A stretch of 64,000 nt of DNA from Candidatus Palauibacter scopulicola (lineage in GTDB: Bacteria; Gemmatimonadota; Gemmatimonadetes; Palauibacterales; Palauibacteraceae): contig NZ_CANPWG010000056.1 of assembly GCF_947581915.1 (NCBI RefSeq), positions 1-64,000 of the forward strand, given 5' to 3'. Within the stretch, counting starts at the first letter, position 1, and every line of letters begins with the position of its first letter. The notes under the pieces are model-generated. The model did not search any database, was not told where the DNA came from, and saw only the letters and a list, made by a program, of their open reading frames with translations. Below are positions 1 through 64,000 of this stretch, one piece after another. The translations under genes and the position numbers were made by a program.

Positions 1-39
1 CACGTGCGGCTTCGTTCGCTCGAACTTTTCCTTCGCCAT
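1..39 (-). CDS. tuf: Elongation factor Tu, N-terminal 13 codons only
   Basis: The reverse strand reads ATG then AKEKFERTKPHV, the classic EF-Tu N-terminus; the rest of the gene lies left of the window. EF-Tu is the GTPase that delivers aminoacyl-tRNA to the ribosome. A GAGGAG ribosome-binding sequence lies about ten bases upstream of the ATG at 37-39. The order tRNA-Thr, tRNA-Tyr, tuf on one strand matches the common bacterial tRNA-tufB arrangement and suggests co-transcription with the two tRNAs from the promoter at 417-446. Only 13 residues are visible, but the match is distinctive. Confidence 0.9.
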   Translation of the reverse strand, partial: MAKEKFERTKPHV

Positions 40-152
40 CGCCCCTCGTTCTCCTCTCGGACTACGGGTTCGGCGGAGTGACCCCCGCGCCGGGCGCTCC
101 TCCTGTTCGCGCGCGGGCTACGCCCCTTGTTTCGTCAGTGGTCTCGTGAAGG

Positions 153-235
153 TGGTGGGGGGAGGATTCGAACCTCCGAAGGCATAAGCCAGCAGATTTA
201 CAGTCTGCCCCGTTTGGCCGCTTCGGTACCCCACC
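153..235 (-). tRNA. tRNA-Tyr (GTA anticodon)
   Basis: On the reverse strand this folds as a class II tRNA: acceptor GGTGGGG pairs with CCCCACC, the anticodon arm GCAGA-CTGTAAA-TCTGC carries GTA, there is a long variable arm as expected for tRNA-Tyr, and the T loop is TTCGAAT. The discriminator is A. The following bases are CCT, so the CCA tail is not encoded. It lies between tRNA-Thr and tuf on the same strand. Confidence 0.96.
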
Positions 236-319
236 GCCGGTGCCTGGCGCCCGATCGACGCCCGATCGATGAGTTCCAGGGTTCGCCGCTTCGGGGCGGC
301 TGTTCGTCCGACTCGACCG

Positions 320-392
320 AGCTGGCGGTGGGGCTCGAACCCACAACCTCCGGATTACAAATCCGACGCTCTACCGGTTGAGCTACGCCAGC
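320..392 (-). tRNA. tRNA-Thr (TGT anticodon)
   Basis: Reverse strand cloverleaf: acceptor GCTGGCG pairs with CGCCAGC, D arm GCTC/GAGC, anticodon loop TTTGTAA giving TGT, T arm GTGGG/CCCAC with TTCGAGC. The base at the discriminator position reads T rather than the A usual for bacterial tRNA-Thr, and CCA is not encoded. It is the first gene after the promoter at 417-446 and precedes tRNA-Tyr and tuf. Confidence 0.95.
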
Positions 393-416
393 GACCCTTC
401 CGCACAATAGTCTTCT

Positions 417-446
417 AACATAGGGGCATGCACGGCTGACCGTCAA
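417..446 (-). promoter_or_regulatory. Sigma-70-type promoter for tRNA-Thr, tRNA-Tyr and tuf
   Basis: The reverse strand shows TTGACG (441-446) and TATGTT (417-422) separated by 18 bp. Predicted initiation is about 20 bases upstream of the mature tRNA-Thr 5' end. It is the only good match between cysS and the tRNAs, which fits a strong housekeeping promoter for a tRNA-tuf transcript. This is a sequence match only. Confidence 0.65.
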
Positions 447-495
447 GGTGTTTTTCGGGCGCTCGATTCGACCGCCATCCGCGGGCGCCAGCGCC

Positions 496-1971
496 TCATC
501 CGGCCGTCCGAAGCGGACGCGGCATCTGGATCGTGCGCCCACCCACCCGAAGGCGGGTGAACTCCGCCAGATCCTCCACGATCACCCCACGGGCTTCGAG
601 TTCGGCGCGAATCGCATCGGCGCGCGCGAAGTCCCGGCTCGCCCGGGCACGTTCGCGCTCGCCCACGCGGGCCGTCGCCCACGCGACGAGTTCGTCATCG
701 CCCCCGGATGACTCGCGATCCCGCACGGCCAGCACCCCGAAGACACGATCGAACCCGTCGATCACGGCGAGGGCGGCCTCGGTGCCCGAGGGGGCCCGGG
801 GATGGGTAGCGTCCAGCAGGTGATTCGCTTCCCGCACGAGCCCGAACACCGCCGAAAGCGCTTCGCTCACGTTCAGGTCGTCGTCCATCGCCGCTTCGAA
901 CGCAGCGCCCGCTCGCGCCGCGACCTTTCCGATGTCCGTCGACGCATCGATCTCCCCCCCGCCGGCCTCCCGCACGCGGTTCCTGAACTCGTGCAGCCGG
1001 GTCACGGCCTTGGCCGCCGCTTCCAAGCCGTCGAAGGTGAAGTTCAGCTGGGTCCGATGGTGTCCGCTGAGCAGCAGGTACCGGATCGCAGAGGGCGCGT
1101 GTCCGCGTTCGACCAGATCCGGGATCGTGAAGCAGTTTCCGAGCGACTTCGACATCTTCCGGCCTTCCACCAGAAGGTGCTCGGCATGGAGCCAGAACTG
1201 CGAGAACGTCTTCCCCGTCACCCCTTCCGACTGAGCGATCTCGTTGGTGTGGTGCGGGAAGAGGTTGTCGACTCCTCCGGTATGGATGTCCAGCGTCTCG
1301 CCCAGGTGGTGCATCGCCATCGCCGAGCACTCGAGATGCCAGCCGGGCCGGCCGGGACCCCACGGAGAATCCCACACGGCTACGGCATCATCCGCGCCGC
1401 GGTCGCCACCCTTCCAGAGGACGAAGTCCCTCGGATCATCCTTGTCGTACTCCTCGTCCCCCGCGGCCCTGCCGGTCGCCGTGAGGCTTCCGCAGTCGAT
1501 CCCGGCCAGCCGCCCGTACCCGGGGGAACGCCCGATCGCGAAGTACACCGAACCCTCGCTTTCGTAGGTGAGTCCGCGCTCGGAGAGGGACTCGATCATC
1601 CGGATCATCCCCGCGACGAAGCGGGTCGCCCTCGGCCGATGCTCGGGTTCCTCGAGCCCCAGCGTGTCCCAGTCCTCGAGGAACATCTCGATCACGGGGT
1701 CGGTGACCTCGGCCAGCGGCACGCCCCGGGCGGAGGCCGCCGCGATCGTCCGGTCATCGACATCCGTCAGGTTCATGACCTGGCAGACTTCATATCCCTT
1801 GAACCGGAGGTAGCGACGAAGCAGGTCTTCCCATGCAAAGGCGCGGAAGTTCCCGATATGCGCGCGGTCGTACACGGTGGGCCCACAGGTGTACATGCGC
1901 ACCCGGCCCGGCTCGAGGGGCTCGAACAGGCGCAGCCGGCGCGTAAGGGAGTCGTAGAGCCGGAGACTCAT
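496..1971 (-). CDS. cysS: Cysteinyl-tRNA synthetase
   Basis: A 491-residue class I aminoacyl-tRNA synthetase that charges tRNA-Cys. The N-terminus has the zinc-ligand cysteine in MYTCGPTVYD (Cys29), the HIGN form of the HIGH signature at 38-41, and later GRKMSKSLGN, the KMSKS loop. The zinc-site region CSAM and the HTNEIAQSE segment are also present. The ATG at 1969-1971 is chosen because the open frame upstream has no family similarity and this start gives the normal N-terminus. The ATG overlaps the stop of the upstream secreted-protein gene by four bases (ATGA), indicating translational coupling. Confidence 0.97.
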   Translation of the reverse strand: MSLRLYDSLTRRLRLFEPLEPGRVRMYTCGPTVYDRAHIGNFRAFAWEDLLRRYLRFKGYEVCQVMNLTDVDDRTIAAASARGVPLAEVTDPVIEMFLEDWDTLGLEEPEHRPRATRFVAGMIRMIESLSERGLTYESEGSVYFAIGRSPGYGRLAGIDCGSLTATGRAAGDEEYDKDDPRDFVLWKGGDRGADDAVAVWDSPWGPGRPGWHLECSAMAMHHLGETLDIHTGGVDNLFPHHTNEIAQSEGVTGKTFSQFWLHAEHLLVEGRKMSKSLGNCFTIPDLVERGHAPSAIRYLLLSGHHRTQLNFTFDGLEAAAKAVTRLHEFRNRVREAGGGEIDASTDIGKVAARAGAAFEAAMDDDLNVSEALSAVFGLVREANHLLDATHPRAPSGTEAALAVIDGFDRVFGVLAVRDRESSGGDDELVAWATARVGERERARASRDFARADAIRAELEARGVIVEDLAEFTRLRVGGRTIQMPRPLRTAG

Positions 1972-2717
1972 CGCCCGCCCGGGGGCAGATAGCGTTCCGT
2001 TCGCCAGACGCGGTACGCGGCGATGTCCTCCGCGCCACGTTCGCGCGACATCTGCAGACACCCGCCCAGCTGACGATCCGACCGGTCGAGGATGAGTCCC
2101 GGGAGGACACCGGCCTCGCGCGCCAACGCGAGTTCGTCGAGCGGCTCGTAGGCGGGCCCGCCGAAGAGGAGTCGCGCCGCGATCCACCCGTCAACGAATC
2201 CGTCGACCGCCTCGACCTCCCGTGAGACGAGCACCTCGCAGGCCACGTCGGGATCCTGACGCACGGCATGCATTCGCAGGACCGCGTAGCTCTCGTACGC
2301 CCGGCCGGCCTCCCTCAGGTTCCCCGGCATCACCAGCGCGGCGCTCGAATCCGTCACCACCTCGACCGCGTTCCATGGCCACGCGTCCCGCGCCTCGGAC
2401 TCGTCAAGATCCCGCCCGAACGAAGGGAAGTAGAGAACGTGGGGATCCTCCACGAGATCGGTCATGAGAGAGTCGGAACGGTCCCGGAAGCGGAGGAGAA
2501 CATCGGCCTCGAACTCGACGAAGCTGCCGGAAGGGGCCGTCAGACGATACTGGGCGTCCACCGGCTCCGCGCCGACGAGCCCGGCGAGCACGACCAGGGC
2601 CGCGACGATCCGCGATCCGCCGCTCCGGCTAGCCGGCCGCCGGGAGGACGAGTTGGGGGCGTTCCGCTTCGGAGTCCGACCGCCGGTCGAGGAGCCCCGC
2701 GAATTCGAGAACGTCAT
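1968..2717 (-). CDS. Hypothetical exported protein (start uncertain)
   Basis: I do not recognise the family. The protein has a hydrophobic export-signal-like segment, RIVAALVVLAGLVGAEPVDA, ending in a probable signal peptidase site before QYRL, followed by about 190 residues of acidic, soluble sequence with two cysteines near the end. The only ATG that keeps the signal is at 2715-2717. It lies 89 bases inside the preceding DUF1232 gene and gives an unusually long Ser/Arg-rich n-region. A rare initiation codon near 2607-2620 is an alternative. The stop overlaps the cysS ATG. Likely periplasmic or surface, of unknown function. Confidence 0.6.
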   Translation of the reverse strand: MTFSNSRGSSTGGRTPKRNAPNSSSRRPASRSGGSRIVAALVVLAGLVGAEPVDAQYRLTAPSGSFVEFEADVLLRFRDRSDSLMTDLVEDPHVLYFPSFGRDLDESEARDAWPWNAVEVVTDSSAALVMPGNLREAGRAYESYAVLRMHAVRQDPDVACEVLVSREVEAVDGFVDGWIAARLLFGGPAYEPLDELALAREAGVLPGLILDRSDRQLGGCLQMSRERGAEDIAAYRVWRTERYLPPGGR

Positions 2718-3099
2718 CACCCGCCCCGCCGAGCAGTTCCCGCTCGCGGGCGAGCAGATGGTTCGAGACCTCGAGCGCCGAGCGCTCGCCGGTCCAGTGC
2801 TCCTCCACCACATCCCAGCCAAGCTCCTCTCCGATCCGGTGCGTCACATACGCACAGCAGAAAACATCATCCAGAAAACCGTACGGCCCGACCTCATCCT
2901 CCGGAATCACGTCATCCGGACTCACGAGGTAGGCGATGGCCGCATCCACCAGAATCCGCTGCTGCCGGGTCAGGCGCGGATCCTTCATGAGGGTGAACAT
3001 CAACAAACCGTAGACGGGCGCGAGGATGACGACGTCACGGAGCGTGCCCGCGTATCTCGCGACCTGATCCTTCATCCACTGGAGGTAGGCGCTTGGCAT
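2629..3099 (-). CDS. DUF1232 (YkvA-like) membrane protein
   Basis: 156 residues. The central part, with LTRQQRILVDAAIAYLVSPDDVIPE followed by GPYGFLDDVF, is the hallmark of DUF1232/YkvA proteins: a short hydrophobic helix, then the SP-D-IPE and G-DD motifs. The biochemical role of the family is unknown. It is preceded by a helix (VVILAPVYGLLMFTLM) that may be membrane-embedded. The ATG at 3097-3099 follows an AAGGGG purine run directly; an internal ATG at about 3072 is possible. It appears to start the small operon that leads to cysS. Confidence 0.8.
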   Translation of the reverse strand: MPSAYLQWMKDQVARYAGTLRDVVILAPVYGLLMFTLMKDPRLTRQQRILVDAAIAYLVSPDDVIPEDEVGPYGFLDDVFCCAYVTHRIGEELGWDVVEEHWTGERSALEVSNHLLARERELLGGAGDDVLEFAGLLDRRSDSEAERPQLVLPAAG

Positions 3100-3256
3100 C
3101 CCCTTCCAATCCCGATCCCGCCGGACCACGCGACCGGGCGGCCAGCCCGATGGGTACGGCCCGGCGGCGGACGCGACGCCCAAAACATACAACCGGCCCT
3201 TTCCGCCTGTAACCCCTTCACTCTCCCCGGTGGCGGGGTCGCCAGCGTCCGTGGGG

Positions 3257-5113
3257 CTACTCGACCGTCACGGTCTTCGCGAGGTTCCGCGGACGATCCA
3301 CGTCGCAGCCTCGCAGGACGGCGATATGGTAGGCGAGAAGCTGCAGCGGAACGACGTTGACGATCGGTTGCAGGAGCGGCCGCGTCGCGGGCACCTGGAT
3401 CAGGTGATCCACCTTCCGGGCGAGATCGGTCTCCCGGCGGTTCACGAGCGCGATCACGCGGCCGCCGCGCGCTTTCACCTCCTCGATGTTCACGAGCACC
3501 TTCGAGTAGACGGCGCCGCGCGGAGCCATGAAGACGACAGGCATGTCTTCGTCGATGAGCGCGATCGGCCCGTGCTTCATCTCGGCCGCCGGGTATCCCT
3601 CGGCATGGATGTAGGAGATCTCCTTCAGCTTGAGCGCCCCCTCGAGGGCGATCGGAAAGTTCGGGCCCCGCCCCAGATAGAGGAAGTTGCGCGCGGGGGC
3701 GAACTCTTCCGCCACCCGCCGGATGTGGTCTTCCGTTGCCAGGACCTCCTCGATGAGGGCGGGAAGGCCTTCGAGGGCGCGCACGAAAACGCGGCCCTCC
3801 GGGCGGCTCATCCCGCGCCGCCTTGCGATCATGAGGCCGAGGAGTGCGAGAGAAACGACCTGCGCCAGGAAGGCCTTCGTGGAAGCGACGCCGATCTCCG
3901 GGCCGGCGTGCGTGTAGATTCCGGCGCGCGTCTCCCGTGCGATCGTCGAGCCCACCACGTTGACGACCCCGAATGTGGGGGCCCCGAGCCGGCCGGCTTC
4001 GCGCACGGCCGCGAGCGTGTCCGCGGTCTCCCCCGACTGGGAGATGCCGCCCACCAAGGTCCCCGGAGCGAGGATCGGGTTCCGGTATCGGAACTCGGAG
4101 GCGTACTCCACCTCGACCGGAAGGCGCGCGAGCGCCTCGATGAGGTATTCTCCGACGAGCGCCGCATGCCAACTCGTCCCGCACCCCGTGAGGACGATGC
4201 GCTCGGCCGCGTCGATCTCCCGGCGGAATTCGTCGAGCCCGCCGAGCCGGGCCGTGCCTTCCTCCGCCAGCAACCGGCCCCGCATCGCATCGCGTACGGT
4301 ATTGGGTTGTTCGTGAATCTCGCGGAGCATGAAGTGGGGGTATCCCGCCTTCTCGATCTTCTTCAGATCCCAATCGACGCGGCGGATTTCCTTCGGGACG
4401 GGCTCCCATCCGATGCGGCCGTGGCCTCTCCCGAGATCGACGATCCGGTGCCCCGAGGCGGTGAGGACGGCCATCTCGTCGTCTTCCAGGTACACGATGT
4501 CGCGGGTGTGCTCGAGGACCGCCGCCACATCGGAAGCGACCCAGGTCGCTTTTTCGTCGGCCCCTCCGATCCCGAGCAGCAGGGGCGCGCCGCGGCGCGC
4601 CACGACGATCCGCGCCGGGTCGTGCACGCTCATGACGGCAAGCCCCAGCGTGCCCTCCACCTGGGTCAGCGAGGCGGCAACGGCGCGCTCGAGGTTCCCA
4701 TCGAACGCTTCCTCGATCAGGTGGGCGACGACCTCGGTATCGGTCTCCGACGCGAAGCGGTGGCCGAGCTCCAGGAGCTTTGTTCGCAGGGCGTCGCAGT
4801 TCTCGATCACGCCGTTGTGCACCAGCGCCACCTCGCCCCGGTCTCCCGTCAGCGGGTGGGCATTGGCGCGGGTGGGCGCGCCGTGCGTCGCCCAGCGGGT
4901 GTGAGCGATCCCGGCCGTTCCCGGAAGCGGGGCCTCGGCGAGGCGGTTCGCCAGATCGTCGACACGGCCCGCGCACTTGCGGAGACCGAGCCCCGAACCG
5001 GTGTGCACGGCGAGGCCCGCCGAGTCGTATCCGCGGTACTCGAGGCGGCGTAGCCCGTTCAGCAGGAGGGGGGCCGCCTCCTCCGCCCCGACGTAGCCGA
5101 CGATCCCGCACAT
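3257..5113 (-). CDS. glmS: Glutamine--fructose-6-phosphate aminotransferase
   Basis: 618 residues, close to the usual 609. It makes glucosamine-6-phosphate from fructose-6-phosphate and glutamine, the first committed step to UDP-GlcNAc. The N-terminal class II amidotransferase begins MCGIVGYVG with Cys2 as nucleophile once Met is removed, and LRRLEYRGYDSAG follows. Two SIS isomerase domains follow (GCGTSWHA, SQSGETADT, ASTKAF), and the C-terminus ends RPRNLAKTVTVE, the conserved sugar-site tail. The start is fixed by the need for Cys2. It lies 7 bases after glmM on the same strand, so the two consecutive enzymes are made together. Confidence 0.97.
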   Translation of the reverse strand: MCGIVGYVGAEEAAPLLLNGLRRLEYRGYDSAGLAVHTGSGLGLRKCAGRVDDLANRLAEAPLPGTAGIAHTRWATHGAPTRANAHPLTGDRGEVALVHNGVIENCDALRTKLLELGHRFASETDTEVVAHLIEEAFDGNLERAVAASLTQVEGTLGLAVMSVHDPARIVVARRGAPLLLGIGGADEKATWVASDVAAVLEHTRDIVYLEDDEMAVLTASGHRIVDLGRGHGRIGWEPVPKEIRRVDWDLKKIEKAGYPHFMLREIHEQPNTVRDAMRGRLLAEEGTARLGGLDEFRREIDAAERIVLTGCGTSWHAALVGEYLIEALARLPVEVEYASEFRYRNPILAPGTLVGGISQSGETADTLAAVREAGRLGAPTFGVVNVVGSTIARETRAGIYTHAGPEIGVASTKAFLAQVVSLALLGLMIARRRGMSRPEGRVFVRALEGLPALIEEVLATEDHIRRVAEEFAPARNFLYLGRGPNFPIALEGALKLKEISYIHAEGYPAAEMKHGPIALIDEDMPVVFMAPRGAVYSKVLVNIEEVKARGGRVIALVNRRETDLARKVDHLIQVPATRPLLQPIVNVVPLQLLAYHIAVLRGCDVDRPRNLAKTVTVE

Positions 5114-5120
5114 CCGCCGC

Positions 5121-6497
5121 TCAGACCGCGCCCCGGACCAGCGCGTCGACCCAGTCCGCGCGCTCGTCCGCCAGTGCCTGGCCGGTCGCCTCCGCCATGA
5201 TACGGAAGATCGGCTCGGTCCCCGATGGTCTGGCGTGGATCCACGATCCATCCGGCCAGTCGATCCGGATCCCGTCCTGCGGATCCACCACCGCCCCGGA
5301 CGGGGCCGCGGCCGCGACCGCGGCGAGCGCCTCCTCGATGCCCAGACCTTCCCGGGAGATCGTCCGCTTCACGATCCGGTACGAAGGTCGCTCGTCGACC
5401 GCGGCACCGAGGGAGGAACCGCTCTCCGCGAGAAACTGCAGGATCAAGGCGGCAGCCAGCGGCGCGTCCCGCGTGAGGTGCAGTCCCCCGTAGATCACGC
5501 CGCCGTTCCCTTCTCCGCCGATCGAACTACCCGCCTCGATCATGCGGGCGACGACGTTCGCCTCCGCCACCGGCGTGCGGAGCAGCGGTACGCCGGCGCG
5601 ATCCGCCGCGTCCTGAATCAGGCGGCTCGCGGAGAGGTTCGTCACGACGGGAGCGGGCTCGCGGGCCGCGACGAGTTCGACGGCGAGCGCGAGGGTCCAG
5701 TCCTCGCCCACGGGACGGCCGTTCTCGTCCACAAGAGCCAGGCGGTCGACATCGGGGTCCACGGCGAAACCGATGTCGGCGCGCACCTCCGTGACGCATT
5801 CGGAGAGCTTCCCGAGGTTCTCGACCAAGGGCTCGGGAGGACGGGGGAAACGGCCGTCGGGTTCGAGGTCGAGCCCGCTGACCCGACACCCGAGACACTC
5901 GAGCAGCGGGCGCATGATCGGCCCTCCGGCACCGCGCACGCAGTCGAGCGCGACGTGGAACGCGTTCGACGCGATGAGTTCGCGGTCGATGATCGGCAGC
6001 GACAGAATCCGCTCGATGTGGGCGCGGTCGGCGCCTTCCCGCGCGCCTCTGCGTCCGATGCGCGCGGAATCCACGTACTCGATCTCTCCTTCGAACGTTC
6101 GCTGGACATCCCGTCCGGCAGCCGGCGAGAGAAACCGCCCCTCGCGCGCCACCAGCTTGAGCCCGTTCCACGGCGCCGGGTTGTGCGAGGCGGTGACGAG
6201 GAGTCCGCCGATCGCGACCTCGTCCTCCTCCACGGCGAGGAGACCCGTGGGCGTCGCCACGATTCCAAGGTCGCACACGTCCAGCCCGGCCGCCCGTACC
6301 CCCGCCGACACGGCGTCGAGCAGCACCGGCCCGGAGACACGGCTGTCGCGGCCGATGAGGACATGCCCCCGGCCCGGAGCCGCGGCGGCGATGTGGGCGG
6401 CGAACGCGGCTCCGTAGCGCGCCGCGATGTCGGGCGTGAGCCCGCGCCCGACGATGCCGCGAATCCCCGAAGCAGAAACGATGAGTGACCTTGACAC
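5121..6497 (-). CDS. glmM: Phosphoglucosamine mutase (GlmM-type phosphohexomutase)
   Basis: 458 residues. It interconverts glucosamine-6-P and glucosamine-1-P. The phosphoserine loop is TASHNPAPWNG (Ser104), the metal loop is DPDVDRLALVD, the sugar-specificity loop is GEGNGG, and the phosphate-binding C-terminal motif is RPSGTEP. GEGNGG resembles the GlmM/archaeal-type branch more than E. coli GlmM, so phosphomannomutase activity is a lesser alternative; adjacency to glmS favours GlmM. I chose GTG at 6495-6497 because GGAG lies six bases upstream; another GTG sits four codons earlier. It is divergent from the PLP gene at 6671. Confidence 0.9.
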   Translation of the reverse strand: MSRSLIVSASGIRGIVGRGLTPDIAARYGAAFAAHIAAAAPGRGHVLIGRDSRVSGPVLLDAVSAGVRAAGLDVCDLGIVATPTGLLAVEEDEVAIGGLLVTASHNPAPWNGLKLVAREGRFLSPAAGRDVQRTFEGEIEYVDSARIGRRGAREGADRAHIERILSLPIIDRELIASNAFHVALDCVRGAGGPIMRPLLECLGCRVSGLDLEPDGRFPRPPEPLVENLGKLSECVTEVRADIGFAVDPDVDRLALVDENGRPVGEDWTLALAVELVAAREPAPVVTNLSASRLIQDAADRAGVPLLRTPVAEANVVARMIEAGSSIGGEGNGGVIYGGLHLTRDAPLAAALILQFLAESGSSLGAAVDERPSYRIVKRTISREGLGIEEALAAVAAAAPSGAVVDPQDGIRIDWPDGSWIHARPSGTEPIFRIMAEATGQALADERADWVDALVRGAV

Positions 6498-6670
6498 GCT
6501 GTTCTCCACCGACCGTGAGATGGACGCGGCATCTTAAGGGTTGGACGTCCGCGGGGCTTGCGGCGGCCTCTCCTGTCGCCCTCCCCGCACGGTGGGAATA
6601 CCTTGCGCGCTCGACCCGCGATGCGTCGTGCCACGCGTCGTCTGCCTCCACCCGAGCCGGAGATGAAGAC

Positions 6671-7831
6671 GTGGACCCAGCAGCCCAACGGTTCGGAACC
6701 CGGGCCATCCACGCCGGGCAGCGCCCCGATCCCGTGACCGGGGCGATCATGATGCCGATCTTCCAGACATCGACCTACGTGCAGGACGCCGTCGGCGCGC
6801 CACGCGAGGGTTACGACTACGCGCGGGTCAGGAACCCCACGCGCGAAGCCCTTCAGGCGAATCTGGCCGCTCTCGAGAACGGGCGGTACGGCGCGGCGTT
6901 CTCCTCGGGTCTCGCCGCGACGGAAGCGATCGTCAAGACGGTGCTCAACGCGGGCGACCACCTCATCTGCGGCGCGGACGTATACGGGGGCGTCGACCGC
7001 ATGCTGCGCCACGTGTGGGAGCGGTTCGGCGTCGACTTCGATTTCGTGAACACGGGAGACCTCGATCAGGTGCGCGCCGCGATCCGACCGGAGACGCGCC
7101 TCATCCATGTCGAAACGCCGAGCAACCCGACGATGACGATCACGGACATCGCGGCCTGCGCCGCGATCGCCCGCGATGCGGGGGCCGTCCTGTCCGTCGA
7201 CAACACGTTCGCGACGCCGTTTCTCCAGCGTCCGCTCGACGATGGCGCGGATGTCGTGATGCACTCGACGACGAAGTTCCTCAACGGTCACAGCGACATG
7301 ATCGGTGGCGCCCTGCTCACGAACTCCGGTGAACTCGCCGAGGGGTTTCACTTCCAGCAGAAGACGAGCGGGGCCGTGCCGGGCCCCTTCGACTGCTGGC
7401 TCGTCCTCCGCGGCACGAAGACGCTGCACCTCCGGATGCCGGCCCACTGCCGGAACGCGCGGCGGGTCGTCGACGTCCTGCGGAGGCACGATGAAGTCGA
7501 ATCCGTTCGCTATCCCGGCCTCGAGAACCATCCGCAACACGCACTGGCCGGACGGCAGATGCGCGACTTCGGCTCGATGGTGAGCTTCGACCTGGGCACC
7601 GAAGACCGGGCCAACCGCTTCGCCGGATCGACGCGGGTGTTCCAGCTGGCCGAGAGTCTCGGCGGGGTCGAGAGTCTCGTGTGCGTTCCCTTTACGATGA
7701 CCCACGCCTCGGTGCCCGACGAAAAGAAGCGGGAGATCGGGCTGGGGCCGGGACTCGTCCGACTGTCGGTGGGCGTGGAGGACGGTGACGACCTCGCGGA
7801 GGACATCGAGCAGGCCCTGGCCCGTCTCTGA
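6671..7831 (+). CDS. Cys/Met-metabolism PLP enzyme (cystathionine gamma-synthase/lyase type)
   Basis: 386 residues of the transsulfuration fold-type I family. The PLP lysine is in HSTTKFLNGH (Lys202), preceded by VDNTFATPFLQ, and the C-terminal region has SLGGVESL and GLVRLSVGVED. YARVRNPTREALQ and SSGLAA are the substrate/PLP loops. Gamma-synthase, gamma-lyase and related activities cannot be separated by eye. GTG at 6671 is the chosen start, with GGAG eight bases upstream and the family N-terminus (FGTRAIHAGQ) beginning soon after. A monocistronic unit divergent from glmM is likely. Confidence 0.88.
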   Translation: MDPAAQRFGTRAIHAGQRPDPVTGAIMMPIFQTSTYVQDAVGAPREGYDYARVRNPTREALQANLAALENGRYGAAFSSGLAATEAIVKTVLNAGDHLICGADVYGGVDRMLRHVWERFGVDFDFVNTGDLDQVRAAIRPETRLIHVETPSNPTMTITDIAACAAIARDAGAVLSVDNTFATPFLQRPLDDGADVVMHSTTKFLNGHSDMIGGALLTNSGELAEGFHFQQKTSGAVPGPFDCWLVLRGTKTLHLRMPAHCRNARRVVDVLRRHDEVESVRYPGLENHPQHALAGRQMRDFGSMVSFDLGTEDRANRFAGSTRVFQLAESLGGVESLVCVPFTMTHASVPDEKKREIGLGPGLVRLSVGVEDGDDLAEDIEQALARL

Positions 7832-7962
7832 GCGGCGGGGCTGGGCCGGTCCCGACGGTTGAAACAGGTAATCCGGGCCGGACGTAAAGGCGGGAGCGCG
7901 GAATCCGGCCCCGCGAATCGGCCGGCTCATACGAGCGCGACTTGACGCGCAGGGGGTGATGG

Positions 7963-8952
7963 ATGGCGGCAGGCGACGAACACCAGAGGCGGATCCTCAC
8001 GCAGATCGCCGCGGTCTCATGGGAACACCCGGCGGACCGGGCGGCGCTGAATACGCTGCGCAAGATCCCCGGATTCGATCTCCTCCTGCGCAAACTTTTC
8101 GCGCTGTTCGGCGAGCGCGCGATCCGGCTCGCCTTCAAGGCCAACGCGGTGCGTACGTCCGAGCGGCAGTACCCGTGGGTTCACGCTCGCCTGGCGCGCG
8201 TGTGCGAGGTACTCGACGTGGAGAACCCGCCGGAGTGCTACATCTCGCAGACGCACCTGGTGAACGCGGGAGCGGTGGGCTTCGGCGAGCCCTTCATCGT
8301 CCTCAATTCCTCGATGCTCGAGATCCTGTCCGAGGATGAGGTCGAGGCCGTCCTCGGCCACGAAGTCGGACACATCATATCCGGGCATGTGCTCTACCGG
8401 ACCATGCTGATCCTGGTGCTCAACCTGGTCGTTCTCCGCTATTCGTTCGCCGGCCTTGCGCTTCTGCCCATCTACATGGGCCTCATGGAGTGGTACCGGA
8501 AGAGCGAACTCTCATCGGACCGCGCCGGGCTCCTCGCCGTGCAGAATCCGGAGGTCGCGATGTCCGCGCTGATGCAGCTTGCGGGCGGCGGGCGCGGCGT
8601 CTCTCTGGACCTCGACGAGTTCATCGCGCAGTCCGACGAGTACCGGGCCGGCGGCGATCTCCTCGACGCCGTCTACAAGGTGCTCAACGTGCTCGGCCAG
8701 ACGCATCCGTTCGCCGTCATCCGCGTGGCCGAACTGCGCGACTGGATCGAGAGCGGCGCGTACGACCGCATCCTGGCGGGGGAATACCAGCACCGGGACG
8801 AGCAGGACGACCGCCCGTATCGCGAGGATCTGCGGGAGGCGGCGAAGGGCTATCAGGACGGCGCGCGCGAACTCTTTGACGAGGTCGACGCCGCGGTGGA
8901 TCGGTTGCGAGACCGGCTGACGGGCGCCTTCCGGGGACGCACGGAAGGCTAG
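7963..8952 (+). CDS. M48-family zinc metalloprotease
   Basis: 329 residues. The HEVGH zinc motif is at 133-137 and the third ligand lies in ELSSDRAGL. In the family, HtpX/Ste24-like members are integral-membrane or membrane-associated quality-control proteases. Here a hydrophobic stretch (MLILVLNLVVLRYSFAGLALLPIYM) sits between the two motif parts, as in membrane-anchored members. AGGGGG lies six bases before the ATG at 7963. It is followed after two bases by purD, so they are probably co-transcribed, although no functional link is apparent. Confidence 0.88.
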   Translation: MAAGDEHQRRILTQIAAVSWEHPADRAALNTLRKIPGFDLLLRKLFALFGERAIRLAFKANAVRTSERQYPWVHARLARVCEVLDVENPPECYISQTHLVNAGAVGFGEPFIVLNSSMLEILSEDEVEAVLGHEVGHIISGHVLYRTMLILVLNLVVLRYSFAGLALLPIYMGLMEWYRKSELSSDRAGLLAVQNPEVAMSALMQLAGGGRGVSLDLDEFIAQSDEYRAGGDLLDAVYKVLNVLGQTHPFAVIRVAELRDWIESGAYDRILAGEYQHRDEQDDRPYREDLREAAKGYQDGARELFDEVDAAVDRLRDRLTGAFRGRTEG

Positions 8953-8954
8953 TC

Positions 8955-10283
8955 GTGAACCTCCTCATCGTCGGAAGCGGCGGCCGGGAGCACGCCTTCG
9001 CGGACTGCGTGCGCCGCGACGCGCCGGACGCCACGATCTACGCGGCCCCCGGCAACCCGGGCATGCTCGGCACGGCGGAACTCGTCAACATCGGCGCCGC
9101 GGATATCGGAGGCCTGCTCGACTTCGCGGCGGCGCGGCGCATCGACCTCACGGTCGTCGGCCCCGAAGCGCCTCTCGCGGCGGGCGTCGCCGACCGTTTC
9201 GCCGAGGCCGGCCTGCCCGTTTTCGGGCCCGACCGGGCCGGAGCCCGCCTGGAGGCTTCCAAGGCGTTCGCGAAACGACTGATGCGCGACTGCGGCGTTC
9301 CGACGGCGGACCACGAGACGTTCGACGATGCCGCGGCGGCGCTGGACTACGTCGCGGGCCACGAGGAACCCCTCGTCGTCAAGGCCTCGGGCCTGGCGGC
9401 CGGCAAGGGCGCCATCGTCTGCGAGACGCGCGGCGAGGCCCGGAGAGCCATCGAGGAGATGATGGTCGACCGCAAGTTCGGGGACGCGGGCGGGCAGGTC
9501 GTCATCGAGGAGTTCATGCGCGGCGTGGAGCTGTCCGTGTTCTTCCTGGCGGACGGGGAACGCGCCGTCCCGCTGCTCACATCCCGGGACTACAAGCGGG
9601 TCGGGGAGGGAGACCGCGGCCTGAACACCGGCGGCATGGGGGCGTACTCGCCCGCGGCGCCGGCGGATCCGGACTTCATCGACGAAGTGCGGCGCGAGAT
9701 CGCTCAACCCGTCCTCGACGCGATGGCCGAGTCCGGCGCCCCCTATCGCGGCTTCCTGTACGCGGGGCTCATGCTGACCGCCGCGGGGCCGCGCGTCGTC
9801 GAGTTCAACTGTCGGATGGGAGATCCGGAGACGCAGGTCGTACTCCCGCTCACGAGTTCGAACCTGCTCGAGCCGATGCTGCGGGTCGCGCACCGCGAAT
9901 CGCTCGCCGGCTGGCACCCGGAGGCCGCTCCCGGGCACGCGCTCGTCACCGTCATGGCGAGCGCCGGATATCCCGAAAGCTCGGATGCCGGGCGGCCGAT
10001 CGAGATCCCGGACTTCGACCCCGCCGAGGTGAGGGTGTTTCACGCCGGGACCGCGATGAAGGAGGGTCGACTGGTCACTGCCGGAGGACGGGTACTCGGC
10101 ATCACCGGGTTCGGCGGGACGCTTGAAGAGGCCGCACGGCGCAGCCGCGAAGCCGCGGCCCGGGTCCGATTCGATGGCGCTCATTCCCGATCCGACATCG
10201 GCTGGCACGAACTGAATCCCGACCGCCTCGGGCCGGACGAATCCGCGCGAATCCATCCCTCCGGAAAGACGTCGGACGGCTAG
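8955..10283 (+). CDS. purD: Phosphoribosylamine--glycine ligase
   Basis: 442 residues. It forms GAR from phosphoribosylamine, glycine and ATP, the second step of purine synthesis. The N-terminus is MNLLIVGSGGREHAF, followed by the ATP-grasp core (KASGLAAGKGA, EEFMRGVELSVFFL) and the family signature NTGGMGAYSP, then EFNCRMGDPETQ. The start is GTG at 8955, two bases after the M48 stop and directly at the conserved N-terminus. mutM begins four bases after its stop. The last 40 residues extend beyond the conserved domain and are Ser/Arg/Asp-rich. Confidence 0.97.
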   Translation: MNLLIVGSGGREHAFADCVRRDAPDATIYAAPGNPGMLGTAELVNIGAADIGGLLDFAAARRIDLTVVGPEAPLAAGVADRFAEAGLPVFGPDRAGARLEASKAFAKRLMRDCGVPTADHETFDDAAAALDYVAGHEEPLVVKASGLAAGKGAIVCETRGEARRAIEEMMVDRKFGDAGGQVVIEEFMRGVELSVFFLADGERAVPLLTSRDYKRVGEGDRGLNTGGMGAYSPAAPADPDFIDEVRREIAQPVLDAMAESGAPYRGFLYAGLMLTAAGPRVVEFNCRMGDPETQVVLPLTSSNLLEPMLRVAHRESLAGWHPEAAPGHALVTVMASAGYPESSDAGRPIEIPDFDPAEVRVFHAGTAMKEGRLVTAGGRVLGITGFGGTLEEAARRSREAAARVRFDGAHSRSDIGWHELNPDRLGPDESARIHPSGKTSDG

Positions 10284-10287
10284 TGTC

Positions 10288-11139
10288 GTGCCGGAACTTC
10301 CCGAGGTGGAGACGATGCGACGGGACCTCGCCCCGCTCCTCCGAGGCCGACGGATCCGCCGCACCCGGGTCCATCACGACGACCTGATCCTCGGAGGGCT
10401 CTCGGCGCGGTCGTTTTCCCGCGCCGTGTTCGGGCGCACCTTCGGGGACGCGGATCGCCGGGCCAAGTACCTGCTCTTCCCGCTCCACGCGGCGGACGGC
10501 CCCGACGGTCCCGTGGAGCGGTTGATGCGCGTGCAAGTCCGCATGACCGGCCGCTTCGCGCTCGCCCCGCAACGTCCGGACTCGGCGGAGTTCCGGCATC
10601 CGGGCCTCGACTTCGAACTCGACGACGGCCGAACGCTCTTCTATGACGATGTCCGTCGCCTCGGCGGCTTCGACCTGCTGACGCCCGAGGCGTGGAGAGC
10701 CCGGGAGGCCGCGCTCGGACCGGAGCCCCTCGGCCGAACGTTCACCGCCGCCCGCCTGACCCGCATCGTTGCGCCGCTGCGCGCGCCGATCAAGAACGCC
10801 CTGCTGGACCAGCGGCGCGTCGCGGGCATAGGGAACATCTACGCCAGCGAGGCGTTGTACCGCGCGAGGATCGACCCGCGCCGGCCGGCCGGCTCGCTCG
10901 ACGCGGAGGAGGTGCGCCGACTGCATCGGGCGGTGCGGGCGGTCCTGCGCGAGGCGCTTGAGAGCGCGGGAACGACGCTGCGCGACTATCGCGCCGTCAA
11001 CGGCCGCTCCGGCTCCTTTCAGACCCGGCTGGACGTCTACCAGCGCGAAGGCGTCGCCTGCCCGGCCTGCGCCCGACCGATCCGCCGGATCGTGCAGGCC
11101 GGACGGAGTTCGTTCTTCTGCGCCAGCTGCCAGAGCTAG
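10288..11139 (+). CDS. mutM: Formamidopyrimidine-DNA glycosylase
   Basis: 283 residues. A base-excision repair enzyme that removes 8-oxoguanine and nicks by beta/delta elimination. After removal of Met the protein begins PELPEVETMRR, with Pro1 as Schiff-base nucleophile and Glu2 beside it; the DNA-contacting lysine is in DRRAKYLLF (Lys60). A helix-two-turn-helix region (GIGNIYASEALY) and a C-terminal zinc finger of four cysteines (CPAC...CASC) complete the family pattern. The GTG at 10288 is the only start that leaves the catalytic Pro in place. Confidence 0.97.
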   Translation: MPELPEVETMRRDLAPLLRGRRIRRTRVHHDDLILGGLSARSFSRAVFGRTFGDADRRAKYLLFPLHAADGPDGPVERLMRVQVRMTGRFALAPQRPDSAEFRHPGLDFELDDGRTLFYDDVRRLGGFDLLTPEAWRAREAALGPEPLGRTFTAARLTRIVAPLRAPIKNALLDQRRVAGIGNIYASEALYRARIDPRRPAGSLDAEEVRRLHRAVRAVLREALESAGTTLRDYRAVNGRSGSFQTRLDVYQREGVACPACARPIRRIVQAGRSSFFCASCQS

Positions 11140-11321
11140 TGCGGCGACACGACACCGGCTTCGTTCGCCCCGCGATGGGATCGGCGCATGCCGGCGACGG
11201 CCTCTGGCGCGCATATTGGTCGCGGAGCCGTGTAGGGTGGGCCGGAACCCGGCGTGTCGCGTCGTTCGCGGCGACCCGTCCGCCGCCGGCCCGTCGCCGC
11301 CACCCGGAGGGGCAGGATCGA

Positions 11322-11915
<594 letters not shown>

Positions 11916-11922
11916 AACAGGA

Positions 11923-12279
11923 GTGAACTTGCCGCATCTTACACCTGAGGAAATCGAGCGATTCGCCAGCCGGAGGTCGGCGTCGCCCGCGCACGGGACG
12001 ACGGCCGACCACTTGGCCGCGTGCGCCCTGTGCCGGAAGGAAGTGGAGGCGCTGCGGGACATCATCTCGTTCCTCGAGGGGCTCGACCCGCATCGGCCGT
12101 CCGACGGATTTGCGGAGGGCGTCGCAGGGCGGATCGACCTCGCGGGCGTCGCGCTCGATCACCGGTTGGCGGAGTTGCCCGGGTGGCCCCCCGCGCCTTC
12201 CTTCGCGAGCGACGTCCTGGCGCACGTCGACCTGCCCCACCCGGCGCTCGACCGCGCGCTCTCGAGGCTCCGCACCTAG
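11923..12279 (+). CDS. Zinc-finger anti-sigma factor, truncated by an amber codon
   Basis: 118 residues. An H-x3-C-x2-C zinc anti-sigma (ZAS) motif, DHLAACALCRKE, lies near residues 29-42, as in cytoplasmic anti-sigma domains that hold the adjacent ECF factor. After it come two copies of a roughly 30-residue repeat with the pattern P-x3-F-A-x2-V-x3-(V/I)-D-L. The frame ends at TAG 12277-12279. Translation past it continues into a third repeat copy and a membrane helix in the same frame. The start may be GTG at 11923 or TTG at 11929; AGGAG is better spaced for the TTG. Without the downstream part the protein would lack a membrane anchor. Confidence 0.8.
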   Translation: MNLPHLTPEEIERFASRRSASPAHGTTADHLAACALCRKEVEALRDIISFLEGLDPHRPSDGFAEGVAGRIDLAGVALDHRLAELPGWPPAPSFASDVLAHVDLPHPALDRALSRLRT

Positions 12280-12306
12280 TCTCCCGCCCCGGCGTTCGCT
12301 TCGGCG

Positions 12307-12714
12307 GTGATGGCCCGCGTGCGGCTGCCGGTCCCATGGCCCGAACGCCTCCTGCGCTTCGCGCGGCGGCGGCGGGCGGCGCTGGCCACGGCGGGAGCGG
12401 CCATGCTGGCCGTGTCGGGCGGCGGGGCGGCCTGGCTGTTCGGCGCTCAGGGTCTGGCGCCCGGTCAGCTTCTCGCCGTGGTAGTCGGCGGTGCGCGAAC
12501 CGTTCTTGTCGACGCCATGCTCGCGGCGGGCCGCTTGGCGTACCGTCTCGGACTCGTGGACGCGGGCGGGTCGATCGTCGACCGGATCAGCCCCACCGCC
12601 GCGCTCGGCAGCCTGGCGCTGGCGAGTCTTGTCGGATTCGCCTCGCTCTGGTTCATGGCCAGACTTTTCCGGCAGCCGCTCCCCCAACGCGTTCGCATCG
12701 AGAGGGCCGCATGA
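12307..12714 (+). CDS. Membrane-anchored C-terminal part of the split anti-sigma gene
   Basis: 135 residues if started at GTG 12307. It is in the same reading frame as the anti-sigma gene above, separated only by one TAG. The sequence just after the TAG (12280 onward) reads SPAPAFASAVMARV, a third copy of the anti-sigma repeat, then an Arg-rich segment and a transmembrane helix (ATAGAAMLAVSGGGAAWLFG), followed by a second hydrophobic helix near the end (LGSLALASLVGFASLWFMARL). It is therefore most likely the C-terminal half of one ancestral protein rather than an independent gene. Separate translation from GTG 12307 or ATG 12310 remains possible. Its stop overlaps the next ATG (ATGA). Confidence 0.65.
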   Translation: MMARVRLPVPWPERLLRFARRRRAALATAGAAMLAVSGGGAAWLFGAQGLAPGQLLAVVVGGARTVLVDAMLAAGRLAYRLGLVDAGGSIVDRISPTAALGSLALASLVGFASLWFMARLFRQPLPQRVRIERAA

Positions 12715-14312
12715 CCCGGGCGCTGGCGTTCCTCGCCTGTCTCGCCGTCGCGCTTCCGGTTCACGCGCAGGAGGTCGGCATCGCCGACGCCGCGATCACG
12801 CTCTCCGCCGGCGGCCGGGCCGAGTTGTGGTTCGAACTGGAGGGCGGGACCGAGCATCGACTTCGCTTCGAGGGAGAAGCTGTCGAGGTGGACGGCATCG
12901 GCATCGGATCCTATGCGGAGCGCGGAGGCCTGGAGAGCGCCTGGCGTGAGTTCCTCCGCGAATACGCGGGAGACGATGCCACCTCGGTGCGCGGCGGTCT
13001 GGTGGAATTCCGACGGTTCCTGGAGGAGATGACACCGTCGGAGGAGGCCGCCGACGCGGATGCGGCCCGGGCCCTCGCCGGTCGGATCGACGCGATTCTC
13101 GGACTCGACGCGCCGTCGCCGGTCGGCGCGGAGCCCGCCCTTCCGGCGGGCGAGCCGGCACCGGAGACCTCCGGTCGGCCCGGACCCATGCAGATCGTCC
13201 CCGGCGGACTCGGCTTCGACGTCACCGGCGAACTGGAGCGCCTGCGCGACGCGCTCGGCCGGCTCGGCGACTCGGGCGAATTCACCGAGGATCGGCTGGC
13301 CATGATCGTCCACGGCGACTACGAGGTCCTCGCCGAGGCCACGATCCCGGGAGATGTCGCCATTCTCGACGGCACGCTGAGGCTCGCCGGGGGGGTCGAG
13401 GGCGACGTTCTCGTGCTGGACGGTGCGCTCGTGCTCGACGGCGCCGCGCGCGTACGAGGCGATGTGCTTCAGGTGGGGGGCGAGGTCGACTTCGGTGAAG
13501 GTGCGTCGGGCGTCGAAGGGGAGATCCTCTCCGACATCCGGCTGGCGCCTCCGGCATCCCCCGCGCGGGCGGCGACGGAAACTCCCGCCTTTCGGCGGGT
13601 CGAGTCGTTCGAAGCCCCGATGCGGATGCAGCCCGCACAGCCGGGCCTCGGGTCGCGTCTCGTGCGCAACTTCGGACGGGCCGCCGAAGGCGTGATCGCC
13701 GCCGGTTGCGCGTTCATGGTCCTCGCCGCCTTCGGCCTGCTGCTCGTGTATGTCGGGCGCCGCCGGCTGGAGACCGTCTCGGACACGGTCCGGCTGGAGT
13801 TCGCCCGCTCGTTCGCGATGGGCCTCGCCGGGGAGGTGCTGTTCCTTCCCGTGCTTCTCGTCCTCGCCGTGCTGGTCATCACGTGGCTGGTCATCCCCTT
13901 CTTCCTGCTCGCCGCAGGGCTCGCCGGGCTCTTCGGATATCTCGCGGCGGCGCACGCCGGCGGCGAGATCTTCGCCCGACGCCGCTTCCGCTCCGAATGG
14001 CTGGAGAGACTCCGCCGTTCGAACTCCTACTACTACGTCGTCAGCGGACTCGCGCTTCTGATGCTCCCCTTCGCGGCCGGCGCCGCCCTGTGGGTGTTCG
14101 GCGGCGCGGCGGATTTCGTGCGCGGACTGATCCTCTTCGTGGCCGGCGTCGGCACGTGGGTCGTCGTCACGGCCGGCTTCGGCGGTGTGCTGCTCACGCG
14201 GGCCGGCGGACGGAGCGTCGTCATCGACTGGTCCGCGGACACCGCCACCGGAGAGGGCGCGTCCCCGGGAGCCGGAACCGATCCGCCCTCCGCCCCCGTA
14301 GACGATGCCTGA
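12711..14312 (+). CDS. Exported polymer-forming (bactofilin-like) membrane protein
   Basis: 533 residues. A signal peptide ends at VHAQEVG. About 280 residues follow that include an IPGDVAILDGTLRLAGGVEG-type stretch with repeated GDV/DG units, the right-handed beta pattern of polymer-forming/bactofilin-like domains (about residues 220-280). The C-terminal third has four or five hydrophobic helices (for example LLVLAVLVITWLVIPFFLLAAG) separated by a basic loop. It probably sits in the cytoplasmic membrane with the beta domain outside. The ATG overlaps the upstream stop, placing it in the ECF sigma operon as target or sensor. The function is not established. Confidence 0.75.
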   Translation: MTRALAFLACLAVALPVHAQEVGIADAAITLSAGGRAELWFELEGGTEHRLRFEGEAVEVDGIGIGSYAERGGLESAWREFLREYAGDDATSVRGGLVEFRRFLEEMTPSEEAADADAARALAGRIDAILGLDAPSPVGAEPALPAGEPAPETSGRPGPMQIVPGGLGFDVTGELERLRDALGRLGDSGEFTEDRLAMIVHGDYEVLAEATIPGDVAILDGTLRLAGGVEGDVLVLDGALVLDGAARVRGDVLQVGGEVDFGEGASGVEGEILSDIRLAPPASPARAATETPAFRRVESFEAPMRMQPAQPGLGSRLVRNFGRAAEGVIAAGCAFMVLAAFGLLLVYVGRRRLETVSDTVRLEFARSFAMGLAGEVLFLPVLLVLAVLVITWLVIPFFLLAAGLAGLFGYLAAAHAGGEIFARRRFRSEWLERLRRSNSYYYVVSGLALLMLPFAAGAALWVFGGAADFVRGLILFVAGVGTWVVVTAGFGGVLLTRAGGRSVVIDWSADTATGEGASPGAGTDPPSAPVDDA

Positions 14313-15252
14313 TGCCCGCATGGCCCAGGCCCCCCGAGCCGGGGGGCCTGCCGCGTGGACGCTGCCGGGCCTGCTCGTTTCGCTGGCGCTCAGCGGTGGG
14401 CTGACGCCGGCCCGGGCGCAGGAGTGGCGGGATTTTCGCGCGGCGCGACCGCTCGGCGACCTGGAAGCGCTGGAAGTCGAACTGATGTACGCGGGCGGAC
14501 GGCTCGACGTATCCGCCTCGGAGACACAACTGCTCTACGACGTGCGGCTCCGTTACGACGCCGAACGTTCCCTGCCCCGGCGCGAATGGCGGCGTGCGGG
14601 GCGAACGGGGCACCTTCGGCTGACAACGTCTTCGACTCCGGAGGATGGGCGCGATTCCGACGATGCCACGCGGTTCGGCGACCTGGAGCTCGAACTCGAG
14701 GATCTTCCTCGCAATGCGGACGCGGCCGGGAGGCTGGATCTTTCCCTGAACTCCTCGGTGCCCACGGATCTGCGGCTGGGGATTGGCGCCGGGCGAGCGC
14801 GTCTCAACCTCGGCGGCGCCCACCTTACGGGACTTGAACTCATCACCGGTGCCGGCGACGTGGAGATCGGGTTCGCGCGCGAGAACCGCGCGGCGCTGGA
14901 GGTGCTGTCCATCAAGTCGGGCGCCGCAGCCTTCACGGCCGGGAATCTCGGCAACGCCCGTTTCCGGCGCCTGGAGTTCTACGGTTTCGTAGGCGATGTC
15001 GTTCTGGACTTTTCGGGATCGTGGCGATCGAGCGCCGAGGCCGAGATCAGGATGGGGCTGGGCGAACTCGTGATGCGGGTTCCGGCGCATATCGGCGTCC
15101 GCGTTCGGCGCAGCGGACTCGCCTCGTTGAGCGCGGCGAACTTCGAGAAGGTGGGGGACTACTGGTTGAGTCCCAACTGGGAGACGGCACGCGTGCGGTT
15201 GGAGGTCACGCTGGTCGCCGGACTCGGCTCCGTCACCGTGGAGCACGGCTAG
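14305..15252 (+). CDS. Exported LiaF/toast-rack-like protein
   Basis: 315 residues from ATG 14305, or 310 from ATG 14320; neither has a clear ribosome-binding site, as expected for coupling with the gene it overlaps by eight bases. A signal peptide (LPGLLVSLALSGGLTPARA) ends before QEWRDF. The rest is almost all beta strand with motifs such as VPTDLRLGIGAGRARLNLGGAHLTGLELITGAGDVEI in outline, resembling the repetitive beta fold of LiaF C-terminal/toast-rack or DUF4097 proteins. As last gene of the ECF operon it may be an envelope-stress effector. It converges on mrp; the two stop codons share CTAG. Confidence 0.72.
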   Translation: MPDARMAQAPRAGGPAAWTLPGLLVSLALSGGLTPARAQEWRDFRAARPLGDLEALEVELMYAGGRLDVSASETQLLYDVRLRYDAERSLPRREWRRAGRTGHLRLTTSSTPEDGRDSDDATRFGDLELELEDLPRNADAAGRLDLSLNSSVPTDLRLGIGAGRARLNLGGAHLTGLELITGAGDVEIGFARENRAALEVLSIKSGAAAFTAGNLGNARFRRLEFYGFVGDVVLDFSGSWRSSAEAEIRMGLGELVMRVPAHIGVRVRRSGLASLSAANFEKVGDYWLSPNWETARVRLEVTLVAGLGSVTVEHG

Positions 15253-16163
15253 CCGTCAGGCTCCTCGCGTGAGGCTTCCACCGCCTCGAGCCGGGTGACG
15301 GTTGCGGATGCGATGCGCGCGAAGGCCCGGGCTTCGGGTGCGGCCGGTCTTCCGATCGACGTCGGGACCCCTCGATCGCTCTCCTCGCGAACGGCCACGC
15401 CGAGCGGCACGGCACCCAGGAAGGGCAGGTCGATCGAGCCGGCGAGCCGCTCGCCGCCCCCGGCGCCGAAAATGTCGTGCGTCTCGCCGCACCCGGGACA
15501 TGCGAAGCCACGCATGTTCTCGACGATGCCGAGGACCGGTACCTGGAGCTTCTCGAACATCCGGATCCCGCGCAGCACGCCCCCGACCGCCACATCCTGC
15601 GGCGTGGTCACCATGACCGCTCCGTCCACGCGCACGAGTTGGCACAGCGACAACTGCGCGTCGCCCGTCCCCGGCGGCAGATCGATCACCAGGTAGTCGA
15701 GTTCCCCCCATGCGACCTGCTGGAGAAACTGGCGGATGACCCCCATGATGATGGGCCCGCGCCAGATCGCCGGAGCGTCCTCCTCGATGAGGAAGCCGAT
15801 GCTCATGAGCTTTACCCCGTGCGCCACCAGGGGCACGACCTCTTCGCGATCGATCCGGGGCTTCTCCTGGATGCCGAACATCGTCGGGATGTCCGGGCCG
15901 TAGATGTCGGCGTCGAGCAGTCCGACGCGATGACCCTCTCGGGTCCAGGTCGCGGCAAGATTCGTCGAGATGGTGGACTTTCCGACGCCGCCCTTACCCG
16001 AACTCACCGCGACGACGCGACCCACGCCCGGCATGGGCGGCGCCTGCGAGGGGTGGCGTCTCGCCGCTTCCCGGTCGTCCCCCCTGGGCGGCGGCCCGGG
16101 ACGTTTGGGCGCGGGGTCCATGATCGGAAGCGGCCGGGGGCCGGGGGTCGGTGTGTCGGACAC
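15249..16163 (-). CDS. mrp: Mrp/ApbC iron-sulfur cluster carrier ATPase
   Basis: 304 residues of the MinD/Mrp P-loop family. The deviant Walker A is SSGKGGVGKST, Walker-type VIDLPPGTGD follows, and the cluster-binding pair is CPGC near residue 215. These proteins hold and transfer 4Fe-4S clusters to apo-enzymes. The usual N-terminal DUF59 domain is absent; instead there is a Pro-rich N-terminus of about 45 residues. The start is GTG at 16161-16163, 14 bases after the NifU-like scaffold, which suggests they act together in cluster assembly. Confidence 0.92.
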   Translation of the reverse strand: MSDTPTPGPRPLPIMDPAPKRPGPPPRGDDREAARRHPSQAPPMPGVGRVVAVSSGKGGVGKSTISTNLAATWTREGHRVGLLDADIYGPDIPTMFGIQEKPRIDREEVVPLVAHGVKLMSIGFLIEEDAPAIWRGPIIMGVIRQFLQQVAWGELDYLVIDLPPGTGDAQLSLCQLVRVDGAVMVTTPQDVAVGGVLRGIRMFEKLQVPVLGIVENMRGFACPGCGETHDIFGAGGGERLAGSIDLPFLGAVPLGVAVREESDRGVPTSIGRPAAPEARAFARIASATVTRLEAVEASREEPDG

Positions 16164-16177
16164 GGGTTGGCGCTCGA

Positions 16178-16495
16178 CTACGCGACGGCCTCGACGGAAT
16201 GGACCGCTGGGAGAGCGTGGCAGAGGTGCTGCTCGATCCCGGCGCGAAGCGTGGCGGTCGACATGGGACAGTCGTAGCAGGCGCCGACGAGCCGGACAGC
16301 GACGCGTCCGTTCTCCGGGTCGAACGAAACGAGCTGAATGTCCCCTCCATCCGAGCGCACCGCGGGACGGATGTCGTCGAGGACTCTCTCGATCTCGTCG
16401 AGTGTGCTCTCAACGGTGGCGGTGCTCAAATCGTCTGGATCCTGGCGCGGGTCGGGGAGCGCTTCCGTGCCCCGCGGACGCGTCAAAGTCGACAT
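16178..16495 (-). CDS. NifU C-terminal-domain Fe-S scaffold protein
   Basis: 105 residues. The core IRPAVRSDGGDIQLVSFD and the cluster-binding GACYDCPMS (C-x2-C) are the NifU C-terminal/NfuA signature, although the second motif is usually C-x2-C followed by SS. It is a scaffold for a 4Fe-4S cluster shared between two subunits. The ATG at 16493-16495 gives a normal short form. Directly upstream of mrp on the same strand, so the pair likely builds and delivers clusters, for example to IspG or endonuclease III encoded in this window. Confidence 0.92.
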   Translation of the reverse strand: MSTLTRPRGTEALPDPRQDPDDLSTATVESTLDEIERVLDDIRPAVRSDGGDIQLVSFDPENGRVAVRLVGACYDCPMSTATLRAGIEQHLCHALPAVHSVEAVA

Positions 16496-16535
16496 CCGTA
16501 GGGCTTGAGAAAGGTAGGATTCCACCGTCCGGCGG

Positions 16536-18935
16536 TCAACGAGCGCCGGGCACGAAATGGAGCTCGCTTTCCACCCTTGCGGGCGGACGGCCCGGGCGGA
16601 GTTCGATGAGCGGACTCCCGGTCCACACGGCACCCATGTCTCGATAGTGCGGATCAAGCGGGTTCCCGGCCTGACCCGTGGGGAGCAGGAAGTAGCCCGC
16701 CATGTCCGAGGGCGCGGCGCGAGCGACGAATCTCGAGCTGGGGCCCGCCTCGCTCACGACCGGCCACCTCCACGCGGTGGAGTCGAGACGCGATCTCAGC
16801 GATGGAGCGTCGGGGCGAACCGTATGGGGCCCGCCGCGCGACGGATAGGGTCCGACGTGGAAACCGAACAGGCGGTCGAGCCACGGCACCGTCCCGAGCG
16901 GGTGCGCCGACCGCTCGCGATGGACCTCTCCCCACGCGCTCCCGGATACGGCCACCGCGGTGCGGGCCGCCTCTTCCTCCAGCGTCTCGAGACGCTCGAC
17001 CCCGGGCGTGCGCGCATCGTCGATCCAGGCGCTGTCCCGGGTATCGACGATCTCCATGAACGCGAGATCGGGGAACCACCCCTCGCCCCCGTCGTACTCG
17101 TCGGCGACGATGAGTTCGCGAAGGCGGTAGAGCCAGGTGAAGAAGGGTGCCGCGCCCCGGGACTCCGTTTCGGTTCGCAGATCCCAGCGCTCCAGCAGGT
17201 GCGCGAGTGAATCGAGGCCCGCGCGGCGCGCGGCTCGCACGGCGCGCGGCCGGTAGCGCTCGGCCCAGAGGCTGTGGCTGTCCAGTTGCGTCTCGCGCAT
17301 ATCCTCCACCGTCCAGCCGGACGCGCGAGACACGAGGTCATCGATGCGCCGGGCACGGAACGGCGGCGGATAGTAGACGCCCACGCGTCCGAACAGGGCT
17401 CTCGCCTGGAGATTGTTCGCGCTGACGAGGTATCCGCGTTCCGGATCTCGCAGCGCCGGCATCGCTTCCGGCGGCCAGAAGCCCGGCCAGCCCCCGGGCA
17501 GGCGCTCGAAGGAGATCGGAGAGGCGCCCTCTCCAGCCCCGCGCAGGGGCACGGACCCCGCCATGCGGTAGCCGATCTCTCCGCTCGACGCCGCATGGAT
17601 CACGTTCTGGTGAGGCGAACGAAAGCGCGCCACCGCCTCCACGAACGCGTCCGCGTCGGCGGCCCGGTTCATCTCGAGAAGGGCCGCGAACGGGCCCCCG
17701 GGTTCGAGTCCCGTCCACAGCAGCGACAGCGTGAGTCCCCCGGCCGGTACGACGTCCGTGATCACCGGGCCGCGCACGGTCGATCGTACGACCCAGGTCT
17801 CCGGCTCGGCACGCCCCCGCACGAAGATCTCCTCCGTCCGGGCCTCGAAGGGCCGCCAGTCATCGGAGTCGCGATACATCGACCCGTCGAGGTTGATGCC
17901 CTCGACGACAAAGTCCGCGTCATCCACCTCCGCGTTCGTGAACGACCATGCGACATTCCGGTTGAGTCCGACGATGACGCCGGGGGTTCCCGGGATCGAG
18001 AGCCCCGCGACGGCGAGGTCCGAATCCTCGGCCGCGATGGAGTTCAGGTACCAGGTGGAGGGTGCCCTGAGGGCGAGGTGCATGTCGTTCGCGAGCAGTG
18101 GAGCGCCATCCGCGGTGCGCGATCCCGCCAGCGCCCACGAGTTCGAGGCGTGGAAGCCGAAACGGGAGAGATACGTCAGAGGGTCGGGGGACGAAGTCGC
18201 GGGTTTCGGACCCGCAGGAATCGGCGTCTCCGCGAATGCCATGCGAGGCGGTGGAGTATCGGACGGGAGCGTGTCCTGAAGGATGGTGGGCCCCCAGGCG
18301 GGGTATCCGGCCCCCAGCGCCCGCCGGTGATCCGCGTCGAGCGTGGCGAGCGCGGTCATCCGGTCCAGTTCCTCCCGCCAGTCGGAGAGGTCCAGCGACA
18401 TGATGCGACCGATCGAGACGGACGCGCGCGGACTCCACGGCTGCGGCTCGATGCCGAGGATGAGGAATTCCGGGGGCCAGGGTCCCCGCCAGCTCGCGAT
18501 GCGGGCGTTGACGCCCTCCGCGTATGCCTCGAGGAGAGCCCGCTCCGTCTCCGACACGTCGTCGAGCTCGCGGCCCGCCGCCGACCAGAGGTCCAGCGTA
18601 CGCATGAGGCGGTCTGCGTCGAGGACGGCCGGGCCGAAGAGTTCGGCCAGGCGCCCCCGCGCGACGCGCTGGAAGAGCTCCATCTGCCACAACCGTTCGG
18701 AGGCGTGGATGAACCCCTGAACGCGCACAGCGTCGAGTTCGGTCCCGGCCGCGATGGAGGGGATCGCCCACTCATCGAACGTCACCGCTACGGGCGCCGT
18801 CAGGCCTGGGAGGACATGCCGGCCGGATCTCGGCTGCATGGATCGTTGCAGGTGGAACCAGGCAAGCGTCGTGAGCACGCCGACGATCGCAAGGCCCGCC
18901 GCCAGCACGACGCCCGCGCGGCGCCGAAGGCTCAT
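16536..18935 (-). CDS. Penicillin-acylase-type N-terminal nucleophile hydrolase
   Basis: 799 residues, a single-chain precursor of the S45 penicillin amidase family. The chain begins with a membrane/signal helix (GVVLAAGLAIVGVLTTLAW). An alpha-subunit region with RVQGFIHASERLWQME follows, and the autoprocessing site is HASNSWALAG, making Ser264 the new N-terminal nucleophile. DMHLALRAPSTWY and NRNVAWSFTNAEVDD follow as in the family. The natural amide substrate is unknown; acyl-homoserine lactones, acylated amino acids and beta-lactams are all known substrates. The ATG overlaps the STAS-wHTH gene by four bases, tying it to a regulator/sugar-kinase operon. Confidence 0.9.
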   Translation of the reverse strand: MSLRRRAGVVLAAGLAIVGVLTTLAWFHLQRSMQPRSGRHVLPGLTAPVAVTFDEWAIPSIAAGTELDAVRVQGFIHASERLWQMELFQRVARGRLAELFGPAVLDADRLMRTLDLWSAAGRELDDVSETERALLEAYAEGVNARIASWRGPWPPEFLILGIEPQPWSPRASVSIGRIMSLDLSDWREELDRMTALATLDADHRRALGAGYPAWGPTILQDTLPSDTPPPRMAFAETPIPAGPKPATSSPDPLTYLSRFGFHASNSWALAGSRTADGAPLLANDMHLALRAPSTWYLNSIAAEDSDLAVAGLSIPGTPGVIVGLNRNVAWSFTNAEVDDADFVVEGINLDGSMYRDSDDWRPFEARTEEIFVRGRAEPETWVVRSTVRGPVITDVVPAGGLTLSLLWTGLEPGGPFAALLEMNRAADADAFVEAVARFRSPHQNVIHAASSGEIGYRMAGSVPLRGAGEGASPISFERLPGGWPGFWPPEAMPALRDPERGYLVSANNLQARALFGRVGVYYPPPFRARRIDDLVSRASGWTVEDMRETQLDSHSLWAERYRPRAVRAARRAGLDSLAHLLERWDLRTETESRGAAPFFTWLYRLRELIVADEYDGGEGWFPDLAFMEIVDTRDSAWIDDARTPGVERLETLEEEAARTAVAVSGSAWGEVHRERSAHPLGTVPWLDRLFGFHVGPYPSRGGPHTVRPDAPSLRSRLDSTAWRWPVVSEAGPSSRFVARAAPSDMAGYFLLPTGQAGNPLDPHYRDMGAVWTGSPLIELRPGRPPARVESELHFVPGAR

Positions 18936-19507
18936 GGGTCCGGACGGTCCGTGTGAGCGGGAGACAGAGGTCCCGCGTCGAGCAGGGCGTGGCGAAGCGA
19001 GACGTAGCGTTCGCCGTCTCGAATCACGAGGGCCCTGGCGACGAGATCGTCGAGCAGCCCGCATACCCGGTCGAGGGGAAGTTCGAGCCGGTCGGCGAGC
19101 GGAGACGCGCCCGTGCGGCCGAGACTCCAGACCTCGCGCCACACCGCGGTGGCGCCGGGATCCAGCGCGCCCATCAGCAACGGTTCCCCGTCGGCACTCT
19201 CGGCGGCGGCGGCAAGCCCACGGTGGCGGAGGACCGAGTCGATGGGTCCGAGGTGGTGCTCCGCGATCCCGCGAAAGAGGATGAAGGACCGGCGCGTGGA
19301 GGCGTCGGACGCGAGCAGGACGAGCTTCGCGACGATCTCGTCCGCGCACGAGAAATCGATCACGGGGACGTGGCGCAGGTCGAGGACCGCGAGGACCGTG
19401 CGGTCCGCGTCGGCGATCTGCCGTTCGACCGTCGCCCTCACCGTCCGCCCGGTGGGGCGCGTCACGAGGTAGCTGAACAGCGTCGTGTGAGCGACGGCCG
19501 GCCTCAC
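18932..19507 (-). CDS. STAS-like domain protein with C-terminal winged-helix region
   Basis: 191 residues. The first half (DRTVLAVLDLRHVPVIDFSCADEIVAKLVLL) has the beta-alpha pattern of a STAS domain, with the conserved helix after VIDFSCADE corresponding to the anti-sigma-antagonist phosphorylation loop, where the residue here is Ser. The last 75 residues (GASPLADRLELPLDRVCGLLDDLVARALVIRDGERYVSL) look like a winged helix with a beta-hairpin wing. It may be a partner-switching regulator that binds DNA. GTG start. Four bases separate it from the STAS-ATPase gene, and its stop overlaps the acylase start. The domain calls are by eye. Confidence 0.65.
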   Translation of the reverse strand: MRPAVAHTTLFSYLVTRPTGRTVRATVERQIADADRTVLAVLDLRHVPVIDFSCADEIVAKLVLLASDASTRRSFILFRGIAEHHLGPIDSVLRHRGLAAAAESADGEPLLMGALDPGATAVWREVWSLGRTGASPLADRLELPLDRVCGLLDDLVARALVIRDGERYVSLRHALLDAGPLSPAHTDRPDP

Positions 19508-19511
19508 GCGA

Positions 19512-20414
19512 TCACGATCCTTCCCCCTCGACCCGCTCGGGCAGGACGATCAGCACCTGGGCGCCGGGAAAACGGGGCAGATCCGTGCTGAGGGGCTCGC
19601 CTTCGTCCCAGTCCGGCACCCGGGCGATGCTCGCATCGCCGCTTCGGATGCGGATGGCGCCGTTCCACCTGATGATCTGGCTTCGGATCGCCTGCAGGCC
19701 CTGGCCGCGACCGGGATCGGGGAAGCGCGATTCGCCGTGCAGGAAGGCCGCCTCCAGCGCCGCGGCCGCCGACCATCGCTCTCCGTACCGGCGCGCGTGC
19801 TCGGCGCCCAGGGAGCCCTCGAAGCCGACACCCACATCCATCACGGCGAGCACGACGACGTCGCGGCCGAGACGCCGCCGCCACCGATACCGCTGCGCAC
19901 ACACCCAGCCGATCGAATCGGCGTGTTCGAGGATGTTCTGGCACACCTCCGACAACATGACGGAGAAGTGGATCACGGCCGGCCGCGGGTAGCCGAGCCG
20001 GTCGTGCAGGATGCGCTGGGCGCGGTCCCGCACACCCTCCACGACCGAATGGACGTCCTCGTGGGAGCGGATCGTCGTGACTTCGATGAGTGCGTCGGAG
20101 ATCTCGAGAGACGGCCTCGGCAGCCGCTTCAGGTCGAACACCTGGGCCGCGGCGGGCCAGAAGCGCATGCGGTTGATGTACGAGCGGACCTCGGTATCGC
20201 GGGGAGGCTCGATCAGCGGAGGCAGTCCCGTGCGCAGGCGGGCCTCCTGACCGACCGCCAGCAGGCCGATGAGCCCGTACGGGGAGACCCAGCCGACGGA
20301 GCGGGCATCGAGCAGGAGACGCGCCTTCGGATTGCCCTCCGAGCGGACGCGCCGGACCAGCGTCTCGAATGAGGACTCATCCAGACGTTCGGGGACGCGA
20401 ACGACCCGGCTCAC
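19512..20414 (-). CDS. STAS-ATPase fusion, anti-sigma-kinase-like regulator
   Basis: 300 residues. Residues 1-100 are STAS-like (KARLLLDARSVGWVSPYGLIGLLAVG). Residues 150-295 form a GHKL ATPase: N box SEVCQNILEHA, G1 box DVGVGFEGSL, G2 box GRGQGLQAIR. No transmembrane segment or dimerisation/phosphoacceptor histidine motif is seen, so it resembles RsbW/SpoIIAB-type switch kinases fused to their own antagonist-like domain. GTG start, overlapping the PfkB stop by four bases. Probably works with the STAS-wHTH protein encoded next. Confidence 0.78.
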   Translation of the reverse strand: MSRVVRVPERLDESSFETLVRRVRSEGNPKARLLLDARSVGWVSPYGLIGLLAVGQEARLRTGLPPLIEPPRDTEVRSYINRMRFWPAAAQVFDLKRLPRPSLEISDALIEVTTIRSHEDVHSVVEGVRDRAQRILHDRLGYPRPAVIHFSVMLSEVCQNILEHADSIGWVCAQRYRWRRRLGRDVVVLAVMDVGVGFEGSLGAEHARRYGERWSAAAALEAAFLHGESRFPDPGRGQGLQAIRSQIIRWNGAIRIRSGDASIARVPDWDEGEPLSTDLPRFPGAQVLIVLPERVEGEGS

Positions 20415-21436
20415 GCAGCACCCCGCGGCCGGCTTCCCGCCCCGCCGGTCAGGACGCCGGTCGCGGAGCGCAGGTATTCGCCGAGCCCGGATGCGCCGCG
20501 GAATCCGGCGTTCCGTTGCGCCGCCCGCGTCGCAGCCTTGACGGACGACTCAAGATTCTCGCCGGTCAGCATCGTCACGAAGCAGGTCGCCCCCCACACG
20601 TCGCCGCAGCCCGTCGGGTCGCCCCCCGATACCGGAGCCTCGGGCTCCACCTTTCCGCTCACGAGCGCTTCCGCGGGCGCTACGGCGCCGGGCGCCGGGC
20701 GCGGCTCCGTCGGCGCCTTCCAGAAGCTGCGGGTCGCGACCCAGGCAGCGCCGCGCTCGCCGAGCGTGACGAGGAGGCCGCGCGTGACCGGACCTACGAC
20801 GTCGGCGGCAAGCGCCCAGGGATCTTCCCAGCCTGCCGCCAGCGTGCGGAGTTCCTCCTCGTTGAGTTGCACGACATCGAAACAGGAAAGCCAGGCGCGC
20901 CAGTCTTCAAGCGGACGCGGAGAGCGCACGCCGTCCAGCCCCACGCCGAGCATCAACGAGTGCAGGTCCGCGTAGACGGGCCCCCCCGCCGCCGTCCGGA
21001 GGGCCGCGGCGGCCGGGAGATCAACTTCCCAGCCCGCGATGAAGTTCACGTAGATCGCGTCGCACGAGCGTGCGAGAGGCAGGAGTTCCTCGCGGGTCCA
21101 GCCCGGCACCCCGCCGGTAAGCCTCTCGGAGCGCCGTGCATCGTCCAGGTAAACGAGTTCGACGCGGTTGTTCGGCTCCGTGACGGTCCACACGCCGTCG
21201 AAGGAATCGACGCGCTCGAGCCCCCCGAGGAAGAGATCCGCCGCCTCGCGCATGTCCTTCCCGACCTTGAGAATCGGAAACAGGGTCCAGCCTTCCCCGG
21301 CCGCCGCCACGGCGGCATCGGCCGCGGCCAGCGCGTAGGCGATCCCTCCCCATTCCTCGACCGGTCCGTCCCGACCGACGTCCCGTGCGCGGATCGTATC
21401 CCATACCATCGTCCCCACGACGCCGAGCCGCGGCAT
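20411..21436 (-). CDS. PfkB-family sugar/nucleoside kinase
   Basis: 341 residues of the ribokinase/PfkB family. The start MPRLGVVGTMVWDTI is typical, FDVVQLNEEELRTLAAG is the N-E-x-E region, and GDPTGCGDVWGATCFVTML is the C-terminal PfkB signature with the catalytic Asp in GCGD. The substrate cannot be read. A Gly/Ala/Pro-rich insertion precedes the signature (about residues 245-275). The neighbour six bases upstream is a glucokinase-type ROK protein, so a shared carbohydrate pathway is likely. Its stop overlaps the STAS-ATPase start. Confidence 0.85.
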   Translation of the reverse strand: MPRLGVVGTMVWDTIRARDVGRDGPVEEWGGIAYALAAADAAVAAAGEGWTLFPILKVGKDMREAADLFLGGLERVDSFDGVWTVTEPNNRVELVYLDDARRSERLTGGVPGWTREELLPLARSCDAIYVNFIAGWEVDLPAAAALRTAAGGPVYADLHSLMLGVGLDGVRSPRPLEDWRAWLSCFDVVQLNEEELRTLAAGWEDPWALAADVVGPVTRGLLVTLGERGAAWVATRSFWKAPTEPRPAPGAVAPAEALVSGKVEPEAPVSGGDPTGCGDVWGATCFVTMLTGENLESSVKAATRAAQRNAGFRGASGLGEYLRSATGVLTGGAGSRPRGAA

Positions 21437-21442
21437 CGCGGC

Positions 21443-22435
21443 TCAGAGGGGTCCGAGCCGCGCAACGCGGAACACCGCAGCCGCGCCGATGACTCCCGCC
21501 AGGCCACCGAGTTCGGTGCGCACGATCCGGCACGCCTCGGCCGCCGGCTGCAGCGCCCGCTTCCGGACCTCGCGGCGCAGGGGATCGAAGAGGTGCTTGC
21601 CCGCGCGCGTCACACCCCCGGAAACCACGATCATCTCCGGGTTGAGAATATTGATGAGGTTCGCGAGGCCGGTCCCGAGATACCCGGCCGTCTCCCGCAT
21701 CACGTCGGCGGCGTACTGGTCGCCCGCCACGATGGCATCCGATACGACTTCGGCCGTCACGGCCCGCAGGTCGCCGTCCACGAGATCCAGGAGCATGCTC
21801 TCGGCGCCCGCCTCCAATCCCTCCACGGCGCGGGCCGCGATCGCGGGCCCGGAGGCGTAGGCTTCGAGGCAACCGTAGCTGCCGCACGCACACTTCCGCC
21901 CCGTGGAGTCGATCGTCATGTGTCCGATCTCCGCAGCCGCATCCGAGGCCCCGTGGTAGAGTTCGCCGCCGAGTACGATGCCGCCGCCGATCCCCGTTCC
22001 AAGCGTGATGCCCACGAGGTTGTCGACCCCGCGTCCGGCGCCCCGCCACCACTCCCCGAGCGTGGCGGCGTTCGCGTCGTTGTCGAGTTCGGCCTCGAGT
22101 CCCGTCCCCTTCACGATCAGGTCGCGGAGCGGGAAGTTCCGCCACCCGAGATTCGGCGTCTCGATCACGGTCCCCGTCTCGCGGTCCAGCGGCCCGGGCG
22201 CCCCCATCCCGACCCCGACGATCGCGTCCTCCCCGAATCCGCCCTCGCGCGCGGCGTCGCGCATCACGTCGCGGATCATCGATACGATCCGGTCCACGAC
22301 GAATTTGGCGCCGATGTGGGCGTCCGTCGGCAGCGTACGCATACCAAGCACGGTACCGCCGTCCACCGGGACGGCGCCGACGTTGATGGTGGTCCCCCCC
22401 AGATCGACACCGATGACGTGCTTTCTTCCGCTCAC
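21443..22435 (-). CDS. ROK-family glucokinase
   Basis: 330 residues. ATP-binding motif IGVDLGGTTINVG, catalytic region ELDNDANAATLGEW, and the zinc cluster GHMTIDSTGRKCACGSYGCLE with three cysteines are all present. No DNA-binding N-terminus, so it is a kinase rather than a NagC-type repressor. Glucose is the most likely substrate, given similarity to bacterial glucokinases; N-acetylmannosamine or GlcNAc are alternatives. GTG start at 22433-22435. It may begin the run glk-pfkB-STAS-STAS-acylase. Confidence 0.88.
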   Translation of the reverse strand: MSGRKHVIGVDLGGTTINVGAVPVDGGTVLGMRTLPTDAHIGAKFVVDRIVSMIRDVMRDAAREGGFGEDAIVGVGMGAPGPLDRETGTVIETPNLGWRNFPLRDLIVKGTGLEAELDNDANAATLGEWWRGAGRGVDNLVGITLGTGIGGGIVLGGELYHGASDAAAEIGHMTIDSTGRKCACGSYGCLEAYASGPAIAARAVEGLEAGAESMLLDLVDGDLRAVTAEVVSDAIVAGDQYAADVMRETAGYLGTGLANLINILNPEMIVVSGGVTRAGKHLFDPLRREVRKRALQPAAEACRIVRTELGGLAGVIGAAAVFRVARLGPL

Positions 22436-22498
22436 ACCCTGCCCGCGTCTCGCTGGTGGGACTACCCGCCGCCGACCGCACTTCCGGGAATCATAACA

Positions 22499-24313
22499 CT
22501 AGTCGCTTTCGACCTGCAGGACGGCGAGAAAGGCCTCCTGGGGGATCTCGACGCTGCCGACCTGCTTCATGCGCCGCTTCCCCTCCCTCTGCTTCTCGAG
22601 GAGCTTCCGCTTCCGCGTGATGTCGCCTCCGTAGCACTTGGCGGTCACGTTCTTGCGCAGCGCCTTCACCGTCGTCCTGGCGATCACGTCCCGTCCGATC
22701 GCGGCCTGGATCGCCACATCGAAGAGTTGCCGCGGGATGAGTTCCTTCAGCTTGCGGGCCATTTTCTGCCCGAAGTCGTAGGCCCGGCTCCGGTGCACGA
22801 TGACGCTCAGCGCGTCCACAGGCGCCCCGTTGAGCAGGATATCCAGCTTCACCAGGTCCGAGCGCTCGTGGCCCGTCACTTCGTAGTCGAGCGAAGCGTA
22901 GCCGCGAGAGACGGACTTCAGCTTGTCGTAGAAGTCGAGCACGATCTCGCCGAGGGGCATCGAATACGAGATTTCGACCCGGGTGGGATCCAGGTACTGA
23001 AGGTCGACATACTTCCCGCGCCGGTCGTGGCAGATCTTCTGGATCGCGCCGATGTAGTCGGCCGGCGACACGACGCGAACCCGGACGAAGGGCTCCCGCA
23101 CTTCGCTGATGTGGACGCGGTCCGGCATCTTCGACGGGTTTTCGAGCTGGATCTCGTCGTCGTTCGTGAGCGTCACCTGGTACTCCACGCTGGGCAGCGT
23201 CGTGATGAGGTCGACGCCGAACTCGCGGTCGAGTCTCTCCTGCACGATCTCCAGGTGGAGGAGGCCCAGAAAGCCGCAGCGGAACCCGAAGCCGAGCGCG
23301 CCCGAGGTCTCCGGCTCGTAGTGGAGGCTGGCGTCGTTCAACTGGAGCTTTTCGAGGGCCTCGCGGAGTTCCTCGAACTGGTCGGAGTCCGTCGGATAGA
23401 GGCCGGCGAAGACCATCGGCTTCGCTTCCCGGTAGCCGGGGAGAACCTCCGCGGCGCGGTCTCGGGCGTCCAGCACCGTGTCGCCGACGCGCGTATGGCC
23501 CACGTTCTTTATCTGGGCCGTAAGGTACCCGACCTCGCCGCAACGCAGGACGCCGGTACGCTCGAACCCGAGACGCATGAAGCCGACCTCGTCGACCTCA
23601 TAGACCGCGTCGTGGCGTCCGAACCCGATGCGCATGCCCTCGCGCAGTTCGCCGTCCACGACGCGCAGCATGGGCATCGCACCGCGATAGCGGTCGTACT
23701 GCGAGTCGAAGATCAGCGCCCGCAGCGGAGCCTCGGGGTCCCCGCGCGGAGCCGGGACGCGCTCGACGATGGCGTCGAGAACCGCGTCGACCCCCGCCCC
23801 TTCCTTCGCGGAGGTATGGATCGTCGAGGCGGGATCCACGCCGAGCAGCTCCGATATCTCCGCCGCCACGCGTTCCGGGTCGGCGGCGGGGAGATCGATC
23901 TTGTTGATGACGGGGACGACCTCGAGGTCCGCCTCCAGCGCGAGGAAGAGGTTCGCGAGCGTCTGCGCCTCGATGCCCTGCGTGGCGTCGACGACGAGGA
24001 GGGCACCCTCGCACGCGGCGAGACTCCGGCTCACTTCGTAGGCGAAGTCGACGTGCCCCGGGGTGTCGATGAGGTTGAGCTGATACTCGACCCCGTCCCG
24101 GTAGCCGTAGGCCATGCGAATCGCGTTGAGCTTGATCGTGATCCCGCGTTCCCGCTCGAGTTCCATCGAGTCGAGGACCTGCTTCCGCATGCGGCGCGCA
24201 TCCACGGCGCCGGTACGCTCGAGCAGCCGGTCGGCCAGCGTCGACTTCCCGTGGTCGATGTGCGCGATGATGGAGAAGTTCCGGATGCGTCCGGTGCCCG
24301 GGGGCGGGGTCAC
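22499..24313 (-). CDS. lepA: Elongation factor 4 (LepA) GTPase
   Basis: 604 residues, the normal length. G1 is [10 protein letters not shown]2 ERGITIK, G3 DTPGH, G4 NKID. The LepA-specific C-terminal domain ends with [21 protein letters not shown] in outline. It acts on stalled or mistranslocated ribosomes. GTG start with GGAG just upstream; it overlaps the preceding metallo-hydrolase stop by four bases (GTGA). The 63-base gap to the next gene holds no obvious signal. Confidence 0.98.
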
Positions 24314-25083
24314 AGCTCCACCACCAATCCGTCGTACGCGGGCGCCACGCCGGCCGGGAGGCGCCGCTCGATCTCCTCGTGTGTCGTCCTGTGCGCGATG
24401 TGCGTGATGTAGGTGCGGGCCGCCCCGAGTCGACGTGCCGTCGCCACAGCCTCCTCCATCGAGAAGTGTCCGGGGTGCGGGTCGCCGAACCAGAGCGCGT
24501 TCGTGACGAGGACGTCCACGCCGGCGAACACCTCCATCGCGTCCTCGGGCACGGACTTCGCGTCGATCAGGACGCCGAGACCGCCGAGGCGGAACCCGTA
24601 GCTGCGGTACGCTCCGTGCGGGAGCGCAACGACCTGCAGCGCGAGTCCGCCGGGCTCGATGATGTCGCGGTCGTCGAAGAGCGTCAGATCGAGTCGGGGC
24701 ACCGCGGATCCGGGCTGGGGACGGGCGTCGCCCCAGATGTAGGAGAAGCGCCTCCGGATCCCGGCATCGAACTCGCGCGCCACGTACAACGGGATGGGCC
24801 GGCGCTGCCGCAGCGAAAAGACCCGCAGATCGTCGATTCCGTGCGTATGGTCCGCGTGCTCATGCGACAGAAAGACGGCGTCCAGCCGCGCGATGCCTGC
24901 CTTCAGCAGCTGAAGCCGGAGTTCAGGTGGCGTGTCCACCAGGAGACGGGTCCCGCCCGTCTCGATGAGGAGTCCGTGGCGCGTGCGCCGGTCCCTGGGG
25001 TCCGGCGAGCGGCACGTCGCGCAGTCGCAGCCGATCACCGGAACCCCGAAGGAAGTGCCGGTGCCGAGAAAACGGACTCTCAC
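24310..25083 (-). CDS. PhnP-like metallo-beta-lactamase-fold phosphodiesterase
   Basis: 257 residues. The start [15 protein letters not shown] is followed by CDCATC, a cysteine cluster also present in PhnP, and then [15 protein letters not shown], the metal-binding HxHxDH motif. The tail contains [11 protein letters not shown]. PhnP is a cyclic phosphodiesterase, but outside phn clusters such proteins are of uncertain substrate, and no phn genes are near. GTG start; its stop overlaps lepA. It follows pyk by 41 bases. Confidence 0.82.
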
Positions 25084-25124
25084 GGGACGGGCGTCAGTGG
25101 CGGATCAGTGGCGGAAGCGCCGGA

Positions 25125-26573
25125 TCACAACTCTTCGACGCGCATCATGTTGGTCGTGCCGGGGACGTGGAACGGGACTCCGGCCGTCACCACGAAACGC
25201 TGCCCCGCCTCGCCCATGCCCAGTTCGAGAGCCACATCCCGGGCCTTGTCGAGCATGCTCGAATAGCTGATGCCGCCGTGGAAGAGGATCGGCTGCACGC
25301 CCCACACGAGGGCCAGCTGGTTATACGTCCTCCACTGGTCCGTGATCGCCAGGATCGGGACCGAGGGACGCTGCGCCGACACGATGCGGGCCGTATAGCC
25401 GCTCTGCGTGAACGTCACGATGAACGGCGCGCCCACGCGCTCGACCGCGATGAGCGACGACGCCGCGATCGCTCCCGACGTGGTCTGCTGGATCTTCGAG
25501 AAGCCCTCCACCTGCTTGCCGGCCCGCCCGGTCCGTCCCAGCCGCTCGTGCTCGATACGACGGATGATCCGGTCCATCGTGAGGACGGCCTGCACCGGAT
25601 ACCCACCCGCGGCGGTCTCCGCCGAGAGCATCACCGCGTCGGTGCCGTCGAGCAATGCGTTCGCGACGTCCGACACCTCCGCCCGCGTCGGCTGCGGGCT
25701 CTCGATCATGGACTCCAGCATCTGGGTCGCCGTGATCACCGGCCGCGCCCGTTCCTGCGCCAGGCCAATGATCCGCTTCTGGATCATCGGCACTTCCTCG
25801 TACGGCAACTCCACGCCGAGGTCGCCCCGCGCGACCATGACGGCGTCGCTCAGCGGCAGGATCTCCCCCAGGTTCTCCAGCGCCTGTGACTTCTCGATCT
25901 TCGCGATGAGCAGGCACCCCCGGTCCATCTTCTGGCGGGTCGTTTCGAGGTCGGACGGCTGCCGTACGAAGCTCAGCGCCAGGTAGTCGATGACCTGTTC
26001 GACGGAAAACTCGATGTCCGCGATGTCCTTTTCGGTCAGGGCCGGCGCCCCGACGCGCACGCCCGGGAGGTTGATCCCCTTCTGCGACTTGAGGACACCG
26101 GCGCTGAACGCCACGGCCGAGACCCATGGCGGGTCGTCGGAGACTTCGCGGACCGCGAACTCGAAGTGGCCATCGTCGAGCAGGATCCGGTTGCCGGGCG
26201 CGACCTCCTCGGCCAGCTCCGGATAGGTGGTCGGAATCCGTCGGCCGGGGGAGCTGTCGGCGGGAGCGTCATCGCCTTCGGGAAAGAACCAGTATGTGCC
26301 TTCGGGCTCGATGTCGAGCTGGTCGCCGGGCAGGTCCCCCACCCGGATCTTCGGTCCCCCGAGATCTCCGATGATCGCCACCGGCCGGCCGACATCGCGG
26401 GCTACGTCGGAGATTCTGCGGACGAGGCTGGCGGCGCGATCCGTCGGCGTGTGAGTGAAGTTGATGCGGACTGCGTCGGTCCCGACTTCAATGAGGTCGT
26501 GGAGCACATCCGGATCCCAGGAGGCGGGTCCGATCGTGCTGACGATCTTCGCTCTGCGGAAACCTGCGCTCAT
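25125..26573 (-). CDS. pyk: Pyruvate kinase
   Basis: 482 residues. It converts PEP and ADP to pyruvate and ATP. N-terminus RRAKIVSTIGPASWDPDVL, the metal/substrate loop in AIIGDLGGPKIRVG, the catalytic signature LLIAKIEKSQALENL (Lys-Glu), VARGDLGVELPYEEVP and ITATQMLESMIESPQPTRAE are all diagnostic. The C-terminal domain (GAPFIVTFTQSGYTARIVSAQRP in outline) is complete. ATG at 26571-26573. It heads a run of minus-strand genes including the metabolic kinases downstream. Confidence 0.97.
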   Translation of the reverse strand: MSAGFRRAKIVSTIGPASWDPDVLHDLIEVGTDAVRINFTHTPTDRAASLVRRISDVARDVGRPVAIIGDLGGPKIRVGDLPGDQLDIEPEGTYWFFPEGDDAPADSSPGRRIPTTYPELAEEVAPGNRILLDDGHFEFAVREVSDDPPWVSAVAFSAGVLKSQKGINLPGVRVGAPALTEKDIADIEFSVEQVIDYLALSFVRQPSDLETTRQKMDRGCLLIAKIEKSQALENLGEILPLSDAVMVARGDLGVELPYEEVPMIQKRIIGLAQERARPVITATQMLESMIESPQPTRAEVSDVANALLDGTDAVMLSAETAAGGYPVQAVLTMDRIIRRIEHERLGRTGRAGKQVEGFSKIQQTTSGAIAASSLIAVERVGAPFIVTFTQSGYTARIVSAQRPSVPILAITDQWRTYNQLALVWGVQPILFHGGISYSSMLDKARDVALELGMGEAGQRFVVTAGVPFHVPGTTNMMRVEEL

Positions 26574-26606
26574 CCGTGGCCCAAGCGGCGTGGGAGGCCA
26601 CGGTTC

Positions 26607-26936
26607 CTATCCAGGCAGCCGGCCGGCCTCCGAGAGATCGGGTCGGTGGGCTACGATCCACTCGTGCATGTGCTGCAGCTGGCCGAGCGGGAGCCCCTCG
26701 AGGGATTTCACCTGCAAGCCCGGGATGATACAGGCGGCGGCACGGCGGAGAAAGTAAGCGCGCTGGCGGCGGCGCTGTTCCGGGTTGAGACTCGTTCCGC
26801 CCGGGATATCCGGTATCGGTTCCATGAGGCGGCGGTAACTGTAAACTTCGCGGGCGGAGAACTCGGCGGGAATCAGATATGCGTGGCCTTCGACTTCGAG
26901 GGTGCCGTCGGATGAGATGGCGACGGGACCTGCCAT
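26607..26936 (-). CDS. Hypothetical protein, 109 residues
   Basis: I do not recognise it. It is a soluble, charged protein, with EVEGHAYLIPAEFSAREVYSYRRL near the start, an Arg-rich helix (NPEQRRRQRAYFLRRAAACI) in the middle and a predicted helix-turn at the end (LEGLPLGQLQHMHEWIVAHRPDL). It has one cysteine. It is clearly expressed by design: AAGGAGG lies six bases before the ATG at 26934-26936, the best ribosome-binding site in the window. Upstream lies a promoter-like pair at 27059-27088 and a strong hairpin at 26980-27040. It stands alone, 33 bases from pyk. Confidence 0.7.
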   Translation of the reverse strand: MAGPVAISSDGTLEVEGHAYLIPAEFSAREVYSYRRLMEPIPDIPGGTSLNPEQRRRQRAYFLRRAAACIIPGLQVKSLEGLPLGQLQHMHEWIVAHRPDLSEAGRLPG

Positions 26937-26975
26937 GTTCAGCCTCCTTACGTCTTACGTAGCAGCCAGAGACGC

Positions 26976-27040
26976 AAAAGACCGTGCCGCCGGAAGGTCG
27001 GACAATCTCCACGATTCCCCTTCATCCCAGCCGCACGGTC
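26976..27040 (-). other. Long stem in the leader of the 109-residue gene
   Basis: On the reverse strand GACCGTGC (27033-27040) is perfectly complementary to GCACGGTC (26980-26987). After a single G-G mismatch the stem continues as GCTGG/CCGGC. The loop is about 36 bases, and TTTT (26976-26979) follows the stem. It lies between the proposed promoter and the ribosome-binding site, so it could be a regulatory leader or a weak terminator. I match it to no known riboswitch. Confidence 0.5.
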
Positions 27041-27058
27041 CTCGGGCTTCCAAGACCT

Positions 27059-27088
27059 ACTATAGGCTGCAACGTGCCCTCGATGCAA
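27059..27088 (-). promoter_or_regulatory. Possible promoter for the 109-residue gene
   Basis: Reverse strand TTGCAT (27083-27088) and TATAGT (27059-27064) with an 18-bp spacer. The -10 is a good match and the -35 only half matches. Initiation near 27052 would give a leader of about 115 bases containing the long stem. The rest of the 332-base gap 26937-27268 holds the rpsU promoter and no further gene that I can support. Confidence 0.4.
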
Positions 27089-27184
27089 ACCTCCCGCCCC
27101 ATCTCCGCGTCGGATGCGACCGCCGCGACACCGCCTGGGAGAGGATCGGGCCCCGACGGGGCGCGGGCGAGACAGGCGGAGTAT

Positions 27185-27214
27185 TTGACGCGCCGCCACG
27201 ACGGCGGCTAAACT
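27185..27214 (+). promoter_or_regulatory. Sigma-70-type promoter for rpsU
   Basis: TTGACG (27185-27190) and TAAACT (27209-27214) with an 18-bp spacer lie 55 bases before the rpsU start codon on the plus strand. The spacer contains CGCCGCC and GGCGGC, which could pair. No other gene could use this promoter. Confidence 0.55.
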
Positions 27215-27268
27215 TCGGCCCCGTTGTGTCTACGGGCCGTCAGAGGTGCCCTGTCAGGAGGCTTACAC

Positions 27269-27469
27269 TTGCAGTACACGCTACGCGACAACGAAGAACT
27301 CGACCGCGCGCTGCGGAAGTTCCGCCGCAAGGTTCAGCGAGCCGGGATCTTCCGGGATATCAAGAAGCACCGGTTCTACGAGAAGCCGAGCGAGGCGCGT
27401 CGTCGCAAGATGAAGGCGGCGGAGCGCCGTCGGCGTCGGCGTCGGCGTCGCCAGAAGGCCCGCCGTTAG
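27269..27469 (+). CDS. rpsU: 30S ribosomal protein S21
   Basis: 66 residues. The sequence QYTLRDNEELDRALRKFRRKVQRAG followed by IFRDIKKHRFYEKPSEARRRK in outline is unmistakable S21, a small-subunit protein that helps start-site pairing. The start is TTG at 27269-27271 because AGGAGG lies seven bases upstream; the next upstream in-frame starts would add non-S21 sequence. The C-terminal tail carries a run of nine arginines encoded by a tandem CGTCGG-like repeat, then QKARR. Expressed alone, converging on ispG. Confidence 0.96.
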   Translation: MQYTLRDNEELDRALRKFRRKVQRAGIFRDIKKHRFYEKPSEARRRKMKAAERRRRRRRRRQKARR

Positions 27470-27505
27470 CCGGACGCCCGCCGCCAGCCGGCAGTTCTCC
27501 CCCAG

Positions 27506-28723
27506 TCAGGAAAAGCGGCGTTCGACGTATCCGTCGAGAATCCGCAGGAACTCCTCCACGATCCCATCGCCGCGCAGCGTCGAGTGGTGCTTGCCATCGA
27601 CGTAGACGGGCGCGGTCGGCGCTTCGGCCACCCCCGGCAGCGAAATACCGAGGTCCGCATGCTTCGACTCGCCGGGCCCGTTCACCACGCACCCCATCAC
27701 GGCCACGGAGAGATCCTCGACGCCGGGATAGCGCTCCCGCCAGGCCGCAAGACGGTCCGCAATATGGCTCTCGACATCGAGCGCCAACTGCTGGAAGAAG
27801 GTGCTCGTCGTCCTTCCGCAGCCCGGGCAGGCCGTCACCTGAGGCTTGAAACTCCTCAACTCGAGCGACTGCAGCAGCTGCTGCGCGATTCGAACCTCCT
27901 CGGTCCGGTCGGCGCCGGGTTCGGGCGTCAACGACACGCGGATCGTATCGCCGATCCCCTCGGAGAGCAGGATGGCGAGGGCGGCCGAAGACGCGACCGT
28001 GCCCTTCCGTCCCATCCCCGCTTCCGTGAGCCCGAGGTGCAGCGGGTAGTCGCAGCGGGACGCGAGTTCGCGGTACACGGTCACGAGATCCGGCACGCGC
28101 GACACCTTCGCGCTGAGTACGATCCGGTCGGACCCGAGACCGATGCTTTCCGCGGTTTCGGCCGAGGCCAGCGCACTTTCCACGATCGCGTCGAGCGTCA
28201 CGCGGTGCGCATCCAGCGGTTCCGGGCGGCGCGCGTTCTCATCCATGAGCCGGGTCAGGAGCATCTGGTCCAGCGAGCCCCAGTTGACCCCGATGCGGAC
28301 CGGCTTGTCGTGCTCGATCGCACAGCGGACGATCGTCGCGAACTGCTCATCGCGCCGCTTGCGGCCGACGTTGCCCGGGTTGATGCGAAACTTGGAGAGC
28401 GCGGCGGCGCAATCGGGATGGCCGGGCAGGAGAATGTGCCCGTTGAAGTGGAAGTCGCCGACAAGCGGGACGTCGATCCCCTGGCCGGAAAGATGCTCCG
28501 CGATCCGCGGCACCGCCCGGGCGGCACGTGGCGTATTCACCGTGATGCGGACGATTTCCGAGCCCGCCTCGTGGAGTGCCCGGACCTGGTCCGCCGTGGC
28601 CGCCACATCCGCCGTATCGGTGTTCGTCATCGACTGGACGACGATGGGATGGGCGCTGCCCACGCGGACGCCTCCGATATCGACGGATATCGTCGAGCGA
28701 CGCGAAGAAGACGGAGCGTTCAA
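27506..28723 (-). CDS. ispG: 4-hydroxy-3-methylbut-2-enyl diphosphate synthase
   Basis: 405 residues. The 4Fe-4S enzyme of the MEP isoprenoid pathway that converts MEcPP to HMBPP. N-terminal TIM barrel begins near [21 protein letters not shown]. The cluster cysteines lie in TACPGCGRT and [10 protein letters not shown] near the C-terminus. No ATG fits. TTG at 28721-28723, after a purine-rich GGGGGAAG, gives a normal N-terminus; TTG at 28757-28759 is an alternative. It lies 82 bases downstream of nrdJ on the same strand, so it may be on the same transcript. Confidence 0.95.
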
Positions 28724-28805
28724 GGGCTTCCCCCGGCGGTTCGGTGAGCGGGCGGCCAAGCGCCGGTCCGCCCCCGAATCTACTGCCGCGGGCGAACCTG
28801 TGGCG

Positions 28806-31445
28806 TCAGCCGCACTCGCTGTAGCCGCAAGCGTAGCACTTCGCGCAGCCTTCCTCAAAAGCGAGACTGCTGCCGCACTCCGAGCACGCTCCGAGGAAGA
28901 GCCGGGCCGCCGACTCCTGGTAACGTTCGATCACGGGGCGTTGCGCCGACCGGGCGCCCCCATTCGTGTTCTTCCTCCGGGCGGTCTCGACATCCTCGAT
29001 GGGAAGCGTCTGCTGAATCCCTTCCTTCTCCTCGAGATAGCGTTCGATGACCTGAGCGATCGCGTCGGGGCCCGAGAGCACCTTGCTGGCCCCGAGTCCG
29101 ACGGCCCGGTCGGAAGAGATCCCGCGCAACTGCTTGTGCACATCTCGCAGCGAGACCCCCGAGCGCAGGGCGAGCGAACAGAGCCGTCCGATGGCTTCCG
29201 CATCGGCCATCGCCGCCCCGCCCGTCTTGCCGAGGGCGACGAAGACCTCGAACGGGCGCCCCTGGTCGTCCTCGTTGATCGTCACGTACATCGTACCCAG
29301 CGGCGATTCGATCTGCCGGGTGTGACCCCGCAGCACGGCAGGCCGCTGCCGCCTCTCGACGCGGCGCATTCTGGAACCTTCGAGTTCGGTGATCCGCCGC
29401 TCCTTCTGCTCGACGGCATTCTCGAGCTTCCGGTTATGCTCCTGCAGTTCGTCGTTCTGCGCCTCCGCGGCGGCGAGCCGGGTCAGCGTGTCCGCGAGAT
29501 CTCCGGCGAACCCGGGCTCCACATCGACGGCTTCGAGCTGGACTCCGTCCGCCGCGATGGCCGAACCGCTCTCACTCGTCTGACGCTGGACATCCTTCGC
29601 CGTGCTGCCCGTCGACAGCACCTGCTCGTCACGCGACCCATCGCGGTAGACGGTGACCCCCTTGCACCGCAACTCGTACGCCATCTCGTAGATCTTGCGC
29701 ACGTCCTCCTCCGTGGCGGTCGTCGCAAAGTTGCACGTCTTCGAGATGGCGGAGTCGCAGTGCGCCTGAAACGCCGCCTGCATGCGAATGTGCTGCTCGG
29801 GCGGAACATCGTGCGCCGTGACGAAGATCCCCTGGACATCCCCCGGCACTTCATCGAAGTGGATGTGGCCCTCGTCGGCGATGCGCTGCATCAGCTCCTC
29901 GGAATACCAACCCCCTTCCTTCGCACGGCGCACGAAGTCCGGATTCACATCCGGCATCAGCACGCCTGCCTGATTCCTCATGAACGCGACCGCGAACAGC
30001 GGTTCGATCCCGCTTGAACACCCCGCAATGATCGAAATGGTCCCCGTCGGTGCGACCGTTGTCAGGTTGCAGTTGCGGAGCCGGCGTTCGGGGCGGATCC
30101 GATTGCCGTCGGCGTCCCGGGCGCAGGTCTCGTCCGGACCCCAGATCGATCGCTCCCACTCGGGAAAGACGCCGCGCTCGGCGGCCAGCCGTTCGGACTC
30201 GACCTTGGATTCCTCGTCAACGAACGCCATCAACTCGCACGCGAGTTCGACCGCGCGCTCGGAACCGTAGGGTTCGCCGATTCTTACGAGCATGTCGGCC
30301 CATCCCATGATCCCGAGGCCGACACGGCGGATCCGCTGCGACAGATCTTCGATCTTCGGGAGCGGGTAGCGGTTGGCATCGATCACGTTGTCGAGGAAAC
30401 GGGTCGATGCGTGGACGGCCTGGCCGAGCCCGTCCCAGTCGATCCGACCCCGATCGTCGACGAAATAGCCCACGTTGATCGAGCCGAGATTGCATACGTC
30501 GTAGGCGAGCAGCGGCTGTTCGCCGCAGGGGTTCGTGGCTTCGTAGTCGCCGAGGTGCGGGACCGGGTTGTAGCGGTTCGCCTCGTCGATGAAGAAGACT
30601 CCGGGCTCGCCGTTCCGCCACGCGCTGGAGATGATGCTCGAGAACACCTCGCCGGCGTTCAGCTGGTCCACGACATCGCCGGTCCGCGGGCTGATGAGAT
30701 CGTAGTCCGAACCCGCCCGGACCGCCGCCATGAAGGCGTCGGTCACGCCGACCGAGATGTTGAAATTCGTGATCCGGGTCTTGTCCGCCTTGCACCCGAT
30801 GAAATGGCGGATGTCCGGGTGATCGACGCGCAGGATGCCCATGTTCGCGCCCCGCCGCGTGCCGCCCTGCTTCACGGCCTCGGTCGAGGCATCGTAGACC
30901 TCCATGAAACTGACCGGGCCGCTCGCCACGCCCATCGTCGACTTGACGACATCACCGGACGGACGAAGGCGACTGAAACCGAACCCGGTGCCGCCACCGC
31001 TCTGATGGATGAGGGCCATGTCCCGCAGCGTCTCGTAGATGCCGTCGAGACTGTCCGGAACGGGAAGCACGAAGCACGCGGAGAGTTGCCCGAGAGGACG
31101 CCCGGCGTTCATGAGCGTAGGGCTGTTCGGCTCGAAGATGCCGTCGGCCATCAGGTGATAGAAGCGCTCCGTGCGTTCGAGGATCGCTTCGTCCGTCGCC
31201 CCGTAGCGGCCATCCTGCGACGCGACGACATCGGCCACGCGCCAGAAGAGGTCGCGCGGCCCCTCGATGGGCTCCCCACGGTCGTTCTTCTTCAGATACC
31301 GGCGCGCCAGCACGGTCCGCGCGTTCTCGGCAAGTCCGGGCTCGGCGAGGTCGGCCGGCCTGGCATTGGATCCCATCCGCATCTCACCCCGTACCGGGGC
31401 GCTCGTCGACGCGCCCTCCCGCACCGCCACATCCGGTGGATTCAT
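28806..31445 (-). CDS. nrdJ: Adenosylcobalamin-dependent (class II) ribonucleotide reductase
   Basis: 879 residues. It reduces ribonucleotides to deoxyribonucleotides with a B12-generated thiyl radical and needs no partner subunit. Seen: [21 protein letters not shown], the active-site region [20 protein letters not shown] with its redox and radical cysteines, [18 protein letters not shown], and a C-terminal tail with C-x2-C pairs ([13 protein letters not shown]) for thioredoxin-linked re-reduction. Between catalytic core and tail, about residues 645-700 form a coiled coil ([19 protein letters not shown]). ATG 31445 follows a GGGGG run. Control sites for it lie at 31500-31752. Confidence 0.97.
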
Positions 31446-31499
31446 TGCCGCCCCCCGCCTTCCTGTTCTCGACCGTCCACAAACCAGGTCAATCCGCGG

Positions 31500-31519
31500 A
31501 AAAAACCGGCTTCGGCCGG
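31500..31519 (-). terminator. Terminator-like hairpin in the nrdJ leader
   Basis: Reverse strand CCGGC-CGAA-GCCGG followed immediately by six T. It lies about 200 bases after the predicted nrdJ start of transcription and 55 bases before its ATG, so it sits inside the leader. A perfect palindrome CCGGCCTAGGCCGG at 31546-31559 precedes it, and the arms of the two hairpins are interchangeable, which would allow antiterminator pairing. It could alternatively end read-through from the symporter gene upstream. Confidence 0.6.
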
Positions 31520-31545
31520 GACCCGACGACCGCGCGAGTCGAATG

Positions 31546-31559
31546 CCGGCCTAGGCCGG
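31546..31559 (-). other. Palindromic GC hairpin upstream of the leader terminator
   Basis: CCGGCCTAGGCCGG is a perfect 14-base inverted repeat in the nrdJ leader. Its left arm can also pair with the GCCGG right arm of the terminator-like hairpin at 31506-31519. With only 26 bases between the two, it is a plausible alternative structure. No T-run follows it. Confidence 0.45.
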
Positions 31560-31646
31560 GAAGCCTGACGAGCGCGGAGATCGTCATTGGCCCCGCGCCC
31601 ATCGTTCTGGTTCCTTCGTATGCGACCGCTGTGGATCGTCGGGCGG

Positions 31647-31696
31647 TTTTCCACGACTCCACAGCTTTTCCACACAAAATCCGTGTTTTTTCCACA
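31647..31696 (+). repeat. Three direct TTTTCCAC(A/G) repeats, DnaA-box-like
   Basis: TTTTCCACG at 31647-31655, TTTTCCACA at 31666-31674 and TTTTCCACA at 31688-31696, spaced 19 and 22 bases. Each of the last two differs from the DnaA box TTATCCACA by one base. They lie just downstream of the predicted nrdJ transcription start. Whether DnaA binds is not shown by the sequence. They are AT-rich against a strongly GC-rich background. Confidence 0.4.
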
Positions 31697-31700
31697 CGCA

Positions 31701-31716
31701 CCGCTACATGTGGTGG
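31701..31716 (-). promoter_or_regulatory. NrdR box 2 (downstream)
   Basis: CCGCTACATGTGGTGG keeps all six most conserved positions of the NrdR box (C4, A6, A8, T9, T11, G13). It lies exactly 32 bases, about three helical turns, from box 1, with a 16-base gap, the spacing typical of NrdR box pairs. It covers the predicted start of transcription of nrdJ. NrdR represses RNR genes when dATP is high. Confidence 0.7.
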
Positions 31717-31723
31717 CCTTCAA

Positions 31724-31752
31724 ATGATAACTACACCATATGTTGTGGTCAA
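31724..31752 (-). promoter_or_regulatory. nrdJ promoter
   Basis: Reverse strand TTGACC (31747-31752) and TATCAT (31724-31729), each five of six matches to consensus, with the optimal 17-bp spacer. It gives a leader of about 270 bases before nrdJ. NrdR box 1 fills the spacer, so repressor binding would block polymerase directly. The 357-base gap 31446-31802 is thus mostly regulatory. Confidence 0.75.
31733..31748 (-). promoter_or_regulatory. NrdR box 1 (between -35 and -10 of nrdJ)
   Basis: ACACCATATGTTGTGG matches the NrdR consensus acaCwAtATaTwGwgt at all six core positions and 14 of 16 overall. It lies in the 17-bp promoter spacer, overlapping the -35 by two bases. With box 2 it forms the standard pair 32 bases apart. 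The nrdR gene is not in the window. Confidence 0.78.
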
Positions 31753-31802
31753 GCCGGAGAGCCGCGCCGGACGGGGGCCGGCACCCCATGGCAAAACCCG
31801 CG

Positions 31803-33524
31803 TCAGCGCCGGGCGCGCAGGATCCAGAGCCCGGCGCCGCCCAGAGCGGCCACACCGGCGGAAAGGGCGGCGGTTCGCGGTTCGAGCAGCAGCATGGCTC
31901 CGAGGGCGAACATCGCGCCGAACAGGAGCAGCGTGGCTCCCGCCGTCCGCAGGAGCCCTTCGTGGAGGGGGAAGTCGGGAGCGACACCCGCGCGCTCGCG
32001 GATCGACCGCCAGCCCGGCCCGGAGGGCCGCACCCGCCGATAGAACTTCAGCAGGGTCGCCTCGTCCTCCGGGCGGGTGAACCACATCACGGGAAGCCAG
32101 ACCGCCGCCGAGCCGAAGGCGGTCAGCGCGAGCCGCGTCCCGAACTCCATCGCACCGAACGCGGGAAGATAGGAGCAGAGCGCGATGGCGAAGCCGGCGA
32201 GCATGGAGGCGAGTTCGGCCCACGCGTTCACCCGCCACCAGAACCAGCGCAGGATGAGCACCGCCCCGGGCCCCGTGCCGATGGCGATCATGAAGCGAAA
32301 CAGGGCCCCGATGTCATCGGCGAAGAACGCCGCCGCCGTCGCGGCCGCAACGATGCAGGCCGAAGCGAGCCGGCCCAGCAGGACGAGTCGCGCGGACGGA
32401 GCGTCCGGGTCCACGAAGCGGGCGTAGAGGTCGTTCACGAGATAGCTCGCGCCCCAGTTGATCTGCGTGGAGACGGTCGACATGAAGGCGGCGAAGAACG
32501 ACGCGACGACGAGTCCCAGGAGACCCGCGGGAAGGTAGCGCAGCATGAGCATCGGATACCCCAGATCGGGATCGGCCAGATCCGGGAAGACCACGACGGC
32601 CACGAGTCCGACGAGCACCCAGGGCCACGCACGGACCACGTAGTGAAGCCACACGAACCACCATGCGGCGCGCTCGGCGTCCGCTTCGGTGCGGCAGGCG
32701 AGGAGGCGCTGCACGAACTCGCCCCCGCCGTCGGAGCGGCGGAAGGCCCACCACTGGATGCCGAGGTAGGCGAGGAAGGTCCCGAACGGGAGGGCCTCGG
32801 ACCCCGGCCGGGGGACCATCCCCAGTACATCGCTCCGCCCCGCCGCGGCCAGTTGAGCCTTGAGTTCCGCGATCCCCCCGATTTCCGCCAGGGCGAAGGC
32901 GGCCACGAGAATGGCCCCGAAGAGCGCGAGGAAGAACTGGAAGAAGTCCGTCGCGACGACACCCCACAGCCCGGCGATGCTCGCGTAGGCGAGCACGAAG
33001 ATGGAGAGGGCCACGACCGCCCACAGGCGCTCGTCTCCCGGCATCCAGCCGGACAGGTCCGGGAGGAGCCCGAGAGCCTCGACGACCTTGCGCATGGCCA
33101 GCATCACGAAGCCGATCGAGATGCAGTTGATCGGCACCGCGAACAGGAAGGCGCGTGTGGCGCGCAGGACGGCGGCGGGGCGACCGCCATAGCGAAGTTC
33201 CGTCAGTTCCACATCGGTGACGATCCCGGCGCGGCGCCACAGACGCGCGAAGAGGTAGATGAGAAGGAGGTGGGAGAGGCCGAAGGACCACCATTCCCAG
33301 TTGCCGGCGATGCCCCGGCGCGCGATGAGGGCCGAGACATAGAGCGGCGTATCCACCGAGAAGGTGGTCGCGGCCATCGACGTGCCCGCGAGCCACCACG
33401 GCAGCGCGCGTCCCCCGACGAAGAAGTCGACGATGCTCCCGCGCGCCCGGCGCGAGAGCCACAGTCCGACGCCGAACGTGAGCGCGAGGTAGATCGCGAC
33501 GATCCACCAGTCGGCCGGACTCAA
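31803..33524 (-). CDS. Sodium:solute symporter (SSS family) in the wall-recycling operon
   Basis: 573 residues with about 13 to 14 hydrophobic helices, beginning SPADWWIVAIYLALTFGVGLW, with DFFVGGRALPWWLAGTSMAATTFSVDTP, the typical SSS substrate/sodium region, and FFAAFMSTVSTQINWGASYLVNDLY. The TTG at 33522-33524 overlaps the GH3 stop (TTGA), and this start places the first helix correctly; the upstream open frame is the Gly/Arg-rich shadow of the GH3 gene. As last gene of murQ-anmK-GH3, it probably imports a wall-derived sugar such as anhydro-MurNAc or a disaccharide. That substrate is an inference from context. Confidence 0.85.
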   Translation of the reverse strand: MSPADWWIVAIYLALTFGVGLWLSRRARGSIVDFFVGGRALPWWLAGTSMAATTFSVDTPLYVSALIARRGIAGNWEWWSFGLSHLLLIYLFARLWRRAGIVTDVELTELRYGGRPAAVLRATRAFLFAVPINCISIGFVMLAMRKVVEALGLLPDLSGWMPGDERLWAVVALSIFVLAYASIAGLWGVVATDFFQFFLALFGAILVAAFALAEIGGIAELKAQLAAAGRSDVLGMVPRPGSEALPFGTFLAYLGIQWWAFRRSDGGGEFVQRLLACRTEADAERAAWWFVWLHYVVRAWPWVLVGLVAVVVFPDLADPDLGYPMLMLRYLPAGLLGLVVASFFAAFMSTVSTQINWGASYLVNDLYARFVDPDAPSARLVLLGRLASACIVAAATAAAFFADDIGALFRFMIAIGTGPGAVLILRWFWWRVNAWAELASMLAGFAIALCSYLPAFGAMEFGTRLALTAFGSAAVWLPVMWFTRPEDEATLLKFYRRVRPSGPGWRSIRERAGVAPDFPLHEGLLRTAGATLLLFGAMFALGAMLLLEPRTAALSAGVAALGGAGLWILRARR

Positions 33525-34981
33525 CGGTCCCCTCGGCCGGGCGGCGCCCCCGCCGCCGCGCCGGCCGCCAGGCGCAGCCAGTCCGCGGCGGCTCGTTCCA
33601 TCACCGTTTCGGTGGACCACGCGCAGATGCCGGGGACGCCCAGCACATCGAGCCAGCGGCGGTGGCCGAGCAGGACGACGAGGCCGCGGCGGGCGGAGCG
33701 GACGAGGGCGCGCGTCCGCTCAACGACGTCGGCCGCGGGTGCGCCCCGGCCCTTCCAGCCGCGCGGCGTCGCGGCGAGCACGACGATGCACTGTCCGGCA
33801 TCGGAACTGTCCGTGACCCGCCAGCCGGCCGCGCGCAGGTCTTCGGCGACGATCGTGCCCAACGCTCCGGCGCGGCCGGCCGGCGGGCCGACATCCGGGT
33901 CGTCCGACACCCCGACGACCCTCGTCGGCGCCCGCGGCCTCCAACTGCGCAGGACCTCCACATCCCCCGTGATCGTATCGCGGGCGAACGCGACCGGTTC
34001 GAACTCCGGCCGCGACGCGGGGGCGGAGGGCGGACAGTTGCGGGCCGAACGGGCCGAGGCCTCCTCCAGCCTGGCGGCGAAGAGCGGGTCGTCGCCGGCC
34101 CGCGCCAGCGACGTGACCGTCGCCTCGGCGTCGGTCGGATAGCAGATGAGATCGCACCCCGCGGCGACCGCCTCGACGGCGGCGCTCGCATCGTCGGAGC
34201 CGGCGCCGCCCATGATCATGGCATCCGTGCTCACGACGCCTTCGAAACCCAGCCGTCCGCGAAGGAGTCCCGAGACGATCTTCGGCTCCACCGTCGCCGC
34301 CCGTTCGCCGCCGAGCGCCGGATAGGCGACGTGCGCCACCATCACGCTGGCGACCCGGTCCGCTGCGGCCGCGAAGGGCGCCAGATCTTCATCGAGCAGT
34401 TCGGCGGAGACATCGATGGAGGGGAGTCCGATATGCGAGTCCTCGGTCGTCCTGCCGTGACCGGGAAAGTGCTTCGCGCAGGCTGCGGCGCCGGTGGATT
34501 GGCAGGCGTCGATCCAGCGGACACCCAGCTCTCCGACGCGCCGCGGGTCCGCACCGAAACTGCGCGTGGCAATGATCGGATTGTCAGGTTCGGCATCCAG
34601 ATCGAGCACCGGCGCGATCACCCAGTTGATCCCGACGGACAGCGCTTCACAAGCCGTGACGCGCCCCGCCGCCGCGACGGCCGCGTCGGGACGCGGCCGG
34701 GACGCGAGTGCCGCGGGCGGCGGCAACTCGATCAGGCCCCGGATCTGCTGGCCCGCGCCCCGCTCCAGGTCCGCCCCGATCCAGAGCGGCCGCGCCGCGT
34801 CGTCGCGGATTCGCTCGACCAGGCGACCGACGCGATCCGCGTCGCCGCCGAACAGGATGAACCCGCCCACCCCAAGGGCAAGCGCCCGGTCCGCACGCCG
34901 CTCCACTTCATCCGGAGACCAGCGATCGAGCCGGAGCGCTTCGATGACGACCCGGGCCGGGTCCACGTCGGATCGGGTCAC
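33521..34981 (-). CDS. GH3 beta-N-acetylhexosaminidase (NagZ type) with C-terminal domain
   Basis: 486 residues. The GH3 barrel shows KHFPGHGRTTEDSHIGLP, in which the D-S-H loop is the NagZ-type acid/base element, and VVSTDAMIMGG, where Asp is the nucleophile. It would release GlcNAc from GlcNAc-anhydroMurNAc. NagZ alone is about 340 residues; here roughly 140 more form a second alpha/beta domain (RVVGVSDDPDVGPPAGRAGALG, VVLLGHRRWLDVLG). No signal peptide, so cytoplasmic. GTG at 34979-34981 overlaps the anmK stop (GTGA). Confidence 0.87.
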   Translation of the reverse strand: MTRSDVDPARVVIEALRLDRWSPDEVERRADRALALGVGGFILFGGDADRVGRLVERIRDDAARPLWIGADLERGAGQQIRGLIELPPPAALASRPRPDAAVAAAGRVTACEALSVGINWVIAPVLDLDAEPDNPIIATRSFGADPRRVGELGVRWIDACQSTGAAACAKHFPGHGRTTEDSHIGLPSIDVSAELLDEDLAPFAAAADRVASVMVAHVAYPALGGERAATVEPKIVSGLLRGRLGFEGVVSTDAMIMGGAGSDDASAAVEAVAAGCDLICYPTDAEATVTSLARAGDDPLFAARLEEASARSARNCPPSAPASRPEFEPVAFARDTITGDVEVLRSWRPRAPTRVVGVSDDPDVGPPAGRAGALGTIVAEDLRAAGWRVTDSSDAGQCIVVLAATPRGWKGRGAPAADVVERTRALVRSARRGLVVLLGHRRWLDVLGVPGICAWSTETVMERAAADWLRLAAGAAAGAPPGRGDR

Positions 34982-36105
34982 GCGGCGGTCCGCACTCCGA
35001 GCAGGCGGGGGCCGCGCGCACCCGTGGCCCACGGCGCGTTGGCCGGATACCCGAGCACGTGCTGCCTCGCCAGGAGCGCGAAGGCGACGGCCTCGCGGGC
35101 GTCCGGGTCGAGGCCGAGGGCGGACAGATCGTGGACGGGCACCGGATCCAGCAGCTCCTCCAGCCGCGATGCAAGCACCGGGTTCCGGGCTCCGCCGCCA
35201 CTGAGATAGCACGCCGCAAACGGCTCCTCGATCCAGCGGTAGGCGTCCGCGACCGTGCGCGCCGTGAGTTCCGTCAGGGTGGCGATCGTGTCTTCGGGCG
35301 AGAGCGCGGCGTGTCGCCGCAGCCATTCCAGCAGCCGGTCCCGCGAGAAGCGCTCGCGTCCCGTCGACCGCGGCGGGGGCAGACTGAAGAAGGGATCGCT
35401 CAGCCAATCGGCGAGCGCGTCCTCCCTCGCGACGCCGCGCCGCGCCATCTCCCCATCGAGATCGAAGCGGGATCGCCCTTCCGTAAGGAACTCGACCGCC
35501 CCATCGATGAGCACGACCCCGGGACCGGTGTCGTAGGCCTGCGGCGTCGCCCCGCTGGATTCGGCGGGGAGCGCCGTCACGTTGCCAATACCGCCGATGT
35601 TCTGAATCGCGCGTGATTCCCGCGCGCGGAAGAGGAGCCAGTCGGTGTACGCCGTGAGCGGCGCGCCTTCCCCGCCCGCCGCCATGTCCCGCACGCGAAA
35701 GTCCGACACTACCGTGCACGAGGTGCGCTCGACGATGACCGCCGGCTGGCCGAGTTGCAGCGTCGACCCTCCCCGGGCGCCTTCGGGCGGCTCATGCCAC
35801 ACGGTCTGGCCGTGGCTGCCGATGGCTTCGATGTCGGCCGGCCGGAGCGAGGCGGAAGCCAACGCCCGGTTCACGGCCGCGCCGATCCGCTCGCCCAGCT
35901 CGAAGTCGAGCGCGCAGATCGCCGCGGCGCTCCCCGAAGTGATGGCCCCCGCGATCCGTGCGCGCGCGGCGCTGTCGTAGTGCTCCGTCTCGAAAGCAAC
36001 GACGCGCCAGTCCGCCGGCCGCTCGCCGTCGCCTGCCGTCTCGACGACGGCAACGTCGATGCCGTCCAGCGAAGTCCCCGACATCACACCGACCCAGAGG
36101 GTCAC
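34978..36105 (-). CDS. anmK: Anhydro-N-acetylmuramic acid kinase
   Basis: 375 residues. It phosphorylates and opens 1,6-anhydroMurNAc to MurNAc-6-P, the substrate of MurQ. The start WVGVMSGTSLDGIDVAVVE, then IGSHGQTVWHEP, YDTGPGVVLID and LSGGGARNPVLASRLEE are the family motifs. GTG at 36103-36105 directly at the conserved N-terminus, overlapping the murQ stop (GTGA); its own stop overlaps the GH3 start. Three consecutive recycling enzymes are thus translationally coupled. Confidence 0.95.
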   Translation of the reverse strand: MTLWVGVMSGTSLDGIDVAVVETAGDGERPADWRVVAFETEHYDSAARARIAGAITSGSAAAICALDFELGERIGAAVNRALASASLRPADIEAIGSHGQTVWHEPPEGARGGSTLQLGQPAVIVERTSCTVVSDFRVRDMAAGGEGAPLTAYTDWLLFRARESRAIQNIGGIGNVTALPAESSGATPQAYDTGPGVVLIDGAVEFLTEGRSRFDLDGEMARRGVAREDALADWLSDPFFSLPPPRSTGRERFSRDRLLEWLRRHAALSPEDTIATLTELTARTVADAYRWIEEPFAACYLSGGGARNPVLASRLEELLDPVPVHDLSALGLDPDAREAVAFALLARQHVLGYPANAPWATGARGPRLLGVRTAA

Positions 36106-37541
36106 CCGTCCGCCTCGGCCAGCAGCGCCGGGTGCACACGCTCCCGCAGCCTCGTTTCGTGCGCGGCGTCGTGCTGCGCCACGCCCCGCAGAAACTGATA
36201 CAACGTCAACGTCTCGGAGCCGATGCGGGCGCGACGGGCGAGAGCCGCCCCGGCCGGCTCCGGACCATCGACCACGGCAGCCACCGTGGCGGCCCGCTCG
36301 GCGGAGAAGGCGGCGACGCCCGTCTCGAAGCCGCGTTCGGGCGGATCGGGGCTCGCCGTCCAGTCCTCGAATGTCGGGAGGGACCCTCCCGGATCGGCAG
36401 CAAGCCACCGTTGGACTCGCGGCCGCACGGCGCTCCGCTCGAAATCCGCCAGGTGCGCGGCGTGCTGGGCCGGCGTCCACGCGGTTCGAGGCGCGGGGAT
36501 GCGCTGCCCGTTCGCTTCGGCCGCGGCGCCCGCGGCGCGGGCGGCGGCGAGACGGGCCGGCCCGGCGCCCAGTTGCGCGAGCAGCGCCGCGCCGTCTGGC
36601 CGGCCCGGCGCCGCCGGGTAGCCACCGTAACCGGGACGCTCCGGGCCGCCGAAGCGCTCGACCGCGACGCCCAGAAAGCCGTCCGCGCAGTCGAGGTATC
36701 GCTCGGCCGTGGCGCGGTCGACGCCCAGCGCATGCATCGCGAGCGCCGTCTTCACCGCGCCGCCCGTACGGATCAGCGCGCGGCGCGCTTCCTCGCGCGA
36801 TGCCCCCGTGAGCGTGACGAAAATGCGGAGCCCGCGGTCGACGAGCTTCGCGGATCGCGCGCGGAGGTCGACCATGAGATTCTCGAACACGCGACCGCTG
36901 CGGATCATCGCCCCGGTGGTGATCGTGTTGAGCACGAGCTTCGTCGCCGTCCCCGCCTTCAGGCGGGTCGAACCGGCGATGACTTCCGGCCCGACGAGCG
37001 GCAGGATGAGGTGCTCCGCCAGTTCCGCGACCTCCGCGGGCGGAGCGGTGCATCCGAGAAATCCCGTCCCCGCCCCGCGCGACGCCGCCTCCGCCAGCGC
37101 CCCGAGGACGTACGGCGTGGTGCCCGACATCGCGATCCCGAGCACGAGATCCGCAGGCGAGACGCCGAATGCCCGGACCGCCTCGGCCCCTCCGCTCCGG
37201 GAATCCTCCGCCCCCTCGGCGCTCCGCACGAGCGCCCCGGAGCCTCCGGCAATGATGGCCTGCACGAGGCCCGGATCCACACCGAACGTAGGCGGACACT
37301 CCGCCGCGTCGAGCACGCCGAGGCGGCCGCTCGTCCCGGCACCGACGTAGACGAGCCGCCCGCCGCGACGGAAGCGCGCCACGACGTCATCGATGACGCG
37401 TGCGAGCGCATCCGCCTGCGAGGCGACGGCCTCCGGCACCGCGCGGTCCTCCGCCTGTATCATGCGGACGATCGTCGCGCTGTCCGCACGATCGATGGCG
37501 CGGGTACGCGGATTGCGACCCTCGGTCAGACGGGGATCCAA
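36102..37541 (-). CDS. murQ: N-acetylmuramic acid 6-phosphate etherase fused to a DinB-like domain
   Basis: 479 residues, against about 300 for normal MurQ. Residues 1-300 are MurQ: RLVYVGAGTSGRLGVLDAAECPPTFG, AIIAGG, GIAMSGTTPYVLGAL, LVLNTITTGAMI. It cleaves the lactyl ether of MurNAc-6-P to GlcNAc-6-P. From about 355 onward the sequence fits a DinB/DUF664-type helical bundle: WTPAQHAAHLADFER at the start and LRGVAQHDAAHETRLRE at the end supply the usual His ligands. A Gly/Ala linker joins them. The TTG at 37539-37541 has GAGG upstream. Divergent from nth; heads the recycling operon. Confidence 0.9.
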   Translation of the reverse strand: MDPRLTEGRNPRTRAIDRADSATIVRMIQAEDRAVPEAVASQADALARVIDDVVARFRRGGRLVYVGAGTSGRLGVLDAAECPPTFGVDPGLVQAIIAGGSGALVRSAEGAEDSRSGGAEAVRAFGVSPADLVLGIAMSGTTPYVLGALAEAASRGAGTGFLGCTAPPAEVAELAEHLILPLVGPEVIAGSTRLKAGTATKLVLNTITTGAMIRSGRVFENLMVDLRARSAKLVDRGLRIFVTLTGASREEARRALIRTGGAVKTALAMHALGVDRATAERYLDCADGFLGVAVERFGGPERPGYGGYPAAPGRPDGAALLAQLGAGPARLAAARAAGAAAEANGQRIPAPRTAWTPAQHAAHLADFERSAVRPRVQRWLAADPGGSLPTFEDWTASPDPPERGFETGVAAFSAERAATVAAVVDGPEPAGAALARRARIGSETLTLYQFLRGVAQHDAAHETRLRERVHPALLAEADG

Positions 37542-37673
37542 GCGTCAGGTCCTCACGAGCCCTGCGGCTCGTTGCTGGAGTTCGCGGCGTCCGGGTAAAT
37601 TCGGCAGGCGCAAACGTAGAAGGTTCGCCCGGGGGGCGGGAGTCGCACCGCCGGAAAGGGAGAGACGCCACAC

Positions 37674-38372
37674 GTGAGTCCCGGGACCGACCTCGTCCTC
37701 AAGCGCCTTTCCGGGCGCTTCGCCGTCCCCGACAAGCCTCGCCTCGCCCCTCTGGACGAGCTCGTCCTCACGATCCTCAGCCAGTCGACGACCGACGAGA
37801 ACCGGGATCGCGCCTGGCGAACGCTCGCGGCGCGGTATCCGGCCGAGGATGTCGGGGAGGCGGCGGGCGAAGACTCTCCCACCGGGCCGATCTCGTGGGA
37901 ATCCGTACTTCGAGCCGCGCCGGCCGAGCTCGAGGATGCCGTGCGCGTCGCCGGCCTCGCGAACCAGAAAGCGCCGGCCATCCGCGCCGCGCTCGAGCGA
38001 CTCCGGGCCGAGGTGGGGCGGATCACGCTCGACCACCTCGAGGAGATGGGCGACGATGAGGCGATCGCCTACCTCACGACCTTCCGGGGCGTCGGGGTGA
38101 AGACCGCCGCGTGCGTACTCTGCTTCTCGCTCCGCCGGCCCGTACTCCCGGTCGACACGCACGTCCTCCGGATCGCGCGGCGTCTCGCGTGGGTCCCCCC
38201 GCGGGCTTCCGCCGACCTGACCTACGCCACCCTCTCGCGGACCGTCCCGCCCTCCGAGCGCTTCCGCATGCACATGCTGCTCATCACGTTCGGCCGCTCG
38301 CTTTGCCTCGCCCGGGCCCCGCGTTGCGGGGAATGTCCGCTCGAACCCGAGTGTCCCAGAATCGGTGTCTGA
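37674..38372 (+). CDS. nth: Endonuclease III-like DNA glycosylase
   Basis: 232 residues. HhH-GPD superfamily: ELVLTILSQSTTDENRDRAW, the hairpin FRGVGVKTAACVLCF, and the catalytic Asp loop LPVDTHVLRIARRL. The C-terminal 4Fe-4S loop has cysteines in CLARAPRCGECPLEPEC. In standard Nth the catalytic lysine lies in the hairpin (GVGVKTA, present here). It removes oxidised pyrimidines. An insertion of about 15 acidic residues lies after AARYPAEDVG. GTG start, with a weak -35/-10 pair at 37572-37601. It is divergent from murQ. Confidence 0.9.
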   Translation: MSPGTDLVLKRLSGRFAVPDKPRLAPLDELVLTILSQSTTDENRDRAWRTLAARYPAEDVGEAAGEDSPTGPISWESVLRAAPAELEDAVRVAGLANQKAPAIRAALERLRAEVGRITLDHLEEMGDDEAIAYLTTFRGVGVKTAACVLCFSLRRPVLPVDTHVLRIARRLAWVPPRASADLTYATLSRTVPPSERFRMHMLLITFGRSLCLARAPRCGECPLEPECPRIGV

Positions 38373-38404
38373 CCGGACGCGCACGCCGGCGCCGCCTCCG
38401 GTCC

Positions 38405-39163
38405 TCAGCTGTTCGGAAGCCCGAACACCAGGGGTTCGTCGAGCCGCAACCTGAGGATCGTTCCGGCCGGGAGCGCCGGTCCCGCTCCGTCGGCCGCGAG
38501 CAGGACCGCGGAACCCCGTGCGGCTCCCGCCGCGGCGCCCGCGACCGCGCCTTGACGACCGCCGGCGAGGACGCGACCCAGATTCATGCCGGCCGCCCCT
38601 CCGGTCGCCGCTTCGCCTCCCGGCCCCGGCATGACCTCCACCACCGACGCCGACAGGGGCCAGGACGCTCCGTTGAAGAAGACATCGACGAAGTGGACCT
38701 TCACCATCACGCGTTCGCCCGCCCCACCGGCTTCATCGTCATCCCCGTCTTCGGCGGCGGCCCCGACCGCGGTGATCTCGCCATTGATCAGCGAGTTCAG
38801 CGGCACCAGGACGACGTGGTTCTCGATCAACGGCCGCGTCACCCCGAACTTCAGGGCGTCCCCGGGCCGGAGGTCGCCCGTGCGGATCGCATCGATGAGC
38901 TCGACCTCCAGTTCCGCGCCGGCCTGTACCGTCACCATCGTGTACGTCATCTCCGGCGCGCCGCCCGGCTCGGCCACCGCCCCCCCGGCCACAGGCGCAG
39001 CCGGCGGGCGACGCACGGGTGACGCGGGCGGCGCACTCACCGCGGACGCGTCGTTCGCATCCGCGCTCCCCTCCGCCCCGGGGCCGATCTCCGGCGCACA
39101 GCCCGCGACCATCGCGGTCATCGCGCCCAGCGCGGCGAGAACCGCTGACGTTGTCCGTTCCAT
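38405..39163 (-). CDS. Hypothetical lipoprotein
   Basis: 252 residues. The N-terminus MERTTSAVLAALGAMTAMVAGCAPE is a lipoprotein signal with lipobox VAGC. An Ala/Pro-rich linker follows, then a domain (VQAGAELEVELIDAIRTGDLRPGD) of beta character with the pattern of proteins that carry an SLAP- or LysM-like surface domain, and a Gly/Ala-rich glycine-zipper-like helix near residues 200-225 (GGRQGAVAGAAAGAARGSA). The end is LPAGTILRLRLDEPL. Likely an outer-membrane or periplasmic component of unknown role. The ATG at 39161-39163 has GAGAGGGACAGG upstream. Divergent from the ABC exporter. Confidence 0.78.
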   Translation of the reverse strand: MERTTSAVLAALGAMTAMVAGCAPEIGPGAEGSADANDASAVSAPPASPVRRPPAAPVAGGAVAEPGGAPEMTYTMVTVQAGAELEVELIDAIRTGDLRPGDALKFGVTRPLIENHVVLVPLNSLINGEITAVGAAAEDGDDDEAGGAGERVMVKVHFVDVFFNGASWPLSASVVEVMPGPGGEAATGGAAGMNLGRVLAGGRQGAVAGAAAGAARGSAVLLAADGAGPALPAGTILRLRLDEPLVFGLPNS

Positions 39164-39263
39164 CCTGTCCCTCTCATCGTGTCGTTGTACGGCCTGCAAC
39201 CCGCACATACGTTCGAACGGCACCCCGCAGAGTAAACGCCCGGCGGCTCCACGCGGAGACCTC

Positions 39264-41045
39264 TTGAGATCGCTCACAGCGCTGCTACCCTACTTCCGTC
39301 CGTACCGCGTGGGAATCGCGGCCGGGCTTACGCTCGTGATCATGAGCAACCTGTTCACGGTCGCGGGCCCATGGGTGCTCAAGATGGCGGTCGACGCGCT
39401 GGAGAGGGAACTCCGCACCGACCTCATCCTGCGCTACGCCCTCGTGCTCACGGCGATTTCCGTCGTCGCCGGCGCGACGAGATTCTGGATGCGCAAGCTT
39501 CTCAACGGGCTGAGCCGCCGCATGGAGACAGATATCCGGGGCGCCCTCTTCGCGCACCTCCTCAGGCTCCCGCCGCAGTTCTTCGACGCCTGGCGGACGG
39601 GCGATCTCGTGAGTCGTGCGACGAACGACGTGCAGGCGGTCCGCATGGTCGCCGGACCCGCGATCATGTATGCGGTGAACACCGCCACCGTCGCGACGCT
39701 GGCGCTCGGGCTCATGATCTGGATCGACCCCATGCTCACGCTCTGGGCGATGATCCCGATGGTCGTCCTCCCCCCCATCGTGTTCGTCTTCGGCCGGCAG
39801 ATTCACGAGCGCTTCGAGAGAATCCAGGCCCAGTTCTCGGAGATCTCCAACTTCGCCCAGGAGAACCTGGCGGGAACCCGCATCGTGAAGGCGTACGTGC
39901 GCGAGGAGGCCCAGGCCCGGCGTTTCGAGACCCTCAACCGGGACTACAAGTCGCGCAATCTCTCCCTCGCCCGCGTATGGGGGCTGTTCCACCCGTCGCT
40001 GATGTTCTTCGCCGGCCTCGGCGCCGTCGTCGTCCTGTGGTTCGGAGGCGGACAAGTCATCCGCGGCGCCATCACGCTCGGCGATTTCGTCGCCTTCTCC
40101 TTCTACCTCACGATGCTGATGTGGCCCATGATCGCGCTTGGCTGGGTCACGAACCTCTTTCAGCGTGGCGCCGCCTCGATGGGCCGCCTCAACGAACTGT
40201 TCGACATCGTTCCCGCGGTCCGCGACCCCGAGTCGCCGGTCTCGCTCGGGTCCGTGCGGGGCGCGATCGAGTTCGACGACGTTTCCTTCCGCTATCCGGG
40301 GACGGAGCGCGACGTGCTGCGGAACATCTCCTTCCGTATCGAACCGGGGCAGACCGTCGCCATCGTCGGCGCGACCGCGAGCGGCAAGTCCACGCTGGCC
40401 GCGCTCATCCCCCGTCTCTACGACGTGACGGAGGGGACGATTCGCCTGGATGGCGTGGATATCCGGGACCTCGAACTGGGCTCGCTGCGTGACTCGATGG
40501 CCTTCGTGCCGCAGGAGCCGTTCCTGTTCAGCATGCGACTGAGGACGAACATCGAACTCCTGCACGGCGAGAAGGGTGCGGGGGAGCCGGTCTCGGACGA
40601 CCTCCGCAGCGCGCTCGCCGTATCGCAACTGGAGAAGACGCTGGCCATCCTTCCAGACGGGATCGACACGCGGCTGGGCGAACGCGGCATCAACCTCTCC
40701 GGCGGACAGAAACAGAGAGCCACGCTGGCCCGGGCGGTCCACCGGGACGCGCCGGTGCTCGTCCTGGACGATGCGCTGTCGGCCGTGGATTCGGAGACGG
40801 AAACCGCGATCCTGGAGGCTCTGCGGGAGTACATGTCCGGGCGCACCTCGATCATCGTGTCCCACCGCGTATCGGCGGTGCGCACGGCCGACATGATCCT
40901 GGTCCTCGGGGACGGACGCCTCGTGGAGCGCGGCAGGCACGAGGATCTGATCGCCGCCGACGGCGCCTACGCGCGCCTGCTGCGCCGGCAGCTCGTGGCC
41001 GAGGAACTCGAGCGCATCGAGCAGCGGCGCGTCGCAACCGCCTGA
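39264..41045 (+). CDS. ABC exporter, fused permease and ATPase (MsbA/LmrA-like)
   Basis: 593 residues. Six membrane helices (about 1-300), then the ATPase: Walker A GATASGKST, Q loop AFVPQEPFLFS, signature LSGGQKQR, Walker B VLVLDDALSAVDSET, H loop IIVSHR. It works as a dimer exporting lipids, drugs or peptides. The substrate is not readable. TTG at 39264-39266 with GGAG five bases upstream gives the natural N-terminus RSLTALLPYFRPYRVG. A longer open frame upstream runs across the divergent lipoprotein and is not part of it. Confidence 0.92.
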   Translation: MRSLTALLPYFRPYRVGIAAGLTLVIMSNLFTVAGPWVLKMAVDALERELRTDLILRYALVLTAISVVAGATRFWMRKLLNGLSRRMETDIRGALFAHLLRLPPQFFDAWRTGDLVSRATNDVQAVRMVAGPAIMYAVNTATVATLALGLMIWIDPMLTLWAMIPMVVLPPIVFVFGRQIHERFERIQAQFSEISNFAQENLAGTRIVKAYVREEAQARRFETLNRDYKSRNLSLARVWGLFHPSLMFFAGLGAVVVLWFGGGQVIRGAITLGDFVAFSFYLTMLMWPMIALGWVTNLFQRGAASMGRLNELFDIVPAVRDPESPVSLGSVRGAIEFDDVSFRYPGTERDVLRNISFRIEPGQTVAIVGATASGKSTLAALIPRLYDVTEGTIRLDGVDIRDLELGSLRDSMAFVPQEPFLFSMRLRTNIELLHGEKGAGEPVSDDLRSALAVSQLEKTLAILPDGIDTRLGERGINLSGGQKQRATLARAVHRDAPVLVLDDALSAVDSETETAILEALREYMSGRTSIIVSHRVSAVRTADMILVLGDGRLVERGRHEDLIAADGAYARLLRRQLVAEELERIEQRRVATA

Positions 41046-41066
41046 CCGCCACGGCGGCCTGCAGGA

Positions 41067-42011
41067 TTACCGGTACTCCGACCAGAACCCGATCATCTTG
41101 TAGGCAAGCTTCGCCGCCGTGAAGGCCGACGCCTCCTCGCCGCGCCGAGGGGCGAGTTCCACGATGTCCGCGCCCACGACGTTGCGCTCGCCGAAGACCC
41201 GGGAGAGCAGATCCAGCGCGTCCCACCAGCTTCCGCCCCCGGGCTCCGGCGTACCGGTGGCCGGCATCAGCGACGGATCGAAGAAGTCCACGTCGAACGT
41301 GATGTAGACGTTCTCCCCAAGCGCCTCCACCGCCCTCTCGATCCAGCCCTCCCGGCGCATCTCGTGCGCGAACACGACCTCGATGCGGTGTTCGCGAATG
41401 ACGTCCCGTTCCTCCCGCGTGAGCGCGCGGATCCCGACCGCCACGATGTCCGCCGCCTTCCCCCGGTTCCCGCCGTCCGGCAGGTGCTCGAGTACGCGGC
41501 GCATGACGCAGGCGTGATTCCACGGAGAGTCGTGGTGACGATCCCTGAGGTCCGTGTGCGCGTCGAACTGGAGAATCGTGACGTCGCCGCCGAGCCGGTC
41601 CGCCCACGCGCCGGCGGGAGCGCTGGAAACCGAATGTTCTCCGCCCAATCCGATGATGAACCGGTCCCCGGCGGCTTCCAGCAGATCGTCGTAGAGGGCC
41701 CGCAGCCTCGCGATCGCGGGCTCCGGGCCGACCGTGCCGAGGTCGATGGACGGGAGCGTGCACACGCCGACTTCGTACGGCTCGCGATCCAGTTCCTCGT
41801 CATACCACTCGATGTAGCGGGACGCCTCGATGATCGCCGCCGGACCCTCGCGCGTGCCCGTCCCCCAGCTCGTCGTCGCTTCGTAGGGGATCGGGAGGAT
41901 GACGGCGTCCGCCGCCGCCCAGCGGCACAGTTCAGGCGGGAGGTCGAGGAAGTTGTGGCGGTCCGTCCAGGCGTGCTCCGCGAGGCTGCGGGGCAGATCG
42001 GCCTCGTTCAG
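41067..42011 (-). CDS. speB: Agmatinase (ureohydrolase), CTG start inferred
   Basis: 314 residues with the CTG start. It hydrolyses agmatine to putrescine and urea; arginase-family metal motifs are GGEHS, FDAHTDLRD and FDVDFFDPSLMPATGTPEPGG. The conserved N-terminus VILPIPYEATTSWGTGTREGPAAI lies upstream of the first ATG or GTG in frame (GTG 41765), so the true start must be further left. A CTG at 42009-42011 overlaps the fur stop as CTGA, matching the NTGA coupling used elsewhere here. Other upstream CTG codons are possible. Guanidinobutyrase or related activities remain alternatives. Confidence 0.88.
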   Translation of the reverse strand: MNEADLPRSLAEHAWTDRHNFLDLPPELCRWAAADAVILPIPYEATTSWGTGTREGPAAIIEASRYIEWYDEELDREPYEVGVCTLPSIDLGTVGPEPAIARLRALYDDLLEAAGDRFIIGLGGEHSVSSAPAGAWADRLGGDVTILQFDAHTDLRDRHHDSPWNHACVMRRVLEHLPDGGNRGKAADIVAVGIRALTREERDVIREHRIEVVFAHEMRREGWIERAVEALGENVYITFDVDFFDPSLMPATGTPEPGGGSWWDALDLLSRVFGERNVVGADIVELAPRRGEEASAFTAAKLAYKMIGFWSEYR

Positions 42012-42454
42012 TGCAGGCAGTCGGGGCAGTAGCCCTCCAGCTCGAGCCGATAGCCGACGACGTTGAACGGCGTCATTTCGGCCAAACTCTCCATCCAGTC
42101 GCGCGGCCGCAGGCCCTCGACGTCCTGAACGCGGCCGCAGGAGAGGCAGCGGATATGCTCGTGATCGTCGGTTCGGCCATCGTAGCGCGCCGGACCCACG
42201 CCGAAAGAGAGCTTGCGCGCGACCCCGCAGGTCACGAACGCCTCGAGCGCCTTGTAGACCGTGGCGAGGCTGATGTCGGGAATCCGCTCGCGCACCGAGG
42301 TGAAGACGTCGTCCGCCGTCGGGTGAGAGGACGTGCCGGACAGCACGCGGTACACCGCCGCGCGCTGGATCGTAAACCGGTGCCCGCCGGCTTCCAGGGC
42401 GCGACGCAACTCTTCTCGGGACACGCCTCGGCGTGGAGTTTCGGGAGGGCTCAC
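42008..42454 (-). CDS. Fur/PerR-family metalloregulator
   Basis: 148 residues. The winged-helix N-half has RFTIQRAAVYRVLSGTSSHPTADDVF and ISLATVYKALEAFVTCGV. The dimerisation half has the HEHIRCLSCG and YCPDCL cysteine pairs that bind structural zinc. The regulatory metal ligands point to PerR or Fur, but the class cannot be decided: the PerR-type Asp/Asn residue would need alignment. GTG start. Its stop overlaps the agmatinase start, so it may control it, or just share its message. Confidence 0.9.
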   Translation of the reverse strand: MSPPETPRRGVSREELRRALEAGGHRFTIQRAAVYRVLSGTSSHPTADDVFTSVRERIPDISLATVYKALEAFVTCGVARKLSFGVGPARYDGRTDDHEHIRCLSCGRVQDVEGLRPRDWMESLAEMTPFNVVGYRLELEGYCPDCLH

Positions 42455-42522
42455 TTAAGCATTACACCGTCGGAAACGGGCCATCGCTCGGCCTTCGCGG
42501 CCGATCCTCGCGTCTGCCGAAG

Positions 42523-42972
42523 CTAACGACCCTGTCCGGCGCGATCAACGGAAGCATCCGCCTCCCGCGACTGCTCCAGGAGAGCCTCCCAGCGCGCGCC
42601 GTCACCTTCGATGGGTATGTGACGGACGGCCGCGGGCTGTCCAAGTCGCCGCTGCAGCCCGGCCACCAGACCGGGCACGCGGTTCGCCGGCGCCCGACCG
42701 TGCTCCACAACCACCTGGTGGGAGGGCGTGCCGTTGGCCGGCACCATGCGCGCGCTGTACAGCGCGCGCCCACCGTCCTCGAGGATGCTCGTGAAGAGGA
42801 AAAACTCGGAAGATTCCTCGACTTGGGGGAGCGGCGGAAAGAGCCACACGTCCGCGATGCGGGGGGGAGGGATGCGCCGACCGAGGTCGCCGAGCCGGGC
42901 CGCGCGAGAACCCGGATCGTCCATGATCCCGTTCCCTGCGTACGGCATGTCCTTCGTGACTTTCGCGTCCAT
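42523..42972 (-). CDS. Hypothetical protein, 149 residues
   Basis: I do not recognise the family. Acidic-basic mix without membrane segments or signal. Core RIADVWLFPPLPQVEESSEFFLFTS and LYSARMVPANGTPSHQVVVEHG look like beta strands of a small domain. The ATG at 42970-42972 follows GGGGAGGG with four bases spacing, which is a convincing start. Same strand as fur, 68 bases upstream of it, and 136 bases downstream of nrnA. Confidence 0.72.
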   Translation of the reverse strand: MDAKVTKDMPYAGNGIMDDPGSRAARLGDLGRRIPPPRIADVWLFPPLPQVEESSEFFLFTSILEDGGRALYSARMVPANGTPSHQVVVEHGRAPANRVPGLVAGLQRRLGQPAAVRHIPIEGDGARWEALLEQSREADASVDRAGQGR

Positions 42973-43108
42973 CGCACCCTCCCCGCCGAATCCCCACCCC
43001 GAGCCCCGTTTCAGGCGGCCCCGAACGCACGGCACCCCCGGAACATACGCCGAACTCCCGCACGGGGCCAATCGGAAAGAGCCCGACCACGCGGCCGGTC
43101 GGTCCGCG

Positions 43109-44143
43109 CTACCGGTCCCGCTTCGAGGCGACGGCCGCTTCCACGAGCGGGCGCAACGCATCCAGCACGACTCGCACCGCCTCGTCCAGATCAAGTTCAA
43201 CGAGGACGCCGGAAGCCTTCGCGTGTCCGCCGCCGCCGAGGAGTTGTGCGACGCCGGACACGTCCACCTCCCCGTTCGAACGCAGCGAGACCTTCGTCCG
43301 GTCGCGCGCGAGGCCGCGGAAGAGGAGTCCGACCTCCATTCCCGCGAGTCGGCGCGGGAACTCGACCAGACCTTCCATGTCCTCGCTGCGCGCACCCGTC
43401 CTGGAAAGGGCCCGACGGTCCAGCGCGATCCAGGCGATGGGGACGCGAGGATCGACCTCCAGGCGCTCGAGGGCCAACCGCATGAGGGCCAGCCGCCCCC
43501 GGCTGTACACGCCGTACAGCTCGCGGAACAGCGCGCCCGAATCCACCCCCGTCTCCAGCAGTTCGCTCGCGATCGCGTGCGCGCGGGGGGAGGTGTTCGA
43601 GAAGCGGAATGAGCCCGTATCCGTCGAAATCGCCGCGTAGAGGGCTTCCGCTTCCGCGCGCGTGAGCCCCTCGTCGTCAAGGGAGAGCAGGTCGTAGACC
43701 AGTTCGCCCGTCGCGCAGGCGGAGGGATCGCGGATCGCCGGTTGCACGAGCGGAGACCCCACGGGCGGGTGATGGTCGATCAGGACGCCCCCCGTCCGCT
43801 CCGCATGCTCGGGCAGGCTCCCCAGACGCTTCGGCTCGGCGGTGTCGAGGATGGCGATCGTGTCGGCCCCGTTCAGCGGGTCCGCGGCTGCCGGGTCCTC
43901 CTCGACGAGCGCCGGGATGTCCCTGAGGAGGAATCGCAGCGAGGGCGGCGGCCGGCTCGGAGTGACGATCGTGGCCTCGGCTCCGTGCCGCAGCAGCCGG
44001 GAGGCCAGTGCAACCATGCTGCCGATCCCGTCGCCATCGGGGTTCACATGGGTCGTGAGCACGACGGACGAGGCGCCGCGCAGACGGCTGCGGATCGCCT
44101 CGAGCGCCTCCGCGCGAACCGGTGACATCGGGGACGCGGTCAA
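43109..44143 (-). CDS. nrnA: Bifunctional oligoribonuclease/pAp phosphatase (NrnA type)
   Basis: 344 residues of the DHH/DHHA1 family. Metal motifs THVNPDGDGIGS, ILDTAE and LIDHHPP (DHH), and the DHHA1 motif GGGGHAKASG near the C-terminus. It degrades nanoRNAs and 3',5'-pAp. Start TTG at 44141-44143, overlapping the coaE stop (TTGA). Coupling with CoA synthesis makes sense, because pAp arises from CoA-dependent carrier-protein modification, but this is inference. Confidence 0.9.
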   Translation of the reverse strand: MTASPMSPVRAEALEAIRSRLRGASSVVLTTHVNPDGDGIGSMVALASRLLRHGAEATIVTPSRPPPSLRFLLRDIPALVEEDPAAADPLNGADTIAILDTAEPKRLGSLPEHAERTGGVLIDHHPPVGSPLVQPAIRDPSACATGELVYDLLSLDDEGLTRAEAEALYAAISTDTGSFRFSNTSPRAHAIASELLETGVDSGALFRELYGVYSRGRLALMRLALERLEVDPRVPIAWIALDRRALSRTGARSEDMEGLVEFPRRLAGMEVGLLFRGLARDRTKVSLRSNGEVDVSGVAQLLGGGGHAKASGVLVELDLDEAVRVVLDALRPLVEAAVASKRDR

Positions 44144-44769
44144 GACCCGTCCCCGCCCGCCGCGTCGAGGATCTCCCGCCAGAGTCCGCGCGCGGCAACG
44201 TCCAGTTCTCCCGGATCGCCGCGGTTGTCGAGCACGCGGTCGGCCCGACGCCGCTTCTCCGCACCCGCAAGCTGTGCTGCATCGATGGCGGCGAATTCCT
44301 CCGCGGTCCAGCCACGGGACCCCCGCGCCCGCGCCTCGCGCACCTCTCGCGGCGCATCCACGACGACGATCATGTCGTAGTCGTCTTCCAGGCCGACCTC
44401 GAACAGGAGGGGGATTTCCTCGACGATCACGCGCACGCCCGCCGCCGCCGCTTCGGCGACTCGGCGGGCCCGGAGTTCACGGATTCCGGCGTGAGAGATC
44501 TCTTCGAGGCGTTCGCGGGCCTGTTCTTCGGCGAAGGCCGCGTCCCGGAGCGCGGATCTGTCGATGGCCCCGTCCGGGCCGATGACCCCGCTCCCGAACG
44601 TCTCGCGGATGCGGGCGTACGCGGGGGATCCCGGACGCACGACTTCGCGCGCGAGTTCGTCGGAGTCGATGACGGTGGCGCCATGTTCCGCCAGATCGCG
44701 GGCCACCGTGCTCTTGCCGGCGGCCACCGTCCCGGTCAGTCCGACGCGAAACGGCATCGTGCCGTTCAC
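44140..44769 (-). CDS. coaE: Dephospho-CoA kinase
   Basis: 209 residues. P-loop GLTGTVAAGKST, then DSDELAREVVRPGSPAY and VEEIPLLFEVGLEDDYDMIVVVDAP, typical of CoaE, the last step of CoA synthesis. A GTG start at 44767-44769 is used; an ATG four codons later (44757) gives a more usual N-terminus and may be the real one. It follows the A-type Fe-S carrier gene by 46 bases and overlaps nrnA. Confidence 0.94.
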   Translation of the reverse strand: MNGTMPFRVGLTGTVAAGKSTVARDLAEHGATVIDSDELAREVVRPGSPAYARIRETFGSGVIGPDGAIDRSALRDAAFAEEQARERLEEISHAGIRELRARRVAEAAAAGVRVIVEEIPLLFEVGLEDDYDMIVVVDAPREVREARARGSRGWTAEEFAAIDAAQLAGAEKRRRADRVLDNRGDPGELDVAARGLWREILDAAGGDGS

Positions 44770-44815
44770 CCGCGCACCCCGGGCTTCCGCGCCGGGCCTC
44801 GGGGGCCGCGTTCTG

Positions 44816-45175
44816 CTAGACGGCGAAGGAGGTCCCGCAGCCGCAACTCCCGGTCGCGTTCGGGTTCTCGAACGTGAACCCCGTGCCCTGAAAGGAACTG
44901 TGGTATCCGATGGAAAGGCCGGCTAGGTACTGCGCGCTGAACGGATCGATGACGACCGGCACTCCCTCTGACTCGAAGGTGAAATCGTCCTCGCGCACCG
45001 ACGTGTCCATGTCCAGCCCGTATTCGAAACCGGAGCACCCGCCCGGAATCACGCTCACCCTCAGAACCGTCTCGGCATCCGTTCCAGCTTGAAACTCCCG
45101 GACCTTGACGGCCGCCTCGGGTGTCAGCGTGACGATGGGTTCGGCCGACTGCGTGGCCTCTGCTATTTCGCTCAT
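44816..45175 (-). CDS. A-type iron-sulfur cluster carrier (ErpA/IscA family)
   Basis: 119 residues. Conserved ligands are the Cys in VIPGGCSGFEYGL and the two in GSCGCGTSF. The family carries and delivers Fe-S clusters to apoproteins, often IspG, which is encoded at 27.5-28.7 kb. ATG at 45173-45175 is chosen; an ATG 19 codons upstream has a weaker site and would add an atypical tail. A 114-base gap separates it from the PHP gene upstream. ErpA, SufA and IscA cannot be told apart by eye. Confidence 0.88.
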   Translation of the reverse strand: MSEIAEATQSAEPIVTLTPEAAVKVREFQAGTDAETVLRVSVIPGGCSGFEYGLDMDTSVREDDFTFESEGVPVVIDPFSAQYLAGLSIGYHSSFQGTGFTFENPNATGSCGCGTSFAV

Positions 45176-45289
45176 ACCGCCCTTGCCTGCTTCGCTCACG
45201 TACTCAGCGCGCCGGGTCTCGGCGCTGTCCATCTCTTTCAAGATAACCGACTTCGTCGTTTCGCCCCAGCGCCGGCGGGCGGCAGCCGC

Positions 45290-46177
45290 TCAGGCAGGCT
45301 GCCGGTCGGCCTTCCGACTCGACCGGCGACCGATCTCTTCCAGCCACCGCAGGGGCACATGTGCCCACCCGGGTACGCCCCGCCGGCCCGCGTCGGGCCC
45401 GTGCCAGTCCGAACCTCCGCAGCGGAGCAGGCCGAGTTCGCCAGCCAGGGCGTTCATGCGGCTCTGCACGGCCGGGGGGTTCGCGGGGTGGACGACTTCG
45501 ACGCCATCCAGGCCCTGGCTCGCCCAGCGTCGGACATCATCCTCGCCATGCGCCCTGCCCGGGTGGGCGAGACAGACGACGCCGCCCGCCGCGTGCACGC
45601 AATCGAATACGATCTTCGGCGGCGTCGGTTCCTTGCCGACGAAGGCGGGACGTCCACGCGACAGGTAACGCCGGAACGCCTCGTTGATATCCGCGACCGC
45701 GCCACAGGCCACGACCGCCCGGCCGACGTGGGCCCGCGTCGGGGCAGCGGCGCCCGCCTGGAGTTCGACGTCCTCCCAGGTCACGCGTGCGCCCGCGGCC
45801 TGCAGCCGCTCGACGATCTCGCGCGCCCGCCGCTGCCGGTCTTCGCGGTAACGGGAGAGGAAGGCCTGCAGACCGGGATCGGCCGCATCGAACCCGTAGG
45901 CCAGGAGGTGCACGGACCGGCCGGGTTCGTTGGCGGACAACTCCGCCCCCGGCAGGAAGCGGAGACCGAGTGCCCGCGCCGCGGCCTCGGCCTCGGCGAG
46001 TCCCTGGGTCGTGTCATGGTCCGTGAGCGAGAACCCGACGAGGCCGGCCTCCGCCACGGCCCGGGCCACGTCGGCCGGCGCGACCGTGCCATCGCTGGCG
46101 GTCGAGTGCATGTGCAGGTCGACGCACGGGCCTGTCCCGGACCCCGGGACCGTCCGGCCGGCGATGGCGACGTTCAC
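45290..46177 (-). CDS. PHP-domain phosphoesterase
   Basis: 295 residues. Metal motifs DLHMHSTASDGT, LTDHDT, LPGAELSAN, VCLAHPGR and CGGSDWHGP match the PHP fold of TrpH/RNase AM-like 5'-phosphatases or nucleotide hydrolases. Soluble. The GTG at 46175-46177 overlaps the stop of the small gene upstream (GTGA); the upstream open frame has no family similarity. Substrate uncertain: 3',5'-bisphosphates and 5' RNA ends are known for relatives. Confidence 0.88.
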   Translation of the reverse strand: MNVAIAGRTVPGSGTGPCVDLHMHSTASDGTVAPADVARAVAEAGLVGFSLTDHDTTQGLAEAEAAARALGLRFLPGAELSANEPGRSVHLLAYGFDAADPGLQAFLSRYREDRQRRAREIVERLQAAGARVTWEDVELQAGAAAPTRAHVGRAVVACGAVADINEAFRRYLSRGRPAFVGKEPTPPKIVFDCVHAAGGVVCLAHPGRAHGEDDVRRWASQGLDGVEVVHPANPPAVQSRMNALAGELGLLRCGGSDWHGPDAGRRGVPGWAHVPLRWLEEIGRRSSRKADRQPA

Positions 46178-46416
46178 CGACTGTAGGTCGGATAGTCGCG
46201 GGGGATTCCCATCGAACGCGAGGCCTCGAACAGGTCCCGGAGTTCCTCCTCCTGCACCTCCTCCGGAGGGTCGCTCGCGCTGTACCGGTCCGGGTCCAGG
46301 CGAACCACGCGATAGGGGCGCTGGTCCGTGCTCTGGCAGAAGAACACGACGACGCGCTCTCCATTCTCCTCGGCGAGTTCCGCCCGCCACACGTCTCCCT
46401 CGGCCTTGATTCTCAT
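46174..46416 (-). CDS. Hypothetical protein, 80 residues
   Basis: Unrecognised small acidic protein: WRAELAEENGERVVVFFCQSTDQRPYRVVRLD looks like a four-strand beta sheet with one cysteine, followed by a helix (EEVQEEELRDLFEASRSMG). The ATG at 46414-46416 or the GTG two codons earlier serve as start. The coupling GTGA with the PHP gene supports it being real. Divergent from the sirtuin with a 112-base gap. Confidence 0.65.
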   Translation of the reverse strand: MRIKAEGDVWRAELAEENGERVVVFFCQSTDQRPYRVVRLDPDRYSASDPPEEVQEEELRDLFEASRSMGIPRDYPTYSR

Positions 46417-46528
46417 GCTCACGCGTTCATCGTCCGTTATCCGGTTCGTCGTCCTTCGGGGCGGCGCTGCGGGCTCGGGCGCGGCATGCGGGCCCAAGTC
46501 GAGGTCGGGGTCACAAGATCGGGAGACG

Positions 46529-47281
46529 ATGGAACAGGGTCAATGGGGACAGGCCCGCCGACTGGTGCGGGAAGCCCGGCACGTGGTCGCGCTGACGGGG
46601 GCGGGGATTTCGGCCGAATCGGGAGTGCCGACGTTCCGTGACGCCCGCGGGCTGTGGAAGAGCTACCGCCCCGAGGAACTCGCCACGCCCGAAGCGCTCG
46701 CGCGCGACCCGCGGACGGTGCTCGAATGGTACGCGTGGCGGCGCTCGGCGCTCGCCGGCTGCCGGCCCAACGAGGGGCACCGGGCGCTGGCGCGCTTCTT
46801 CCTGCGGCGCGGGGAGGCCGGCCTCGTGACCCAGAACGTCGATGGTCTCCACACGCGGGCCGCGCTGGAAGAGGCGGGCGAGGATCCGGCGGAGGCGGCG
46901 CTGCCGCTCGAGCTTCACGGCGCCGTGGGGCGTGACCGCTGCGAGTCGTGCGAGGCGCGCTGGCCCGCCGAGCCGCTCGGCGAGACGCTTCCCCGGTGTT
47001 CCGGCTGCGGGGGGCTCCGGCGACCCAATGTCGTCCTCTTCGGCGAGACGCTCGACCCGCAGCTGCTGGACCGCGCGCGGCGGCTGGCGGAGGGGGCCGA
47101 TCTCTGTCTCGTCATCGGGACGAGCGCCGTCGTCTACCCCGCCGCCGCCCTGCCGCTCGCGACGCGCGAGGCCGGCGGACTCATCGTGGAGATCAATGTG
47201 CGGCGGACCGCGCTCACGGAGGTCGCGGCGGCGGCGCTGCGCGGCGAGGCCGGCACGGTCCTCCCCGCCCTGCTGGACTAG
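46529..47281 (+). CDS. Sirtuin NAD-dependent protein deacylase (CobB/SIRT5-like)
   Basis: 250 residues. NAD loop GAGISAESGVPTFRD, TQNVDGLH, catalytic His in LELHGAVG, structural zinc from four cysteines (CESC, CSGCGG) and VIGTSAVVYPAA. Tyr68 and Arg71 in WYAWRR match the Y-x2-R pair that in SIRT5/CobB binds succinyl- and malonyl-lysine, so desuccinylase or demalonylase activity is predicted in addition to deacetylation. ATG at 46529 with GGGAG upstream. Converges on the MntR-type regulator. Confidence 0.9.
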   Translation: MEQGQWGQARRLVREARHVVALTGAGISAESGVPTFRDARGLWKSYRPEELATPEALARDPRTVLEWYAWRRSALAGCRPNEGHRALARFFLRRGEAGLVTQNVDGLHTRAALEEAGEDPAEAALPLELHGAVGRDRCESCEARWPAEPLGETLPRCSGCGGLRRPNVVLFGETLDPQLLDRARRLAEGADLCLVIGTSAVVYPAAALPLATREAGGLIVEINVRRTALTEVAAAALRGEAGTVLPALLD

Positions 47282-47294
47282 TGTCGGAAATCTG

Positions 47295-47963
47295 CTAGGA
47301 CTCGCGTTCGACGAATACGGCGCGGGCGAGGACGGGCTCGACATCGAAGGAACGGTCGTCCACTTCGAGGCGGGCTGCGCCGCCCGCCCGCTCGCCCAGG
47401 TACCTTATGCGCGTACCCGGAAAGAGCCCAAGCGCGGCGAGTTCCCGCAGCGTCCGCGGACTCCGGTCGGAGACCTCGCGCACGACGCCGCGCCCCCCCT
47501 TCAACTCCGCGAGGGGGATCCACTCCGTGCGAGCGAGTTCGCCGTCACGCGTCGGGATCGGGCTGCCGTGCGGGTCGATCGACGGCTCCCCGAGTGCCTG
47601 CGCCATCCGGTCGATGAGGGCTTCCGAGGCGGCGTGCTCGAGGCGCTCGGCCTCCGCGTGCACATCCTCCCAGGAGAAGCCGAGCCTCTCGATCAGATAC
47701 AGTTCGATCACCCGGTGCCTGCGGATGATCCGCAGCGCCGCCGCCTTGCCCGCGGCCGTGAGGAGCACGCCCCGGTAGGGGGTATGCCGGAGGAGCCCCT
47801 GAGCCGCCAGGCTCTTGACCATGTTCGTAACGGACGCGGCGGAGCGGTCCAGTTCCTCGGCCAGCGCCGTCGTGGACACCGGCTCGTCCGCCTGCTGGAG
47901 CCTGTAGACGGCCTTCAGGTAGTCTTCGACCGCCCGGCTCGGGTCCGCGGGACCCGATTTCAC
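47295..47963 (-). CDS. DtxR/MntR-family metal-dependent repressor
   Basis: 222 residues. Winged helix VEDYLKAVYRLQQADEPVSTTALAEELDRSAASVTNMVKSLA in outline, then the metal-binding and dimerisation domain (EHAASEALIDRMAQALGEP) and a C-terminal FeoA/SH3-like domain (ALGLFPGTRIRYLGE). Represses manganese or iron uptake when metal is bound. No target gene is in view. GTG start overlapping the lipoprotein stop upstream (GTGA), an unusual partner for such a regulator. Confidence 0.9.
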   Translation of the reverse strand: MKSGPADPSRAVEDYLKAVYRLQQADEPVSTTALAEELDRSAASVTNMVKSLAAQGLLRHTPYRGVLLTAAGKAAALRIIRRHRVIELYLIERLGFSWEDVHAEAERLEHAASEALIDRMAQALGEPSIDPHGSPIPTRDGELARTEWIPLAELKGGRGVVREVSDRSPRTLRELAALGLFPGTRIRYLGERAGGAARLEVDDRSFDVEPVLARAVFVERES

Positions 47964-48784
47964 GAACCCGGCCGGCGGAAGATGGAATCCGACAGCACCG
48001 GGTTCAGTTCGACGTCATCATGGCGGAGTTCGCGGGTCGGGTTCATCTGCGTGTCCCGATAGAGCCGCGAGATGACGTACGTGAAGTCGCCGACCGTCCG
48101 GTAGCCGTCCCAGTACATGCGCGCGCGGCTCTCTTCTCCCCTCCCCTGCGAGATGTAATGGACCTGTTCGGGCCAGGGATCGTCGTCGAGGAAGTAGTAG
48201 AAGTAGCGGTCGCCGGACTGAAGGCCGACGCCGTCGCCGAAGGTGATGCGCACCTCGTATCCTCCTTCGTCCCGGGGTCCGGCCCGCCGGTTCACGCCGG
48301 GGTCGTAGAGCTTGTACGGGAGCCCGAACCAGTAGACCACATCCCGGCCCACGTACTCGGACTCGTCCCAGGCCCGGATTCCCGGCTCCAGAAGCCGCTC
48401 GTTGAGCGTCGCCCACATTTCGGAGCCCGTGAAGGTCTGGACGTAGAGGCCCTCGGCCTCGGGGCGCTCGATCCGCGTCTGCTCGACGCCGTCCACCTTG
48501 CGGTATTCCACGCGGCGAGGGCGCATGCGGCGGATTTCGCCGACGGAATCGTACCACACGGTGGTGATCGTGTAGCGGGCCGACTCGATGCCGTGCCAGG
48601 CGTCCATGCCACCTGCGGCCTCGACCCAGGCGCCGATGAGCGAATCGGCGAGAACCTGGTCGGGTTCGAGCGCGGCGGTCGAGGCCGCGGGGGATGAACC
48701 GTCCCGCGCGCAGCCCGCGGCCGCGGCGAGGGCAAGGGCCAGGAGGGGGCCGAGGCGTCGCGGGAGTTGGGGGCGGTGGTTCAT
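47960..48784 (-). CDS. Hypothetical lipoprotein
   Basis: 274 residues. Signal and lipobox are LLALALAAAAGCARD. The mature part is rich in beta-strand-like sequence (SARYTITTVWYDSVGEIRR, GYEVRITFGDGVGLQSGDRYFYYF) resembling LolA/LppX-like periplasmic sheet domains that bind lipids, but I cannot assign it. Probable outer-membrane lipoprotein. GGAGG lies five bases before the ATG at 48784. It is the first gene of a pair with the DtxR regulator. Confidence 0.75.
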   Translation of the reverse strand: MNHRPQLPRRLGPLLALALAAAAGCARDGSSPAASTAALEPDQVLADSLIGAWVEAAGGMDAWHGIESARYTITTVWYDSVGEIRRMRPRRVEYRKVDGVEQTRIERPEAEGLYVQTFTGSEMWATLNERLLEPGIRAWDESEYVGRDVVYWFGLPYKLYDPGVNRRAGPRDEGGYEVRITFGDGVGLQSGDRYFYYFLDDDPWPEQVHYISQGRGEESRARMYWDGYRTVGDFTYVISRLYRDTQMNPTRELRHDDVELNPVLSDSIFRRPGS

Positions 48785-48860
48785 GGGGGCCTCCGGTGTC
48801 GGCTGCGAGTCGATTCGGTCGTCGCGCGGTAGCGGAATATGCACGTTGGGGGCAGGCCCG

Positions 48861-49307
48861 TCACGGCGTGTCCGGCGCGCCGCCAACGCCCTTCAACTGC
48901 ACGACGATGACCTCGACGGGTTCGGACCCCTCGTTCACATCTCCGTGGAGTTCTCCCGGAGGATCGGCCTCCAGCCAATAGGCCCGGCCCGTCTCCCACG
49001 TCATGTCGTGCCGTTCGCCGGCGTCGCTGACGACGGTGAGCGTCCCCCCCTTGAGCGCGATGATGGCGCGGGGGTTGTCGTGGCGGTGCATCTCGAGCGG
49101 CTGGTTCGGGGCGATCACGCTCTTCCAGACCTGCACGTACTCGTTCTCGAACTGGGGCGTGCGCCCGGTGGTGGCGGCTCCGGCATTCGGTTCCGCCGGT
49201 TCACGGGCCTCGCCGCACCCCGAGACCGGCACGGTGGCCGCGAGGATGGCGACGACGGCCGGAACGAAGCCACGGGGGGCGGACGGAAAGATCCTGGCGT
49301 GCATCAC
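48861..49307 (-). CDS. Cupin-domain lipoprotein
   Basis: 148 residues. Signal with lipobox VSGC (VVAILAATVPVSGCGEA), then a small beta-barrel: APNQPLEMHRHDNPRAIIAL carries the cupin HxH metal motif and GERHDMTWETGRAYWLEA the second strand pair. A secreted metal-binding cupin whose reaction is unknown. GTG 49307 has AAGGAG seven bases upstream; the ATG next to it is equally possible. Four bases from the stop of the larger secreted protein gene. Confidence 0.75.
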   Translation of the reverse strand: MMHARIFPSAPRGFVPAVVAILAATVPVSGCGEAREPAEPNAGAATTGRTPQFENEYVQVWKSVIAPNQPLEMHRHDNPRAIIALKGGTLTVVSDAGERHDMTWETGRAYWLEADPPGELHGDVNEGSEPVEVIVVQLKGVGGAPDTP

Positions 49308-49311
49308 GGGT

Positions 49312-51045
49312 CTACTCCTTGATTTCGATTTCGGCGCTGGACTCGACCGCCGCACCTGTCGGGGAAACGACCTGGAGCGTGAGGCGATACCGGCCCTCGT
49401 CGAGCATGGGGAGGCGGAGTTCGACGGTGCGGCCCTCGGCGGCGGGATTCGTCGCCGTCTCGAGCCAGCGGATGCCCGCCTGTTCCGTGCCGTCGCCGGC
49501 GAGGCCGCTCCATTCGAGTGCCCTGCGCCAGAACCCCTTCCCCTCCCGCGCCAGCGACAGCGTCACCTGGAGCGCGCCGGCGGTGGTCGGGGAGCCGTAC
49601 CACTCCCAATAGACGGCCAGGGTCTCGCCCGCCCGGGCGGTGCGGTGGCCTCGCGCGCGGGCAAGCGCCTCCGAGAGCGTCGCGGGGGAAGCGCCGGCGG
49701 CGTCGAGCAACAGGATGTCGGACAGCTGCGGATGGCTGGCGGCGAGGGGCATCCGCGCGCGTGCGGCGCCGGGTCCCTTCGCGCAGCGCGCCTCGACGCC
49801 GACGAGGGTGGCCGGGACGAACCCGCGGGGCTCCGCGACCGCCAGCGGCCCGTCGCCGCGGCCGGTACGCGAGGCCGTCACGCCGTGGGCGTCGGCGAGG
49901 AAGAGACCCGTCTCGAGATCGCAGGGGGGCACGGAGTCCGGCCACCTGAACGCGGCCACCAAGCGTCGGCGCCCTTCGCGTCGAAAGCTGGCCACCTGGT
50001 GAGGAAGGTCGGCGATTTCGCCGAAAGCCGGTGCCCAGCTCGTGCGCCCCTCCGGCTCATCCAGGTCCCAGAGCGGCCCGTCGTCCGCGGACCCGAGCTG
50101 CAACACGGTGAACCTCTGCGCCCCCGGCAGGCGGTGCGACCAGATGATCTCGTCGGTGCGCGAGCCGACGAACCGGCGGCGCGCCCGCTCCCAGCCGGCG
50201 GGCCAGCCGAAGCGCAGCGTGATCTCGGTGAGGTCGTCGCCCCACCGCATCCCCCAGGGGCTCGCCGCGTCGGCCTGGAGCGCGGCGCGGACGCGGCGGG
50301 CGAGGTGTTCGGAGCGCCGCTCCATCCCCGGAACGAGCCACAGCGGGTCCGAGAGGTGCCAGAACGAGCGCTCCACGGCGCGCCGCGGCGGGCTGCCGCA
50401 GGCGAGGCGCTCGTAGCGGCCGCGCGTCCGGCGGTCGAGCACGGGCCCGAGTTCGGTCCAGCCGCAGCGTTCTTCCTCGGTCATCCGGCCGAGCGCGCGG
50501 TCGAAGGCCGCCTCCGCCTCCGCATAGCGGCCGCTCTCCTGGAGCACGAAACCGGTGAGCCCGGCGCACCACGCACTCTCCGCGCGGCAGGCGTCCAGCA
50601 GCGTGAGCGCCTCCTGCTCGCGACCGGCCTCCAGTCGGTAGGCGACGCGCTGCCCCGCGAGCCACTCGTCGCCGGGGACGATACGGGCGGCGCTGTCGAG
50701 AACCGCGATCAGGACGTGCCGCTCCTCCACGACCTCGGGCTCCTCCGGGACCGGCTTCCAATCGTCGTCGTCCCACCCCTCGACGAGGCAGAAACGCCCG
50801 ATCCCCTCGCCGCATCTCGGGTTGACCAGCGGGCCGCGCGGGAAGTTGCGGCGCCGGACGTGCTCGAATGCGCGCTGAGCGTCGCGCGCCATCTTCAGCG
50901 CCGAGGCGGCATTGGGAGATGCGGGAGGCTCGCGGGATTGGGCCGGGGCCGTGGCGACCGCCGACGCCGAGAGCGCGATGAGCGCGAGCGCCGAGGCAGG
51001 CGCCGCGCGGGAGGCGTGGGTCCGGATGTTCCAGCCCGCACACAT
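49312..51045 (-). CDS. Hypothetical exported protein, 577 residues
   Basis: Unrecognised. A signal peptide (ASALALIALSASAVATAPAQS) precedes a TPR-like helical part (residues 110-190: QEALTLLDACRAES, YAEAEAAFDRALGRM) and a long C-terminal beta-rich part ending AAVESSAEIEIKE. Six or more cysteines suggest disulfides in the periplasm. It may be a surface or periplasmic scaffold. ATG 51045, seven bases after the preceding metallo-hydrolase stop; no good ribosome-binding site, so coupling is likely. Confidence 0.68.
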   Translation of the reverse strand: MCAGWNIRTHASRAAPASALALIALSASAVATAPAQSREPPASPNAASALKMARDAQRAFEHVRRRNFPRGPLVNPRCGEGIGRFCLVEGWDDDDWKPVPEEPEVVEERHVLIAVLDSAARIVPGDEWLAGQRVAYRLEAGREQEALTLLDACRAESAWCAGLTGFVLQESGRYAEAEAAFDRALGRMTEEERCGWTELGPVLDRRTRGRYERLACGSPPRRAVERSFWHLSDPLWLVPGMERRSEHLARRVRAALQADAASPWGMRWGDDLTEITLRFGWPAGWERARRRFVGSRTDEIIWSHRLPGAQRFTVLQLGSADDGPLWDLDEPEGRTSWAPAFGEIADLPHQVASFRREGRRRLVAAFRWPDSVPPCDLETGLFLADAHGVTASRTGRGDGPLAVAEPRGFVPATLVGVEARCAKGPGAARARMPLAASHPQLSDILLLDAAGASPATLSEALARARGHRTARAGETLAVYWEWYGSPTTAGALQVTLSLAREGKGFWRRALEWSGLAGDGTEQAGIRWLETATNPAAEGRTVELRLPMLDEGRYRLTLQVVSPTGAAVESSAEIEIKE

Positions 51046-51051
51046 CTCAGT

Positions 51052-52068
51052 TCAGTACACGTCCAGGTCCCGGCCGTATGCGAGCGGTCCGTCGTAGCCG
51101 GCGGCGCGAATCTCCGCGACCATCTCCTCGGGTGTCGCTCCCCAAGCCAACTGGTGATGCAGGACGAGGATTCCCGGGCGCGCCCGCACGGCGAGTTCCG
51201 CCAGTTCGACGGTCGAGGTGTGGGCCTGGGCGTGATACACCTGCCATTCCGGCGGACGGTCACGGAATGTCGTGGCCGAGTATACCTCGTGCACGAGCAC
51301 GTCGCAGCCCGCGCACATCTCGACGATCGCCTCGGTCGGAGCGGTGTCGCCGGAAAGGACCACCGAGCGCCCCGCAGCGTCGAACCGAAAGCCGTAGGCC
51401 TCCGGCCAGCCCGTATGCACCACCGCGAAGGCGGTCACGCGGACGCGGTCGTCCTCGTAGATGACCCCCGGGTCGATCTCGACCGTCTCCACGCGCCACC
51501 CGTCCGGCGTCGACGGCTGATGGCCGCCGAGCCGGTTCTCGATGTCCGCTTCCCATGCGGCCGTCAGGTGCTCGGCCATCGCCACCGTCCCGCCGGGGCC
51601 GAACAGTTTCAGCGGCGCCTCCCGCTCGGCCACCCAGGGCGTGTGGATCAGGTCCGGCAGCCCCAGGGTGTGGTCGCTGTGCAGGTGAGTGAGGAAAGCG
51701 ATATCCAGCCGCGCCGCCGTGAGGCCCTCGGCGCCGTAGCGGTCGGCCGCCTCCGCCGCGCGGCGTACGAGGCCCACGCCGGCGTCCACGATGTAGGCCC
51801 GCCCATCCACCAGTATTGCGGTGGCGGGGCCCGATGCTTCCGGTTCGGGGTTGGGCGTCCCCGTCCCCAGCAGCACGACGTGCATCCCGGTCGAGAGATC
51901 GACGCCTCCAGCCGGGGCGGACGGCGCCGTCTCGCCGTCGCCGGCGGCTTCGGCGGCACCGGATCCGGCCTCTCCCGAGCCGCACGCCGAAAACGCCAGC
52001 GCGTGGCAGACGGCGAGCAGGCCGGAGGCGGCGTCGGGGCGCTTACGGCTTCGCTTCATGCGGAACAT
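51052..52068 (-). CDS. Metallo-beta-lactamase-fold lipoprotein (RNase Z/arylsulfatase-like)
   Basis: 338 residues. The signal ends in a lipobox-like AFSAC. The fold motifs are VVLLGTGTPNPEPEASGPA, LTHLHSDHTLGLPDL (HxHxDH), VLSGDTAPTEAI and LVLHHQL. The exported form indicates a periplasmic hydrolase, not tRNA RNase Z; the substrate is unknown, with sulfate or phosphate esters possible. ATG 52066-52068, or an internal ATG three codons later. Divergent from the DUF3311 gene with 83 bases between. Confidence 0.78.
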   Translation of the reverse strand: MFRMKRSRKRPDAASGLLAVCHALAFSACGSGEAGSGAAEAAGDGETAPSAPAGGVDLSTGMHVVLLGTGTPNPEPEASGPATAILVDGRAYIVDAGVGLVRRAAEAADRYGAEGLTAARLDIAFLTHLHSDHTLGLPDLIHTPWVAEREAPLKLFGPGGTVAMAEHLTAAWEADIENRLGGHQPSTPDGWRVETVEIDPGVIYEDDRVRVTAFAVVHTGWPEAYGFRFDAAGRSVVLSGDTAPTEAIVEMCAGCDVLVHEVYSATTFRDRPPEWQVYHAQAHTSTVELAELAVRARPGILVLHHQLAWGATPEEMVAEIRAAGYDGPLAYGRDLDVY

Positions 52069-52151
52069 GCGGCAAGATCGTTCGATCGAGCCCGGCGTTC
52101 AACCGCTCGACCAGTCTTGACCGGATCCGGCGCAGCCGGCCTTTTGCGGCG

Positions 52152-52418
52152 ATGGACGAACCACGCCGCGCCACGCCTTCCGACCGCCACCCCGTCGCCA
52201 TCGCCGTCGCGGTCTTCTACGTGCTGCTCTTCGCGGCGCTCGTGTGGCCCGTCTATCCGCGGTTCGCCACCATCGAGCCTCGCGTGCTCGCGATGCCGTT
52301 CTCGCTCTTCTACGTCGTCGTCGGACTCCTCTTCTCCTTCTTCGTTCTCTTCGGGTACTACCTGTGGGAACGGAAGCGCGAGACCGCTGACGACGATCCG
52401 AACGGCACGGACGGCTGA
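52152..52418 (+). CDS. DUF3311 small membrane protein
   Basis: 88 residues with two hydrophobic helices (VAIAVAVFYVLLFAALVWPVYP and FSLFYVVVGLLFSFFVLFGYY). Such DUF3311 proteins are typically encoded directly before SSS symporters and may be small partner subunits. The ATG at 52152 gives this form, and its stop overlaps the next ATG by one base (TGATG). No Shine-Dalgarno motif is evident. Confidence 0.82.
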   Translation: MDEPRRATPSDRHPVAIAVAVFYVLLFAALVWPVYPRFATIEPRVLAMPFSLFYVVVGLLFSFFVLFGYYLWERKRETADDDPNGTDG

Positions 52419-53908
52419 TGCCGGCCTGGCTGATCGTCTTCCTCGTCACGATCGGGTACCTGCTCGCCTCGCTCGCGATCGGGCTCGCCTCCGGCCGCCA
52501 CGCCTCGGACAGCACGGAGGGCTACGTCGCGGGCGACCGCTCGCTGAACTTCCTCGTCCTCTACTTCATCATGGGGGCCTCGGTGTTCAGCGCGTTCGCC
52601 TTCCTGGGCGGGCCCGGCTGGGCCTATTCGCGCGGGGCGGCGGCCTTCTACATCCTCGCCTACGCCTCCGTCGGGCTCGTCCCGTGGTACTTCTTCGGCC
52701 CGCGCGTCGCCGCTCTCGGCCGGCGTTTCGGCTACGTCACACAGGCCGAACTCTTCGCGCACCGCTTCGACAGCCGCGCGATCCCGGCCATCCTCGCGGT
52801 CCTCTCCATCTTCGCCTTCGTCCCCTACCTGGTGATCCAGATGAAGGGGGCGGGATACGTCTTCAACGTGGTGACGGAGGGACGCGTCCCGCAGTGGGCC
52901 GGGTCCGCAATCGCGTACGGGGTCGTCCTCGTCTACGTCTTCCGGAGCGGCGTGCTGGGAGTCGGCTGGACGAACACGTTCCAGGGGATGTTCATGATGG
53001 TGCTCGCGTGGGGGCTCGGCCTCTACCTGCCGGCGAAGCTGCACGGCGGCGTGGGTCCCATGTTCGACGCGATCGCCGCCGGGCTCCCGGACATGCTGCG
53101 GGGGCCGGGACTCGGGGCGGACGGACAGCCGTGGAGCTGGGGCGCCTACTCGAGTTCGGTCGCCATCTCCGCCTTCGGGTTCAGCGTGTGGCCGCACTAC
53201 TTCATGAAGATCTACACGGCCCGCGACGTCGACACCCTCAAGCGGACGGTCGTCTATTATCCGACCTTCGCGCTCTTCCTCGTCCCGATCCTCTTCATCG
53301 GGTTCTCGGGCGTGCTCGCCTTCCCCGGCGTCGAGCCCGCGGACGCCATCCTGCCCACGATCGTGACGTCGGCGCTGATCGGCTTGCCGCCGGTCATCGT
53401 GGGACTCTTCTGCGCGGGGGCGCTCGCGGCCTCGATGTCCACGGGCGACGCGCTCCTGCACGCGGCGGGATCCGTGGCCGTCCGCGACTTCTGGGGAAAC
53501 CTGCGGCCCGGTGCGCTGGACGACGCGGCGCAGCGGCGCTGGATCCGCCTCATGGTGATCCTCGTGGGCGCCGCCAGCTACGGGCTCGCGCTGATCCCCG
53601 GACTCAGCCTCGTGGAGTTGCTGCTCCTCAGCTACGGGTTCATCGCACAGCTCTTCCCGCTGACGGTCGTGACCTTCCTGTGGCGGGGCGTCACGCGCGC
53701 GGGGGCGCTGTGGGGCCTCGTGACGGGCGGCGCCATCGCGTTCTTCCTCGATCTGGCGCTGCGGCTGGATCTCGTCTCAGCGGCCGCGACCGCCGGCGTT
53801 CACCCGGGGATCTACGGCATGGTCGGGAACGTCCTCGTCATGATCGCCGTCTCCCGCCATACCGGGCGCCTCGCCCCCGCGCACGTCGCCGAGTTCATCG
53901 ACAACTAG
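52418..53908 (+). CDS. Sodium:solute symporter (SSS family)
   Basis: 496 residues and about 13 transmembrane helices. The start PAWLIVFLVTIGYLLASLAIG is followed by EGYVAGDRSLNFLVLYFIMGASVFSAFAFLGGPGWAYSRGAA in outline and by GALAASMSTGDALLHAAGSVAV, typical of SSS/acetate-type symporters. Ends at the M20 gene, whose stop shares CTAG with it. The adjacency suggests it imports the substrate of the M20/amidase/cyclase cluster, possibly an organic acid or ureide. Confidence 0.86.
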   Translation: MPAWLIVFLVTIGYLLASLAIGLASGRHASDSTEGYVAGDRSLNFLVLYFIMGASVFSAFAFLGGPGWAYSRGAAAFYILAYASVGLVPWYFFGPRVAALGRRFGYVTQAELFAHRFDSRAIPAILAVLSIFAFVPYLVIQMKGAGYVFNVVTEGRVPQWAGSAIAYGVVLVYVFRSGVLGVGWTNTFQGMFMMVLAWGLGLYLPAKLHGGVGPMFDAIAAGLPDMLRGPGLGADGQPWSWGAYSSSVAISAFGFSVWPHYFMKIYTARDVDTLKRTVVYYPTFALFLVPILFIGFSGVLAFPGVEPADAILPTIVTSALIGLPPVIVGLFCAGALAASMSTGDALLHAAGSVAVRDFWGNLRPGALDDAAQRRWIRLMVILVGAASYGLALIPGLSLVELLLLSYGFIAQLFPLTVVTFLWRGVTRAGALWGLVTGGAIAFFLDLALRLDLVSAAATAGVHPGIYGMVGNVLVMIAVSRHTGRLAPAHVAEFIDN

Positions 53909-55122
53909 CTCGCTCGGGCGTAGCGGGCCGGCCACAGGAACGCGAGGGCGGCGTTGCCGCGGATTCCCCTCGCCAGTTCGTCGATCACGATGTGCTCGTT
54001 CACGGTGTGGGCCAGGCGGTCGTCCCCGGGCCCGAAGCCGACCACGGTCATGCCCGCGAGCCCGAAGTGTCCGCCATCGGTCGCGAAGTCCCAGATGTCG
54101 ACCGGCGGCTCGGCCCCGAGCGGACCGGCCAGGACCTCGACCGCCGTCCGGACCGCGTCGTGGTCGGCGGGCAGCGAGAGCGCCGGGTTGTCGGCCGGGT
54201 ACGTCATCTCGTACCCCGCGTAGCTGGAGCGCTCATGCTGCGGGATCAGGATGTCGCTGCTTGACCCCTCGATCTCGCACGCCCGCAGCACCGGAAGGAG
54301 TTGCTCCCTGAGCGAGGCCGCGTCCTGCCCGGTCACGGTGCGGCAGTCGAGCGTGACTTCCGCCAGGCCCGGGATGACGTTGCCGCTGGTCTGGTCCGTC
54401 CCGATGAGCGTCGGGGCGATCGAGCAGGTGCCCAGGTCGGGATCGTGCGCGAGGTCGACGTCCTCCAGCGCGGCGAGGAACCGTCCGAGCACAGTCAGCG
54501 GATTGCGGCCGATGTCGGTCATCGAGGCGTGGGCCATCTTCCCCCGCACCTGGACGCGGAGTTCGATCCGGCCCCGGTGTCCGCGACGGACCTCGTTGCG
54601 GCTGGGCTCGCCGATCAGGACCAGGTCGGGCCGTAGCGTTTCGGCCATGTAGCGGGCACCGAGTCCCCCGACTTCCTCCTGTACCGTTCCGGTTACGTAG
54701 ACGTCGCCGGGGGGCCGCCGTCCGGCGGCGATGAGCCGGGCGACGCCGTGCATCTGCGCCGCGAGCGGTCCCTTGATGTCGATCGCACCGCGCCCCCACA
54801 GCAGGCCGTCATGTATTTCGCCGCCGTAGGGGTCGTGGGGCCAGTCGGCCGGATCCCCGGCGTCCACATGGTCGAGGTGGGTGTTGAACATCACAGAGGG
54901 AGCGTCGCCGAGCCCCCGGAGGAGACCGATGACGTTGCCCGCCGCGTCGTACTCGACTTCGTCGTAGCCGAGCTCGCGCATCTCGTCGACGACGAGCATG
55001 GCGAGTTCGCCTTCTTCGCCGGGCATCGACTGCGTGCGGATGAGCCGCTGGAGGAACCGGACGCAGGCGTCGAGTCCCTCGCCGGACAACTCCGAAACGG
55101 TGCGGTCGTTTGACATGGTCAT
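53905..55122 (-). CDS. M20 zinc peptidase/amidohydrolase (YgeY/ArgE-like)
   Basis: 405 residues. Metal-site motifs VMFNTHLDHVDAGD, LLWGRGAIDIKGPL, VTGTVQEEVGGLGARY, LIGEPSRNE and FATDGGHFG match M20 hydrolases, closest in style to the YgeY family; the lid domain (RGKMAHASMTDIGRNPLTVLG) is present. It would remove an acyl or carbamoyl group from an amino acid or ureide. ATG 55122 or the ATG two codons later. Separate from the amidase gene by 95 bases. Confidence 0.87.
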   Translation of the reverse strand: MTMSNDRTVSELSGEGLDACVRFLQRLIRTQSMPGEEGELAMLVVDEMRELGYDEVEYDAAGNVIGLLRGLGDAPSVMFNTHLDHVDAGDPADWPHDPYGGEIHDGLLWGRGAIDIKGPLAAQMHGVARLIAAGRRPPGDVYVTGTVQEEVGGLGARYMAETLRPDLVLIGEPSRNEVRRGHRGRIELRVQVRGKMAHASMTDIGRNPLTVLGRFLAALEDVDLAHDPDLGTCSIAPTLIGTDQTSGNVIPGLAEVTLDCRTVTGQDAASLREQLLPVLRACEIEGSSSDILIPQHERSSYAGYEMTYPADNPALSLPADHDAVRTAVEVLAGPLGAEPPVDIWDFATDGGHFGLAGMTVVGFGPGDDRLAHTVNEHIVIDELARGIRGNAALAFLWPARYARAS

Positions 55123-55217
55123 GATCGGCTCTCAGGGGGTTCGGGGTTTGGTCGGCGGCAGCCGCGAGCGTGGAATCTAGCGCGGAAGGTTCCTGCGGGA
55201 ACGTCTCGCCGCCCGCT

Positions 55218-56627
55218 TCAGTCGTCAGTAACGGAGGGCGGGAGGCCGATGGGCCGAGCCGCCCCGATGGCCGCCGCCGCCGCGAGCGTCTGTCCCTCCC
55301 CGCGCGGGGGCCCGACGACCTGCAGCCCGACCGGCAGCCCCGCGGCATCCAGCCCCGCCGGGACGCAGGCCACGGGCAGGCCGGGCATCGAGAGGAGGAA
55401 GGTGGGGGCGATCCAGTCCACGTACGTATTCATCGGCCGCCCCCCGACCGTCTCCGGATAGTTCTGCTCCGCCGGGAAGGGCGGGATCGCCATGCACGGC
55501 GTCAGGAGCGCGTCGTAGCCTTCGAGGAGGACGAGAAGCGCCTCCCTCACCCGGCGGCGCGCGTTCTCCGCCGCGCCGATCTCGGCCGGGGTCAGCGCCA
55601 GGCCGGAGCGGAGGTTCGCCGACACGTTGGGGCCGAAGGCATCGACCCGGTGGAGTTCGGCCTCAAAGTGGGACACGAACCAGTGCCCGCGGAGGACGAG
55701 GAACGCGTCCCACGCCCAGGAGAGGTCGAGATCCACCTCGTCGACCTGCGCGCCCGCCGACCGAAGCGACGCCACGGAGTCGCGGCATGCCGCCTCTACG
55801 CCGCCGTCGATGCCGATGCGCGCGATGTCGCCGCACCAGGCCCAGCGGCATCCGGCGAGATCCGCGGCGCCGGGTGCCGGCCAGCGCGGCTCGGGGGCGC
55901 AGACCGGCGATGCCGGAGCGGGTCCCGAGATCGCGCGGAGCCCGAAGGCGACATCCTCCGGATCCCGCGCCATCAGGCCGGTCGACTGCAGATCGTCCCA
56001 CAGGTAGGCGGCCGGCACCGTCGGGACGAGTCCCGGCGTGGGGCGAAGCCCGGCGATTCCGCAGAACGAGGCCGGGATCCGCAGCGAGCCGCCCAGGTCG
56101 GTGCCCTGCGCGAGCGAGATCATCCCGGTGGCGAGAGCGACGGCGCCGCCCCCCGTCGACCCTCCCGCGCTGAGGGCGGGATTCCACGGGTTCCGCGTCA
56201 CTCCGAACACTTCGTTCCACGTGTTTCCGCCGGCGGCGAACTCCGGCGTATTCGTCTTCCCGAGGATCACCGCGCCGGCCTCGCGCAGGCGACGCACGAC
56301 GAGCGCATCCTCCCCGGGCACGTGGTCCGCGAACAGCGGCGAGCCGTACGTCGTGCGGAGGCCCGCCGTCTCGGTCACGTCCTTGACGCCGACGACGAGC
56401 CCGGCGAGGGGTCCCGGATCCGCGCCGGCCGCGAGGGAGGCGTCGACCGCGGCCGCCTCCGCCTCCGCGGCGGGGTTGAGGGTGACGACCGCATTGAGCT
56501 CCGGGTTGTGCCGTTCGACGCGGACCAGGCAGGCGCGGAGCAGGTCGCCCGCGCTCAGCGCCCCCGCGCGGATGCGCCGGGCCTGCTCGCGCGCCGGGAG
56601 CAGCGCCGGATCGCGGGGTTCCGTCAC
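55218..56627 (-). CDS. Amidase-signature-family hydrolase
   Basis: 469 residues. Ser-Ser-Lys triad by sequence: Lys82 (GVKDVTETAG), cis-Ser157 (AGGSTGGG) and nucleophile Ser181 (GTDLGGSLRIPA). GatA is excluded: no gatB/gatC neighbours and a different C-terminus. Substrates in the family include aryl and alkyl amides, allophanate and malonamide-type compounds. GTG at 56625-56627 follows a GGGGAG run. It lies 28 bases after the serine hydrolase gene, presumably on one message. Confidence 0.88.
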   Translation of the reverse strand: MTEPRDPALLPAREQARRIRAGALSAGDLLRACLVRVERHNPELNAVVTLNPAAEAEAAAVDASLAAGADPGPLAGLVVGVKDVTETAGLRTTYGSPLFADHVPGEDALVVRRLREAGAVILGKTNTPEFAAGGNTWNEVFGVTRNPWNPALSAGGSTGGGAVALATGMISLAQGTDLGGSLRIPASFCGIAGLRPTPGLVPTVPAAYLWDDLQSTGLMARDPEDVAFGLRAISGPAPASPVCAPEPRWPAPGAADLAGCRWAWCGDIARIGIDGGVEAACRDSVASLRSAGAQVDEVDLDLSWAWDAFLVLRGHWFVSHFEAELHRVDAFGPNVSANLRSGLALTPAEIGAAENARRRVREALLVLLEGYDALLTPCMAIPPFPAEQNYPETVGGRPMNTYVDWIAPTFLLSMPGLPVACVPAGLDAAGLPVGLQVVGPPRGEGQTLAAAAAIGAARPIGLPPSVTDD

Positions 56628-56655
56628 GGCAGGCGAATCTCCCCGGCCCCGGCGC

Positions 56656-57816
56656 CTACGGCAGGAACATCTGGGCGATGGCCTCGCCGTACCTCGCCGA
56701 GTCGAACGGGAGCGCGTTCGTCTGGAGCGCGACGACCACGCCGTAGTCGTCGAAGTTCGCGAGGAAGGACCGCGTCCCCTTCACCGTGCCCGTATGGCTC
56801 GGATACCGGCGCCCCTTCGGATCCGTGCGGATGAACCACGCCAGCGCCTGCTCGTGCGCGATCGGATCGCCCAGCCCGTCCGGTGACGACGGATCGATCT
56901 GCCGGATCCCGGGCTCGAGCTGCGGCCGGTGCATCTCGGCCACCGTCTCCGGCGCGAGCAGGCGCCCGTCGTTGATCGCGATCGCGAAGCGGACGAGGTC
57001 CTCCACGTTCGAGATGATGCCGCCGCCCGCGTACTTGTAGCTCGGATCCTCCGGCGGGGCGTTGATGAAGCGGCCGGACTCGCCCCGGACATAGCCGCGG
57101 CCGCGGTTCTGCACGACCCGCGACGGGACATCGAACTGCGTCGCGAACATCCCCGCCGGCTCCCACACGTTGCGCTTGAGGTATTCCTCGTAGTCCATCC
57201 CCGACGCCGCCTCGACGATCCCGTGCTGGAGGTTGTGCGCGTGCGAGGAGTACATCCACCCGGAGTCCGTGTCGTAGGCGAGGGGGTCGTCGCGCCACAG
57301 CTCCGTCGCCTCCTCGAAGGTGTCGTAGTGCCGCAGCGCCAGCAGGCCGTGGGGTCCGAATTCGACGCCGTTGTAGTGCCGGATCCCCGAGGTGTGCGTG
57401 AGGATGTGGCGCACCGTGATCGGGAACTCCCGCTCGGGATACCAGGGCATGTACGTCTGGAGCGTCGCGTCGAGGTCCACCTTCCCCTGCTCGACGAGCT
57501 GCATGAGCCCGACCACGGCCAGCACCTTCGACACCGATCCCACGTTGTGGACCGTCCGCCCGCTGGCGGGGGTGCGGTTGTCCAGTTCGGCGACGCCCAC
57601 CCCCTCGGAGAAAACGATCTCCCCGTCCACCGCTACCGCGACGGACAGCCCGGGAAGGTCGTTGTCATTACGGATCTGCTCCATGTAGTCGAGCAGTCCC
57701 TCCCACGAGAAGCTCTGCGCCTCCAGCGGGGCTGCGGCCTGCGACAGCAAACCGAACGACAGGAGGAGCGACAGCAGCGGCAATGCGTTTTTCCGTGCAC
57801 GGCTGGCGATCGTCAT
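56656..57816 (-). CDS. Serine beta-lactamase-like hydrolase (class C/esterase type)
   Basis: 386 residues. Signal-like N-terminus (LPLLSLLLSFGLLSQAAAPLEAQ), then the SxxK motif Ser94-Val-Ser-Lys97, the Y-x-N equivalent region around MYSSHAHN, and HTGTVKG at the HTG position. Exported class C-fold enzymes are often esterases or peptidases, not antibiotic resistance genes, and there is no AmpR regulator here. The ATG at 57816 has GGAGAGG six bases upstream. It lies within the catabolic run. Confidence 0.85.
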   Translation of the reverse strand: MTIASRARKNALPLLSLLLSFGLLSQAAAPLEAQSFSWEGLLDYMEQIRNDNDLPGLSVAVAVDGEIVFSEGVGVAELDNRTPASGRTVHNVGSVSKVLAVVGLMQLVEQGKVDLDATLQTYMPWYPEREFPITVRHILTHTSGIRHYNGVEFGPHGLLALRHYDTFEEATELWRDDPLAYDTDSGWMYSSHAHNLQHGIVEAASGMDYEEYLKRNVWEPAGMFATQFDVPSRVVQNRGRGYVRGESGRFINAPPEDPSYKYAGGGIISNVEDLVRFAIAINDGRLLAPETVAEMHRPQLEPGIRQIDPSSPDGLGDPIAHEQALAWFIRTDPKGRRYPSHTGTVKGTRSFLANFDDYGVVVALQTNALPFDSARYGEAIAQMFLP

Positions 57817-57878
57817 GTTCAACCTCTCCATCTGAAGACTTCCCGGGCGCGCATGTTCGCCCGGCCGTCCATCCCCGA

Positions 57879-58667
57879 CTATTCCTCGAGGAACGCCACC
57901 ACGCGGCAGAAGGCGGCTTCTCCTCCCTTGAACTTCCATGGGAAGCACCCGATGGTGAGCCGCCGGTTCTGCAGCTCCGGCTCGGCGATCCGTCCGCCGA
58001 GGTTCTCTATGTGCATGCAGTTGTGGGGAAAGAGCGCATTGTGCGTGAGCTGGTAGTGCTCCTCGGGAAACAGCTCCTCCACGGCTTCGGCCCCGCCGAA
58101 CACCTTCTCCGCCATCGCCCGCACGCGGTCGCAGTGTCCGAAGGTGCCTTTTCCGAGGAATCTCCCGATGGGGAGGTTCATGGGATGATCGGTGGAGATC
58201 ACATCCACGCCCCAGACCTTGATCTTCCGGTCGATGAGCCACTGCACCATGTCGGGGTGCGCGCCGGGGTGCGTATGGACGTAGCGCTCCTCGTTCGCCT
58301 CGGCGCCGAACTGCGCGAAGCGCTCCCAGCCCGTGTGCAGGATCAGGAGGTCTCCGTCGCGGATCTCCACCCGCGATTCGATCATCTCGGGCGTGTACAC
58401 GGCGAGGTCGCCCATCTCGTCGCGCAGGTCGACGATGACGCCGTCCCCGTACAGCCACTCGAGCGGGATCTCGTCGACCGTCATCCCGTTGGTCACGAAA
58501 TGGCGCGGCGCATCGAGGTGCGTGCCCATGTGGTTCGAGGTCTGGATGTACTGCGCGTTCACCCCGTGTTCGACCTTCCGCTTGATGTACTTCACTTCGA
58601 AGGGGGGATAGTAGGGCCAGAAGAAGCAGTCCTGATTGAGGGGCTGTGAGAGATCGTAGAGTTTCAT
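57879..58667 (-). CDS. Metal-dependent cyclase-family hydrolase (kynurenine formamidase/isatin-hydrolase-like)
   Basis: 262 residues. The signature HMGTHLDAPRH (His46, His50, Asp52, His56) is the metal motif of the cyclase family, and EIPLEWLYGDGVIVDLRD and ILHTGWERF follow. These enzymes open amides or lactams such as N-formylkynurenine, isatin and related rings. No signal peptide. The ATG at 58667 has GGAGCC nine bases upstream. A gap of 87 bases separates it from the CoA ligase. Confidence 0.85.
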   Translation of the reverse strand: MKLYDLSQPLNQDCFFWPYYPPFEVKYIKRKVEHGVNAQYIQTSNHMGTHLDAPRHFVTNGMTVDEIPLEWLYGDGVIVDLRDEMGDLAVYTPEMIESRVEIRDGDLLILHTGWERFAQFGAEANEERYVHTHPGAHPDMVQWLIDRKIKVWGVDVISTDHPMNLPIGRFLGKGTFGHCDRVRAMAEKVFGGAEAVEELFPEEHYQLTHNALFPHNCMHIENLGGRIAEPELQNRRLTIGCFPWKFKGGEAAFCRVVAFLEE

Positions 58668-58754
58668 GAGCGAACGGCTCCACTCGGTTCGGGTTTGAGG
58701 CGGCGAGGACCGACGGCCTACGCTCCCGCATCCGGTCCGGGAACGCAATGCCGG

Positions 58755-60323
58755 TCACGACGGCGGGGCCGGGGCGTCGAAGAGCGCCTGCACGGCGGGT
58801 TTCTGCACCTTGCCCATCGCGTTCCGCGGCAGGTCCGCGACGCAGAGCCAGGCGCGCGGCACCTTGTAGTGCGCGAGCCGGTCCCGGACCCACGGGTCCA
58901 GCCGCTCCGGGAGCGAGTCCGGCCGCGGCGGCGCGTCGGGCTCGGGGACCACCGCGGCGGCGACCCTCTCTCCCCAGTCGTCGTCCGGGATTCCGACCAC
59001 GGCGCAGTCCCTCACGTCCGGGTGCGTACGCAGCAGTTCCTCGATCTCGACCGCCGAGATCTTGTAGCCGCCGCTCTTGAGGATGTCGACGGAGCGGCGC
59101 CCCAGGAGGCGGTAGTAGCCGTCCTCGAGGACCGCTTCGTCTCCGGTCAGGAACCACCCGTCGGCGAAGGCGGCCGCAGTCTCTTCGGGGCGCCGCCAGT
59201 ATTCGGAGAACACCATGGGGCCGCGGATCCGGATCTCCCCCGATTCTCCCGGCGCGAAGACCTCCAGGCCGTCCGCGAGCACGCGCCCCGTGGCGGGGCG
59301 CACGAGACGCAGGCCGACCCCGGGCAGCGGCTGGCCCACGGTGCCCGGCCGGCGCTCGCCGTCGTACGGATTCGAGAGCCCCATGCCGATCTCCGTCATG
59401 CCGTAGCGCTCGAGGAGACGGTGCCCGGTGATGTCCTCCCAGCGCTCGAACGCGCGGACGGGGAGGGCCGCCGAACCCGAAACCATCAGCCGGAGCGGCC
59501 GCACGCCCTGCGACCACCGCTGGCGCGTGGCGCGGTCCGCGGCATCCCAGGCGTGCAGGAGCTTCGCGTAGATCGTCGGCACGGCCATGAACACGCTGAT
59601 GTCGCCCGAGGCGAGTCGCTCCCAGGCGGCCGCCGGATCGAACGACCCGCCGAACTCCACCGCGGCCCCCGCGTAAAGCGGACAGCAGAGCGCGTTGACG
59701 ACGCCGTGCGTGTGGTGGAGGGGAAGGACGTGGAGGATGCGGTCGTCCCGTTCCCACCTCCACGCGTCGATCAGCGACCGGATGTGCGCCTCGATCTGGC
59801 CGTGCGTCGTCACGACTCCCTTGGGGCGTCCCGTCGTGCCGCTGGTGTAGAGGATCATCGCGGGTCGATCGGATCCGACCGTCGGCAGCGGGTCCGGGTC
59901 CGGCCCGTCGGACACGGAAGAGCTCGCGCCAGTGTCGGATACGTCGTGAAACGGGATGCCACGCTCCCGGGCGGGGCCTTCGATGCGGCGTCCGGTCTTT
60001 CCGGCGCCGAGGAGCGCGGTGCAGTCGGCGTCGTCGATCACGTAGTCGATCTCGGGCGCGGGATGGCCCGGACAGAGGGAGACGGCGATCCCGCCGGCGC
60101 GCCAGATCGCCCACTGCGCGACGACGTACTCGAATCCCGGCTCCATGAGGAACCCGACCCGGGCCCCGTCCAGATCGGCGGCGCCGGCATCGGCAAGGAG
60201 ATGTCGGGCCCGGAGCCGCGATTGCGCCTCGAGCTCGCCATAGGTGTGGGACGCGCCTCCGGCGAGCACGGCAAGGCGATCCGACCACTCCGGAGACGGG
60301 CGAAAGAGCGCGGGGCCGGTCAA
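58755..60323 (-). CDS. Malonyl-CoA synthetase-like acyl-CoA ligase (ACSF3/MatB type)
   Basis: 522 residues of the AMP-binding superfamily. ATP loop YTSGTTGRPKGVV; HVLPLHHTHGVVNALCCPLY, FMAVPTIYAKLL, RLMVSGSAALPV and LLERYGMTEIGMGLSNP in series strongly resemble human ACSF3 and bacterial MatB, which activate malonate and methylmalonate. The C-terminal catalytic Lys lies in NAMGKVQK. Start TTG at 60321-60323 overlapping the FAD-subunit stop (TTGA), which ties it to the Mo-hydroxylase. The specificity is an inference from motif likeness. Confidence 0.85.
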   Translation of the reverse strand: MTGPALFRPSPEWSDRLAVLAGGASHTYGELEAQSRLRARHLLADAGAADLDGARVGFLMEPGFEYVVAQWAIWRAGGIAVSLCPGHPAPEIDYVIDDADCTALLGAGKTGRRIEGPARERGIPFHDVSDTGASSSVSDGPDPDPLPTVGSDRPAMILYTSGTTGRPKGVVTTHGQIEAHIRSLIDAWRWERDDRILHVLPLHHTHGVVNALCCPLYAGAAVEFGGSFDPAAAWERLASGDISVFMAVPTIYAKLLHAWDAADRATRQRWSQGVRPLRLMVSGSAALPVRAFERWEDITGHRLLERYGMTEIGMGLSNPYDGERRPGTVGQPLPGVGLRLVRPATGRVLADGLEVFAPGESGEIRIRGPMVFSEYWRRPEETAAAFADGWFLTGDEAVLEDGYYRLLGRRSVDILKSGGYKISAVEIEELLRTHPDVRDCAVVGIPDDDWGERVAAAVVPEPDAPPRPDSLPERLDPWVRDRLAHYKVPRAWLCVADLPRNAMGKVQKPAVQALFDAPAPPS

Positions 60324-61216
60324 GTCCGGGCGCGATCCGCCGCGCGCGACACCACCCGGGCGGTCAGAGTGCGGACCAGGTGCCGGCGGTACGCCTCGCT
60401 CGCGTGCATGTCGGCGGCGGGGTCGCAGGTCGCCGCGCAGGCGGCCGCGGCGGCTTCGATCGCTTCCGGCGTGGGCTCCGCGCCGACGAGGGTCCGCGCC
60501 GCCTCGCTCATCAGGCAGGGCGTGGCCCCCCCGTTCACGAGCGAGATGGCGGCTTCGTCGCACACACCGCCTGAGTCCAGCCGCACCCGCGCCGCCACGC
60601 CGGCGAGGGCGTAGTCGCCCCGGCGCCGGGCCACCTCGTCGAAGGCCGTCCCCTCTCCCGGGGGCGACGGCGGCACCTCGATCGCCGTGAGAAGTTCATC
60701 GGGTTCGAGCGCGGAGAAGAAGGGGCCGAGGAAGAAGTCCTCCAGATCCAGGGTCCGCTCCACCCTGGAGCCGGACTCCCCTCCCCGCGAGCGACGGGCG
60801 ATCCGGACCCGCGCCCCGAGCGCGAGGAGGACGGCGGGCAGTTCCGCGGCGGGATCGGCGTGCGCCACCGAGCCTCCGACCGTGCCCCGGGACCGGATCT
60901 GGGGGTGCGCGATGAAGGGCGCCGCTTCCGCGAGGAGCGGGGCCCGCCGCGCGATGAGCGGATCGCGCTCCAACTGGCGAACCCGAACCATGGCGCCGAG
61001 GAGCAGCCCTCCGCTCTCCGTCTCCTCGACCCCCGCCAACGCCTCGATCCCGTTCAGGTCCACGAGACGTTCCGGCGCCGCGAGACGGAAGTTGAGCATC
61101 GGGACGAGGCTCTGTCCGCCCGCGAGCGGCCGCGTCTCGACGGACGCATCCGCGAGCGCCGCCAGCGCTTCGTCCAGGTCGGCCGCCGCCACGTACTCGA
61201 AGGGCGGCGGCTTCAC
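60320..61216 (-). CDS. FAD-binding medium subunit of a Mo-hydroxylase (CoxM/XdhB type)
   Basis: 298 residues. The flavin-binding motifs are AGGQSLVPML and TVGGSVAHADPAAELP, both diagnostic for CoxM-like subunits of the xanthine dehydrogenase/aldehyde oxidoreductase family. It transfers electrons from the 2Fe-2S subunit onward. GTG at 61214-61216 overlaps the large-subunit stop (GTGA); its own stop overlaps the ligase start. The gene order is small, large, medium, ligase. Confidence 0.92.
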   Translation of the reverse strand: MKPPPFEYVAAADLDEALAALADASVETRPLAGGQSLVPMLNFRLAAPERLVDLNGIEALAGVEETESGGLLLGAMVRVRQLERDPLIARRAPLLAEAAPFIAHPQIRSRGTVGGSVAHADPAAELPAVLLALGARVRIARRSRGGESGSRVERTLDLEDFFLGPFFSALEPDELLTAIEVPPSPPGEGTAFDEVARRRGDYALAGVAARVRLDSGGVCDEAAISLVNGGATPCLMSEAARTLVGAEPTPEAIEAAAAACAATCDPAADMHASEAYRRHLVRTLTARVVSRAADRART

Positions 61217-63558
61217 GACGACCCCCGCAGGAGTTCGAACAGGCGGCCGGGGCTCAGCGGGATGTCGAGGATCTCCAGTCCCGGCGCGATGTCGGCCAGC
61301 GCATCCTCGACGGCCTGCGCGAAGGCGGCCGCGACCGGGATCGCGCCGCCCTCCCCCACCCCCTTCGTCCCCAGCGGATTCAGCGTCGATGGCGTCTCGA
61401 GGTGGGCCGTCTCGATCGCGGGGACGTCCGTCGATGTCGGGAGCAGGTAGTCCATGAACGAGGCGTTGCTCGTCCCGCCGAACTCGTCGAACACGAGTTC
61501 CTCGTAGAAGGCGTTTCCGATCCCGGCCGCGACGCCGCCGTGGATCTGGCCTTCCACGATCGTCGGGTTGATCACCGTCCCGCAGTCGTGCACGACGATG
61601 TAGCGCAGGATCTCGACCATCGCCGTCTCGGGATCCACCGCGACGACGACGGCGTGGGTTCCGTTCGCGGTCGTCCCGTACGGCGGGCCGAAGTACGAGG
61701 TCGCCTCCAGCCCCGGCTCGGTCCCCGGCTGCACGGCTCCGCGCAGCGGGTTGGCGCTCACCGCGAGCGCGCCGAGGTCGACGGACAGGTCCGGGGCGCC
61801 CCGCACGCGGGCGGCGCCGTCGGCGAGTTCAAGGTCATCGGGATCGACCTCGAGCGCCGCCGCGGCGTGTCCCAGGATCTTCTCCCGCACGGACTGCGCC
61901 GCGGCGTGGATCGCGTTGCCAGCGACGACCGCCCCGCGGCTCGCGAAGGTGCCCGTCCCCCAGTGGAAGTCGCTCGTGTCACCCGTCACCACCCGCACAT
62001 CGGACGGCGCCACCCCGACCGCGTCGGCCACGATCTGCGCGAAGGAGGTGAAGTGCCCCTGGCCCTGGGTACCCACGCCGGTCGCGAGGCGGACCGTGCC
62101 ACCGGGTTCGACGGTGATCCGCGCGCCCTCGTAGGGGCCGATTCCCGTCCCCTCCACGTAGTTGACGACGCCGACGCCGACCGCGCGTCCGTCCGCCCGC
62201 ACCCGTTCGCGTTCCCGCCGGAACGTCTCGTGCCCGACGAGACGGACGGCCTCCTCCAGCGACTCCTCGTAACTCCCGCTGTCGTACCGGAGCGGGGCGA
62301 AGTCCTGGTACATGATCTCGTGGTTGTACGGAAACTCGTCCGTACCGATCACGTTGCGGCGGCGGATCTCGACCGGATCGAGGCCGAGGCCGCGCGCCGC
62401 GAGGTCGAGCAGGCGCTCCATGACGAACACGCCGTGCTGCCGCCCGGCGCCGCGCACGGGCGTGACGATCGGCTTGTTCGTGAAGGCGACCCGGAACTCG
62501 CTCTCGTAGCTCGGCACCCGGTAGGGCCCGAGCAGCGTGCACTGGCTGTTGATGGGGATCGTGAGGCCGTAGGGGTCGTAGGCCCCCGAGTCGTGGATGA
62601 AGATGTCGCGCACGCCCAGGATCCGGCCCTCGCGCGTCACCGCGATCTCCGCCTCGTGCAGTTGCCCCCGCTCCTGGGTCGTGGCGAAGAAGTTCTCGTA
62701 CCGGTCCTCGACCCACTTCACGGGCCGCCCCAGCCGGATCGAGGCCCAGGGGACGAGGATCTCCTCCGCGTAGAACATGATCTTCGGGCCGAAACCGCCG
62801 CCCACGAAGGGGGCGATGAACCGCACCTGCGACTCCGACAGGCCGAGCGCCGCGGCGACGACGTTGCGCACCGGAATGGGGGCCTGCGTCGTGTCCCACA
62901 CCTGCAGCCGGTCAGCCCGCGCATCCCACTCGGCCACGACGGCCCGGTTCTCGATCGCGCCCCCGATCCCGCGGTCGTAGCTGAAGCGGCGCTCCAGGAC
63001 GAGGTCGGCCCGCGCGCGCGCGGCGGCGTAGTCCCCCTTCGTCTGCCGGACGTGCGCGGCGAGGTTCGACGGGAGGTCTTCATGCACCCGCGGCGCGTCC
63101 CCATCGAGCGCTCGTCCGAGATCCACGACGGGATCGAGCGGCTCGATGTCGGCCTCCACGAGCTGGGCCGCGTCCTCGGCCACGTAGCGGCTCTCCGCGA
63201 CGATCATGGCCAGCGCCTCGCCCTGGTGCCGGATCCGCTCGCGGACGAGCGGGAGCGCGGTGCGCGCGTGGAACACCAGCCCTTCGAGCGGCGGCGGCGG
63301 GACGAGCACCGCGCCGGGACGAAGAAGCGGGCCGAGATCGGCGGCCGTGAAGACGGCGTGGACTCCGGGGTGCGAGCGGGCCCGCTCCACGTCCAGCCGA
63401 CGCAGCCGTCCGGCCGGCAGGTCGCTGCGCACGAAGGCGACGTGCAGCGCGCCCGGCGGCTCGACGTCCTCCACGAACTGCGCGCGCCCAGCCAGGAGCC
63501 GCGCGTCCTCGTTGCGCGGCACCCGCGCCCCGACCCACGTCCCGCCCGCCCGGCTCAT
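61213..63558 (-). CDS. Molybdopterin-binding large subunit of a Mo-hydroxylase (form II CoxL-like)
   Basis: 781 residues. [16 protein letters not shown] binds cofactor, [19 protein letters not shown] is the active-site loop, and [12 protein letters not shown] holds the catalytic Glu near the C-terminus. True aerobic CO dehydrogenase (form I) has AYxCSFR in this loop, but here it reads RGAGR, the form II type found in many uncharacterised hydroxylases. It probably hydroxylates an N-heterocycle or aldehyde. ATG 63558; 16 bases after the small-subunit stop. Confidence 0.93.
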
Positions 63559-63574
63559 GGGCGGTCCATCCGGC

Positions 63575-64000
63575 TCACGGCTCCCCCTCCCCGACGGCGC
63601 CGTCCGCCGCGAGGCGCTCGGCCGCGAGCGCGACCCCCTCCACGATGTTGTGGTAGCCCGTGCAGCGGCACAGGTGCCCGGACACCGCCTCGCGGATCTC
63701 CTCCCTCGAAGGCGCCGGGTTGTCGCGCAGGAAGGCCTCGGCCGTCATGAGGATGCCCGGGGTGCAGAAGCCGCACTGCAGGCCGTGCGCCTCGTGCAGG
63801 GCCCGCTGGACCGGATGCAGTCGTTCGACGGTGATCGCTTCTCCCGGCTGCACTTCGGCGAGTCCCTCGACCGTCGTCACTTCGTGCCCGTCGATCTGCA
63901 CCGCGAACAGGAGGCAGGCCCGGACCGGCTCCCCATCCAGTTGCACGGTGCACGCCCCGCACACGCCGTGCTCGCACCCCACGTGCGTGCCGGTAAGTCC
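63575..64000 (-). CDS. 2Fe-2S small subunit of the Mo-hydroxylase, 5' end missing
   Basis: 141 codons plus stop visible; the gene runs off the right edge of the window. It opens in frame with [19 protein letters not shown], the plant-type 2Fe-2S motif, followed by [13 protein letters not shown] and [11 protein letters not shown], the second 2Fe-2S cluster of the helical domain. It carries electrons between the Mo and FAD subunits. About 20-30 N-terminal residues lie beyond the window. First gene of the visible operon. Confidence 0.95.

Follow-up and report, generated by a model that had tools for sequence, protein, structure and literature searches.

A predicted zinc anti-sigma gene of Candidatus Palauibacter scopulicola is interrupted by an in-frame amber codon that is probably a recent nonsense allele, carried by part or all of the species' population, whose soluble product would likely decouple the neighbouring sigma factor from its envelope signal. 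The codon (TAG, 12277–12279) was examined in the window, the entire stretch of 64,000 nucleotides analysed in this study, and the sigma gene, the anti-sigma gene and the next gene of the run lie on its forward strand. A prediction made earlier from the letters of this stretch stated that a frame spanning 11923–12279 stops at TAG while the same frame stays open to 12714, and this was confirmed: after the TAG the frame continues until a TGA at 12712–12714. The end of the predicted frame stands, but its start at GTG 11923 is probably not the one used. TTG 11929 is the likelier start because an AGGAG sequence lies five bases upstream and because database orthologues such as P0001 begin at the equivalent TTG. 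The truncated frame (11929–12279) encodes 116 residues from TTG 11929, or 118 if counted from GTG 11923.

Candidatus Palauibacter is described in the source consulted (PMC10469786) as a mostly uncultured group of Gemmatimonadota. The case comes from a lineage known by environmental assemblies, and it is accompanied by 12 intact close relatives and a constrained sigma gene.

The stop would remove the most conserved repeat unit and the membrane part

The N-terminal region encodes a zinc motif of the form Hx3Cx2C (12010–12033; His30, Cys34 and Cys37), which lies 5' of the TAG and so is kept. A family alignment comprising the window protein and 36 of the 42 proteins found (37 rows) was used to evaluate its conservation; P0013 (short), P0020 and P0036 (which look frame-shifted), and P0039, P0040 and P0042 (pieces) were left out. 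The histidine is present in 35 rows, the first cysteine in 35 and the second in all 37. Among curated zinc anti-sigma models, zf-HC2 matched one of the 37 rows (not that of the window) and the NCBIfam antisigma model scored 17.8 bits against a cut-off of 100. A profile match to RsiW (E 0.011, residues 22–71 of an 80-residue chain) places the zinc motif in register.

Downstream of the zinc core are three tandem units of 31 residues each (residues 58–88, 89–119 and 120–150). Units 1 and 2 span 12094–12276, with the TAG serving as the last codon of unit 2 in this register, and unit 3, the membrane-proximal one, spans 12280–12372. The stop therefore falls at the border of units 2 and 3, and the product retains the zinc core plus units 1 and 2. 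Identities are 12/31 for units 1 and 2 (a count that includes the read-through Trp itself), 15/31 for units 2 and 3, and 7/31 for units 1 and 3; among 20000 shuffles, 0, 0 and 34 scored as high for these respective pairs. These values support the original proposal that the residues past the TAG form a third repeat copy. The same proposal held that the TAG sits where a Trp precedes the earlier copy, and indeed Trp88 and the TAG (codon 119) are separated by exactly one repeat unit.

Unit 3 is the most conserved unit. Its motif is present in all 37 family rows, with a mean majority fraction of 0.83 compared with 0.67–0.73 elsewhere. Family members grow in 31-residue steps, with lengths near 200, 230, 261 and 295 residues, and carry one to four units between the zinc core and the membrane part; the shortest have the last unit only. 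This ladder of unit numbers could be a means of tuning sigma binding across relatives. According to one report (PMC7406223), sigma region 2 is bound by helix four of the class I anti-sigma domain, a helix that the repeat unit resembles. When the units of the window protein are compared with the RsiW segment, unit 3 scores 11 and the others 9 and 2, which makes unit 3 the second best of all 248 windows against this segment. The last unit is the best-scoring one in 13 of 34 multi-copy relatives.

The former C-terminal part (12373–12714), which is lost from the product, carries hydrophobic stretches that are predicted to be membrane helices. Hydropathy reaches a maximum of 1.88 (19-residue windows beginning at residues 183 and 228) past the TAG compared with at most 0.72 before it, and helices are predicted with low confidence at 151–175, 180–208 and 224–250. 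A predicted structure of the read-through protein has a mean pLDDT of 58 and a pTM of 0.32, with residues 31–50 modelled best (block means 81–84). These predictions are consistent with the earlier suggestion that the membrane helix lies downstream of the TAG. The window gene thus shares with class I (ZAS) anti-sigma factors the N-terminal Hx3Cx2C motif and the neighbouring ECF sigma gene, while its product lacks the membrane helix of the membrane-bound subgroup.

The next gene of the run (12711–14312) begins with an ATG that overlaps the old anti-sigma stop (ATGA), and early termination at the TAG may also reduce its expression. This gene has a weak bactofilin-like match (E 0.067, below the cut-off). 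The second gene downstream (14305–15252) has a weak LiaF-like_C match (E 0.0056, likewise below the cut-off), a match that would be in keeping with a group of envelope-stress genes. A plasmid search yielded no match.

Close relatives carry tryptophan codons at the position of the stop

Thirty-five genomes of the family were searched with the anti-sigma frame read through the TAG, and matches were obtained in 31. Among the matches listed, an internal stop is present only in the window's own genome and in none of the 30 other genomes with a match. Full-length orthologues with 85–92% identity reside in 12 same-genus genomes, each as one uninterrupted frame that is read through as a single protein to a common end point; these include L011 and L012, which encode an identical protein. 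None of the 12 ends at the position of the TAG with a separate second gene. Codon 119 is TGG in every one of them and differs from the window TAG by one base, as expected if a single TGG-to-TAG transition gave rise to the stop. The remaining four same-genus genomes comprise two with distant forms (54–55%), one with a 38% match and one without a match. The window's genome carries no intact paralogue, its sole other match being 30% identical over 57 residues.

The tryptophan had also been put forward as a repeat-conserved residue. This is true locally (TGG in the 12 close orthologues) but not family-wide: in the rest of the family alignment (36 rows), codon 119 specifies Trp in 18, Val in 7, Arg in 3, Glu in 2, Leu in 2, and Pro, Ala, Ile and Thr in 1 each. 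Furthermore, the repeat-equivalent Trp88 is replaced by Arg in 3 of the 12 close relatives.

The amber change sits in CCTGG, and Dcm-type CCTGG sites are deamination hotspots. The genome encodes a C5-methylase resembling Dcm (a 331-residue piece scores 398 bits against NCBIfam PRK10458, whose cut-off is 710; PDB 3lx6, E 1e-98), and the methylase gene is adjoined by a Vsr gene (PF03852, 96.6 bits). The methylase, located at L099 987–2706 (G000:C55) beside the Vsr endonuclease gene, also has an N-terminal helix-turn-helix. Close homologues, 67–89% identical, are present in 3 of the 16 other same-genus genomes, and none was found in G021, G026 or G019 (a 35% match occurs in G026). In the window alignment, G-to-A changes occur at 4 of 206 CCWGG sites, the amber site included, versus 1 of 465, 4 of 465 and 2 of 572 for near motifs. 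This rate does not exceed the one at the remaining xxWGx sites (94/5998; Fisher p 0.57), and approximately 244 kb aligned in three genomes yields no signal (CCWGG 7/988 versus 47/7118, p 0.49; fresh segments alone, 3/728 versus 35/5170). A Dcm-type hotspot as the cause was rejected on these counts, although a single event of this kind may have occurred.

The lost part shows no clear decay

Pairwise dN/dS values were computed by the Nei-Gojobori method, with gap codons dropped and 1 of 66 pairs dropped for having no synonymous change. After the stop, the median is 0.126 among relatives and 0.151 in the 12 pairs that include the window; before the stop, the corresponding values are 0.347 and 0.444, with overlapping ranges. 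The part that is lost is thus the more constrained one and exhibits no clear decay, and therefore either the stop is recent or this part is still made. Any relaxation would not seem specific to the lost part, as the window values are raised before the stop too.

A recent nonsense mutation, one of several options listed in the original prediction, is supported by the tryptophan codon in all close orthologues and by post-stop constraint that is about equal in window pairs and relatives. The same absence of a clear excess of amino-acid changes after the stop would also fit continued translation, and in this respect it counts against a recent nonsense allele.

We infer that translation does terminate at the TAG, that the mutation happened recently and that the shortened product is less effective. 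Termination at the TAG would yield a soluble product of 116 residues without membrane helices, and the sigma factor would then probably no longer be coupled to its envelope signal. Because unit 3, the most conserved of the repeats, would be missing, we lean towards partial release of the sigma factor over permanent inhibition. Such release is plausible, and a soluble inhibitor is also possible since the zinc core and the first two units would stay in place.

A shortened spacer and the prospect of a soluble inhibitor

The gene directly upstream of the anti-sigma frame encodes an ECF sigma factor (11322–11915; 197 codons, TAG end) that is intact and SigW-like, with Sigma70_r2 and r4_2 domains. 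Its top NCBIfam scores are to SigW models, below their cut-offs. The median pairwise dN/dS for this gene is 0.045 in window pairs and 0.032 among relatives, values that indicate strong constraint on the sigma gene in the window as well.

Alignments of 13 loci and 4 genomes reveal that the spacer between the two genes is shortened in the window alone, where 45–48 bases kept in all 12 relatives are missing. The remaining spacer (11916–11928) carries the AGGAG ribosome-binding site and leaves 13 bases between the sigma stop and TTG 11929, for which the duplex energy is −8.3 kcal/mol. This deletion may tighten the translational coupling of the anti-sigma gene to the sigma gene. In relatives, the missing piece can form a weakly supported hairpin, with 12 predicted pairs, two-sided changes in 3 of these, and single-sequence z-scores of −0.41 to 1.04 in four relatives.

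These features permit an alternative in which truncation and the shortened spacer have together produced a derived soluble anti-sigma factor, a cytoplasmic inhibitor made by closely coupled translation that binds through the zinc core and units 1 and 2. In its favour, the stop leaves the zinc motif and the first two repeat units untouched, the deletion brings the ribosome-binding site up against the end of the sigma gene, and a second database record, P0039, shows the same truncation. However, this product has lost the most conserved repeat unit and there is no detectable sign of new constraint, and the truncation occurs in just one of 13 species compared. We consider this alternative unlikely. 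The related and more specific proposal, that a membrane anti-sigma factor is turning soluble as the amber codon and the 45–48-base deletion convert it to a functional inhibitor in the cytoplasm that carries two repeats resembling helix 4, would likewise seem unlikely.

The case opens a testable question: does a zinc anti-sigma factor that lacks its membrane half still hold its sigma factor?

A second database record argues against sequencing error

An error in sequencing or assembly, or a mixing of strains, could also have placed a stop in the window's assembly. A single base is changed, the assembly is spread over 79 contigs, and apparent frame breaks are observed in relatives too (2/57 in G021, 0/54 in G026, and 4/63 in G019 plus 5 beyond the contig). 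Two relatives' database copies of the same gene, P0020 and P0036, also look frame-shifted in part when inspected by eye; these shifts may be additional natural lesions of the gene or faults of assembly. A broken frame here and there is not unusual in assemblies of this kind.

In contrast, P0039, from a 1892-base contig, has the same extent of 116 residues and the same end as the window product yet differs at one residue (residue 50). A separate record for the C-terminal piece, P0040, comprises 103 residues from the internal ATG 12403, carries one difference (residue 235) and derives from a 9181-base contig. Both contigs are distinct from the window's contig of 74414 bases. A one-off base error is unlikely because the non-identical P0039 shares the end and because the C-terminal piece exists separately. 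The shared stop is known from protein records; P0039 and P0040 have three cluster members each, which may include the window's own copy because their source field carries the mark used for proteins of the window itself, and the two records may derive from the same population or study as the window. Sequencing error, which the original prediction had listed as an option, is disfavoured, and we judge an error of any of these kinds to be very unlikely.

Recoding and a split gene find little support

A full-length protein could still be made if the TAG were read through at a useful rate by a near-cognate tRNA or a suppressor, with the C-terminal part remaining under selection. Post-stop constraint that is about unchanged would agree with this possibility, and amber suppression had been among the options raised originally. 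The resemblance to stop-codon reassignment or amber suppression is the in-frame TAG in a conserved gene; the differences are more numerous. The recommended search for a suppressor tRNA gave 49 tRNA hits, none of which has the anticodon CTA; the assembly is 95.9% complete, so that a tRNA could be missing. Anticodons were assigned mostly by ARAGORN, with four uncalled ones taken from Rfam alignments (CAU twice, GAG and GAU). TAG is a common normal stop: of 47 conserved genes in the window, 17 end with it, including the sigma gene, and for 13 of those it is also the stop in each of the three relatives compared. Moreover, when 57 conserved frames of the window were tested, the anti-sigma gene proved to be the sole one interrupted by a stop. 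Given these findings, readthrough is highly improbable, and the stop is likely an ordinary loss mutation, with no evidence of recoding or of a new genetic code.

A second frame (49314–51302) flagged in this same survey has a small length difference near its 5' end and 579 codons still open, and was set aside as an end effect. Two unusual loci were observed among the tRNA hits. One (L082 96–168; G000:C60:54995–55067) is tRNA-like at 44.6 bits with an odd anticodon arm, is read by ARAGORN as Asp(atc), and is possibly a decayed or unusual tRNA. The other (L081 88–195; G000:C54:11787–11894) is a tRNA-like gene of 108 bases, uncalled by ARAGORN, in which the variable region is very extended and the anticodon loop reads GAG in the Rfam alignment.

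A split pair restarting at GTG 12307 or ATG 12310, as had also been suggested, is disfavoured by the unsplit orthologues and the weak ribosome-binding sites of these codons (duplex energies of −1.7 and −4.4 kcal/mol, respectively), whereas ATG 12403 (−7.0 kcal/mol) is moderate, falling between the 10% (−7.9) and 25% (−6.3) quantiles of 600 random NTG codons.

Comparison with known anti-sigma factors

The intact relatives are reminiscent of RsiW, the zinc anti-sigma factor of SigW in Bacillus subtilis. Both have the Hx3Cx2C motif in register, a SigW-like ECF neighbour, and hydrophobic C-terminal stretches. However, sequence similarity is weak, the membrane part in the family described here is preceded by a tandem array of one to four 31-residue units, and the window copy has no membrane part. 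The cytoplasmic domain of RsiW is reported to bind SigW tightly (PMC5358783), and by analogy binding of the sigma factor by the truncated product would be possible.

To our knowledge, truncating anti-sigma mutations are known mainly from laboratory and clinical strains. Among these, the mucA truncations of Pseudomonas aeruginosa (mucA22, CF149 and mucA25) are likewise lesions, from natural or mutant strains, that leave a shortened anti-sigma factor. As given in the reports consulted, the CF149 MucA protein retains 125+3 of 194 residues and MucA25 has 59+35 (PMC3750012), and the mucA22 product is a protein of 15.8 kDa, with mucoid conversion made possible by this allele (PMC6546240). The CF149 and mucA22 alleles arose by frameshift or by deletion of bases and their phenotype is known, whereas the change described here is a nonsense codon identified in sequence. 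The likeness to MucA lies in the truncation of an anti-sigma factor and is not a claim of homology. By this analogy, natural mucA truncations are a known parallel, and the kind of event that we propose for the window is one already known.
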